Origin: an uncultured Clostridia bacterium
Lineage (GTDB): Bacteria; Bacillota; Clostridia; Christensenellales; Borkfalkiaceae
Length of the DNA: 40,837 nucleotides
Assembly (NCBI GenBank): GCA_947625385.1
Contig: CANQOB010000014.1
Span: 1 to 40,837 of the forward strand
Direction: 5' to 3'
Numbering within the stretch: position 1 is the first letter of the stretch; the number at the start of each line of letters is the position of its first letter. Made by a program: the position numbers and the translations under genes. This document shows positions 1 to 40,837 of the stretch, in pieces. A model generated the notes under the pieces. That model was not told the origin of the DNA and did no database searches. It saw only the letters and a program-made list of their open reading frames with translations.

Positions 1-1215
1 CGCAGGCTTGGGCGGCTCAGGCTCGGCAAGATAGGAAGGCGTGGGGAGCTCCGGTTCGTCAAAGACATTGGGCGCGGAGGAGAAATCCTCCGGTGCGGGC
101 ATGCGCTCGGGGCGCAACGGCTCGGAACGCACGGGTTCCGAACGCAACGGCTCGGAGCGCAACGGCTCGGGGCGCACAGGCTCCGAACGCAACGGTTCTG
201 GACGCACGGGCGCCGGCGCGGGGTCGGGCGCATGATAGGAAGGACGCTCGGGATAGTTGAATTCGTCCGAGATCACGCGTTTGGGCATGGATTCGCGGGG
301 CTGCTCCGCCTCCCGGGAATAGCTGCCCGCATAACTCGTCCCCTCCTCCCGCACGGGCTGCACGCTCGAACGGCGGGCAGTGCGGTTGAAGGCGGAATCG
401 CTGTTGAAAATTAGGTTGGAACGGTAGCTTGCCGCAGGGTCTCCGCGGAACAAAATATCCCGGCTGCGGGCATAAGGGTCCTCCGTTGCCGCGGGTGCGG
501 GCGTCGGCGCAGGAGCGGGTCGCGGCGCTTCGGCGGGCGCATGGGCGCCGGGTTCGGGCAGCGGAGAGCGCGGCTGCGGTTCGAGGTCGTCGAACGTCAT
601 CTCCTTGCGTTCGCGTTTGGTCTCGCGCGGGCGTCTCTCCACGGGGAAGAGACGCGCCTTCAAGGGCGTGAGCATGAGGAAATAAAATACCGCGAGCACG
701 GTGAGGATGGAAAACACGATATAGGCGCCCGGTGCGGAGAGCAAAAGGCGCACGGGATAGGCGATGAGCCCGAAGAGCACGCCGCCGCCCGTCCCCTCCG
801 CGATGGCGGAGGAAGCCGCGCTCCAACAGCCCGCAAGGTAGGGTCCGTAGCCGTGCGCATAGGAGGTTTCGGGGTCGATGAAGAAGCGTTCCGCAGTGGC
901 GGTATGTACGATAAAAAAGACGCCGAGCGCGACGAGAGTGCCCCGCAGCAGCCAGCGGCGCGGGATGAACGACTTGCCTGCGACGAGAGAGACGCCGCCG
1001 TAGATGCCGAAGATGAGAAGCGGGTATGCAAAAAATCCCGCAAGCCCCACGAAAAATGCGGCGATCGCCTGACCGATGTCGCCGAAGATAAACCGCCCCG
1101 TCGCCGTAAACAGCAGAATGAGCGCACTGAACAGGAGCAGAATCATGCCCACCGTCTCACGGGTGAAGATCGCGGGCTTTTTGGGATTCTCGTCTCCCCG
1201 TCCGATTCCGTTCAC
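1..1215 (-). CDS. ftsK: FtsK/SpoIIIE-type DNA translocase, N-terminal part (runs off window)
   Basis: This frame has no stop codon and continues past base 1, so only the first 405 codons are visible. It opens with GTG at 1213-1215, preceded by a strong AGGAGG. Residues about 22-182 contain four to five hydrophobic membrane segments, followed by a long linker rich in Pro, Glu and Arg (about 185-405). That layout, a membrane anchor plus a disordered proline-rich linker, is how FtsK/SpoIIIE proteins begin before the motor and gamma domains. Family members pump chromosomal DNA through the division or sporulation septum. The ATPase motor lies outside the window, so the name rests on the anchor and linker only. 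A different membrane protein with a Pro-rich tail cannot be excluded. Confidence 0.72.
   Translation of the reverse strand, partial: MNGIGRGDENPKKPAIFTRETVGMILLLFSALILLFTATGRFIFGDIGQAIAAFFVGLAGFFAYPLLIFGIYGGVSLVAGKSFIPRRWLLRGTLVALGVFFIVHTATAERFFIDPETSYAHGYGPYLAGCWSAASSAIAEGTGGGVLFGLIAYPVRLLLSAPGAYIVFSILTVLAVFYFLMLTPLKARLFPVERRPRETKRERKEMTFDDLEPQPRSPLPEPGAHAPAEAPRPAPAPTPAPAATEDPYARSRDILFRGDPAASYRSNLIFNSDSAFNRTARRSSVQPVREEGTSYAGSYSREAEQPRESMPKRVISDEFNYPERPSYHAPDPAPAPVRPEPLRSEPVRPEPLRSEPLRSEPVRSEPLRPERMPAPEDFSSAPNVFDEPELPTPSYLAEPEPPKPA
106..207 (-). repeat. 15-bp repeats encoding EP[LV]R[SP] pentapeptides
   Basis: About seven in-frame 15-bp units in the FtsK-like linker encode a Glu-Pro-(Leu/Val)-Arg-(Ser/Pro) pentapeptide. 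The low-complexity run is charged and proline-rich and fits an extended flexible linker. Confidence 0.75.
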
Positions 1216-1343
1216 GAAATGCCTCCTTCTTCTCCTTTGGAGAAGTCTGTGGAATAGTTCATTTTACAGTATAGCATTTTCCCGAAAATTTTTCAACGGT
1301 TTACACCCTATTTTTTTGCGGGATTTTGTAAATTTCCTGATAC

Positions 1344-1366
1344 AAAAAACCCGACTGCGCGTCGGG
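1344..1366 (-). terminator. Intrinsic terminator of the ABC-F gene
   Basis: Read on the minus strand, a CCCGAC/GTCGGG stem with a 5-nt loop is followed by six T. It begins 12 bases past the ABC-F stop codon. Confidence 0.85.
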
Positions 1367-1377
1367 CTCCCGTCTCT

Positions 1378-2955
1378 TTATCCGCTGATGAGATCGGCGT
1401 ATTCGTCGAATGTCACCGTTCGGTCGAAGGTCTTTGTCCCGTCGAGGACGATGATTCGGTTGCAGACGGTATTCATGAGTTCCTCGTCGTGCGAGGTGAG
1501 GAGCATACAGCCACGGAATGCCGTCAGCCCGTTGTTGAGCGCCGTGATGGATTCGAGGTCGAGATGGTTGGTGGGCTCGTCGAAGATGAGGAAATTGCCC
1601 CCTTCGAGCATCATTTTGGCGAGCATGCACCGCACCTTTTCCCCGCCCGAGAGCACCTTTGCCTCTTTGAGCGCCTCCTCTCCCGAAAACAGCATGCGTC
1701 CCAGCCAGCCTCGCAGATACTCCTCATAGTGGTCTTTGGAAAATTGCGACAGCCACTGCACGAGGGTGAGGGATACCCCTTCGAAATATTCGTTGTTGTT
1801 CTGCGGGAAATAGGACATCTCGATCGTCTTGCCCCATTTTACGCTGCCCGCGTCCGCTGTCTCTTTCCCGGCGAGAATATCGTAGAGCATGGTGACGGAC
1901 GTGGACTTGTCCGAAAGCACCCCGATCTTGTCCCCTCTCTGGACGGTGAACGAGACGTCCCGGAAATACCCGTTCTTGGTGAGATTTTCGACGATGAGGA
2001 TATCGTTCCCGATCTCCCGCTCGAACTTGAAGTCGATAAAGGGATATTTCCGGAGGGAGGGCTTGAAATCCGAGATGGTGAGCTTTTCGAGTTCCTTTTT
2101 CCGCGAAGTCGCCTGCCTCGACTTGGATGCGTTCGCCGCGAACCGCGCGATGAATTCTCTGAGCTCCGCCGCGCGCTGCTCCGCTTTCTTGTTGGCGTCC
2201 CGCTGCTGGCGCGCCATGAGCTGGGACGTCTGATACCAAAAGTCGTAATTTCCGAGATACAGGTTGATCTTTCCGTAATCCACATCGCAGATGTGGGTGC
2301 ACACTTTGTTGAGAAAGTGACGGTTGTGCGAGACGATGATGATGGTGTTTTCGAAGTCGAGAAGATAATTTTCCAGCCAGCGCGTCGTTTTGAGGTCGAG
2401 ATTGTTGGTGGGCTCGTCGAGAAGGAGCACGTCCGGATTGCCGAAGAGCGCCTGCGCGAGCAGCACCTTGACCTTTTGCTTGGCGTCGAGCGTCCCCATG
2501 AGCGCACCGTGGAGCTCCGACGGGATGTCGAGCGCGTTGAGGAGGGTCTCTGCTTCGCTCTCCGCTTCCCAGCCGCCGAGCTCGGCAAATTCGCTTTCGA
2601 GTTCGGAGGCGCGCACGCCGTCCGCCTCGGTGAATTCCGCATGGGAATACAGCTCTTCCTTCTCGTCCATGATCTCTACGAGCCTACCATGTCCGAGCAT
2701 GACCGTGCGGAGAACCGTCTCGCCGTCGAATTTGTTCTGGTTTTGCGCGAGCACGCTCATGCGCTCGTTCTTGTCGAGGATGACCTCCCCTTTGTTGGGT
2801 TCGATCTCCCCCGAAAGAATCTTCAAAAAGGTGGATTTCCCCGCGCCGTTCGCGCCGATGATGCCATAGCAGTTCCCCTTCGTGAATTTCAGGTTGACAT
2901 CTTCGAATAATTTTTTGCTGCCGTACTGTAAGCCGACTCCGTTTACTTGTAACAT
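1378..2955 (-). CDS. ykpA: ABC-F family ATPase, YkpA/YbiT-like
   Basis: The product is 525 aa with two ABC ATPase domains and no membrane segment, which is the ABC-F layout. Members act on the ribosome, in translation or in antibiotic protection. The first domain has Walker A GANGAGKST (34-42) and Walker B ending LLLDEP (about 177-182), but its signature is GTLDAKQ (154-160) instead of LSGGQ. The second has an intact LSGGE (435-439) and FLIFDEP, but its Walker A is replaced by LSDKSTSVT (347-355), without the P-loop glycines or lysine. YkpA-type proteins are known for a relaxed first signature; loss of the second P-loop is more marked. Start: ATG 2955 sits behind AGAGGTAGAA, and the promoter lies just upstream, so in-frame ATGs farther upstream are unlikely. 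Confidence 0.9.
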   Translation of the reverse strand: MLQVNGVGLQYGSKKLFEDVNLKFTKGNCYGIIGANGAGKSTFLKILSGEIEPNKGEVILDKNERMSVLAQNQNKFDGETVLRTVMLGHGRLVEIMDEKEELYSHAEFTEADGVRASELESEFAELGGWEAESEAETLLNALDIPSELHGALMGTLDAKQKVKVLLAQALFGNPDVLLLDEPTNNLDLKTTRWLENYLLDFENTIIIVSHNRHFLNKVCTHICDVDYGKINLYLGNYDFWYQTSQLMARQQRDANKKAEQRAAELREFIARFAANASKSRQATSRKKELEKLTISDFKPSLRKYPFIDFKFEREIGNDILIVENLTKNGYFRDVSFTVQRGDKIGVLSDKSTSVTMLYDILAGKETADAGSVKWGKTIEMSYFPQNNNEYFEGVSLTLVQWLSQFSKDHYEEYLRGWLGRMLFSGEEALKEAKVLSGGEKVRCMLAKMMLEGGNFLIFDEPTNHLDLESITALNNGLTAFRGCMLLTSHDEELMNTVCNRIIVLDGTKTFDRTVTFDEYADLISG

Positions 2956-2983
2956 TTCTACCTCTGAGCAATTTTTCATACAG

Positions 2984-3012
2984 ATTATACCATATCTTGC
3001 GGATTTCATCAA
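2984..3012 (-). promoter_or_regulatory. SigA-type promoter of the ABC-F gene
   Basis: TTGATG (-35), a 17-bp spacer and a perfect TATAAT (-10 at 2984-2989) lie about 30 bp upstream of the chosen ATG. It supports the start at 2955, because upstream candidate starts fall inside the promoter. Confidence 0.8.
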
Positions 3013-3034
3013 CTAAAAAGACGCACGTTTTTGC

Positions 3035-3066
3035 AAAAGCAAAGAGCGGAAAACGAGTTCCCGCTC
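3035..3066 (-). terminator. Probable terminator of the DUF368 gene
   Basis: On the minus strand GAGCGG pairs with CCGCTC, extended by a G-T and two A-T pairs, and T-rich sequence follows. It lies about 60 bp past the stop codon. Confidence 0.5.
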
Positions 3067-3128
3067 TCCCTCCCCGACGGCGGGGACGACCGTATCGAAG
3101 CTTTGACGGCAAAAAATCCGCGCGGACT

Positions 3129-4031
3129 TTACGCTGCCTTCCTCTTGGCGAGGCGCAAAAACAGAAGGGAGAGCGCGGCTCCCAAAAAGAGCAGGGCTAC
3201 GGCGAGCGCCCAATGCCACGGCGGCATCGCCGCCTGCGAGCGCGCAAACGGCGCATAGATCGCGACCACGGAACCCGCGATGAAGCCGAGGATGGCGTAA
3301 TAGGTCGCCCGCGGATAGCGCTTCAACAAATGCTTCATGAGGACGGAAACGGCGAACGCGCCCGTCGCCATCCCCGCTGCGGCGACCGCGATCACGAGGA
3401 GCATCACGGGCTCCCCCGCGCCCGTAAAGAGTGCGGTGAGCATGCGCACGAGCGGGTCGTAATAGCCGAATACGAGAAGCAGCATGGAGCCGGAGATCCC
3501 GGGGACCACGAGCGCACAGGCGGCGAGGGCGCAGACCGCAAAGAGAACGAAATAGCCCCCTGCGTCGAGACGGGATAAAAATCCCTCCGCGTGCGACGTC
3601 TCGGGGAGAAACGCGAGAAGCGCCGCCACCGCACACGGGATAAAAAACGCGAGAAGATTGCGCTTGGTGGGTCTGCCCGGCGCCTTTTCTTTGACGGCGG
3701 GAAGCCCGCCGATCGCAAGACCTACAAAGAGGGTCACGGTCGGCACGGGGAAATATTCCAGCCCCCAGCGGATGGGAAAGATCATGGCGGCGGCGCCGAC
3801 CGCCGCGCCCAGCAAGACCGGCAACAGCGCAAGCACGCTCTTTGCAAAGTGCTTGAAGAGGTCTGCAAGCGCCTCCACGATCTTCTCGTACACGCCGAGC
3901 AGCACCGCGACCGACCCGCCCGAAAATCCGGGAATGATGAAGGCGACCCCGATCGCCGCCCCGCGCAGCATGTCCTCCAAGAATTCGACCGCGCGCGCTT
4001 TTCTGTTTTCCTTCAACGATCTGTCCATCAT
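3129..4031 (-). CDS. popT: DUF368 family membrane protein (PopT-type undecaprenyl-phosphate translocase)
   Basis: A polytopic membrane protein of about 300 aa with many hydrophobic segments. It carries the two family hallmarks: an early GAAIGVAFIIPGFSGGS stretch and a second VVPGISGSMLLL in the middle, the internally repeated PG(F/I)SG(G/S) motif of DUF368. Members of this family were shown to return undecaprenyl phosphate across the membrane for reuse in wall synthesis. Start: two adjacent ATGs (4031 and 4028) have no clear ribosome site. A TAAAAT lies so close upstream (4036-4041) that a nearly leaderless mRNA is possible, but no -35 is seen. A TTG start at 4079 would add 16 unlikely residues. 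Confidence 0.88.
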   Translation of the reverse strand: MMDRSLKENRKARAVEFLEDMLRGAAIGVAFIIPGFSGGSVAVLLGVYEKIVEALADLFKHFAKSVLALLPVLLGAAVGAAAMIFPIRWGLEYFPVPTVTLFVGLAIGGLPAVKEKAPGRPTKRNLLAFFIPCAVAALLAFLPETSHAEGFLSRLDAGGYFVLFAVCALAACALVVPGISGSMLLLVFGYYDPLVRMLTALFTGAGEPVMLLVIAVAAAGMATGAFAVSVLMKHLLKRYPRATYYAILGFIAGSVVAIYAPFARSQAAMPPWHWALAVALLFLGAALSLLFLRLAKRKAA

Positions 4032-4140
4032 GATTATTTTATCGCACGAGGGCGGAAAAAAATACTTCCGACGGTACAAAATAGTATTTCGATATTCATC
4101 GAAATAATGGAAAAACGTGGAAATTTTCGATAAATATGCA

Positions 4141-4168
4141 AAAAAGCGGAGCTTTTGCTCCGCTTTTT
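4141..4168. terminator. Bidirectional intrinsic terminator after the amylase/msmX operon
   Basis: A perfect 12-bp stem, AAAAAGCGGAGC paired with GCTCCGCTTTTT around a TTTT loop, has a T run on either strand. It lies 14 bp past the stop of the MsmX-type gene and closes the starch operon. Confidence 0.9.
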
Positions 4169-4181
4169 CCTTTGAAAATTT

Positions 4182-6083
4182 TCAGATGATGCGAATGTCG
4201 AGGTCGGACTGGATGACGGCGAGCTTATCGAGATCGGGCACGAGATGCACCTCTCCCTCCACCGGTTCCGCGGTCGCGACGACGACGGACTTGCCGCCGA
4301 CATTGCAGCGGACGAAGCGCTCCGTGCCATAGTCGAGGAACTCCTCGACCGTTGCAGAGACGCCCTCTTGTGCAAACGTGATGTCATACGGGCTGCATTC
4401 GAAGCGCAGTTTCGACGTGAACGCGCGATGGACGGAGAGCACCGTGATGAGCTTGTCGGAGATCTTCTCGGGCGCATTGAACAGCGCGTTTTCGATGGCG
4501 AGACGGAACTCGACCACCTTTTTGCGCTTGATCTTGCCCTTCTTTTCGACCTCGCGGACTTCCCTGACCTTTTTGAGCATGCCGTCGAAGGAAGCGACCG
4601 AGGGAAGCGGGCTGACGACTTCTTCCGTCCCGCGCAACACGGAGATGCGCTTGGGGTCAAAGGAGAGCCTCACCTGTTCGCCCGCATGGACGCCTTCAAG
4701 CAGTGCGAAGAGCCGTCTGCCGCCGAGCTCGAAGGAGCAGAGCGTCTTGCCGCCGACGACCTCGGTCTCCACGCAGGCAAGCCCGATGTCCCCGCCGAGG
4801 CGGAAGGCATCGGTGGGAATGAGCAGCTGATAGTTGCCGTCGTCCAAATGAATAGCGGGCGGGAGCCGGAAGGTCTGTCCGAGGAAGGTGAGCACACCGC
4901 CGCGCGCTTCGCAGTCGAGATAGTTGAATTCGGGGATGCGGGGAAGGATGGAGACCTCCGTTTCCTTGTCGAAGAGGTGCACCTTGTCGAGATCGAGCGC
5001 GGCATTCACCGTCTCGCCGGGCGTGAGCGCAACGTCCTCATAGCTCTTGATGATGACGCGGGTATTGCTCTCGGTGAAGCCGTCCCCTTCCATGCTGATG
5101 TCGCCGTAGATGAGCGTCTCGTTGCCGAGCTCCTCCTTGTGGGACACCTTAACTTTGACGACGGCTGCGGACTTGCTCACGACCTCGGGGTCGAGGGAGA
5201 TGTCCTCCGCGCGCAACCCGATGGTGACGGTCTTTTCCCCCGTGAGGTAGTCCGGACGGGTCTTATAGAAGTAGGTATAGGGCACGCTGATGCGCGCATC
5301 CGTGCCGAAGAAGGCGATCTCCACGACGTCGCCCTTGCGGGTGAGCGTTCCCTCGAAGAAGTTCATCTGCGGCGTCCCGATGAAGCCCGCAACGAACTTG
5401 TTGATGGGATAATGATAGAGGTTCTTGGGCGTATCGATCTGCTGGACGAAGCCCTCCTTCATGACGACGATGCGCGTGCCCATCGTCATTGCCTCGATCT
5501 GGTCGTGCGTGACGTAGATGAACGTCGTGTTCAGCCGCTTGTGCAGCTTGGAGATCTCCGAGCGCATGGCGGTACGCAGTTTTGCGTCGAGGTTGGAGAG
5601 CGGCTCGTCGAGGAGCATGACTTTGGGCTCGCGGACGATGGCTCTTCCGAGCGAGACGCGCTGGCGCTGTCCGCCCGACATCTCCTTGGGCTTTCTGCCG
5701 AGATATTCGGTGATGCCGAGGATCTCGGCGGCTTCGAGCACCCTTTTATTGATCTCTTCCTTGGGCAATTTGCGCAGCCGCAAGCCGAAGGCGATGTTCT
5801 CGAACACCGTCATGTGCGGGTAGAGCGCATAGTTCTGGAACACCATCGCGATGTCCCTGTCCTTGGGTTCCACGTCATTGACGACGGTATCCCCGATGGT
5901 GAGCTCGCCCGCCGTGATGTCCTCGAGACCCGCGATCATGCGCAGCGTTGTGGACTTTCCGCAGCCCGACGGACCGACAAAGACGATAAACTCTTTGTCC
6001 TCGATCTCCATATTGAAGTCGCTGACCGCCTTTACGCCGTTGGGATAGACCTTATAGATGTGTTTCAGACTTAAATTTGCCAT
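4182..6083 (-). CDS. msmX: MsmX/UgpC-type sugar ABC transporter ATPase with extended C-terminus
   Basis: The 633-aa product has a standard carbohydrate-importer ATPase domain: Walker A GPSGCGKST (37-45), signature MSGGQ (135-139), Walker B VMLLDEP (155-161) and the switch His in VTHD. An OB/TOBE-like regulatory domain follows to about 380. MsmX/UgpC proteins usually end near residue 370; here about 250 further residues include at least two segments resembling additional TOBE-type beta domains (about 440-490 and 560-633). The protein should energise the MalF-MalG permease encoded at the head of the same operon. ATG 6083 lies 30 bp behind the last amylase gene, with AAGGAC as ribosome site. As the only ATPase of the locus it is almost certainly the partner of MalEFG; the role of the extension is unknown. 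Confidence 0.93.
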   Translation of the reverse strand: MANLSLKHIYKVYPNGVKAVSDFNMEIEDKEFIVFVGPSGCGKSTTLRMIAGLEDITAGELTIGDTVVNDVEPKDRDIAMVFQNYALYPHMTVFENIAFGLRLRKLPKEEINKRVLEAAEILGITEYLGRKPKEMSGGQRQRVSLGRAIVREPKVMLLDEPLSNLDAKLRTAMRSEISKLHKRLNTTFIYVTHDQIEAMTMGTRIVVMKEGFVQQIDTPKNLYHYPINKFVAGFIGTPQMNFFEGTLTRKGDVVEIAFFGTDARISVPYTYFYKTRPDYLTGEKTVTIGLRAEDISLDPEVVSKSAAVVKVKVSHKEELGNETLIYGDISMEGDGFTESNTRVIIKSYEDVALTPGETVNAALDLDKVHLFDKETEVSILPRIPEFNYLDCEARGGVLTFLGQTFRLPPAIHLDDGNYQLLIPTDAFRLGGDIGLACVETEVVGGKTLCSFELGGRRLFALLEGVHAGEQVRLSFDPKRISVLRGTEEVVSPLPSVASFDGMLKKVREVREVEKKGKIKRKKVVEFRLAIENALFNAPEKISDKLITVLSVHRAFTSKLRFECSPYDITFAQEGVSATVEEFLDYGTERFVRCNVGGKSVVVATAEPVEGEVHLVPDLDKLAVIQSDLDIRII

Positions 6084-6113
6084 GGATTTACCGTCCTTAT
6101 TCGGTTTGATTTT

Positions 6114-7823
6114 TTACGAAAAGATCGCGATTCCGTAGCCGGGAAGCGTGATATTATCTCCATTTTGAATGATTTCGCTGCCGTCCAGCGTGGCATAGCC
6201 CGAGAGCGTGCCTGCCGCGTCGACCTGCTTTGCGCTGTCCGAGAAGTTGACCGCAACTCTGACCCTCGAGCCGTCGTACACCTTGTCAAAGATGAGGACT
6301 CCGTTCGAACTTGAAAGGCGCGTGGGCGTTCCGCGAAGGAGCGCAGGATGATTCTTGCGCATCAGGTTGCATGCTTTGTAGTAATTCAAAATGCTTGCGG
6401 GGTCGTCGAGCTGCTGCTTGACGCCGTCGAACTGATAGTAGTTTTCGTATCTGTCGACCTCGATCGTGGGCGGATTCTCCGAATCCCAGAGCATGGCGAA
6501 CCGACGCTCTGCGTCCGTATTCCAAGCCGTGCGCGTCCCGATCATGCCGATCTCGTCGCCGTAGTAGGTGAACGTCGTGCCCGTGTACAGGGAGAGAAGC
6601 CCGTAGGCGAACTTGATCTTGTTCGCATCCATGCCGAGAATGTCCGCGATGCGGTCCTGGTCGTGATTGTCGAGGAAGGGCGCGGCAATGTGCCCCGAGG
6701 CGATTTCGATCGCGGTCGTCATGCCGTTGAAAAACCGAGTCGCCGCGCTACTCGCGCCGCTCGCGCCGCCGCTCATTGCGGTGTTGACCATGCTTGCGAT
6801 ATCGCCTTCGCCCGACGTCGGGAAGTAGAAGAAGCTGTCCGAATCGCTCCAAGTATAGTAGTTGCGAATGGTATTGCTGCCCTCCCAGACCTCGGCGACC
6901 ACGTAGGCATTGCTCTTGTAGGACTTCGCGGTCTCGTTGATCCACTTGATGAACTCCGCGCTCTGCTGATGATACGGGGCGTTCGAGGGTCCGAAGTAGT
7001 GCTTCGCCGCGTCGAGGCGGAAGCCGTCCACATTGTGGTCGACGAGCCAGAATTCCATGACGTTGGAGAGTTCCTCTTTGACGTCGGGATTGGAAAGGTT
7101 GAGGTCGGGCATGTTGTCGTCGAACCAAGCCTCGGCATACACGCCGTCATAGAAGCGGTACCCGTCGTTCACCATCGTGTCGGAGAAGTTGTAGTAATCG
7201 TAGTACTTGTTCGAGGAGTCCCCCTTCTTGAACGCCTGCACGCCCTCGGTGAACCATTCGTTGTAGCGCGACGTGTGATTGAACACCATGTCGAGAATGA
7301 TCTTGATGCCGAGACCGTGCGCCGTCGAGACGAGCTCGTCGAGGTCGTCGAGCGTGCCGAAGGTCTCGTCCACATCGTAGTAGTCATCGACCGAGTACTT
7401 GTGATTCTCGCTGTGCGACGGGTGGATGGGCGTGAGCCAAATGCCCGTGTAGCCCATGTCCGCGATATAGCCGAGCTTGGACGTGATGCCTTTGAGGTCG
7501 CCTATGCCGTCGTGATTGGAATCGCAGTAGGAATAGACAAAGATCTCATAGTAGGTATCGTAGTTGTCCCCGCTCGCCATGGAGGGATTGTACTTACATT
7601 CGGTGCAGACGCCCTTGTCGTCAAAGGTATGTTTGGACTTGGTTTCCGCATCGTGATGCCCGCAGGTCGCGGGGTGCCAGTGATAAGTTTCGTCATGCTC
7701 CCACCCCTCAGAGAACGTATGGGTATGTCCGTTCTCTTCGGGGTCGGTAGGAGCGCAGGCGCCGAAAAGACTCAGCGCAGCCAATAGAAGCACTAAAACA
7801 AAAGCTATCGATTTTTTCCTCAT
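6114..7823 (-). CDS. Secreted alpha-amylase lipoprotein, GH13 (copy 1, last in operon)
   Basis: A 569-aa protein with a lipoprotein signal peptide ending SLFGAC (lipid-anchored Cys 23). A Cys/His-rich module follows (about 33-77: HTHTF, W, HWH, CGHH, CxxC), then a GH13 barrel. The four GH13 regions are present: DMVFNH (178-183), GFRLDAAKH with the nucleophile Asp 271, VVAEVWE with the acid/base Glu 311, and FLDNHD with Asp 388. The enzyme should cut alpha-1,4-glucans at the outer cell surface. Start: ATG 7823 has GGAGAAGAGGAA directly upstream; an earlier in-frame start at 7859 would overlap the previous gene. It closely resembles copy 2, including a 263-bp stretch of identical DNA. The exact substrate (starch, pullulan or maltodextrin) cannot be read from sequence. 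Confidence 0.93.
   Translation of the reverse strand: MRKKSIAFVLVLLLAALSLFGACAPTDPEENGHTHTFSEGWEHDETYHWHPATCGHHDAETKSKHTFDDKGVCTECKYNPSMASGDNYDTYYEIFVYSYCDSNHDGIGDLKGITSKLGYIADMGYTGIWLTPIHPSHSENHKYSVDDYYDVDETFGTLDDLDELVSTAHGLGIKIILDMVFNHTSRYNEWFTEGVQAFKKGDSSNKYYDYYNFSDTMVNDGYRFYDGVYAEAWFDDNMPDLNLSNPDVKEELSNVMEFWLVDHNVDGFRLDAAKHYFGPSNAPYHQQSAEFIKWINETAKSYKSNAYVVAEVWEGSNTIRNYYTWSDSDSFFYFPTSGEGDIASMVNTAMSGGASGASSAATRFFNGMTTAIEIASGHIAAPFLDNHDQDRIADILGMDANKIKFAYGLLSLYTGTTFTYYGDEIGMIGTRTAWNTDAERRFAMLWDSENPPTIEVDRYENYYQFDGVKQQLDDPASILNYYKACNLMRKNHPALLRGTPTRLSSSNGVLIFDKVYDGSRVRVAVNFSDSAKQVDAAGTLSGYATLDGSEIIQNGDNITLPGYGIAIFS
7261..7523 (-). repeat. 263-bp stretch identical to 8996-9258
   Basis: This part of amylase copy 1, covering the start of the barrel, is base-for-base identical to 8996-9258 in copy 2 (offset 1735), while both flanks diverge. 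It points to recent duplication or gene conversion. Confidence 0.9.
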
Positions 7824-7851
7824 TTCCTCTTCTCCATTGAATTTATCGATT

Positions 7852-10290
7852 TTAAGCAAAGATCGCGATGCCGTAAGCGGGAAGCGTTACGCTGTTGCCG
7901 CTCTGCGTGATCTCGCTGCCGTCCAGTGTTGCATAGTCCGAGAGCGTGCCGTTCCCGGTGATCTGTTTTGCGCTGTTCGAGAAGTTGACCGCAACTCTGA
8001 CTTTTTCGCCGTTGTACACCTTGTCGAAGATGAGCATCCCGTCCGTATTCGAGATCTGCGAAGGCGTACCGCGAAGGAGCGCGGGGTTGTTCTTGCGCAT
8101 CATGTTGCATGCTTTGTAGTAATTCAAGATACTTGCGGCGTCTTTGAGCTGTTGGACAACACCGTCGAACACATAGGAGTTCGGATACCTGTCCACCTGA
8201 ATCGTCGGCTTGTTCGACACATCCCAGAGCATGGCGTATCTGCGCTCCGCATCCGTATTCGACGCCGTACGCGTCCCGACCATGCCGATCTCGTCGCCGT
8301 AGTAGGTGAACGTCGTGCCCGTGTACAGGGAGAGAAGCCCGTAGGCGAACTTGATCTTGTTCGCATCCCTGTTGAGTTTATCCGCGATTCGGTCGACGTC
8401 GTGATTGTCGAGGAAGGGCGCGGGGATGTGTCCCGAGGCGATGCTGATCGCCGTCGTCATGGAGGAGTAGAACTTGCTCGCCGCGCTCGCGCCGCTGCCG
8501 CCCATTGCGGTACTGACTGCGCTCGCGATGTCTCCGCTGCCGCCCGTGGAAGTCGGGAAGTAGAAGAAGCTGTCCGAATCGCTCCAACCGTAGTAGTTGC
8601 CGATCGTGGCGTTGCCCTCCCAAACTTCGGCGACCACATACGCGCTGTCCTTATACGACTTCGCGGTCTCGTTGATCCACTTGATGAACGCCGCGCTCTC
8701 TTGATGATACGGGGCGTTCGAGGGTCCGAAGTAATGCTTTGCCGCATCGAGGCGGAAACCGTCCACGTCGTGATCGATGAGCCAGAATTCCATGACGTTG
8801 GCGAGTTCCTCTTTGACGTCGGGGTTGGCAAGGTTGAGGTCGGGCATGTTGTCGTCGAACCAAGCCTCGGCATACACACCGTTATAGAGGCGATAGCCGT
8901 CGTTCACCATCGTGTTGGAGAAGTTGTAGTAATCGTAGTACTTGTTCGAAGTATCTCCGTTCTTGAACGCCTGCACGCCCTGCGTGAACCATTCATTGTA
9001 GCGCGACGTGTGATTGAACACCATGTCGAGAATGATCTTGATGCCGAGACCGTGCGCCGTCGAGACGAGCTCGTCGAGGTCGTCGAGCGTGCCGAAGGTC
9101 TCGTCCACATCGTAGTAGTCATCGACCGAGTACTTGTGATTCTCGCTGTGCGACGGGTGGATGGGCGTGAGCCAAATGCCCGTGTAGCCCATGTCCGCGA
9201 TATAGCCGAGCTTGGACGTGATGCCTTTGAGGTCGCCTATGCCGTCGTGATTGGAATCACAGTAGGAATAGACGAAGATCTCGTAGTAAGTATCGTAGTT
9301 GTCCCCGCCCACGGAGGAAGGACGGTATTTGCAGGTGGTGCAGACGCCCTTGTCGTTGAAGACATGCTTCCCGTAATCCTTCTTCTCGGTGATGTGGGAG
9401 CAGGTCGCCGCGTGCCAATGGGATTCCTTGTCGCGCGACCAGGACGCAGCAAAGGAGTGCTCGTGGAGGGGCGAATCCTCGCTCACATAGCCGCAGTCGC
9501 GGCAGACGAGCTGGTTGTCGTAGTTGTGGGGAACGGGGTCGCTCGTGACACTGTGTCCGCAGGTCGCGGGATGCCAGTGCGAGGTGGCGTCGTGCTCCCA
9601 ATCATCGGAGAAGATGTGCACGTGCGACGCGTCGTAATTATCGATGACGAGATAGTTGCCGGCGCAGCTCTGCGAGGAATGCAGCGTGACGAGGAAGATG
9701 CTTTCCGCAGACCCGTTGTACACGATGTTGTCGTTTTCGCCCGAAGAGAAGTTCGAAACGGCGTCCCCGCTCCGAATGGTGCCGTACCCCATCTCGGTGC
9801 CGTCCCAATAGGAGGCGGACGTGGTGCCGGACCCGTCGTTGACGACCTTGAACTCGTTGCCGCCCGTCAAAGTGAGCTCGAGCGTGGAGATAGTGAGACC
9901 TTCCGCATCCTTGTGCTTCTGACGGGTGAATTTGCAGCCCTCGACGAGGTCGTTCCAGCTTGCGCCCGGCATCCCGGAAAGGGCGCCGACGACATAGTAG
10001 TTCTTGGTGTCGAGGTCGGGGTCGGGCTCGTCGCCGCGGTCGAATTTACAGTCGGTGCAGATGCCTTGGTCGTTGAAGTTGTGCGGAAGTTTCGTCTCCG
10101 CGTCGTGGTGTCCGCAGGTCGCGGAGTGCCAGTGATGGGTTTCGTCGTGTTCCCACCCCTGCGCAAACGTATGGGTATGCGGACCGTCGCCCTCTTGGGG
10201 ACCGTCTGCGGGAGCACAGGCGCCGAACAGGCTCAGCGCGCCGAACAGGAGCGCCAGAGCACACGCGAACGTTTTCCTCTTCATCTTCAT
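7852..10290 (-). CDS. Large secreted alpha-amylase lipoprotein, GH13, with extra binding modules (copy 2)
   Basis: An 812-aa lipoprotein (lipobox SLFGAC, Cys 25). After a first Cys/His module (38-82) comes a beta-rich module starting NYYVVGALSG (about 97-220), similar to modules in the two LRR surface proteins of this window and suggestive of SusE/SusF-type starch-binding domains. Two more Cys/His modules (about 223-268 and 276-321) precede the GH13 barrel. The barrel has GFRLDAAKH (nucleophile near 515), AEVWE (Glu near 555) and FLDNHD (near 631). It starts 4 bp past the stop of copy 3 and ends 28 bp before copy 1, so the genes are cotranscribed. The Cys/His modules look metal-binding, but that is inference. 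It is the largest amylase of the set. Confidence 0.93.
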   Translation of the reverse strand: MKMKRKTFACALALLFGALSLFGACAPADGPQEGDGPHTHTFAQGWEHDETHHWHSATCGHHDAETKLPHNFNDQGICTDCKFDRGDEPDPDLDTKNYYVVGALSGMPGASWNDLVEGCKFTRQKHKDAEGLTISTLELTLTGGNEFKVVNDGSGTTSASYWDGTEMGYGTIRSGDAVSNFSSGENDNIVYNGSAESIFLVTLHSSQSCAGNYLVIDNYDASHVHIFSDDWEHDATSHWHPATCGHSVTSDPVPHNYDNQLVCRDCGYVSEDSPLHEHSFAASWSRDKESHWHAATCSHITEKKDYGKHVFNDKGVCTTCKYRPSSVGGDNYDTYYEIFVYSYCDSNHDGIGDLKGITSKLGYIADMGYTGIWLTPIHPSHSENHKYSVDDYYDVDETFGTLDDLDELVSTAHGLGIKIILDMVFNHTSRYNEWFTQGVQAFKNGDTSNKYYDYYNFSNTMVNDGYRLYNGVYAEAWFDDNMPDLNLANPDVKEELANVMEFWLIDHDVDGFRLDAAKHYFGPSNAPYHQESAAFIKWINETAKSYKDSAYVVAEVWEGNATIGNYYGWSDSDSFFYFPTSTGGSGDIASAVSTAMGGSGASAASKFYSSMTTAISIASGHIPAPFLDNHDVDRIADKLNRDANKIKFAYGLLSLYTGTTFTYYGDEIGMVGTRTASNTDAERRYAMLWDVSNKPTIQVDRYPNSYVFDGVVQQLKDAASILNYYKACNMMRKNNPALLRGTPSQISNTDGMLIFDKVYNGEKVRVAVNFSNSAKQITGNGTLSDYATLDGSEITQSGNSVTLPAYGIAIFA
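8996..9258 (-). repeat. 263-bp stretch identical to 7261-7523
   Basis: Partner of the identical stretch in amylase copy 1. Flanking mismatches at 8995 and 9259 define its limits. Confidence 0.9.
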
Positions 10291-10294
10291 AAGT

Positions 10295-11989
10295 TTACCC
10301 CAAGATCGCTATCGAGAGTGCGGGCATGGACAGGGACGTCCCCTCTGCCGTGACATCGCCTCCCTTCGCGGAGACGTTCCATTTGAGCGCCTTTTCGGTG
10401 AACGTGGCGGTGGAGACCGTCTTGGTCGTGTTCGCAAAGTTGATGACGATGGTGATAGGCGACTGTCCCGAATAGGTCTTTCTCATCACGAGGACGGCGT
10501 CATCGTCATAGGTAACGCGCGTGGGTGCGCCGCGCATGAGCGCGGGGAAGGCATTGCGCGCATTGTTGCACTTCTTGACCACGTTGAGGATACTTGTGGG
10601 GTCTTTGATCTGCTCGACCACGCCTTCGAACGCATAGTTGGGCGTGCTGCCGTTCATGAAGATGGGCGGATGGTTTTCCAGATCGTCCTTGCACCAGAGC
10701 ATCCCGAGACGGCGGTTGACGTCCGTCATGCTGTCCTGTTCGCGGGTGCCCATGGCGCCGATCTCGTCCCCGTAATAGGTGAATGTGTTGCCCGTGTACA
10801 TGGCGAAGAGCATCTGCCCGAACTTGACCATCGTCTCGTTGCCGCCGAAGGCGCCGTCTGCGACGCGGTCGGTGTCATGGCTGTCGAGGAAGGGCGCCGG
10901 GATGCCGCCCGAAGCCTTGCTGACCATGGAGGACATCGCGTTGAAGTAAGCCGAAGCGACGCCCGCCGACGAGCCAGAGACCGCCTGTTTGGTGCAGCTG
11001 ACGATGGGATATGTCTTGCCGCTCCAGCTCCAAGACGGGAAATATGCCTCGGGGAACCAAAGGAAGCTGTCGCCCGTGCTGTTGGAATAATAGCTGGAGA
11101 TCACGCTGTCGTTATCGTACACCTCGCCGACGATATAGGCGTCCGGGTTGTACTTGCATGCCTCTTCCTTGATCCACGAGACGTACGACGCGCTCTTCGT
11201 GTTGTTGTTGAAGTAATTCTTGCAGGCGTCGAGACGGAAGCCGTCCACATCGTGTTCGCTCATCCAAAATTCAATGATGTCCGACAATTCCTGTTTGACA
11301 TGAGGGCTGTCGAGATTGAGGTCGGGCATCTCCTGCTGTCCCTGCGAGGATTCGAAGTAGACCGTCTGCATCGAATTGTTGTAATTGTATCTCTTGGAGA
11401 ACTTGTACAGCCCCGAAGAGGTCTTTGAAAGGGTGTAATAGTCGTAATATCTGTTCTGCCTGTCGTTGGAGAGGAACGCTTTCACGCAGTTCGTGAACCA
11501 TTCGTGCTTGATGGAGGTGTGATTGAACACCATATCGAGGATGACTTTGATTCCGAGCTCGTGCGCTCTTTTGACCAGCTTATCGAAATCGGCGATGGTG
11601 CCGAACGTCGGGTCGACTGTCTTATAATCGGTGACGTCGTATTTATGGATCGCCCCGCCCTTGGTGATGGGCGTGAGCCAAATGCCCGTGTACCCCATTC
11701 CGCGGAGATATTCGAGCTTGGAAGTGATTCCGTTCAGATCCCCGTGGTCGTCATTGTTGGAATCGCAGAAGGAATAGACGAAGATCTGATAGTACGAATC
11801 GTACTTATCGTCGATGATATTCTCTTCGATCAACCCGTCCTTGGTGGGGACGTATTCGCTCGCCGCGTGAGGGAAAGAGCCCTCGGTAGGGTCGTCGGGA
11901 CCGTCGGGACCGTCGCCGGGAGCGCATCCCACGACCGTGAAGAGTGCGGCACATGCAAGTGCCAATCCTAAAAACAGCTTACCTTTCAT
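10295..11989 (-). CDS. Secreted alpha-amylase lipoprotein, GH13 (copy 3)
   Basis: A 564-aa lipoprotein with signal peptide and lipobox TVVGC (Cys 22), an acidic Gly/Pro/Asp linker, then a GH13 barrel without Cys/His modules. The catalytic regions are DMVFNH (152-157), GFRLDACKN (nucleophile Asp 254), IVGEVYD (Glu 289) and FLDSHD (Asp 372). The usual Asn of region IV is Ser here, and an insertion of aromatic residues (about 310-330) distinguishes it from copies 1 and 2, so its specificity may differ. The start is supported by GAGGTGAAAAAGG before ATG 11989. It lies 11 bp behind copy 4 and 4 bp ahead of copy 2 within the operon. Confidence 0.93.
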   Translation of the reverse strand: MKGKLFLGLALACAALFTVVGCAPGDGPDGPDDPTEGSFPHAASEYVPTKDGLIEENIIDDKYDSYYQIFVYSFCDSNNDDHGDLNGITSKLEYLRGMGYTGIWLTPITKGGAIHKYDVTDYKTVDPTFGTIADFDKLVKRAHELGIKVILDMVFNHTSIKHEWFTNCVKAFLSNDRQNRYYDYYTLSKTSSGLYKFSKRYNYNNSMQTVYFESSQGQQEMPDLNLDSPHVKQELSDIIEFWMSEHDVDGFRLDACKNYFNNNTKSASYVSWIKEEACKYNPDAYIVGEVYDNDSVISSYYSNSTGDSFLWFPEAYFPSWSWSGKTYPIVSCTKQAVSGSSAGVASAYFNAMSSMVSKASGGIPAPFLDSHDTDRVADGAFGGNETMVKFGQMLFAMYTGNTFTYYGDEIGAMGTREQDSMTDVNRRLGMLWCKDDLENHPPIFMNGSTPNYAFEGVVEQIKDPTSILNVVKKCNNARNAFPALMRGAPTRVTYDDDAVLVMRKTYSGQSPITIVINFANTTKTVSTATFTEKALKWNVSAKGGDVTAEGTSLSMPALSIAILG

Positions 11990-12000
11990 CCTTTTTCACC

Positions 12001-13590
12001 TCATAATAGAATTGCGATGGAGAACCCGGGCATGGTGAGCGCGAATCCGCTCTCTTCGATGCTTCCGCTCACGCAGATGCTCTGCCGGAGCGTTCCCGCA
12101 ACACTTTGCACCGTCTGTTCTTCCGTCGAAAAATTGATGACAACCGTGATGCTCTCGTCCCGATATGTTTTTTTGAGCACGAGAACGTTTTCGTTTGCGT
12201 TTTCGAGGCGCTCCGCCGTGCCGCGCATGAGGGCGGGGAAGGCGTTGCGCGCATTGTTGCACAGTTTGTAGTAGTTGAGAATACTGTTCGGGTCGGAGAG
12301 CTGCTTTTGCACCGAACCGTAATGATAATAGGCGGACGCGTCCTTGCCCATGGAGGCGTACGGCGTCAGAAGCTCGGTGTTGTCCTCCCAGAGCATGCCG
12401 ACGCGGAGCGTCTCGTCGCCGTCGTCCTTCACGCCCTCGACGCCGAGCTCATCCCCGTAGTAGGTGAACGTGTTCCCCGAATACATGGAGAGCAGCCCGT
12501 AGGCGAACTTGATCTTGTCCGTCCGGTTGCGGAAGGTGGAAGCGACGCGCGTCGTGTCGTGATTGTCAAGGAAGGGCACGGAAATGCCGCCGTGCGCGAT
12601 CTCCGCGAGCCTGCCCATGGAGCGGTAAAAGACGTTCGCCGCATAGTCCGCGCCCGGAATCGCGGGATTCGACGCGCTGGAAATGGCATCGAAGATATAG
12701 CTCGGGTCGCTCTGCGCCACGTTGAAGGCAAAGAACGTGCTCCCGTTGCCTTTTTCGTAGAACTTGGAGATCTCCCCTTCCGTCGACCAATCTTCGCCGA
12801 CGAAATAGGCATGCGCGCCTTCGCCTTTCTCCTTTTCGAGAATCTCGTCTGCCCACTGTTTGAGCTTACCCATAAAATCCGAGCTCTTTTCCGAGTCTCC
12901 GTAATAGAAGTAGCGCACTGCGTCGAAACGGAAGCCGTCCACCTCTTTGTCGACCAGCCAAAACCGCATGATCGCCTTCAAATCTTCTTTCAGGTCCTCG
13001 TTGTCGAGGTTGAGGTCGGGCATGCTTGCGTCGAAGCGCGCCTCGTAGTACACCGTTCTGTCGCCGGAGCCCGCCACGGCATAGCCGTCGATGGGGCTGC
13101 TCGAATAATTGTAATAGTCGTAATACTTGTTCGATTCGTCGTTGTCGGCGCGGGCGACGAGGAATTGCTTGAACCATTCGTTTTTGCGCGAGGAGTGATT
13201 GAACACCATGTCGATGATGACCTTGATGCCCAGTGCGTGCGCCTCGCCGACAAGGTTCTCGAAGTCCTCCATCGTGCCGTATGTCTCATCCACGGCGTAG
13301 TAGTCGGCAACGTCGTACTTATGATAGCTCGGGGAGGAGCAGATGGGCATGAGCCAAATCCCCGTGTACCCCATGTCGCGGATATAGGAGAGCTTTTGGG
13401 TCACGCCGTTGAAGTCTCCCCTGCCGTCCCCGTCCGAATCGCAGAACGAGCCGACAAAGATCTCGTAATAGTTGTCGTAATCGTCGTCGATGATATTTTC
13501 GGGGAGCAGATCGATCGAAGGCGCGCACGCGGAGAGCGTGAGCGCAAGACACAGCGACCCTGCGGCAAACAACGGAAAAATCTTTTTCAT
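12001..13590 (-). CDS. Secreted alpha-amylase lipoprotein, GH13 (copy 4, first in operon)
   Basis: A 529-aa lipoprotein (lipobox TLSAC, Cys 22) with a short linker directly into the GH13 barrel. Catalytic regions are DMVFNH (127-132), GFRFDAVRY (nucleophile Asp 223), FVGEDWS (acid/base Glu 266) and FLDNHD (Asp 345). It is the shortest of the four amylases, without extra modules, and is clearly diverged from copies 1 and 2. ATG 13588-13590 comes one base after the malG stop, with AAGGG overlapping the end of malG, so translation is probably coupled. It should release maltodextrins at the surface for the transporter encoded just upstream. Confidence 0.93.
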   Translation of the reverse strand: MKKIFPLFAAGSLCLALTLSACAPSIDLLPENIIDDDYDNYYEIFVGSFCDSDGDGRGDFNGVTQKLSYIRDMGYTGIWLMPICSSPSYHKYDVADYYAVDETYGTMEDFENLVGEAHALGIKVIIDMVFNHSSRKNEWFKQFLVARADNDESNKYYDYYNYSSSPIDGYAVAGSGDRTVYYEARFDASMPDLNLDNEDLKEDLKAIMRFWLVDKEVDGFRFDAVRYFYYGDSEKSSDFMGKLKQWADEILEKEKGEGAHAYFVGEDWSTEGEISKFYEKGNGSTFFAFNVAQSDPSYIFDAISSASNPAIPGADYAANVFYRSMGRLAEIAHGGISVPFLDNHDTTRVASTFRNRTDKIKFAYGLLSMYSGNTFTYYGDELGVEGVKDDGDETLRVGMLWEDNTELLTPYASMGKDASAYYHYGSVQKQLSDPNSILNYYKLCNNARNAFPALMRGTAERLENANENVLVLKKTYRDESITVVINFSTEEQTVQSVAGTLRQSICVSGSIEESGFALTMPGFSIAILL

Positions 13591-13591
13591 C

Positions 13592-14500
13592 TCAACCCTT
13601 CACGGAGCCGCCCGTAATTCCCTCCACATAGTACCGTTGCAGAATGAAGAACAGAATGGTGATGGGGATGGAGACGCACACGCCCGCCGCACAGAAGCGC
13701 GGGAAGGCGTCCGCATAAGTGCCCGTATGCCCGACGTCGAGCATTTTGAGCATACCGACGGCGACCGTTTGGTTCGCCGGCTGCGTGACGAGCAGGGAAG
13801 CGAACATGTAGTCTCCCCACGGTCCCATAAAGGCATTGAGGATGGTGTAGATGATGATGGGTTTGGAGAGCGGCAGGATGACTTTGAAGAACACCTGCTG
13901 CCTGTTCGCGCCGTCTATCCGCGCCGCCTCGTCGAGGCTCTTCGGAATGGTGTCGAAGAAGCCCTTGCAGATATAGTAGCCCATACAGGAGCTCCCCGTG
14001 TAGACGAGGATGAGTCCGAACATACCGAAGTCCTCCGTGAGCCCGACGAGCTGCAAGAGGAAGTAGAGCGCGGTCATGGACATGAAGCCGGGGAACATGC
14101 CGAGAATGAGCATGAGGTTCATGAGCGGCTTTCTCATCTTGAAGCGGAGACGGGAGAGCGCATAACTCGTGACGAGCACGATGAGCGTCTGAATCACGGT
14201 GACGATGACCGCGATGAGGAAGGTCCTCCCGTACCACGACAGGAACTGGATATTCGCCGTCGATACCACGTCACCGTCGAATTCTACGCCCTCTCCGCGG
14301 AAGAGGTGGATGTAGTTGTCGAACGTCCACTTCTGGGGGATGAAGTAATCCATCGTCCCCGTATTGTCGCCGCTGAGCGACTGGAAGAGCAGATAGACGA
14401 ACGGGAAGATCCAAATGACGCTGATAATGACAAGAATGACGTAGATGACGGCGTTCGTGCCGCGCTCTACCGCCTTTTTGCTGCGAAGATGCTTTTTCAT
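13592..14500 (-). CDS. malG: Maltose/maltodextrin ABC transporter permease MalG
   Basis: A 302-aa inner-membrane permease with about six hydrophobic segments. It carries the EAA loop EAARIDGANRQQVFF (191-205), which docks onto the ATPase, and the C-terminal GGSVKG ending typical of MalG. It pairs with MalF to form the channel. The ATG at 14498-14500 overlaps the malF stop as TGATG, showing translational coupling. A GTG one codon earlier is possible but less likely. The neighbours malE, malF and amylases support a maltodextrin substrate. Confidence 0.94.
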   Translation of the reverse strand: MKKHLRSKKAVERGTNAVIYVILVIISVIWIFPFVYLLFQSLSGDNTGTMDYFIPQKWTFDNYIHLFRGEGVEFDGDVVSTANIQFLSWYGRTFLIAVIVTVIQTLIVLVTSYALSRLRFKMRKPLMNLMLILGMFPGFMSMTALYFLLQLVGLTEDFGMFGLILVYTGSSCMGYYICKGFFDTIPKSLDEAARIDGANRQQVFFKVILPLSKPIIIYTILNAFMGPWGDYMFASLLVTQPANQTVAVGMLKMLDVGHTGTYADAFPRFCAAGVCVSIPITILFFILQRYYVEGITGGSVKG

Positions 14501-16143
14501 CACATGAAATCCTCCTCGTTTTTGACTGCCTTCGAACGGTTATACGCAACGAGCGAGACCGCCGAGGTCAGAAGGAACATGAAGATACTGACGACGGACG
14601 CCATCGCGTAGGAGTTATCCTGGAACACGAGCTTGTAGAGCCAGGTGATGAGAAGGTCCGTCTCGCCCGCGCTGCCCGAGTAGGGAGCCGACATGGCGGG
14701 TCCGCCCTTCGTCAGAAGGTAGATGACGCCGAAATTGTTGAGATTGCCGATGAACGAGGTGATGAGCGAAGGCGTCGTCACGTGAAGGATGTAGGGAAGC
14801 GTGATCTTCATGTACTGCTTCACGGGACCCGCGCCGTCGATCTTCGCCGATTCATAGAGATCTGCGGGAATGTTCATGAGGATGCCCGAGACCATGAGCA
14901 TGGTGTGCGGAATGCCCACCCAGATATTGATGAGGATGACCATGACCTTGGGCAGCACGGTATGGGCGGTGAGGAAGTATATTCGTGTACCGAACAGCGA
15001 ATTGATGAAGCCGTAATCGCTGAACATCTGCGACATCAGAAGGAGGGAGACGAACTGCGGCACGGCGATCGTCATGACGAGCACCGTTCTCCAAAGCTTT
15101 TTCAGACGGATGCCCTTCTTGTTGATGATGATGGCGACGAGCATACCGAGAATATAATTGGAGAACGTTGCAAAGATCGCCCAAATGACCGTCCAGAGGA
15201 GGAGCTGTCCGAATACGCGTCCGAACTGCGTGCTGCTCGCCCCGATGCCGTTCGTGAAGATATCCGCAAAGTTCTTCCCCCCTATCCACGTGAACAGCGG
15301 TTCCGTGGTGGGAAGGTGTTGGCTGTCGTAGTTGGTGAACGCGAGGAAGATCATGAAGATGATCGGGAAGATCGTGAACACCATGAGCCCGATGAGCGGG
15401 ACGGCGAGCAGCGTCTTGTGATACTGCGCGTCGACGAGGTTGTAGATGTCCTCTTTCGCGTTCGGGATGTGGCGGTGCGCCTCTTCCAGTTCCTGCGCCA
15501 TATAGGCGGCTTTGATGTTCTTATACCAACCGTACAAAAAGGCGACCGTGAAGATGAGCGTCAACGTTCCGTAGATGAGGATGAGCTGGGTATTGTCACC
15601 CTGTACGTACGTCCACACCCCGTTCACTTCGACTTCCTGGATGCCGTGTACGTTCCCCTCCGTCATGGTGAAGAATTTCATGAGCTGGAAGCCGCCGAAG
15701 ATCGCCATATACAGAATGTAGAACACTTCGAGGGCGAGGAACAGCAGCCCGCGGGCGATGCGCTTGCGGGCGAGATAGGAAAAACCCATGATCGCAAAGG
15801 AACAGCGCGTTTTCCAGTCGCCGTGAACGGCGGCGTCCTTGATCGTCCTTGCGATGCCGCAGACTGCCTTCCGGAACTTTTTGGCAAGGTTGGGGATATG
15901 TACGGAAAAAAGCGCGAACGTCGCATCCGGGAGGCGATACAGACCGCGCTTCAAACGGTACAAGAATTTTCGATCGGAGCTCATCGTCAGATATTCAATC
16001 TCCGAAGCCTCGGCAAATCTGCGCTTGCGCACGAGCCCGACAAAGAGCAGGGCGACGAACACGGCAAGCGCGGCGGCGACGACGGTGAGCACGACGATGA
16101 GAGCGATTTGACCCGACGTGACGACGGGCGGAAGGTTATTCAT
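14500..16143 (-). CDS. malF: Maltose/maltodextrin ABC transporter permease MalF, long form
   Basis: A 547-aa permease. The C-terminal half is the standard transport domain with the EAA loop ESAKIDGAGPVKQYM (about 431-445). The N-terminal 240 residues are extra: one membrane segment at 12-38, a basic cytoplasmic stretch, two more hydrophobic segments (about 130-150 and 187-206) and a short loop. MalF proteins are known to carry additional N-terminal segments compared with MalG, but this one is long. Start: ATG 16143 is preceded by GGAGGATCCT; an upstream in-frame start at 16176 lacks a ribosome site. It lies 63 bp behind malE and overlaps malG by one base. Confidence 0.93.
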   Translation of the reverse strand: MNNLPPVVTSGQIALIVVLTVVAAALAVFVALLFVGLVRKRRFAEASEIEYLTMSSDRKFLYRLKRGLYRLPDATFALFSVHIPNLAKKFRKAVCGIARTIKDAAVHGDWKTRCSFAIMGFSYLARKRIARGLLFLALEVFYILYMAIFGGFQLMKFFTMTEGNVHGIQEVEVNGVWTYVQGDNTQLILIYGTLTLIFTVAFLYGWYKNIKAAYMAQELEEAHRHIPNAKEDIYNLVDAQYHKTLLAVPLIGLMVFTIFPIIFMIFLAFTNYDSQHLPTTEPLFTWIGGKNFADIFTNGIGASSTQFGRVFGQLLLWTVIWAIFATFSNYILGMLVAIIINKKGIRLKKLWRTVLVMTIAVPQFVSLLLMSQMFSDYGFINSLFGTRIYFLTAHTVLPKVMVILINIWVGIPHTMLMVSGILMNIPADLYESAKIDGAGPVKQYMKITLPYILHVTTPSLITSFIGNLNNFGVIYLLTKGGPAMSAPYSGSAGETDLLITWLYKLVFQDNSYAMASVVSIFMFLLTSAVSLVAYNRSKAVKNEEDFM

Positions 16144-16206
16144 AGGATCCTCCGAAAAGTGCGCTGCATGGGGCAAAGCAAGCTCTGCCCCATGCGCACG
16201 GATAAA

Positions 16207-17574
16207 TTAGGTTTGGGAACTCTTTGTCAACTCCGTTTGAAGGGCCATAGCGCGCTGTCTCAACCATTCGATGTTGGTAAGCGTGTCGCTCTTCTGAGAG
16301 GAGAAATAGTTGGTCAGATCTTCCGCAAAGGACTGGACGCTCGACCAGTATGCCGCGGGACGGGAGGTCTGCGGAACGGAGTGTTCGCGCTGCGCGTTCA
16401 TCGCGCGGTACGCAATGCCCTTGGGATCTTTGAGAGCCGCCTCGGAAGCCTTCTTGTTGGCAGGACCGACGAAGAAGTTCTCGAAGTGGAGCGTCTGGGA
16501 TTCCTCGCTCGTGAGGAACGCCGCGATCTTATGCGCCTCTTCGAGGTGCTTGGAGTAGGTGTTGACGCCGACGAGCTTGTAGCCGATGAACGCAGACCAG
16601 TCGTGAAGCTGACCGTCTACCTCGCTCTTCCACTTGGGAAGCGCATGGGCGCTGTAATGTGTACCGAGGTCGTTCGCCTCGATGATGTAGGTCTCCCACG
16701 TGCCGGTGATCGCCGCGCCGAATTCTTTGCCGGCTTCATGAGAGGTGATCGCCTTGTTGACTTCGGTGTTGCCGCCCGCGATGACGGTATCCCTATAATC
16801 TCCAATCCCGTCGGGACCGGTGGCGTCACGGCTCATGCTGAGCAGACGCGCGAGCATCTCGCCGCCGAGCTGACCGTAGGTGTATTCGCTGCCCGGGATC
16901 TGCTCGCCGAAGTTGCAGGACGAGGAGAGGAAGTGCCCCTTTTCGTCGTATGTAGCGTTATATTCCGCGCCGAGCCCGTAGATGAAGGAAGCCGCATAGA
17001 ACCCATCGGTGAGCGGCATGATGAACTGCTTGCCCGCCGCCTTGCATGCGTCGATGACGTCCATGATCGTCGTGTTTTCGTCCACGGTGATGACATCGGT
17101 GTCATAGAAGAGGCAATAGCCGTTGTCCGACGTGTAGGGATACGCATAGAGGTGGGCATTTTCGCCCGTACCGACTTCGCATGCTTCGACGACGTCGGCA
17201 AGTTCGCTCTCGCGAATCCTGCTCTCCTCCGCGGAAGGGAGACGCGCAAGTCCGGCGCGGGACATCAGCGACATGAGCATGTTGCTCGCGAAGTGATAGA
17301 CATCCGCGCACGCCTCCGCGTTGTTCGCGAATTTGGACTCTGCGGAATCCTCGCCGACGTCCGTGAATTTGATCTCATAGGGATACTCCTCCTCCGTCGC
17401 CGCCTCGTAAGCTTCCTGATACGCTTTGAGCCTGCCCTCGATGAAAGTCTGCTCATGACCGGGTCCCCAGACCTGGATCACTTCCTTCTCCTTCGGACCG
17501 CATGCGGCAAACCCGCACACCGTCACTGCGGCGATCGCACCGCATGCCGCCAAAGAGATCCAACGTTTGTTCAT
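16207..17574 (-). CDS. malE: Maltose/maltodextrin-binding lipoprotein MalE
   Basis: A 455-aa extracellular solute-binding protein of the sugar ABC family. The signal peptide ends GFAAC (lipid-anchored Cys 25). The mature part starts VIQVWGPG, the usual first strand of the fold, and contains YPYTSDNGYCLFYDTD and ITGTWE segments expected in maltodextrin-binding proteins. In Gram-positive cells it is tethered outside and hands sugars to MalF-MalG. ATG 17574 follows GTAGGAGGATATT. It is the first gene of the transporter-amylase operon and has its own promoter in the 3' end of malQ, followed by a structured leader. Confidence 0.93.
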   Translation of the reverse strand: MNKRWISLAACGAIAAVTVCGFAACGPKEKEVIQVWGPGHEQTFIEGRLKAYQEAYEAATEEEYPYEIKFTDVGEDSAESKFANNAEACADVYHFASNMLMSLMSRAGLARLPSAEESRIRESELADVVEACEVGTGENAHLYAYPYTSDNGYCLFYDTDVITVDENTTIMDVIDACKAAGKQFIMPLTDGFYAASFIYGLGAEYNATYDEKGHFLSSSCNFGEQIPGSEYTYGQLGGEMLARLLSMSRDATGPDGIGDYRDTVIAGGNTEVNKAITSHEAGKEFGAAITGTWETYIIEANDLGTHYSAHALPKWKSEVDGQLHDWSAFIGYKLVGVNTYSKHLEEAHKIAAFLTSEESQTLHFENFFVGPANKKASEAALKDPKGIAYRAMNAQREHSVPQTSRPAAYWSSVQSFAEDLTNYFSSQKSDTLTNIEWLRQRAMALQTELTKSSQT

Positions 17575-17599
17575 AATATCCTCCTACCGAAATTATTTT

Positions 17600-17681
17600 A
17601 CGGGTCTTGCCCGTGATATCCGAATAGCGCTTTTTATGCGGCGCATGCCGGGCGCCGCATCCCCTTTTTCGACGAAAAAGG
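17600..17681 (-). promoter_or_regulatory. Structured 5' leader of malE with three stem-loops
   Basis: The malE transcript should have a leader of about 165 nt. It contains the perfect palindrome CCTTTTTCGACGAAAAAGG (17663-17681), then ATGCGGCGC/GCGCCGCAT with a 7-nt loop (17636-17660), then ACGGG/CCCGT (17600-17614), ending 18 bases before the ribosome site. None has a proper T run on the minus strand, so these are not plain terminators. A repressor operator, an RNA control element or a stability structure are all possible. Confidence 0.5.
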
Positions 17682-17733
17682 ATTGTTGTGAAAATTTAAC
17701 TGTATCTCCGAAATTCGTGTGAGTAGAATAAAT

Positions 17734-19251
17734 CTATTTGTTCATATTATACACCCGATTTGAACGTAATGCAAGTGTTTTCAGAAACTTTTTCGCAGAT
17801 TCATTAAAATCCGTACGAAGAAACCGCCAACTCCAATTTTTGGGGGATACCGTGGCGGGCAAATTGATGCGGGAATCCCCTCCGAGGGCGAGAACATCCC
17901 ACATCGGGATGATGACCGTATCCGCACGGCTCATGTAGGCGAGGCGGATGACCGTCCTCGTCAAATCGCAAGCGTCCCCCAGCCGTGCGCGCACGCCGAG
18001 AGCGTTGCATTCCGCTTTCAGATCGACGAGAAAGCGGCAAAAATCCTTCCCGGGGAGGTCCTCGATGTATTGACGCAGGGGCATATTGTCATGTGTGCCC
18101 GTGTAGACGACGTAGTTCTCCGTACAGTTGGAGGGCTTGTGCTCGTTCCGGGGATCCCCGTCGAAGGCGAACTCCAGGATCTTCATGCCGGGATAGCCGA
18201 CGTTCCTCATGAGCCGCCGCACCCCGTCGTCGATGACGCCGAGATCCTCGGCGACGATCTTTTTGGCGAGTTTTCCGGCGAAGAGCGCCTCCTTCGGACC
18301 GTCCTCCCATGTGCCGACGCGCGCGTCGGGCGCGCCGTAGGGCACGGCATAGTAGCGGTCGAAGCCGCGGAAATGGTCGATGCGCAGGATGTCGAACAGG
18401 CGGAAGTTCGCCTCGATGCGCTCGTTCCACCACTTGTAGCCGTCCCCGCGCATGCGCTCCCAGTCATAGACGGGATTGCCCCAGAGCTGTCCTGCCTCCG
18501 AAAAGGCGTCGGGCGGGCAGCCCGCCACCGCCGCGGGCACGCGACGCTTGTCCACGCGGAAAATTTCATCCCCGTACTTCCACATCTCCACGCTGTCGTA
18601 GGCGATGTAGAGCGGGATGTCCCCCATGACGGAGATTCCCCGCGCATGCGCATACGCGCGTACATTCTCCCATTGCTGCAAACAGACGAATTGGGTGAAC
18701 TGCCAGAATTCCACCTCGGATTCGTGCTCGTGCAAAAACCGCTGCGCGACATCCTCCCGATAGGTGCGGTAGGGCTCGTCCCAATCCGTCCAGGCGGCAT
18801 GCCCGAACTTCTCTTTGAGCGCCATGAACAGCGAAAAGTCGGCATAGTCCCCCTTCTCGACAAAGGCGCGGAAGGACGGCGCTTCGCGGTTGAAGCGCGA
18901 ATAGGCAAGTTTGAGGAGCGCGATCTTGTTGCGGAACTGTTTGCCGTAGTCGACGCGGCGGGGGTCGTCCCCGAGGTCGGCGGAGGCGATCTCCTCCTCC
19001 GTGAGCAGATTTTGCTGCCGCAAAAGTCTTAAATCAATAAAGTAATAGTTCAAAGCGCCTGCCGAACAGGACTGATAAGGGCTGTCTCCGTAATTCGTCG
19101 GCGTGAGCGGAAGGACCTGCCAGATACGCTGCGAGGACTGCGCCATATAATCGAGGAATTTGTACGTTCCCCTGCCGAGTGTGCCGATGCCTTCATCCGA
19201 AGGCAAGGAGGATACGGGCATGAGCAGCCCGCACGTTCTGTGATTCACCAT
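17734..19251 (-). CDS. malQ: 4-alpha-glucanotransferase MalQ (amylomaltase, GH77)
   Basis: A 505-aa cytoplasmic enzyme without signal peptide. GH77 catalytic regions are clear: LRIDHFRGF with the nucleophile Asp 292, VAEDLG with the acid/base Glu 335 and YTGTHDN with Asp 388. The N-terminal GLLMPVSSLPS and GDSPYQS motifs are also typical, and the length is normal. It transfers glucan segments between maltodextrins, yielding glucose and longer chains, so it acts on what MalEFG imports. ATG 19251 has GGGAG upstream and its own promoter. No terminator separates it from malE, so read-through into the operon is likely. Confidence 0.95.
   Translation of the reverse strand: MVNHRTCGLLMPVSSLPSDEGIGTLGRGTYKFLDYMAQSSQRIWQVLPLTPTNYGDSPYQSCSAGALNYYFIDLRLLRQQNLLTEEEIASADLGDDPRRVDYGKQFRNKIALLKLAYSRFNREAPSFRAFVEKGDYADFSLFMALKEKFGHAAWTDWDEPYRTYREDVAQRFLHEHESEVEFWQFTQFVCLQQWENVRAYAHARGISVMGDIPLYIAYDSVEMWKYGDEIFRVDKRRVPAAVAGCPPDAFSEAGQLWGNPVYDWERMRGDGYKWWNERIEANFRLFDILRIDHFRGFDRYYAVPYGAPDARVGTWEDGPKEALFAGKLAKKIVAEDLGVIDDGVRRLMRNVGYPGMKILEFAFDGDPRNEHKPSNCTENYVVYTGTHDNMPLRQYIEDLPGKDFCRFLVDLKAECNALGVRARLGDACDLTRTVIRLAYMSRADTVIIPMWDVLALGGDSRINLPATVSPKNWSWRFLRTDFNESAKKFLKTLALRSNRVYNMNK
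17746..17774 (-). promoter_or_regulatory. Promoter of malE, inside the 3' end of malQ
   Basis: TTGCAT (17769-17774), a 17-bp spacer and TATAAT (17746-17751) lie within the last codons of malQ. Transcription would start near 17739, about 165 nt before the malE ATG. Confidence 0.7.
17770..17783. promoter_or_regulatory. cre-like site over the malE -35 box
   Basis: TGAAAACACTTGCA (minus) fits the CcpA cre pattern TGNAANCGNTNNCA with one mismatch at the central G. It overlaps the -35 of the malE promoter, where bound CcpA would block initiation. Catabolite control is expected for such an operon, but a single imperfect site is weak evidence. Confidence 0.35.
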
Positions 19252-19280
19252 ACCGTTTCTCCCAAACCTATCTATTTATT

Positions 19281-19308
19281 ATTATATCATGTTTTTCGGA
19301 AAAGTCAA
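19281..19308 (-). promoter_or_regulatory. Promoter of malQ
   Basis: TTGACT (19303-19308), a 16-bp spacer and TATAAT (19281-19286) lie about 30 bp before the malQ ATG. Confidence 0.7.
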
Positions 19309-19401
19309 GGGTAAATGTGAAAAAAGTTCGGAAATCATGTAAAGTCTTTGCAGAGCAGTGAAAAGATGATTCATACGCGGCGCATAGGGCGAAATGCGCG
19401 G

Positions 19402-19426
19402 AAAAAGCCGAGGCGGTGCCCCGGCT
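19402..19426 (-). terminator. Terminator of the Cys-rich protein gene
   Basis: On the minus strand a 9-bp stem (AGCCG/CGGCT plus four pairs including one G-T) with an ACC loop is followed by a T run. It begins 23 bp past the stop codon at 19449. Confidence 0.8.
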
Positions 19427-19448
19427 CTCCGATTCCGCAAAGATTTTC

Positions 19449-20102
19449 TCACTTTTTGCTGCATGCCCTGCCCTGAGGATAGAGCGGCAGTTCGAAGAAT
19501 CCCGTGCAAACTTCCTGCGAATACTCCTGTGCGGGAGGGATGGCGCAGTACCCGTAGCTCGGGACGAGGAGCTCCACCTGCATCGCGATCTTCAAAATGC
19601 AGGTCACGCACGCGCTGATGATAAAGCCGCCGCTCGTAGGGTCGAACGTGCCCTCGGGGGCGACGCAGGACGCCACGCTCGTCACGGTGAAGGGCATGAC
19701 GGATGCGGGCGGTACATACATGAGGACGTCCTCCGTGAGCGAGATGGAGCTCGTCGCAACGCCCTCGACGCCGTTCGCGTCCACATAGGCGACTTCGAGG
19801 GGGATGGTGACGGTCGCCTGCACGCGGGCGCAGCAGCCCTCCGCCTGGCGCTCCACGTTGACGTTGGAGACGGTCCCCGTCGAAGAGGTCGAACGCGCGC
19901 TCACAAAGGTGAGCGGATATGTAGGATTGGCGGGAACAGGGTCGGTGAGCACGGCGGTATAGTTTTCAAGGCGCGTCTGGATGATGCCCGCGTCGAAGAT
20001 CTTCTCCGCCTGGATGCACACCTTCTCGCAGAGACCGTTCAGCGGGTTGCCCGAAATCGTGCCGGGGCAATGGTCCGATGAAAAATTGGAAAAAAACGAC
20101 AT
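19449..20102 (-). CDS. Cys-rich conserved protein, possibly a spore-surface protein
   Basis: A 217-aa protein with eleven cysteines, no signal peptide and no membrane segment. Cysteines cluster near the start (HCPG, LCEKVC), in the middle (GCC) and toward the end (SACVTC, YGYC, EVCTGFF). The middle is rich in Val, Thr and Ile in alternating beta-strand pattern (VTIPLEVAYVDANG). I do not recognise a named family with certainty; it resembles Cys-rich proteins conserved in Clostridia without known function. ATG 20102 has GGAGGTAAGAA upstream. A CATACAATA element about 50 bp upstream matches the CATANNNTA -10 of mother-cell sigma factors, and the neighbours are a LysM protein and SpoVB. A coat or cortex role is therefore plausible but unproven. 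Confidence 0.75.
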   Translation of the reverse strand: MSFFSNFSSDHCPGTISGNPLNGLCEKVCIQAEKIFDAGIIQTRLENYTAVLTDPVPANPTYPLTFVSARSTSSTGTVSNVNVERQAEGCCARVQATVTIPLEVAYVDANGVEGVATSSISLTEDVLMYVPPASVMPFTVTSVASCVAPEGTFDPTSGGFIISACVTCILKIAMQVELLVPSYGYCAIPPAQEYSQEVCTGFFELPLYPQGRACSKK

Positions 20103-20169
20103 TTCTTACCTCCGTAAAAAACCTTTTCGGTTTACTGTATTGTATGCTTGATCTCCGCAAAACCGTGCA

Positions 20170-20475
20170 TCAGAGGAGAACGGTCTGCCCCACGAAGAGG
20201 TGCTGCGTGCCGTTTTTCTCCTCGAACGCCCCGTCGGAACCGCACAGCAGCGTCTTGCTCTCCCCGCCCTGCACGGTGTAGAGGTTGCCCGCGGGCGGGA
20301 TCTTCAGAATCTGTCCCGCCGAGACCTCTCCCCCGAGCGCATTTTCGGCGGCGAGCCTTCTTGCGGGCACGCCGAACGCCTCGGCGACGGCGGCGAGGGT
20401 CTGCCCCCGCTTGACCGCGTAGTATGTCCTTTTCACGATGCAAAGTTTCACGCGGTATTGTATGCGCAAGCTCAT
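20170..20475 (-). CDS. Small LysM-domain protein
   Basis: A protein of about 101 aa. Residues about 20-62 form a LysM domain (YYAVKRGQTLAAVAEAFGV, then AGQILKIPP), a fold that binds N-acetylglucosamine chains of peptidoglycan. A second, degenerate repeat may follow (LYTVQGGES to the end, VGQTVLL). There is no signal peptide. The start is uncertain: ATG 20475 is chosen because it gives a compact protein, but no good ribosome site is seen and starts at 20487 or 20499 are possible. The gene is divergent from spoVB and lies 67 bp before the Cys-rich gene on the same strand. Small LysM proteins without signal peptides are common among spore-coat assembly proteins, which would fit here. Confidence 0.7.
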   Translation of the reverse strand: MSLRIQYRVKLCIVKRTYYAVKRGQTLAAVAEAFGVPARRLAAENALGGEVSAGQILKIPPAGNLYTVQGGESKTLLCGSDGAFEEKNGTQHLFVGQTVLL

Positions 20476-20492
20476 AAAAACGTGCATGCTTT

Positions 20493-20508
20493 CATACATT
20501 ACGGTATG
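20493..20508. promoter_or_regulatory. Symmetrical CATANNNTA element between lysM and spoVB
   Basis: CATACATTACGGTATG reads CATACATTA on plus and CATACCGTA on minus. Both fit the CATANNNTA -10 pattern of sporulation sigma factors E/K. Placement would make the spoVB transcript nearly leaderless and give lysM a leader of about 18 nt. No -35 elements could be assigned confidently. Confidence 0.3.
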
Positions 20509-22053
20509 AACTTGTACAAGACAACGGCTATCGTCACCGTCTTTACCCTGCTCGAACACGCGCTCGGGTTCGTCTACCGGATTCTGCTCTCCCGCACGCT
20601 CGGACCGGAAGGACTGGGCGTCTATCAGGTCTCGCTCTCCGTCTTTGCGGTATTTCTGACGATCTCTTCCTCGGGGCTTCCCATCACGCTCTCGCGCGTC
20701 ATCTCCAAGCACCGCGCGCACGGGTACAGGCGCGGCGAACAGGCTGCGACCGCGGGCGCCGTGCTCATCACCGCCGTCTGCTCGGTCTCGCTCACCGCCG
20801 CCCTCTTTCTCTTGCGCGGACCCTTCTCGCAGGTCTTTTCCGACCCGCGCTGCGCCGACGTCTTTTACATCGTGCTGTGCGGGCTCTCCTTCACCTCGGT
20901 GTACGCGGTCATCCGCGGAAGTTTTTGGGGGCACAAGCGCTTCCTTGCCTATTCGCTCATCGAACTCGTCGAAGAGATCGTCATGATCGTCGTCGGCGTC
21001 GTTCTGCTCGTTTTTCTCCATTCGGAGATCGCCGACGTCAACCGTGCGGGCATCGCCGTGCTCGTCTCCTATCTCGCCTCCTTTACGATCGCGGTCTGTT
21101 ACTTTTTCATCAAGGGCGGGAGGCTGCGCTCTCCGCGCGGGGAGATCAAGCCCCTGCTCAGATCCTCCGTGCCCATCACGACGATGCGCACTGCCTCCTC
21201 CCTCGTCTCCTCCCTCGTCTCCGTGCTCTTCCCCATGCGTCTCATGGCGGCGGGGATGTCGTCCGCCAAGGCGATGAGCGCATACGGGGTCGTCGGGGGC
21301 ATGGTCATGCCCATCCTCATGATTCCGAACACCCTGATCGGCTCGATCGCGCTCGTTCTGGTGCCCGAACTCTCCGAGCGGTTTTATAAGGGAGAGCGGG
21401 AAAAACTCGCCGATCTCGTCAAAAAGGCGTTGAACACGACGCTTCTCATCGCGGGCGCGCTCATTCCCGTCTTTCTCGTGTGCGGAGAGGGCGTGGGGAT
21501 TCTGCTCTTCGGCAATGCGGAGAGCGGGAGACTCATCGCCGGCAGCGCATTTTTGCTCCTTCCGATGAGCCTCACGCTCGTCTCGACGAGCATCCTCAAC
21601 TCGGTGGGCTGCGAGCGTCAAACGCTGCTCTTCTTCCTCTGCGGCGCGGCGGGGATGCTCCTTTGCGTCTGGTTCCTGCCCGCCCGCCTCGGCAGCGGCG
21701 CGCTGCTCGCGGGGATGGCGTGCGAATCCCTCATCACCTCCGTCTGTTCTCTCTGCCTGCTCGCGAAAAAGACGGGCAAACTGCGCTCGGGGAAATATTT
21801 TCTGCGGCTCTTCGGCGTGTGCGCCGTCATTTCGCTCGCGGGTCTGGCGCTCAAAGGCGCGCTCGTGCCCGTCATGGACTACACATGGGCGATCGTGCTC
21901 GACGCCGCGGTCGTCTGCGGTGCGGAAGCGCTTTGCTTCCATCTGTTCGGGCTCTTCGACTTCAAAGCGCTTCTCCGGAAGTTTTTCGGGCGGCACCCCT
22001 CTCCCCGTCCCGCCTCCCGCGACGCAAAACGAATTTCGGAAAATATTTTGTAA
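20506..22053 (+). CDS. spoVB: SpoVB-like polysaccharide/lipid II flippase (MATE/MOP superfamily)
   Basis: A 515-aa integral membrane protein with about 14 hydrophobic segments. The N-terminus (LEHALGFVYRILLSRTLG, then GLGVYQVSLSVF) and the central RTASSLVSSLVSVLFP region match the SpoVB/MurJ-like branch of the MOP superfamily. SpoVB members are needed for spore cortex synthesis, probably by flipping a lipid-linked precursor. ATG 20506 is the start that fits the family N-terminus; open sequence farther upstream in this frame is antisense to lysM. The ribosome site is very weak. The gene ends 17 bp before the pgi promoter and no terminator was seen. Confidence 0.9.
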   Translation: MNLYKTTAIVTVFTLLEHALGFVYRILLSRTLGPEGLGVYQVSLSVFAVFLTISSSGLPITLSRVISKHRAHGYRRGEQAATAGAVLITAVCSVSLTAALFLLRGPFSQVFSDPRCADVFYIVLCGLSFTSVYAVIRGSFWGHKRFLAYSLIELVEEIVMIVVGVVLLVFLHSEIADVNRAGIAVLVSYLASFTIAVCYFFIKGGRLRSPRGEIKPLLRSSVPITTMRTASSLVSSLVSVLFPMRLMAAGMSSAKAMSAYGVVGGMVMPILMIPNTLIGSIALVLVPELSERFYKGEREKLADLVKKALNTTLLIAGALIPVFLVCGEGVGILLFGNAESGRLIAGSAFLLLPMSLTLVSTSILNSVGCERQTLLFFLCGAAGMLLCVWFLPARLGSGALLAGMACESLITSVCSLCLLAKKTGKLRSGKYFLRLFGVCAVISLAGLALKGALVPVMDYTWAIVLDAAVVCGAEALCFHLFGLFDFKALLRKFFGRHPSPRPASRDAKRISENIL

Positions 22054-22070
22054 TTTTCGTTTTCCGATCG

Positions 22071-22099
22071 TTGCCATTCTATCCCGATTATGATATAAT
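22071..22099 (+). promoter_or_regulatory. Promoter of pgi
   Basis: TTGCCA (22071-22076), a 17-bp spacer and TATAAT (22094-22099) lie 30 bp before the ATG. Confidence 0.85.
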
Positions 22100-22128
22100 G
22101 ATAGCCGTTGAATTTAACGGAGGACACT

Positions 22129-23556
22129 ATGAAACTGTCGGAAGAGCGCAGGAAAGAACTCAAGATCACGGTGGATTACACCAACATGACGGATAAATAC
22201 CTCGGGGCGAAGGGATATTCCGAAAAAGCATTGAACGCCCATGCGCGCCGCGCGAAGGCGGCGCACGCTTACATTCACGCCAACCGCGGCAGGGACGATC
22301 TCTTCCTCGGCTGGACGGAACTCCCCTACAACCAGACGGAGATCGTCGAGGACATTCTGACGACGGCAAAACTCATCCGCAAGAAGTTCGACGCGTTCGT
22401 CGTGCTCGGCATCGGCGGTTCCGCGCTCGGTCCCTCGATGGCGTTCAACGCGCTCTGCCATCTCCACTACAACGATCTGCCCAAGTCCAAGCGCAAGGGT
22501 CCCAAATTTTACGTCGAGGACAACGTTGACCCCGTCCGCATGAAGGAACTTCTCGACGTCATCGACGTCACGAACACCTGCTTCAACGTCATCTCCAAGT
22601 CGGGCGCGACGAGCGAGACGATGTCGCAGTATCTCGTCATCGCCGACCTCTTGAAAAAGGCGGGCGTGAACATCCGTGAGAACGTCATCTTCACGACGGA
22701 CGCAAAGCGCGGCAACCTCGTCAAGATCTCGAAGGAGCTCGGCGGCGTCAAGAGCTATGTGCTCGGCGACGGCGTCGGCGGAAGATTTTCCGAACTCTCC
22801 CCCGTGGGACTCCTTCCCGCGGCGGTCGTGGGAATCGACATCAAGGCGCTCCTCAAAGGCGCGGCGGCGATGGATAAGCGCTGCAAGTCCTCCGATTTCC
22901 ACAAGAATCCCGCACTTCTGTGCGCGGTCTTGCAGTATGCCGCCATGGCGGACGGCAAAAACATCGGCGTGATGATGCCCTATTCGGACAATCTGCGGGC
23001 GGTCGCCGATTGGTATGCCCAGCTCTGGGCGGAATCGCTCGGCAAGAACGTCACCCTCGACGGCAAGCCCTGCAACGTCGGGCAAACGCCCGTCAAGGCG
23101 CTCGGCGTGACCGACCAGCATTCCCAGATCCAGCTCTATACCGAGGGACCCTTCGATAAGGTCGTCACCTTCCTCGCCGTCGACCGCTACAAGGAGACGA
23201 GCCCCATCCCCCGCGGCTGCGAGAGCATCCCCGATGTCGCCTTCCTCGGCGGGCACACGATGGAGCAGCTCATCCAGGCAGAGATGTTCGCGACGGCGTA
23301 CGCGCTCACCAAGGCGGGCAGGCTCAACTACACCATCCGTCTGCCCGAGGTCAACGAATATACCTTGGGACAGCTCCTCTTCCTCTTCGAAATGCAGACG
23401 GCGTACGCGGGCGCCATGCTCAACGTCGACCCGTTCAACCAGCCCGGTGTGGAAGCGGGCAAGAAGGCGACCTTCGCCCTTCTCGGCAAGCCCGGGTACG
23501 AGCTCCAACGCCACGACCTCGAAAACGCCGCACCCGACCCCGATTACATCGTATAA
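22129..23556 (+). CDS. pgi: Glucose-6-phosphate isomerase
   Basis: A 475-aa cytoplasmic enzyme that interconverts glucose 6-phosphate and fructose 6-phosphate. Phosphosugar-binding motifs are visible: VLGIGGSALGPS near the N-terminus and ISKSGATSETMSQ in the middle. QLWAESLGKN and the GHTMEQLIQAEMFATAYAL stretch near the end correspond to the usual pgi signatures. Length is typical of the short bacterial form. ATG 22129 follows GGAGG with 5-bp spacing; an in-frame TTG at 22108 lacks a site. It has its own promoter and terminator, so it is monocistronic. It would take glucose released from maltodextrins into glycolysis. Confidence 0.97.
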   Translation: MKLSEERRKELKITVDYTNMTDKYLGAKGYSEKALNAHARRAKAAHAYIHANRGRDDLFLGWTELPYNQTEIVEDILTTAKLIRKKFDAFVVLGIGGSALGPSMAFNALCHLHYNDLPKSKRKGPKFYVEDNVDPVRMKELLDVIDVTNTCFNVISKSGATSETMSQYLVIADLLKKAGVNIRENVIFTTDAKRGNLVKISKELGGVKSYVLGDGVGGRFSELSPVGLLPAAVVGIDIKALLKGAAAMDKRCKSSDFHKNPALLCAVLQYAAMADGKNIGVMMPYSDNLRAVADWYAQLWAESLGKNVTLDGKPCNVGQTPVKALGVTDQHSQIQLYTEGPFDKVVTFLAVDRYKETSPIPRGCESIPDVAFLGGHTMEQLIQAEMFATAYALTKAGRLNYTIRLPEVNEYTLGQLLFLFEMQTAYAGAMLNVDPFNQPGVEAGKKATFALLGKPGYELQRHDLENAAPDPDYIV

Positions 23557-23562
23557 GCACAG

Positions 23563-23589
23563 ACCTCCCCTTTCAGGGGAGGTTTTTTT
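23563..23589 (+). terminator. Terminator of pgi
   Basis: ACCTCCCC/GGGGAGGT stem with a 5-nt loop followed by seven T, 6 bp past the stop codon. Confidence 0.95.
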
Positions 23590-23620
23590 CTTTGCGGCGG
23601 GGAAATTTTCGGGCGGCGTC

Positions 23621-23649
23621 TTGACAAGCCGCCCACCTTGTGATATGAT
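23621..23649 (+). promoter_or_regulatory. Promoter of rubrerythrin
   Basis: Consensus TTGACA (23621-23626), a 17-bp spacer and TATGAT (23644-23649), about 45 bp before the ATG. Confidence 0.9.
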
Positions 23650-23693
23650 AAGGACGCGAGGGCGGAAAGCTCTCGGAAAAGGAGATCGGTACA

Positions 23694-24236
23694 ATGGCAA
23701 AAAATCCTTATGAGGGGACCAAGACGGAGCGCAACCTTTGGGAAGCGTTTGCGGGAGAGAGCCAGGCGCGCAACAAATACACCTATTTTGCGTCCGTGGC
23801 GAAAAAGGCAGGCTACGAGCAGATCGCAGAGCTCTTCTTAAAGACGGCGGAGAACGAGAAGGAGCACGCAAAACTGTGGTTCAAGGCGCTCGGCGAACTC
23901 GGCACGACCGAGCAAAACCTCCTCGCCGCGGCAACGGGCGAAAACTTCGAATGGACGGACATGTACGAGCGCATGGCGCGCGAAGCGGAGGAGGAAGGCT
24001 TTTCCGCGCTCGCGGCACAGTTCCGCGGCGTCGCCGCCATCGAGAAGGCTCACGAGGAGAGATACCGCGCCCTGCTCCACAACATCGAGACCAAACAGGT
24101 CTTTGAAAAGAGCGGCGTCGTGATTTGGGAATGCAGAAATTGCGGACATATCGTCATCGGCACCAAGGCGCCCGACGTCTGCCCCGTCTGCAACCACCCG
24201 CAGAGCTTCTTCGAAGTCAAGAATCAGAACTACTAA
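23694..24236 (+). CDS. rbr: Rubrerythrin
   Basis: A 180-aa protein with an N-terminal ferritin-like four-helix domain (di-iron ligands in [16 protein letters not shown] and IEKAHEERY) and a C-terminal rubredoxin-like domain with two CxxC pairs (CRNCG and CPVC). Rubrerythrin reduces hydrogen peroxide in the cytoplasm of anaerobes. This is the standard single-copy domain order and length. ATG 23694 follows AAAAGGAGATCGGT. The stop codon lies 5 bp before a structured repeat that may form the 3' end of the mRNA. Strictly anaerobic life is consistent with this gene. Confidence 0.97.
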
Positions 24237-24241
24237 GCCTG

Positions 24242-24395
24242 TTTCGCGCGATTTGTTTTGCATGCGTAAAACAAATCGCGCGAGCGAATGGGCGTGTATG
24301 CCTCAATAGGTTTGGCTCCGATTCGAGGTTTCATCGGACAGTAAGCCGAAAGGGTTCGGCAACTTGTGTCGCCCACGGCGGAAGTGAATTCCGCC
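24242..24395 (+). repeat. Structured repeat, copy 1 (three stem-loops, possible RNA element)
   Basis: Directly behind rubrerythrin. Stem 1 is 24244-24283: TCGCGCGATTTGTTTT pairs perfectly with its complement, and two inner pairs include one G-U. A conserved tail follows to 24342. Stem 2 is GCCGAA/TTCGGC with an AGGG loop (24345-24360), and stem 3 is GGCGGAA/TTCCGCC (24377-24395). The first 101 bases match 28126-28026 (minus) at 85 positions without gaps. Differences in stems 1 and 2 keep pairing. Substitutions show no third-codon-position bias in the shared open frame, so it is not coding. Confidence 0.75.
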
Positions 24396-24415
24396 TAAGG
24401 CAACAATTTTAGAAT

Positions 24416-24450
24416 AAAAGAGCGCGGCGGCATCGATGATGCCGCCGCGC
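24416..24450 (-). terminator. GC-rich hairpin, likely terminator of the LRR lipoprotein transcript
   Basis: A perfect 13-bp stem (GCGCGGCGGCATC and complement) with a GAT loop; on the minus strand TCTTTTATT follows. It lies about 270 bp beyond the LRR gene stop. A near twin lies at 26820-26853. Confidence 0.55.
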
Positions 24451-24474
24451 GGAGTTGTTGCGATGTTTTTGCTA

Positions 24475-24722
24475 AATTGCTTATTTCATTCCCCTTTCGG
24501 GGGGGAGCGCCGCAGTTCTCGCTCAACAGTGCAGTGCACTGTGAGCGGCGGCGCGACATGAGCGGTGGCACCCGCGAGGGGGCGTGCGGCGGTCCCTGCC
24601 GCCCACGCGAGCGCGAAAACCCAAGTTCCCCCCTTTCGGGGGGGAACACAGGGTGACCCCCGTGCTCCCCAATATTGAATGAAGGGAATGTATAAACTTG
24701 TCTTGGAACAAATTTCGCGAAT
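24475..24722. other. Hairpin-rich intergenic segment without a gene
   Basis: No credible gene is seen. The stretch holds CCCC-TTTC-GGGG (24491-24502), ACAGTGCA-G-TGCACTGT (about 24519-24535), GCGG/CCGC-rich blocks and a second G/C hairpin GTTCCCCCC-TTTC-GGGGGGGAAC (24625-24647). It would be transcribed as the 3' tail of the LRR mRNA (minus). It may be a dispersed repeat, but no second copy is visible in the window. Confidence 0.5.
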
Positions 24723-26594
24723 TTAGTGCTTGCTGTCAGGCAACATGGCGACTTCGGAAGGCGCAACGGCTTCCGTGGGGATAGCCTCGATCTTATCGGC
24801 GAGACTGCTCCAATACTGCGCGGTCTTGTAGGTCTCTACGCTCTCGGCGGGAACATAGATCTTGGCATTCTTACATCCGAACACGATACCCCAAGAGCTT
24901 GCCGTGGGCGGCGTCGTCGCCTTGATCGTAATGGAAGTCAGCGTATCCATCGTCGCGAAGATCTCGTCGTCGGATACATCGGCAAGTTGTTCGCCGAATA
25001 CGACGCTGACAAGCGGGCATTGATAGAAAGGATGGGATTTGATTGTTTTTACGCTCTCGAATTCGGCATTCGTGATTTTCGTCGCAGAGAAGCAATATGC
25101 GGAGAGGGTCTCTGCCTTCGGGAAAGAGATCGTTTGCAGTTTGCTTGCATTACTGAACGCGTATTTCCCGACGGTCACTGCCTTGGGGAAGCTAACCGAT
25201 GTTACGGTCGTGTTATAATAGAACGCGGAATTGTTGATCGCCGTCACATCTTCGAACGCGACTTCGGTTTCCGTGCTGTACGGAAGATACATGTAGAGGA
25301 TTGTTCCGTCCTTGGAAAGAACTGCATTATTTTCGACTTTGAAGTGTTCGTTCTTCGGGTCGACAGTCACGGACTGCACCTTGGCGACATTCTTCGGTTC
25401 GCACTTTGCGAACTCATAGGTGTTGTTCTTGCCCATGCCGAAGAGCTTGCCGAAGTCGGGGAATACCGTCAGGTCGGCAGGGATTTTCAGGTTGGTGTAG
25501 TCCCCCGTGTACTCGTTGAGAGTGCCGTCACCATTGATCTTCCAATCGGGGTCGGCTTCCTGTTGGAACCCGCATTCGCAGGTATCACCGCTTGTGAAAT
25601 CGTGCGCCTCAACACTGCTTTCGTCTTTCGCATTATCAAAATCACAAGCCTTCCAGTGGTTCTCGCTGTCATAAGCCCACTTCGAATAGGTATGGACGTG
25701 TTTGAGGGTCGGTTTGAGCGCACCGGAAACCCAAGTGACTTCGAACAGACCGTCAGGGGCGTCGCTCGGACGACCAAGGTTCCCGCCCTGGTCGGGATAG
25801 TACTGCTTGTTGAGTTTGTTATAGACTTTGAACTGGTCGCCTTCCTTTACGGTGATCGTCGCGCTCCAAGTCTTATCCCCGTCGAAGGTCATGTGGATGC
25901 AGTTCTCAATGACGCCGTAGTCGGGCCAATCGTTCTTGGGATAGGCGGCAAGTTTGCCGACGATATACATATCTTCCGTCGTCGTGGGCGGGGTGACGCT
26001 CTCAACGAGTTCCCAGCTCACGTAATTGTCTTTCCAAGGGGCGGGAGACGGTTTGGTATGTACGGTGAACTTGTAAATGCCGTCTTTTCCCGTTGCCACG
26101 CCGATGTTCTTCGTGCCCGCGTCGATGAAGGTACCCGAAGCGTTGCGCACTTCATCGATGCCGAAATAGGTGCCGTCAGTCCATTTGAGGGCGCCGTTCT
26201 CGTCTTTCTCATTTTGCCTGATCTTGAAGCTGTCGCCGCCGGCATAGATCTTGAATTGGATGGTGTAGAGGGTGAAGCCCTCCGCATCTTTCTTGGATTC
26301 CTTGGTGAGCTTGAAATTAGATTTGAGTTCCGTCCAACTTGCATTCTGCAAGTCTCCCGCGCCTGCGCCGGTCACCCAAAATTCGCGGGTGTCGAGGTCG
26401 GCGTCGGGGGTGACGTCGCCCTCCCCGGGATTATCGGGGTTGTCGGGTGTGTTGGGGTCGTCGGGGTTGTTGATGCCGGGCTTGTCGCCCTCGTTCGGGT
26501 TGGGCTCCGTGGGAGCGCAGGCGGCGACCGCCCAGCCGAGACAGCCGGCGAGCGCCACGGAAAGTCCCAGTGTGAGCCATTTCTTGGTGTTCAT
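24723..26594 (-). CDS. Surface lipoprotein with two beta-modules and BspA-type leucine-rich repeats
   Basis: A 623-aa lipoprotein (lipobox WAVAAC, Cys 26). After a Pro/Asn/Asp-rich linker come two beta-modules beginning REFWVTG (about 70-200) and EDMYIVG (about 208-300), related to a module in amylase copy 2. Next is one Cys/His segment (HVHTYSKW, HWKAC, CECG), then BspA/LRR_5-type repeats (about 385-600; phrases such as INNSAFYYNTTVTSVSFP). LRR proteins of this type bind host or polymer surfaces; the shared modules suggest glucan binding, which is inference. ATG 26594 follows TTTAGGAGGAATGT. Expression probably depends on an unusual promoter with a G8 spacer. Confidence 0.9.
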   Translation of the reverse strand: MNTKKWLTLGLSVALAGCLGWAVAACAPTEPNPNEGDKPGINNPDDPNTPDNPDNPGEGDVTPDADLDTREFWVTGAGAGDLQNASWTELKSNFKLTKESKKDAEGFTLYTIQFKIYAGGDSFKIRQNEKDENGALKWTDGTYFGIDEVRNASGTFIDAGTKNIGVATGKDGIYKFTVHTKPSPAPWKDNYVSWELVESVTPPTTTEDMYIVGKLAAYPKNDWPDYGVIENCIHMTFDGDKTWSATITVKEGDQFKVYNKLNKQYYPDQGGNLGRPSDAPDGLFEVTWVSGALKPTLKHVHTYSKWAYDSENHWKACDFDNAKDESSVEAHDFTSGDTCECGFQQEADPDWKINGDGTLNEYTGDYTNLKIPADLTVFPDFGKLFGMGKNNTYEFAKCEPKNVAKVQSVTVDPKNEHFKVENNAVLSKDGTILYMYLPYSTETEVAFEDVTAINNSAFYYNTTVTSVSFPKAVTVGKYAFSNASKLQTISFPKAETLSAYCFSATKITNAEFESVKTIKSHPFYQCPLVSVVFGEQLADVSDDEIFATMDTLTSITIKATTPPTASSWGIVFGCKNAKIYVPAESVETYKTAQYWSSLADKIEAIPTEAVAPSEVAMLPDSKH

Positions 26595-26658
26595 ACATTC
26601 CTCCTAAAAAAGTTTTATTTGCCGTTATCCACGAAGTTTTCGCGTTTCGGCACTTACT

Positions 26659-26685
26659 ATTATACCACCCCCCCCTGCTTGTCAA
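26659..26685 (-). promoter_or_regulatory. Promoter of the LRR lipoprotein with a G8 tract in a 15-bp spacer
   Basis: Perfect TTGACA (26680-26685) and perfect TATAAT (26659-26664) are separated by only 15 bp, eight of which are consecutive G (C8 on plus at 26668-26675). A/T-rich sequence resembling an UP element lies upstream. Slippage in the G tract would change the spacing; two more G would give the optimal 17. Confidence 0.8.
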
Positions 26686-26819
26686 GTGTTTTTTTGATAA
26701 AATCTAAAAATTTTCGAAAAATTTTTTCTGACGCGCGAAAATTTCTTTCGCGCGACCTATTTTATAAGAAAAATTGCCCCATGAAACTTATCAACATGGC
26801 AAGAAATAGCCGAAAGGAA

Positions 26820-26853
26820 AAGAGCGCGGCGGCTTCGAAAGAAGCCGCCGCGC
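26820..26853 (-). terminator. GC-rich hairpin upstream of the LRR promoter, likely insulating terminator
   Basis: A 13-bp stem GCGCGGCGGCTTC with a GAAA loop; on the minus strand TCTTTT follows. It shares AAAGAGCGCGGCGGC with the hairpin at 24416-24450; the one changed stem pair (A-T to T-A) keeps pairing. It would stop minus-strand transcription coming from the IS30 side. Confidence 0.45.
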
Positions 26854-26864
26854 AAGAAAAATTG

Positions 26865-26890
26865 GTGAATTATACTATCAAGTGCAACGG
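26865..26890 (+). repeat. IS30 left inverted repeat
   Basis: Outer seven bases GTGAATT and inner AAGTGCAAC match the right end in inverted orientation. Confidence 0.8.
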
Positions 26891-26906
26891 GGTGAGAGAT
26901 AAAAAA

Positions 26907-26935
26907 GTAGTTCAAACGGAAGTCTGTGTTATAAT
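26907..26935 (+). promoter_or_regulatory. Promoter of the IS30 transposase
   Basis: Extended -10 TGTTATAAT (26927-26935) with a poor -35, about 37 bp before the transposase ATG and inside the element. Confidence 0.5.
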
Positions 26936-26971
26936 AGAGATTGCGAAACCACTACAACACAGGAGGTCCGA

Positions 26972-27937
26972 ATGAACTACCACCATCTTACCATAGAAGA
27001 ACGCGCTTGTCTACGAAAATACTATACTGAAGGATTAAGTTTTCGAAAAATTGCAAAATTATTGGGACGAAGCCCGAGTACGATCTCCCGGGAGATCGGC
27101 AGGAATTATACGCACCGGTATGAGTATAACACCTATTACCCTCATACGGCACAGAAGAAATATCTGTTCCGCAGGTCGTTCTGCCACAGGGGAATGTTTT
27201 GGGAAAAGGAAGTCACGGATTATATCACGGAGAAGTTATCCTTAACTTGGTCTCCCGAACAAATTTCAAAAACTCCGTGTGCGTTGAAGATGCCTTCCTT
27301 TAAGACGATCTACCGTTGGTTATACGAGGGATATGTAGCCAAAGGAGACGTAAAGAAGCTGCGACGAAAGGGAAAGACAAGGAAACGGCTTGGGAATGGC
27401 GGAAGGTTTACAACGGGGAAGAGCATACGAAAACGGGACAAGAGCGTATATACGCGGAAAGAGTTCGGGCATTGGGAAGCGGATACGGTAGTGAGCGGGC
27501 GAGGAAAGAGCAAAGCGTGCTTTGCGACGCTTGCAGAGAGGAAAACAAGGTTTTACATAGCGATCAAGCTTCCAAACCGTGACGGGGAGACAATGGCGAA
27601 AGCGGTGATTGCAGCTCTCTCCAAGCTCCCCCAAGGAGCGGTAAAGACCATAACCTGTGACCGAGGCAGCGAGTTTTCCCATTGGAGAGAGATAGAAGAG
27701 GCATTGCATTGCTCTGTCTATTTCGCCGACCCCTATTGTGCATGGCAAAAGGGAACGAATGAAAACCTGAACGGTTTACTCCGCGAGTTCTATCCCAAAG
27801 GGCATAATCTTTCCCATGTAAGCGACAAAACTCTAAAAAAGAATCTGGCGCTTCTCAACGCCAGACCCAAAAAAATCCTTCTCTTCCAAACTCCACAGAG
27901 TTTGTTTGAACAAAATCTCAAAAACTGTTGCACTTAG
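26972..27937 (+). CDS. IS30-family transposase
   Basis: A 321-aa DDE transposase. The N-terminal helix-turn-helix (LTIEERACLRKYY, then SFRKIAKLLGRSPSTISREI) recognises the inverted repeats. The catalytic residues are visible as WEADTVV (first Asp), TCDRGSEF (second Asp) and GTNENLNGLLREF (Glu), with the IS30 ending FYPKGHNLSHV. Length is typical and the frame is uninterrupted, so the element may still move. ATG 26972 follows AGGAGGTCCGA. The gene is slightly less GC-rich than its neighbours, as expected for a mobile gene. Confidence 0.96.
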   Translation: MNYHHLTIEERACLRKYYTEGLSFRKIAKLLGRSPSTISREIGRNYTHRYEYNTYYPHTAQKKYLFRRSFCHRGMFWEKEVTDYITEKLSLTWSPEQISKTPCALKMPSFKTIYRWLYEGYVAKGDVKKLRRKGKTRKRLGNGGRFTTGKSIRKRDKSVYTRKEFGHWEADTVVSGRGKSKACFATLAERKTRFYIAIKLPNRDGETMAKAVIAALSKLPQGAVKTITCDRGSEFSHWREIEEALHCSVYFADPYCAWQKGTNENLNGLLREFYPKGHNLSHVSDKTLKKNLALLNARPKKILLFQTPQSLFEQNLKNCCT

Positions 27938-27950
27938 TTTGACAATTCAC
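27925..27950 (-). repeat. IS30 right inverted repeat
   Basis: Inverted partner of 26865-26890; it starts inside the last codons of the transposase gene. Confidence 0.8.
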
Positions 27951-27966
27951 TAAATTCAAAATAACG

Positions 27967-27998
27967 GAAAAAGCAAAAACCACGCTTTTTGCTTTTTC
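27967..27998. terminator. Bidirectional hairpin between IS30 and the HAD gene
   Basis: A perfect 13-bp A/T-rich stem, GAAAAAGCAAAAA with its complement, around a 6-nt loop. It supplies T-rich sequence on both strands. On the minus strand it is also stem 3 of the structured repeat copy 2. Confidence 0.6.
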
Positions 27999-28126
27999 GC
28001 AGCATTTGCGCACCACGGTACGCACACTGTCCGTTGAAACATCCAATCGGAGCCAAGTTCGTTAAGGCATACACGCTCATTCGCTCGCGCGATTTCTTTT
28101 GCGTCAGCAAAAGAAATCGCGCGAAA
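27967..28126 (-). repeat. Structured repeat, copy 2 (three stem-loops, possible RNA element)
   Basis: Minus-strand copy at the 3' end of the HAD gene. Stem 1 (28085-28124) is a perfect 18-bp hairpin with a 4-nt loop that contains the HAD stop codon. The conserved tail runs to 28026. Stem 2 (28008-28023) is GCGTAC/GTGCGC with a CGTG loop, at the same 2-nt offset as in copy 1 but with different, still pairing, bases. Stem 3 is at 27967-27998. Copy 1 lies behind rubrerythrin in the opposite orientation. Confidence 0.75.
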
Positions 28127-28781
28127 GAACAGAAATAAGTTCCCCGTAATCCGACGCGACAACGCCGTCGTAGCCCTGCGGCGCCGTCCGTGCAAACAAG
28201 ATGAACGGGACGCCGAGAAGCTCCGCACACGCCCTGTCCGAAGTCAAACTGTCGCCGACCCAGACGGCGCGCGTCCTTTGAAAGCCGGGGATGTGCGTGC
28301 ACACATAATCCGCGTACGCCTGCGAAGGCTTGTCCGCGCCGATCTCCTCCGAGATGAACGCGCCCGCAAGATAGGGAGAAAACCCCGCGTCGGCGATGTG
28401 GCGGCGCTGGATGACGGTACTTCCGTTCGTCACGATGTAGATCCTGCCGCGTGCGGCGAGCGTCTCCAAAAACTCCCGCGCACCCGGGAAGGGAAAGCAA
28501 ACTTCGGAGAATCCCTCAAAATAGGCACGGGAGACCGCCTCCGCATCCGCGCGAAGTCCGAACTCCTCGAAGAAGAGATGAAACCGCCTCACTTTGAGTT
28601 CCTCCCGCAAGATCCCGCCGCGTTCGAGAAGTTTCCAGAGCCCGTCGTTGATCTCGTGGAAGCGCGCGCAGAGCGCGTCGTCGAAGGGCAATCCGAACGC
28701 CGAAAACGTGCGCCTGAGGTTCTCCCGCTCCGCTTTGGAAAAGTCGAGCAGCGTATCGTCAAGGTCGAGCAAAAAATCCAT
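28104..28781 (-). CDS. HAD-superfamily phosphatase, YjjG/YfnB-like
   Basis: A 225-aa cytoplasmic hydrolase. HAD motif I is DLDDT (residues 6-10, nucleophile Asp 6), motif II IVTNGST, motif III the Lys in GADKPS, and motif IV VGDSLTSDRACA. The helical cap between motifs I and II and the length match the YjjG/YfnB group, which dephosphorylates nucleotides or small phosphate esters; the true substrate is unknown. ATG 28781 overlaps the helicase stop region (TGAATG) with GGAGG upstream, so translation is coupled. The last codons and the stop lie inside the structured repeat, which may have replaced the original 3' end. Confidence 0.9.
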   Translation of the reverse strand: MDFLLDLDDTLLDFSKAERENLRRTFSAFGLPFDDALCARFHEINDGLWKLLERGGILREELKVRRFHLFFEEFGLRADAEAVSRAYFEGFSEVCFPFPGAREFLETLAARGRIYIVTNGSTVIQRRHIADAGFSPYLAGAFISEEIGADKPSQAYADYVCTHIPGFQRTRAVWVGDSLTSDRACAELLGVPFILFARTAPQGYDGVVASDYGELISVLSRDFFC

Positions 28782-31154
28782 TCAATCCTCCAAAATGACG
28801 AGATATGCGAGCGCACGCGTATATGCAATGTAGCGCTCGTTCTCGGACATGCCCCTGTCGTAGACCGCCACCGCGGAAAATTCAAGCCCCTTGCTCTCGT
28901 ACACGGTCATCACGTTCACGCACGTTTTGGAGATCCCCTCGCCGAGACGCTTGTAGCCGCGCTTTTCGAAGCGGTAGAGCTCCTCCTCACGGGCGATGAC
29001 GGCTTTGAGACCCTGTTTGTCGCGGAAGAACGCGGAGAGCTTTCGGAGCTTGACCGTCCCGACCTCTTCGCCGTGCAGTCCGATGGGATACATCAGCGCG
29101 TCCGACTGCCGCTTGACGAACTCAACGATCTCGTTCGTATTGCGATAGTTGCGGTCGAGGGTGTACACGGGAAAGCCGAGCGCGCTCCAATCCTTCACGC
29201 CCCGCCAGGGGGTGATGTTCTGTTTCAAATCGCCGAAGATGTTGAACGCCGCGTCCGAATGGATGCGGGCAAGAAGAGAATATTCGCTCTCCGAAAGGTC
29301 CTGTCCTTCGTCCACGAACACGAGACCGTAGCGCGGAGTGAGCGTTCTGCCCGCCTCGGCGAGCACGAACGAGAGGGCGAAGCCGTCCGAGGGATAGACG
29401 CCCTTCAATCCGTATCTGTTCTTATATTTTTTGACTGTCTCGCGGTACAGCCAGCGGGCGATGTCCACGCTGTCCGCGCACCGCCCGAGCTGCGCGCAGT
29501 ATCCCGTGGAGCGGATGACGGCGGAAAATTCGGAAAGGAGGGCGAGTCCCTCCCCCATGTCCGAAACCGCGCCGCCGATGGCGTCCGCCTCCGCGAGCAG
29601 TTCCTCCCGCCGTGCGATGCGGTCGGCATAGGTCAAAACGAAAGTCCCACCCCGCTTGACGCGGTACCGCCTGAGGTCTGCAATCTCCTTCTCCGCCGCC
29701 TGTTTGAGCGCGCCGAGGCTCTCCTGCGCCTCGCGGAGCACGTTTTCCGTCCGTGCGACCGCATGGCGGAGACTTTGATAAAATTCGCGGAATCTGCGGA
29801 AAAAGTAATCGGGCGTGCGGTAAGGTTCGCCGAGCGCATAGCGCAGAAACTCCTCTATCTGCGCGAAATCGCTCATGAGAGCGCGAAACGGTTTTGTGAA
29901 ATAAACTCCCCCTTCCCTATTCTCTTTGAGTTCGCCGAGCACGGCGCGGCGCACGCGGGAGGAGGCGTTTTTCACGCGCTCGAAGAGTTGCAGGCGGCGC
30001 GTACAGTCGCCGAGCACCTGCTTTGTGACTTCGCGGCATTCTTCTCCCGTGATGAGCCCCCTGACGTCCGAAAAGATGCGCTCTATCTTGCGCCCGACGT
30101 CCGAAACAAAGCGGGACGAATAGAGATATTCGAGATATTCCGCGCTCTCCCGCTCTCCGCAGAGGTGGGAACGGAGGTCGATGCCCTCCCCCTCGAGGAC
30201 GCGGAAAAAGTAATTTTTCAGGGTGACCGTTTTGACCTTTTCGAGTTCGAGGACCTGCGCAAGTTCGTCGATAAACGCATTGAAACTGTCCGACGGGGTG
30301 ATGACGAGCACGTCCCGCGCTTTGAGCGCCTCGTTGTTGTACATGAGGTAACTCAAACGGTGGAGCAAGATCATCGTCTTGCCGCTTCCCGCGCACCCCT
30401 GCAAGACAAAACTCTCCCGCTCGGGACGGTTGATGATCTCGAACTGTTTCTCCTGGATGGTCTCGATGATGTCGCGCACGTGCGCGTCGTCCTTCCTGCT
30501 TTTGAGGATGGAGCGAAGATAGGGGTCGAAGAGAATCTCCTCGTCCCGACCGGCGATCTCTTCGGGCGAAAGTTCGTCTTTCACCGAGAGATATTCGTTC
30601 CGAAAGCCCAAGAGCTTTCCGTTCTTGACGGAGAGGGCGCGGCGCAGAACGGCGATATACTCGTAGTCGTTGATCTTGAAGGAGACGCGGCTCTTTTGGT
30701 AGTACCGCACGGCGAGCGGAGCACGCCAATCGACGATCTCGAGGTTGACGTCCCCCTTCTTGCCGATATAATAGCTGTTATACCCCTCCTGCCCGTCCAC
30801 CACATCCATGCGCGCAAAATAGGGTTCGCGGAAAAAGCAGCGGAATGTGCCGAGCTTGCGCTCCTCCGCCTTGATCTCCGCCTTTTTGGCGAGAAGCTGT
30901 CTGTAATCCTCCGCCGAATATCCCTCGCGCGAGGCGATGCCGTCCGCCTCCTCTTTGAGGAGCGCGATGCGCTTTTGGTAGCGTTTGAGGTAAAAACTTT
31001 TGAGCGCGACGAGAACGGCGGAGAGCCTCTCTTCCTCATAGACGCGCTGTGCGTCCCCGTCGAGCAAAGAGAGATACCACGCCTTATCCGCGCATATCTT
31101 CGGCGATATCCGTTTGACGATTTGTTCCGTTTTTTCGTCCCGTTCTCCCGTCAT
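28782..31154 (-). CDS. HelD-like superfamily 1 helicase (UvrD/Rep family)
   Basis: A 790-aa SF1A ATPase. Walker A is GCAGSGKT (253-260), motif II VFVDEGQDLSESEY, motif III FGDLKQNITPWRG, motif V TVYESKGLEF and motif VI RYIAYTRAL. The N-terminal 240 residues include a long coiled-coil-like segment and VDWRAP (141-146), the mark of HelD-type proteins. HelD binds RNA polymerase and releases stalled complexes; a DNA helicase role remains possible. ATG 31154 comes one base after the predicted transcription start from an extended -10 promoter, so the mRNA seems leaderless. It is cotranscribed with the HAD gene. Confidence 0.9.
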   Translation of the reverse strand: MTGERDEKTEQIVKRISPKICADKAWYLSLLDGDAQRVYEEERLSAVLVALKSFYLKRYQKRIALLKEEADGIASREGYSAEDYRQLLAKKAEIKAEERKLGTFRCFFREPYFARMDVVDGQEGYNSYYIGKKGDVNLEIVDWRAPLAVRYYQKSRVSFKINDYEYIAVLRRALSVKNGKLLGFRNEYLSVKDELSPEEIAGRDEEILFDPYLRSILKSRKDDAHVRDIIETIQEKQFEIINRPERESFVLQGCAGSGKTMILLHRLSYLMYNNEALKARDVLVITPSDSFNAFIDELAQVLELEKVKTVTLKNYFFRVLEGEGIDLRSHLCGERESAEYLEYLYSSRFVSDVGRKIERIFSDVRGLITGEECREVTKQVLGDCTRRLQLFERVKNASSRVRRAVLGELKENREGGVYFTKPFRALMSDFAQIEEFLRYALGEPYRTPDYFFRRFREFYQSLRHAVARTENVLREAQESLGALKQAAEKEIADLRRYRVKRGGTFVLTYADRIARREELLAEADAIGGAVSDMGEGLALLSEFSAVIRSTGYCAQLGRCADSVDIARWLYRETVKKYKNRYGLKGVYPSDGFALSFVLAEAGRTLTPRYGLVFVDEGQDLSESEYSLLARIHSDAAFNIFGDLKQNITPWRGVKDWSALGFPVYTLDRNYRNTNEIVEFVKRQSDALMYPIGLHGEEVGTVKLRKLSAFFRDKQGLKAVIAREEELYRFEKRGYKRLGEGISKTCVNVMTVYESKGLEFSAVAVYDRGMSENERYIAYTRALAYLVILED

Positions 31155-31161
31155 ATCCTAT

Positions 31162-31170
31162 ATCATACCA
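31162..31170 (-). promoter_or_regulatory. Extended -10 promoter of the HelD-like gene
   Basis: TGGTATGAT is an extended -10 with no good -35. Its position predicts initiation at about 31155, one base before the ATG, and no room remains for a ribosome site. Confidence 0.55.
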
Positions 31171-31211
31171 TATTTTTTGCAGGATAGGCTATGTTTTTTT
31201 GAAAATTTTTG

Positions 31212-31245
31212 AAGCGGCGGCCGCTTTTTTTCGCGACCGCCGCTT
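31212..31245 (-). terminator. Possible terminator of the lepA-hemW operon
   Basis: AAGCGGCGG pairs with CCGCCGCTT (9 bp) around a 16-nt loop about 30 bp past the hemW stop. The following CAAAAATTTTC is not a clean T run, so termination is uncertain. Confidence 0.4.
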
Positions 31246-31276
31246 TCCTTCCCCGAATTTCTTTCCCTCTTTTCTC

Positions 31277-32386
31277 TCATTCCATGAATTCCGTCAGGAT
31301 CCGGTTCTGCACATAGAGAAATTCATCCTTGATGCGCGTCGTGTCCCCCGTCTCTTCGAGATACTCTTTCGTGCGCGCATAGGCGCCCTCGAAGTCCTTC
31401 TTCCAATCGCTTTTGAACTGCGCCGCATACGCTTTCGAGGAGAGCCCGAATACGGTGCGCAGAGCCAGCATGACGAATTCGAATTTCGCGTCCTTTTCCT
31501 CCACTTCTTCGCTCTCGATGACGGGGAAATGCCCCGAGAGGATGCACTTCATATATTCGTCGAGATCGAACGTATTCGTGAACCGCCTGCCGAAGAAAAA
31601 GGAGCTCGCCGAAACGCCCAAACCGATATATTCCCCGCGCTTCCAATAGTTCATGTTGTGACGGCTGCCGAAGCCGGGCTTGCAGAAGTTGCTCACTTCA
31701 TACCTTAGATACCCCTTCTCTTTGAGGAGAGTTCTGCCGAAGTCATAGAGCTCGGCGACCTCGTCCCCGTCGGGAAGTTCGCCGTTCAGATAGTCGGTGT
31801 AGATGGGCGTTCCGTCCTCCGGCGTGAGGGCATACATCGAGACATGGGTGGCCCCGTTTTGCTCTGCGAGCCCGATCGTCTCCCGCACGTCCTCCTTGGT
31901 TTGTCCTTTGAGACCGAGCATGATGTCCGCGGAAAAGTTCATGCCTTTCAAGAGTTTGCAGCAGGCAACGAAGTCCGCGCGCGTATGGATCCTTCCGAGC
32001 TCTTCCAGCTGATCGTCGCGCGCCGTCTGCAATCCGACGGAAAAGCGGTTGATGCCCGCGCGCCGGTAGAGCGCGATCTTCTGCGCGTCCACCGTGCCCG
32101 GATTCATCTCGATGGTGGCCTCGGGATCCTCGGTGAGATGAAAGCATTTCGAGATCTGTTTCATGAGTCCGTAAATATACTTCGGGTCGATCACGGAGGG
32201 CGTGCCGCCCCCGATATATACGGTATCGAACACGATCTTTTCGAGCTCTTTGCCGCGCATCTCCGCCTCTTTATAGAGACACGCCATGTACGCCTCGGCA
32301 AAGTTCAGGCGGTTCGGAAAGGACACAAAGTCGCAATAGGTGCATTTCTGTCTGCAAAAGGGAATATGGATGTAGATTCCGCTCAC
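31277..32386 (-). CDS. hemW: HemW-like radical SAM heme chaperone
   Basis: A 369-aa radical SAM protein with the cluster motif CRQKCTYC (Cys 11, 15, 18), followed by the VYIGGGTPS and IEMNPGTV motifs of the HemN/HemW family. The short N-terminus without the extra HemN segment favours HemW, a heme-binding chaperone, over oxygen-independent coproporphyrinogen oxidase. GTG 32384-32386 directly follows the stop codon of the MGMT-type gene, with GGGAGGGGAAATAA as ribosome site, so coupling is tight. In many Firmicutes hemW sits next to lepA; here three genes lie between them. Confidence 0.93.
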   Translation of the reverse strand: MSGIYIHIPFCRQKCTYCDFVSFPNRLNFAEAYMACLYKEAEMRGKELEKIVFDTVYIGGGTPSVIDPKYIYGLMKQISKCFHLTEDPEATIEMNPGTVDAQKIALYRRAGINRFSVGLQTARDDQLEELGRIHTRADFVACCKLLKGMNFSADIMLGLKGQTKEDVRETIGLAEQNGATHVSMYALTPEDGTPIYTDYLNGELPDGDEVAELYDFGRTLLKEKGYLRYEVSNFCKPGFGSRHNMNYWKRGEYIGLGVSASSFFFGRRFTNTFDLDEYMKCILSGHFPVIESEEVEEKDAKFEFVMLALRTVFGLSSKAYAAQFKSDWKKDFEGAYARTKEYLEETGDTTRIKDEFLYVQNRILTEFME

Positions 32387-32692
32387 TTATTTCCCCTCCC
32401 AACAATATTTTCGAAGATCGACATAGCCGCCGTTTACTTCCACGCCCTCCTCTTCGAGGAGACGCGCCTGCACCTCCGTGCCGCCGAAGGCGAACGCGGG
32501 CGCGAGCCTCCCCTCGCGGTTGACGACGCGGTGGCAGGGCACGACGACGGGCGTGGGGTTGCGGTGGAGGGCGTTGCCGACCTGCCTCGACGCCCTCGGG
32601 TGCCCGATGGCGCGGGCGATCATGCCGTAGGTCGTGACCTTCCCCCGCGGCACCCTCTTCACATATTCATAAACGGCTTCATCGAACGTCAT
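32387..32692 (-). CDS. Short MGMT/ATL-type DNA repair protein
   Basis: A 101-aa protein equal to the C-terminal domain of O6-alkylguanine-DNA alkyltransferases. The winged-helix DNA-binding part (GKVTTYGMIARAIG, then RASRQVGNAL) is followed by VPCHRVV with the alkyl-acceptor Cys 53. Alkyltransferase-like proteins (ATL) have this size but usually replace the Cys with Trp; here it is retained, so the protein could be an active minimal alkyltransferase or a DNA-damage sensor. The ATG directly follows the stop of the TPR gene (TAAATG), with GGGAG upstream, and its own stop abuts the hemW start. Confidence 0.9.
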   Translation of the reverse strand: MTFDEAVYEYVKRVPRGKVTTYGMIARAIGHPRASRQVGNALHRNPTPVVVPCHRVVNREGRLAPAFAFGGTEVQARLLEEEGVEVNGGYVDLRKYCWEGK

Positions 32693-35008
32693 TTATTCTC
32701 CCTCGAATATGGGTTTCAGCATCTGAATGATACGAGCACAGTATCTGTTCTGCGGATGCCGTTTTGCAAGCGCAAATGCTTTTCCCAACATCTCTACCGC
32801 CTCCGCAAATCGCTGCGTAGCTCTGTAAAGAGCTCCGAGATTGTTGTAGCTTGCCGCCAAATCCGGTTCGAATGCCGCGGGATTGTTTCGAGCAAGACGC
32901 GCACGAATTTTGAGCGCATGTTTGTATGCCTCTTCCGCCTCCGCATACCGCTGTGTATCGTCGTAAAGAGCTCCGAGATTGTTGTAGCTTCCCGCCAAAA
33001 ACGATTCGAATGCCGCAGGGCTGGTTTGGGCAAGCCGCGCATAGATTACAAGCGCATGTTTATACATCTCTTCCGCCTCCGCATACCGCTGCGTATCGTC
33101 GTAAAGAGAACCAAGATTGTTGTAGCTTCCCGCCAAAAACGATTCGAATGCCGCGGGATTGTTTCGAGCAAGCCGCTCACGAATCTCGAGCGCATGTTTG
33201 TATGCCTCCTCCGCCTCCGCATACCGCTGTGTATCGCTGTAAAGAGCTCCGAGATTGTTGTAGCTTATCGCCAAATCCGGTTCGAATGCCGCAGGGTTGT
33301 TTTGGGCAAGCCGCTCTTGGATTTCAAGCGCATGTTTGTATGCCTCTTCCGCCTCCGCATACCGCTGCGTATCGTCGTAAAGAGAACCAAGATTGTTGTA
33401 ACTCATCGCCAAATTCGGTTCAAATGCCGCAGGACTCGTTTGGGCAAGCCGCTCACGGATTTCGAGCGCATGTTTGTATGCCTCTTCCGCCTCCGCATAC
33501 CGCTGCGTATCGCTGTAAAGAGCTCCGAGATTGTTGTAGCTTATCGCCAAATCCGGTTCGAATGCCGCAGGGTTGTTTTGGGCAAGCCGCTCTTGGATTT
33601 CAAGCGCATGTTTGTATGCCTCTTCCGCCTCCGCATACCGCTGCGTATCGTCGTAAAGAGAACCAAGATTGTTGTAACTCATCGCCAAATTCGGTTCAAA
33701 TGCCGCAGGACTCGTTTGGGCAAGCCGCTCACGGATTTCGAGCGCATGTTTGTATGCCTCTTCCGCCTCCGCATACCGCTGCGTATCGCTGTAAAGAATT
33801 CCGAGCAGGTTGCAAAGCGATGCCTTCTCCTCCTCGGATGCAAGAGAATTCGGAGCGGAATAAAAGTATTCGAGCTGTTTCGCGATCTCTATCGCCTTTG
33901 CATAGTTGTTTTGGGCGTATAAAAACCTTGCATACTCGTAGAGCGGCGTCTTTTTGAGCCCGTTGTAAGTGTGAATGAGCTCCGTCACCGTCTCATAAAT
34001 TTTTTCGATCTCGGCTGCTTCGCTTTGGTCGACGCCATCCGCTTCCATGACCTCGATGCGCTGCAAGAGCTCGTTCACATTCACCTGGATTCGTGCAATA
34101 TAGCCATCCGACATCGCCTGATTGTGCGAAAGGTCTTTCATGATTTCGGTAAAATCAAGAATTTCGAGCGCCTCGTCGTACTCTCCGCGTTCAAACGCGC
34201 GGTATGCCGCGACCTGCCGGGGAGAAAGTCCCCCCTTGGCGGTATTTTCGTACATCTGCCGGGTCGCCGCCAATACCCCCTTTTCCGCCTCGCGAATCGC
34301 CTGCTCGGTCTCGGCTTTCTCGCTCGCCACTTTGCGGTATTCCTCTTCGGCTTCCGCGTCCTCCGTGTCCGACATCAGCTTTTCGCGCAGTTCATAATAT
34401 CTTGCGGTAAGCGCTTTCAGCTTATCTTTGAGGGAAATAAGCGATTTGTTCCCCGTAAACGTAGGAAGAGCAGCGGTATCGGCGACCGTGACCCGTCCGT
34501 ACTTGACGACACCGTCCTCCACCCTCGGTTCCTCGGCGTCCAACCCCATCAATTTGATCTGCATGAGGATGCCGAGTTTCAGCGTGTCGATATTCTGATA
34601 GATATTATAGTAGTGCTTGATCTCTCCGTCGAGCATGTGCATGAACGTCTTGACTTCCTCCGTTGCCTCCTCGGGAGAGGTGACATACTTGAAATAGGTG
34701 ACGATCTTGGGCTTTTTCGTATTTCTGAATGCGTCGAGCGCAACCTCAAATTCATGGCGCGTATAATCGCCCACCTTTTTGAAAAAGAGGAAAAAACACA
34801 GTTCGCTGTCGCGAATCTCATCGTCGAACTGGGACTGTTTTCCACCCACAGCGATCGCTTTGTCATAATCCTCGCAATTGATGAGGAAAAACTGCACGCC
34901 GCGGTCGAAGTAAATATCGTTGAGCTGGCGGATAAAATCGCCCACTTCAAGGCGGTCGATTTTCAATTCGGTAATGGATGAAGCCAAAAAGATCTTGATT
35001 TTTTTCAT
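32693..35008 (-). CDS. TIR/DUF4062-like domain protein with coiled coil and TPR array
   Basis: A 771-aa soluble protein. Residues 1 to about 150 (IKIFLASSITELKIDR, EIRDSELCFFLFF, TRHEFEVAL) have the alternating strand-helix pattern of TIR-related DUF4062-like domains found in signalling ATPases and effector proteins. The Glu in HEFEVAL sits about where TIR NADases have their catalytic Glu, but this is inference. Residues about 190-260 form a Glu/Lys-rich coiled coil. From about 360 on is an array of 46-aa TPR-like repeats (YNNLG, Y, TQRYAEAEEAYKHALEI) of the kinesin-light-chain type, some identical at DNA level. ATG 35008 follows AAGGGGAAAACAA. The gene lies 32 bp behind an ADP-ribosylglycohydrolase gene, so a joint NAD/ADP-ribose role is possible. 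Confidence 0.8.
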   Translation of the reverse strand: MKKIKIFLASSITELKIDRLEVGDFIRQLNDIYFDRGVQFFLINCEDYDKAIAVGGKQSQFDDEIRDSELCFFLFFKKVGDYTRHEFEVALDAFRNTKKPKIVTYFKYVTSPEEATEEVKTFMHMLDGEIKHYYNIYQNIDTLKLGILMQIKLMGLDAEEPRVEDGVVKYGRVTVADTAALPTFTGNKSLISLKDKLKALTARYYELREKLMSDTEDAEAEEEYRKVASEKAETEQAIREAEKGVLAATRQMYENTAKGGLSPRQVAAYRAFERGEYDEALEILDFTEIMKDLSHNQAMSDGYIARIQVNVNELLQRIEVMEADGVDQSEAAEIEKIYETVTELIHTYNGLKKTPLYEYARFLYAQNNYAKAIEIAKQLEYFYSAPNSLASEEEKASLCNLLGILYSDTQRYAEAEEAYKHALEIRERLAQTSPAAFEPNLAMSYNNLGSLYDDTQRYAEAEEAYKHALEIQERLAQNNPAAFEPDLAISYNNLGALYSDTQRYAEAEEAYKHALEIRERLAQTSPAAFEPNLAMSYNNLGSLYDDTQRYAEAEEAYKHALEIQERLAQNNPAAFEPDLAISYNNLGALYSDTQRYAEAEEAYKHALEIRERLARNNPAAFESFLAGSYNNLGSLYDDTQRYAEAEEMYKHALVIYARLAQTSPAAFESFLAGSYNNLGALYDDTQRYAEAEEAYKHALKIRARLARNNPAAFEPDLAASYNNLGALYRATQRFAEAVEMLGKAFALAKRHPQNRYCARIIQMLKPIFEGE
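33231..33797 (-). repeat. Perfect 276-bp tandem duplication in the TPR array
   Basis: Bases 33231-33521 are identical to 33507-33797 (291 matching positions at offset 276). The period is two 138-bp TPR units. Neighbouring units differ at many positions, so this is a recent expansion. It also means assemblies of this region may be wrong in copy number. Confidence 0.9.
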
Positions 35009-35040
35009 TTGTTTTCCCCTTGATGATTTATTTTAACTTT

Positions 35041-36096
35041 TTATCCGATCGTAAACGTCCTGTCGACGTATTTCTTCCGCCATACCTCGTCGGCGGGGCG
35101 TCCGCAGAGGTCCGAAGCCACTTCTCCGATGACCTCCTTGAGTTCGAGCCCTGCAAGGACGCGGGGCGGAACGGCGCCGAGCGCCGCACCGAGCAGGTTG
35201 CCCGTCACGGCTCCCGTAGAATCGCTGTCCCCGCCGTGATTGACTGCCGCGATCACGCCCCGTTCGAAGTCGTCCGCAAACCGCACGGCGCAAAACACGG
35301 CAATGGCGAGCGTCTCTTCGGCGACCCAACCTTCGCCGAGCTCTTCGATACATTCGAGTTCATCGCGGTTCTCTCCGGCGAGCGCCAAAGCGCGGCGGAC
35401 GAGGGCGAGAAGGCTCCGAAGATGCAAACTTTCGGGGAAGAGCGCAGGCATGGCGGAGATTGCATCCGTGACCGCATCGCGGACGGAAGCGCCGCTCTCT
35501 ACGATTCTCCGCAGAATATGGGCGAACATGGCGGCGGGAAGATAGCCGAGTTCGTGTCCGTGGGTGATCGCAGCCGACTCGGCGGCGAGCATGTCGGACC
35601 GGTCGATGGGAATCTCCGTTCCGCAGAAGTACACCCCGATGGGCGCGACGCGCATGATGCCGCCGCACCCCTTGCTGTTGTTCAGGGGATGCGCTATCGT
35701 CCCCGCCTCGCTCTGCGAGAGCGCATGGAGGCAAGTGTTCCCCGGGGCGCGCTGCCGATAGAGCCCGGGGACATTCAAAAGCCAGGAGACCCCTTTTTCT
35801 GCATCGGGAGCGTACCGCGACGTCTGCGTTCGGAACCAATCCCGATAGGCGCGGTGAATGCAAGTAAGAACATCGGCTCCGTTCGCGGAGGCATAGAGAA
35901 GCCCGACGGCGGTGAACAGCGTCATCTGCGTGTCGTCGGAGATCTGCACGTCGCGGTCGGGTGCATACTCCGTGATTCCCCGCTCGCCATAGAAGCGGAA
36001 GATCGATTCCGCCGACAAAAATTCGACGGGATAGCCGAGCGCATCGCCCACCGCGCCGCCGAACAGGCATCCTTTGATCGCATCCGATCTGTCCAT
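35041..36096 (-). CDS. ADP-ribosylglycohydrolase family protein (DraG-like)
   Basis: A 351-aa all-helical hydrolase. The metal-binding motifs are present: GAVGDALG near the start, ISDDTQMTLF (52-61) and GDSDSTGAVTGNLLGA near residue 290. Family members use two Mg or Mn ions to remove ADP-ribose from proteins, nucleic acids or small molecules. The usual length and all key acids suggest activity. ATG 36096 lies 16 bp behind lepA; its leader (TCAAAGGGGGAAACAAATG) nearly repeats the leader of the following TPR gene. Its target is unknown; the TIR-like neighbour is one possible partner. Confidence 0.92.
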   Translation of the reverse strand: MDRSDAIKGCLFGGAVGDALGYPVEFLSAESIFRFYGERGITEYAPDRDVQISDDTQMTLFTAVGLLYASANGADVLTCIHRAYRDWFRTQTSRYAPDAEKGVSWLLNVPGLYRQRAPGNTCLHALSQSEAGTIAHPLNNSKGCGGIMRVAPIGVYFCGTEIPIDRSDMLAAESAAITHGHELGYLPAAMFAHILRRIVESGASVRDAVTDAISAMPALFPESLHLRSLLALVRRALALAGENRDELECIEELGEGWVAEETLAIAVFCAVRFADDFERGVIAAVNHGGDSDSTGAVTGNLLGAALGAVPPRVLAGLELKEVIGEVASDLCGRPADEVWRKKYVDRTFTIG

Positions 36097-36112
36097 TTGT
36101 TTCCCCCTTTGA

Positions 36113-37924
36113 TTATTTATCCTTGTTGGTTTTCAGAATTTGCATGAACACTTCGGAGGGCACTTCGACGGTGCCGATCTTGCGCATGCGCTTCTTGCCC
36201 TCTTTCTGCTTTTCGAGGAGCTTCTTTTTCCGCGTGATGTCCCCGCCGTAACACTTGGCGAGCACGTCTTTGCGGACGGCCTTCACGGTCTCCCGCGCGA
36301 TGATCTTTCCGCCGATTGCGGCCTGCACGGGGACCTCGAACATCTGGCGGGGAATGGCGTCTTTGAGGTTTTCGCAGAGCGTTCTGCCCCGCGCATACGC
36401 CCGTTCTTCGTGCACGATGATGGAGAGTGCGTCGCACACCTCCCCGTTGAGAAGGATATCGAGTTTCACGAGCGGGCTCTTTTCGTACCCCGCGATCTCA
36501 TAGTCGAAGCTCGCGTATCCCTTGGTGCGGGATTTGAGTTCGTCGAAAAAGTCATAGACGATCTCATTGAGGGGAAGACGGTATTCGAGCTTTACTCTGC
36601 GCGTATCGAGATAGGTCATGTCCTTGAACACGCCGCGCTTGTCCCGGCACAGGTCCATGATTGCCCCCAAATAGTCGGGAGGGGTGAAGATCTCCGCCTT
36701 GACGACGGGCTCCTCCATGAAGTCGATCTCGGAGACGGGCGGCAAATGCGAAGGGTTATCCACGGACATGGTATCCCCGTTTGTCTTGTGGACGAGGTAC
36801 GAGACGGAGGGCGCCGTGGTGATGATATCGAGATTGAACTCGCGTTCGATGCGCTCCTGCACGATCTCCATGTGGAGAAGCCCCAAGAATCCGCAGCGGA
36901 AGCCGAAGCCGAGCGCCACCGAGTTATCCGGCTCGAAGGTGAGAGAGGCGTCGTTGAGTTTGAGCTTTAAGATCGCCTCTTTGAGGTCGAGGAACTTGCT
37001 TCCGTCGAGGGGATAGATGCCGCAGAACACGACGGGCTGCACGCGTTTGTAGCCCGGGAGCGGCTCCGCGGCGGGGCGCAGGGCGTTCGTCACCGTGTCG
37101 CCCACTTCGACGTCCTCGATGGACTTGATGCTCGCCGCGATGTAGCCTACTTCCCCCGCTTTGAGGGCGTCCTTGGGTTGCAGGGCGGGCGCGAACGCCC
37201 CCACCTCGGTCACTTCATAGGTGCGTTCGGAGAGGAAAGTTTTGATGACATCCCCCACCTTCACGCCGCCGTCCTTGATGCGCACGAAGAGGATGACCCC
37301 CTTGTAATTGTCGTAATAGCTGTCGAAGATGAGCGCTTTCAAGGGCGCGCCGGTGTCCCCCGCGGGGGGCGGAACAAACTTCACCACCGCTTCGAGAATG
37401 TCGCGGATATTCGTCCCCTCCTTCGCCGAAACGCAGGGCGCCTCGGAGGCGTCGAGCCCGATGACGTCCTCGATCTCCGCCTTGGTCTCCTCGATACGCG
37501 CCGAAGAGAGGTCGATTTTGTTGATGACGGGCACGATCTCAAGGTTATTTTCGAGGGCAAGATAGACGTTGGCGAGCGTCTGCGCCTCCACCCCCTGGGT
37601 CGCGTCCACGACGAGAATCGCCCCCTCGCAGGCGGCGAGAGAGCGGGAGACCTCATAGGTGAAATCGACGTGTCCCGGGGTGTCGATGAGGTTGAATTCG
37701 TACTCCTGCCCGTCGAGGGCGGTATAGTACATGCGGACGGGCGCGAGCTTGATGGTGATGCCGCGCTCCCGCTCGATGTCCATGCTGTCGAGGAGCTGTT
37801 CCTCCATATCCCGCTTGGAGACCTGCCCGGTGAGCTCCATGATGCGGTCGGCGATCGTCGATTTGCCGTGGTCGATATGCGCGATGATGCAGAAGTTGCG
37901 CAAAAATTTACTCGGATTTGCCAT
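36113..37924 (-). CDS. lepA: Elongation factor 4 (LepA)
   Basis: A 603-aa translational GTPase. GTP-binding motifs are AHIDHGKST (15-23), DTPGHVDF and NKIDL, followed by EF-G-like domains and the LepA-specific C-terminal domain ([20 protein letters not shown], near the end). LepA acts on ribosomes under ionic or temperature stress and during initiation. The ATG at 37922-37924 is exactly where transcription should begin from the upstream promoter, so the mRNA is predicted to be leaderless, and no ribosome site is present. It heads the operon lepA, ADP-ribosylglycohydrolase, TPR gene, MGMT-type gene, hemW. Confidence 0.97.
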
Positions 37925-37930
37925 AGGTCT

Positions 37931-37959
37931 ATTATAACGGTTTTATGAAAAGATTGCAA
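37931..37959 (-). promoter_or_regulatory. Promoter of lepA giving a leaderless mRNA
   Basis: TTGCAA (37954-37959), a 17-bp spacer and perfect TATAAT (37931-37936) are followed by only six bases before the ATG, so +1 falls on its A. Confidence 0.8.
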
Positions 37960-38014
37960 GTATTTCGCCCGTTGAGATTTTCACTGCCTCGGGAAATGCC
38001 ATGCGCCCCCCCAA

Positions 38015-38045
38015 AATCGAAAAGCGCTCCCAATTCAGGGAGCGC
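38015..38045 (-). terminator. Terminator of the candidate small RNA
   Basis: On the minus strand GCGCTCCC/GGGAGCGC with a 6-nt loop is followed by TTTTCGATTTT. No protein gene precedes it on this strand before the terminated LRR gene, so it most likely ends a small RNA. Confidence 0.75.
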
Positions 38046-38155
38046 CCGCTTCGAGTATCCCCGAATTGTTTGCGCTACAACTTTTCCACACATACGGAAA
38101 AAGGATACACCGATGCCGCTGTATCATTATGTGTGGAAATATATCATTGTAGCGC
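38015..38155 (-). ncRNA. Candidate structured small RNA upstream of lepA (about 140 nt)
   Basis: The predicted transcription start (38155) coincides with the first base of a long hairpin. GCGCTACAA (38147-38155) pairs with TTGTAGCGC (38072-38080). Inside it TTTCCACACATA and TATGTGTGGAAA form 12 pairs (38128-38139 with 38083-38094), then GATACA/TGTATC closes a 10-nt loop. A small TTCG/CGAA hairpin and the terminator follow. Promoter, structure and terminator agree in phase. There is no open frame of note. The family was not recognised; it does not look like 6S, SRP or tmRNA. Confidence 0.6.
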
Positions 38156-38161
38156 ATTTTC

Positions 38162-38191
38162 AGTATATCACAAATACAAGTGCTTTTGCAA
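38162..38191 (-). promoter_or_regulatory. Promoter of the candidate small RNA
   Basis: TTGCAA (38186-38191), an 18-bp spacer and TATACT (38162-38167); the seventh base after the -10 is the first base of the closing stem. Confidence 0.6.
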
Positions 38192-38268
38192 GCGTTTTGC
38201 AAAAAAAGCCGAAATCCGCGGCGACAAAGTTCCTTCGCCTCCCCTTGTCCTCCGCAAAAGAGGGTATC

Positions 38269-38299
38269 AAAAAAGACCTCGGAGACCGAGGTCTTTTTT
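38269..38299. terminator. Bidirectional terminator after the collagen-like LRR gene
   Basis: A 14-bp stem, AAAAAAGACCTCGG paired with its complement around an AGA loop, gives T runs on both strands. It begins 11 bp beyond the stop codon. Confidence 0.95.
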
Positions 38300-38310
38300 G
38301 ATTGCTATGA

Positions 38311-40837
38311 TCAGTCGACTTTCACGATTTCGATCGTGTCGCCCGTGATATCCCACGCGATCGTATACAAGCCGTCGGAGGTGATGATATCCCAAAAATT
38401 ATTCATGGCTTCGGGATGATATCTCTTATCCTTCGCGTTATATACCCTGATGCGATCCGTCGTCGCGAGGTAGATGGGCTCGGACTTGAACGTCTTGCCG
38501 TCCGCTTGCAACGTCATGGAGATGCAGCAGTCTGCGAGCGTACTTCCCTCTGGAAGATTGTCAGGCCAGCAGCAAGTCGACTTGCTCGCGATATCGCCGA
38601 CGACATAGCACTCGTACTTCGCCGTTACGGGAAGCGGGTCGAGGGGCTGCGTACACTCGTAGTAGACGGTGAACAAGAAGCCGGATTCTTCGATGAGCCA
38701 AATGTCGTACACGCCGTCGCCGCCCTTTGCCACCATGATGTTCCCGAGCGCGCCCTCCCCGAGCGTGCCGTCCCTATCGGCGAGATCACTTGCGCCGACA
38801 ATGCAGTGTGATGACCAGAACTCGCTGTCCCCGTCCGAGCCGAAGAAAGCGGCGTCGCCGGGCTCACGCATGATGAGCTTAAAGTTGTCGCCCTCGTACA
38901 GCGTGACGTTGTGGATAATGTACTTGCCCGCCTCTTCCGTCTTTTCGAGGCGAAAATCTTCGAGGAAGTAATCCCAGCTTCCGACGGCGAGCGTGCCGTA
39001 GCCGCTTCCGACCATGTACCAACGGGAATACTTGACGTTCGGGTCCCCAATGCCGCCGACCGCGGAGGTGCCGTCAGGGAAGTAGACGGTCGCCCGGGAA
39101 AAGTAGTCCCAGTCCCAACTCACGCTTCTCCATTTCTCTTTCGTTCCGCCATAGTACACCTTTTGAATCGATTCACAACCCTCGAACGCCGACCATTCAA
39201 TCCGGGTCAAACTCGCGGGAATGGTGATACTTGTAAGCGAACTGCAATCCAAGAACGCCCTATCTTCGATCGAAGTCACACCGCTGCCGATTATAACGCT
39301 TTCAAGCCCACTGCAATCATAGAACGCACCCTTTCCAATCGAAGTCACGCTCCCATCGCTCGGAATGACGCTGCTCTTGCACCCCGCAATCAAAGTCCTG
39401 CTGTTCGTTTCGATGAGACAGTTTCCGTCGCTGTGATAAACCGGATTTTCTTGCGCAACTTCGATCGTTTCAAGCGAATCGCAATTTGCAAACGCAAAAT
39501 TTCCAATCGAGGTCACGCTCTCGGGAATGTTGATACTTGTCAGCGAACTGTTATCCCGGAATTCCCATTCTTCGAACGAAGTCAGTTTGCTGCCTTCTTC
39601 AAAAGTTATGCTTTCCAGGGAATAGCAATAGGAAAATGCTTGCCATAACCTGGTCACGTCCTTGGGAATGGTCACCGCACCCTTGATTGCTCTCGGAACA
39701 TAGAAAAGTCCCGTCTTTTCTTTGTTATAAACAATCCCGTCTTGGCTGCTGTAATTTTGATTTTCCGGCGCAACTTCAATTCTTTCAAGCTTATTGCATT
39801 CGACAAACGTATTTCCTTTGATCTCGGTCACGCTCGCGGGGATATTGATACTTGTCAGCGAACTGCAACCGGAGAACGCATTTTCTCCGATCTCGGTCAC
39901 GCTCGCAGGGATGGTGATGCTTATCAGCGAACTGCAACCGGAGAACGCCCATTCTCCGATCGAGGTCAGTTCGCTGACCCCATCAAACGTCACATTTTCC
40001 AATAAACTGCAGTGATCGAATGTCCATCTTCTAATCTCGGTCACGCTCGCAGGGATGTTGATGCTTATCAGCGAACTGCAACCGGAGAACGCCCATTCTC
40101 CGATCGAGGTCACGCTCGCAGGGACGGTGATGCTTGTCAGTGAACTGCAACCGGAGAACGCACTATCCCCGATCGTTTTTACCGAAGCGGGAATCTCTAC
40201 ACTTGCAATCCATTGCAGCTCCTTGAATGCCTGTGCCGCAATCGCCGTGACGGACTTGCCCCTGTATTGGGCGGGAATCACGAGGTCGACATCCTCATAC
40301 ATTCCGATTCCCACAACGGTATAGCTTTCTCTATCACGATTCAGCGCAAAGTGCAGACTGCTTTCTGCCTCCGCAGACGTGCCGCGCAGCCATTCGAGAA
40401 ATTCTTGCTCCGTCCCGCTGTGACCGTTCTCTTTCCAAATGTCATACGCGCTCTTGCCGTCTTTGCCGTCGGCGCCGTCTTTGCCGTCGGTGCCCTCGGC
40501 TTTGATATTCGTATCCTGTTCGCCGATGAACCAATGCCCGTTCTCGCCGATGTGAGGCGTCACGCCGTCCTTGCCGTTGGTACCGTTAGTACCGTCTTTG
40601 CCGTTCGTGCCGTTGGTGCCGTCGGTGCCCTCGGCTTTGATACCCGTATCCTGCTCGCCGATGAACCAATGCCCGTTCTCGCCGATATGGGGCGTCACGC
40701 CGTCTTTGCCGTTGGTACCGTTAGTACCGTCTTTGCCGTTCGTGCCGTTGGTACCGTCTTTGCCGTCGGTGCCCTCGGCTTTGATACCCGTATCCTGCTC
40801 GCCGATGAACCAATGCCCGTTCTCGCCGATATGGGGC
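38311..40837 (-). CDS. Surface protein with collagen-like stalk, BspA-type LRRs and two C-terminal beta-modules (5' end outside window)
   Basis: The frame is open to the window edge; the last 841 residues are visible. From the N-terminal side: Gly-X-Y repeats (GTNGKDGTNGTNGKDG) interrupted by a repeated TPHIGENGHWFIGEQDT segment, then GKSAYDIWKENGHSGTEQ, a motif common at the end of such stalks. About fifteen BspA/LRR_5 repeats follow (SVTSIGEWAFSGCSSLISI type). The final 240 residues hold two beta-modules starting RWYMVGSG and YECYVVGD, related to modules in amylase copy 2 and the other LRR lipoprotein. The likely role is an adhesin or polymer-binding surface protein. The signal peptide and any anchor lie beyond the window. 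A strong terminator follows the stop. Confidence 0.88.
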   Translation of the reverse strand, partial: PHIGENGHWFIGEQDTGIKAEGTDGKDGTNGTNGKDGTNGTNGKDGVTPHIGENGHWFIGEQDTGIKAEGTDGTNGTNGKDGTNGTNGKDGVTPHIGENGHWFIGEQDTNIKAEGTDGKDGADGKDGKSAYDIWKENGHSGTEQEFLEWLRGTSAEAESSLHFALNRDRESYTVVGIGMYEDVDLVIPAQYRGKSVTAIAAQAFKELQWIASVEIPASVKTIGDSAFSGCSSLTSITVPASVTSIGEWAFSGCSSLISINIPASVTEIRRWTFDHCSLLENVTFDGVSELTSIGEWAFSGCSSLISITIPASVTEIGENAFSGCSSLTSINIPASVTEIKGNTFVECNKLERIEVAPENQNYSSQDGIVYNKEKTGLFYVPRAIKGAVTIPKDVTRLWQAFSYCYSLESITFEEGSKLTSFEEWEFRDNSSLTSINIPESVTSIGNFAFANCDSLETIEVAQENPVYHSDGNCLIETNSRTLIAGCKSSVIPSDGSVTSIGKGAFYDCSGLESVIIGSGVTSIEDRAFLDCSSLTSITIPASLTRIEWSAFEGCESIQKVYYGGTKEKWRSVSWDWDYFSRATVYFPDGTSAVGGIGDPNVKYSRWYMVGSGYGTLAVGSWDYFLEDFRLEKTEEAGKYIIHNVTLYEGDNFKLIMREPGDAAFFGSDGDSEFWSSHCIVGASDLADRDGTLGEGALGNIMVAKGGDGVYDIWLIEESGFLFTVYYECTQPLDPLPVTAKYECYVVGDIASKSTCCWPDNLPEGSTLADCCISMTLQADGKTFKSEPIYLATTDRIRVYNAKDKRYHPEAMNNFWDIITSDGLYTIAWDITGDTIEIVKVD
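40453..40837 (-). repeat. Collagen-like coding repeats with 135/144-bp period
   Basis: Near-identical units begin at 40525, 40660 and 40804; spacings of 135 and 144 bp differ by 9 bp, one Gly-X-Y triplet. The array continues past the window edge and is likely to vary in length. Confidence 0.85.

Follow-up and report, generated by a model that had tools for sequence, protein, structure and literature searches.

A genus-wide family of structured REP-like repeats, often just behind stop codons, in Clostridia

Bacteria of many kinds carry repeats behind stop codons, of which the REP sequences of enterobacteria are the best known, and these repeats have long been puzzling: do they regulate the genes that they follow, or are they merely tolerated there? 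REP, BIME and REPIN elements, found in E. coli, Pseudomonas and other bacteria, have several properties in common with the family that we describe here: they are multi-copy, palindromic and extragenic, they lie mostly downstream of genes, and a subset is near stop codons. ERIC, MITE-type and BOX elements are structured intergenic repeats of 100-200 nt, some of which (BOX) are modular (see also PMC2229807). E. coli REPs that are no more than 15 nt from a stop codon are reported to cause ribosome stalling, and protection of mRNA is reported for REPs in 3' regions (PMC12306157). The GTAG termini of REPs are also reported to supply, in many cases, the TAG stop codon of a gene (PMC3733652). Dispersed, mobile hairpins are known from mitochondria of fungi and sponges as well, where they are called double-hairpin or repetitive hairpin elements (see also PMC2800124).

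The locus studied here is part of a 40,837-nt stretch of DNA (the window; contig CANQOB010000014.1, assembly GCA_947625385.1) from an uncultured Clostridia bacterium of the family Borkfalkiaceae. An initial annotation, made from the letters of the window alone, had described a structured repeat in two inverted copies and had read the compensatory changes between them as a sign of selection on structure. We find that the two copies belong to a large family of modular units, that the hairpins of these units covary across related genomes, and that the units lie mainly in sense orientation and often a few nucleotides behind stop codons.

The repeat pair in the window and its family

An inverted-repeat search of the window reported five pairs, and the proposed arms, 24242-24342 on the plus strand and 28126-28026 on the minus strand, form the longest of them, with 84% complementarity over 101 nt. 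The exchanges that had been described are present in the alignment of the two copies. In the long first hairpin (H1) a G-C pair is replaced by C-G and a G-U pair by G-C, the short second hairpin (H2) is GCCGAA/TTCGGC in copy 1 and GCGTAC/GTGCGC in copy 2, and a third hairpin (H3) follows downstream in both (Table 1). Copies 1 and 2 have fold z-scores of -5.4 and -6.1, and none of 200 dinucleotide shuffles folded as low. Both copies are also, as described, in sense at the 3' end of a gene: copy 1 is 5 nt past the stop codon of a rubrerythrin gene, and the final 23 nt of a gene for a HAD-family hydrolase lie within copy 2, whose H1 loop provides the TGA of that gene. The C-terminus of this hydrolase is unlike those of the 12 relatives compared. 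The extent first given for the repeat was too short, as copy 1 reaches approximately 24401 and only then gives way to a terminator-like hairpin (24422-24450).

Table 1. Positions of the repeat copies, their parts and the neighbouring genes in the window
Feature	Position	Strand	Basis
Rubrerythrin gene	23694..24236	+	Pfam Rubrerythrin and RUBY_RBDX; codon-usage gene call; stop 5 nt before copy 1
Copy 1 H1, long hairpin, 19 pairs, 4-nt loop	24243..24284	+	fold; pair table
Copy 1 core, GAAT..GCGTGTATGCC..GTTTCATCGGACAGTAA, conserved, without well-supported pairs	24285..24344	+	alignments A2 and A3; covariation scan
Copy 1 H2, 6-bp hairpin GCCGAA/TTCGGC	24345..24360	+	alignment, pair table, covariation
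Copy 1 H3, GGCGGAA/TTCCGCC with outer GCC/GGC	24371..24401	+	sequence; inner stem in fold; H3 survey in relatives
Terminator-like GC hairpin after copy 1	24422..24450	+	one of 43 genome places with exact arms
LRR_5 (BspA-type) surface protein gene, between the copies	24723..26594	-	Pfam
Terminator-like GC hairpin assigned to copy 2	26824..26853	-	exact-arm scan; uninterrupted order at locus L011
IS30-like insertion, transposase HTH_38 + rve 26972-27937	26864..27951	+	Pfam; ends read from sequence
Copy 2 H3, GAAAAAGCAAAAA../..TTTTTGCTTTTTC	27967..27998	-	fold
Copy 2 H2, GCGTAC/GTGCGC	28008..28023	-	alignment, pair table
Copy 2 core	28024..28083	-	alignment
Copy 2 H1	28084..28125	-	inverted-repeat search, fold, alignment
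HAD-family hydrolase gene, ends within copy 2 H1	28104..28781	-	Pfam; comparison of C-termini

An IS30-like element lies between H3 of copy 2 and the terminator-like hairpin assigned to that copy, and this insertion appears to have split the hairpin (26824-26853) from copy 2. It is flanked by an apparent 5-bp duplication, AAATT, which is inferred from comparison with another locus of the family (L011) where the order is uninterrupted. The promoter stretch of the window's LRR_5 lipoprotein gene, CTTGACAA.CAGGGGGGGGTGGTATAATAG, is found in near-identical form at a number of further loci of the same genome (such as L010, L013, L024 and L049), and the 3' regions are alike as well. These loci often adjoin units, and they look like an amplified family of surface-protein genes.

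The repeat had been taken to exist in two copies. A motif scan found at least 51 distinct units in the same genome (loci L001-L044, a set outside which copy 2 of the window lies), and the genome (1.66 Mb, 63 contigs) has 96 local matches at E values up to 10, a number that includes weak matches and self-matches of hairpins. The unit is about 165 nt long and modular. It consists of H1, which has several stem versions, the core, H2, which is mostly one of the two forms seen in the window, H3, which is of several kinds, and a spacer. Some units stand alone, others form tandem arrays that repeat about every 170 nt, and others are arranged back to back around one GC hairpin. A terminator-like GC hairpin, GCGCGGCGGC..GCCGCCGCGC, is present in near-identical form with exact arms at 43 places in the genome, often, though not always, behind a unit.

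The family is found in many genomes of one genus. We built a covariance model from units of this genome (model R1; 26 units, 25 pairs) and ran it on the genome itself and on related ones. R1 matched the genome of the window and 34 of the 48 other genomes of the genus (35 of 49), with unit counts per genome that are lower bounds, and it matched none of 32 genomes of other families. A second model, R2, was built from 86 units of relatives; across 200 genomes of the order it matched five, all in the genus, and it found none in the six listed genomes of other genera within the family. Because the filters were stricter and some forms are divergent, genomes of the genus with zero matches are not necessarily empty. 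For example, R1 gave no match in one genome (G012) in which R2 weakly matches a site behind dnaK (L286, E 8.5e-5). The exact core pattern is present in at least 100 stretches of the genome collection, 99 of them titled uncultured Clostridia bacterium isolate Lapin-... and one from Rhodothermales. The Lapin-titled stretches, from approximately 16 bins, are referred to below as the named set. Since Lapin is French for rabbit, they are probably MAGs from the rabbit gut. R1 gave 116 matches on 80 of the stretches (L162-L241) and none in the Rhodothermales stretch. A similarity search found no similar DNA in plasmids or phages, viral contigs had no match to one exact pattern, and we found no description of this repeat family within open-licence papers. 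Among the genomes searched, the family is specific to the genus.

Covariation of the hairpins

In the alignment of relatives' units (86 units, 84 distinct), which was fitted to the model and therefore leans towards structure, both partners are altered in 22 of the 25 pairs of H1 and H2, the share of paired cells is 94.7% (70.3% in shuffles, 34-58% in slid controls), and the covariation score is 0.546 (0.141 shuffled, 0.054-0.097 slid). A scan of all column pairs in the same alignment ranked 13 pairs of H1 and H2 at the top. For 26 units of the genome of the window, both partners are altered in 7 of 25 pairs, with 97.2% of cells paired. In a plain MAFFT alignment of own units, in which the versions of H1 are misaligned, RNAalifold recovered H2 alone, with four of its six pairs changed on both sides. 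H3 is present in relatives too, with 18 different loop-proximal 5-bp arm pairs across 57 of 64 segments. The covariation scan gave no helix in the core with support comparable to that of H1 and H2. A candidate core hairpin, GGC..GCC, was rejected as it is broken in many units, and pairing of the end of H1 (GAGG/GAGC) with CCTC/GCTC in the core has weak covariation (positions 46-80, 86% canonical).

These results support the reading of selection on structure. Three outcomes had been named that would speak against it, and none was obtained: the further copies do covary, the window has no match to an Rfam family at gathering score (only weak, sub-threshold matches in the region, E up to 10), and the neighbouring IS30-like element has ends of its own at 26864 and 27951. 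The covariation of H1 and H2 fits selection on an RNA and also on a DNA hairpin used in mobility, and it cannot separate the two; covariation of hairpins would also be expected if single-stranded DNA hairpins were needed for mobility.

We rejected the possibility that the core is coding. Differences in the 37 units of equal length are distributed over codon positions as 2317/2669/2740, with no third-position excess, and core lengths are 55-57. A frame from GAATG is open through the core in all 51 units of the genome, though ATG is present in only 22 of them.

Placement behind stop codons and at orthologous sites

The distance between units and stop codons was determined in a frame test of units with a traced H1, which left out 38 of 116 units in the named set and 32 of 86 in the relatives' set as untraced, and from which tandem, duplicate and edge units were also dropped. 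In the named set, 40 of 61 first units have the start of H1 at a distance of -2 to 8 nt from the stop codon of a same-strand frame of at least 100 codons. The same count is 1 in antisense, and 1.3 are expected at random. All three stop codons are used among the 40 (TAA 25, TAG 11, TGA 4). The relatives' set has 22 of 42 first units at this distance, with 0.9 expected; it overlaps the named set, and units of one genome are not independent. As for orientation, the gene upstream of the first unit in an array is codirectional, opposite or absent in 84, 4 and 7 of 95 cases in the named set (codon-usage gene caller), in 53, 11 and 4 of 68 cases in relatives, and in 28, 11 and 3 of 42 cases in the genome of the window. 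Codirectional units are within 8 nt of the stop codon in 41/84, 41/53 and 11/28 cases, respectively. The stop-codon rule thus holds closely in relatives and more loosely in the genome of the window. At least one of the relatives' opposite units (L081) looks miscalled, as a same-strand frame ends there. In genes without an H1, by comparison, the first strong hairpin is at a median of 20 nt from the stop codon and within 8 nt in 14% (180 genes with such a hairpin within 110 nt).

The named set has a second group of distances at 61-130 nt (n=19), part of which probably consists of units whose H1 loop has taken up a nested insert, so that the model starts late on them. Traced H1 spans are at least 58 nt in 35 of 78 units, a few of which are perhaps mistraced. 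Nesting is seen directly at some loci of this set (e.g., L199, L211 and L233), where H1 loops hold other repeats such as CCCCTTGAGGGGTGGG..GACGGAAGGGGTGTC. Called genes contain none of the 115 units counted in the named set, whereas in the window, as described, copy 2 overlaps a gene end. In rRNA operons, units are present between 23S and 5S (L033, L075) and before 5S (L064). Further dispersed intergenic repeats, with motifs of the GTCATTCTGAGC type, are found in the same spacers as units at L266, L297, L308 and L317.

Filled and empty sites can be compared between genomes. Orthologous sites were found by gene searches that were independent of the presence of a unit, and the best 30 loci were used for each of rubrerythrin (of 51 genomes), dnaK (46 genomes matched) and pta (48 matched). 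At seven of the 30 pta-ackA loci, H1 is 0-13 nt behind pta and ackA is kept (one of these, L302, is a weak model match), and at 16 the gap is 7-44 nt. Of the remainder, two begin with H1 and have ackA outside the stretch, one has an 82-nt gap and four have other long inserts. Units confirmed by R2 are behind pta at 8 of 30 loci and behind dnaK at 9 of 30. The short gap in operons such as pta-ackA itself forces tolerated insertions to be close to the stop codon. Behind rubrerythrin, a unit is found in the genome of the window only and in none of the 29 relatives examined; at the relatives' rubrerythrin loci the sole R2 match is in L152, at a distance of over 1 kb. In 14 of these 29 relatives rubrerythrin and the HAD gene are convergent neighbours. 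The gap between the two genes is 55-141 nt in ten of them and 3,874 nt in the window. Thus, relative to those ten, the window has gained or kept an additional segment, 24242-28126, which includes the IS30-like insertion as well as the LRR_5 gene. The similarity of H1 arms is 0.73 within genomes and 0.59 between genomes, and it is higher within in all 18 relatives with at least two units (the genome of the window excluded), as expected if units spread inside lineages.

Possible origins and functions, and comparison with known repeats

Based on these results, we favor, with a probability of about 0.6, the reading that the family is a genus-wide, mobile, REP-like 3'-UTR repeat of about 165 nt whose hairpins act, as RNA, on the message upstream. 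Units would spread inside individual lineages as mobile repeats that are not autonomous, and they would be kept mainly in sense just behind stop codons. Transcription of a unit in this position would place it at the beginning of the 3' untranslated or intercistronic RNA, and its hairpins could slow terminating ribosomes, block 3'-to-5' exonucleases, or both. A stable hairpin a few nucleotides past a stop codon would fall within the footprint of the terminating ribosome. From this and from the stalling and protection reported for REPs, we infer an effect on the termination and decay of the upstream message, and action of this kind is the most likely function of the hairpins. Of the options that the initial annotation had offered, a 3'-UTR RNA and a mobile repeat are jointly favored, and a stand-alone small RNA is less so. 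Spread and function are two separate claims, and spread is the better supported. A more far-reaching version, which we regard as doubtful, is that the units represent a class of mobile structured RNA whose site is set by translation termination and not by DNA sequence, and which arrives or is retained mainly in sense, immediately after any type of stop codon, with hairpins that tune termination or decay.

A less likely alternative is that the family is a purely selfish MITE-like or palindrome-associated DNA repeat, with single-stranded DNA hairpins that are recognized by a transposase acting in trans, and that units are found behind stop codons only because insertions harmful to genes have been purged. 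The greater likeness of H1 arms within genomes, the filled and empty sites, the nested repeats in H1 loops, the tandem units and the looser placement in the genome of the window would all be consistent with this. However, purging alone predicts neither the sense bias (84 vs 4, 53 vs 11 and 28 vs 11) nor a peak at 0-8 nt, as units should then occupy the whole 3' spacer. In addition, no terminal inverted repeats or target duplications of the unit were recognized on reading the loci, and Y1 transposase (Y1_Tnp, PF01797) was rejected as a linked mobilizer: it is present in 10 of 35 genomes with a unit and in 4 of 14 without, and its one match in the genome of the window is in a 123-aa open frame. 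Sense orientation and stop-codon position would be explained directly if units were inserted at the RNA level, into mRNA or next to it where ribosomes terminate, and a reverse transcriptase then copied them back, and the use of all three stop codons also fits. Nevertheless, this is improbable. RVT_1 is found in only 6 of 35 genomes with a unit and in 2 of 14 without, so that reverse transcriptase too was rejected as a linked mobilizer, the genome of the window has no RVT_1 match at E 0.001, and we know of no such mechanism in bacteria. The analysis thus yielded no mobilizing enzyme for the family.

The two units in the window could instead be the ends of a composite mobile cassette (24242-28126) that carries the LRR surface-protein gene. 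Two inverted copies do bound a 3.87-kb segment, the HAD-rubrerythrin gap is short in 10 of 14 relatives, and several loci of the genome have back-to-back units around one GC hairpin. Yet units are found behind other genes, with no inverted partner in the stretch, in 20 relatives and at the filled pta sites, and both copies in the window read in the direction of the gene next to them. A cassette is quite improbable. The GC-rich hairpins behind stop codons, and the terminator-like hairpin that is often next in the genome of the window, might suggest that units terminate or attenuate transcription of the genes that they follow. We consider this very improbable and rejected it. No such role is apparent because downstream operon genes are kept: ackA follows the unit at seven pta-ackA loci, and 5S rRNA follows units between it and 23S. 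Units in tandem, and the lack of a long U-run directly after H3 in 20 relatives inspected by eye, also argue against termination.

The preferred reading, a mobile repeat with an effect on the upstream message, places the family close to REP and BIME elements. The family is likewise multi-copy, extragenic and built of stem-loops, but it differs from REPs in several ways. The unit is about 165 nt and has three hairpins, whereas REPs are 14-40 nt in E. coli. Units are biased towards the sense orientation, whereas REPs are often paired in opposite orientation. There is no GTAG or CGTC tag at the stem, and columns 1-6 of alignment A3 have no such consensus; the stem is preceded by TTT in units of the genome of the window and by TTT or GTT in relatives. 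The family is not associated with genes for Y1 (TnpA-REP/RAYT) proteins, and its stems have been replaced by compensatory changes between lineages. With ERIC, MITE and BOX elements it shares a structured intergenic repeat of 100-200 nt that is in some cases modular. In contrast to them, no terminal inverted repeats were recognized here, and the position relative to the stop codon is much tighter than is known for them. The mitochondrial hairpin elements are dispersed mobile hairpins like the units here. They belong to organelle genomes and are shorter than the unit, and we know of no stop-codon rule for them. The filled and empty orthologous sites at pta-ackA, dnaK-dnaJ and rubrerythrin make comparative and reporter tests direct. 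To the puzzle known from enterobacterial REPs, the family in Clostridia adds many related species in which the fold is larger and covaries clearly, the sense orientation is favored, and the position behind the stop codon is sharply defined.
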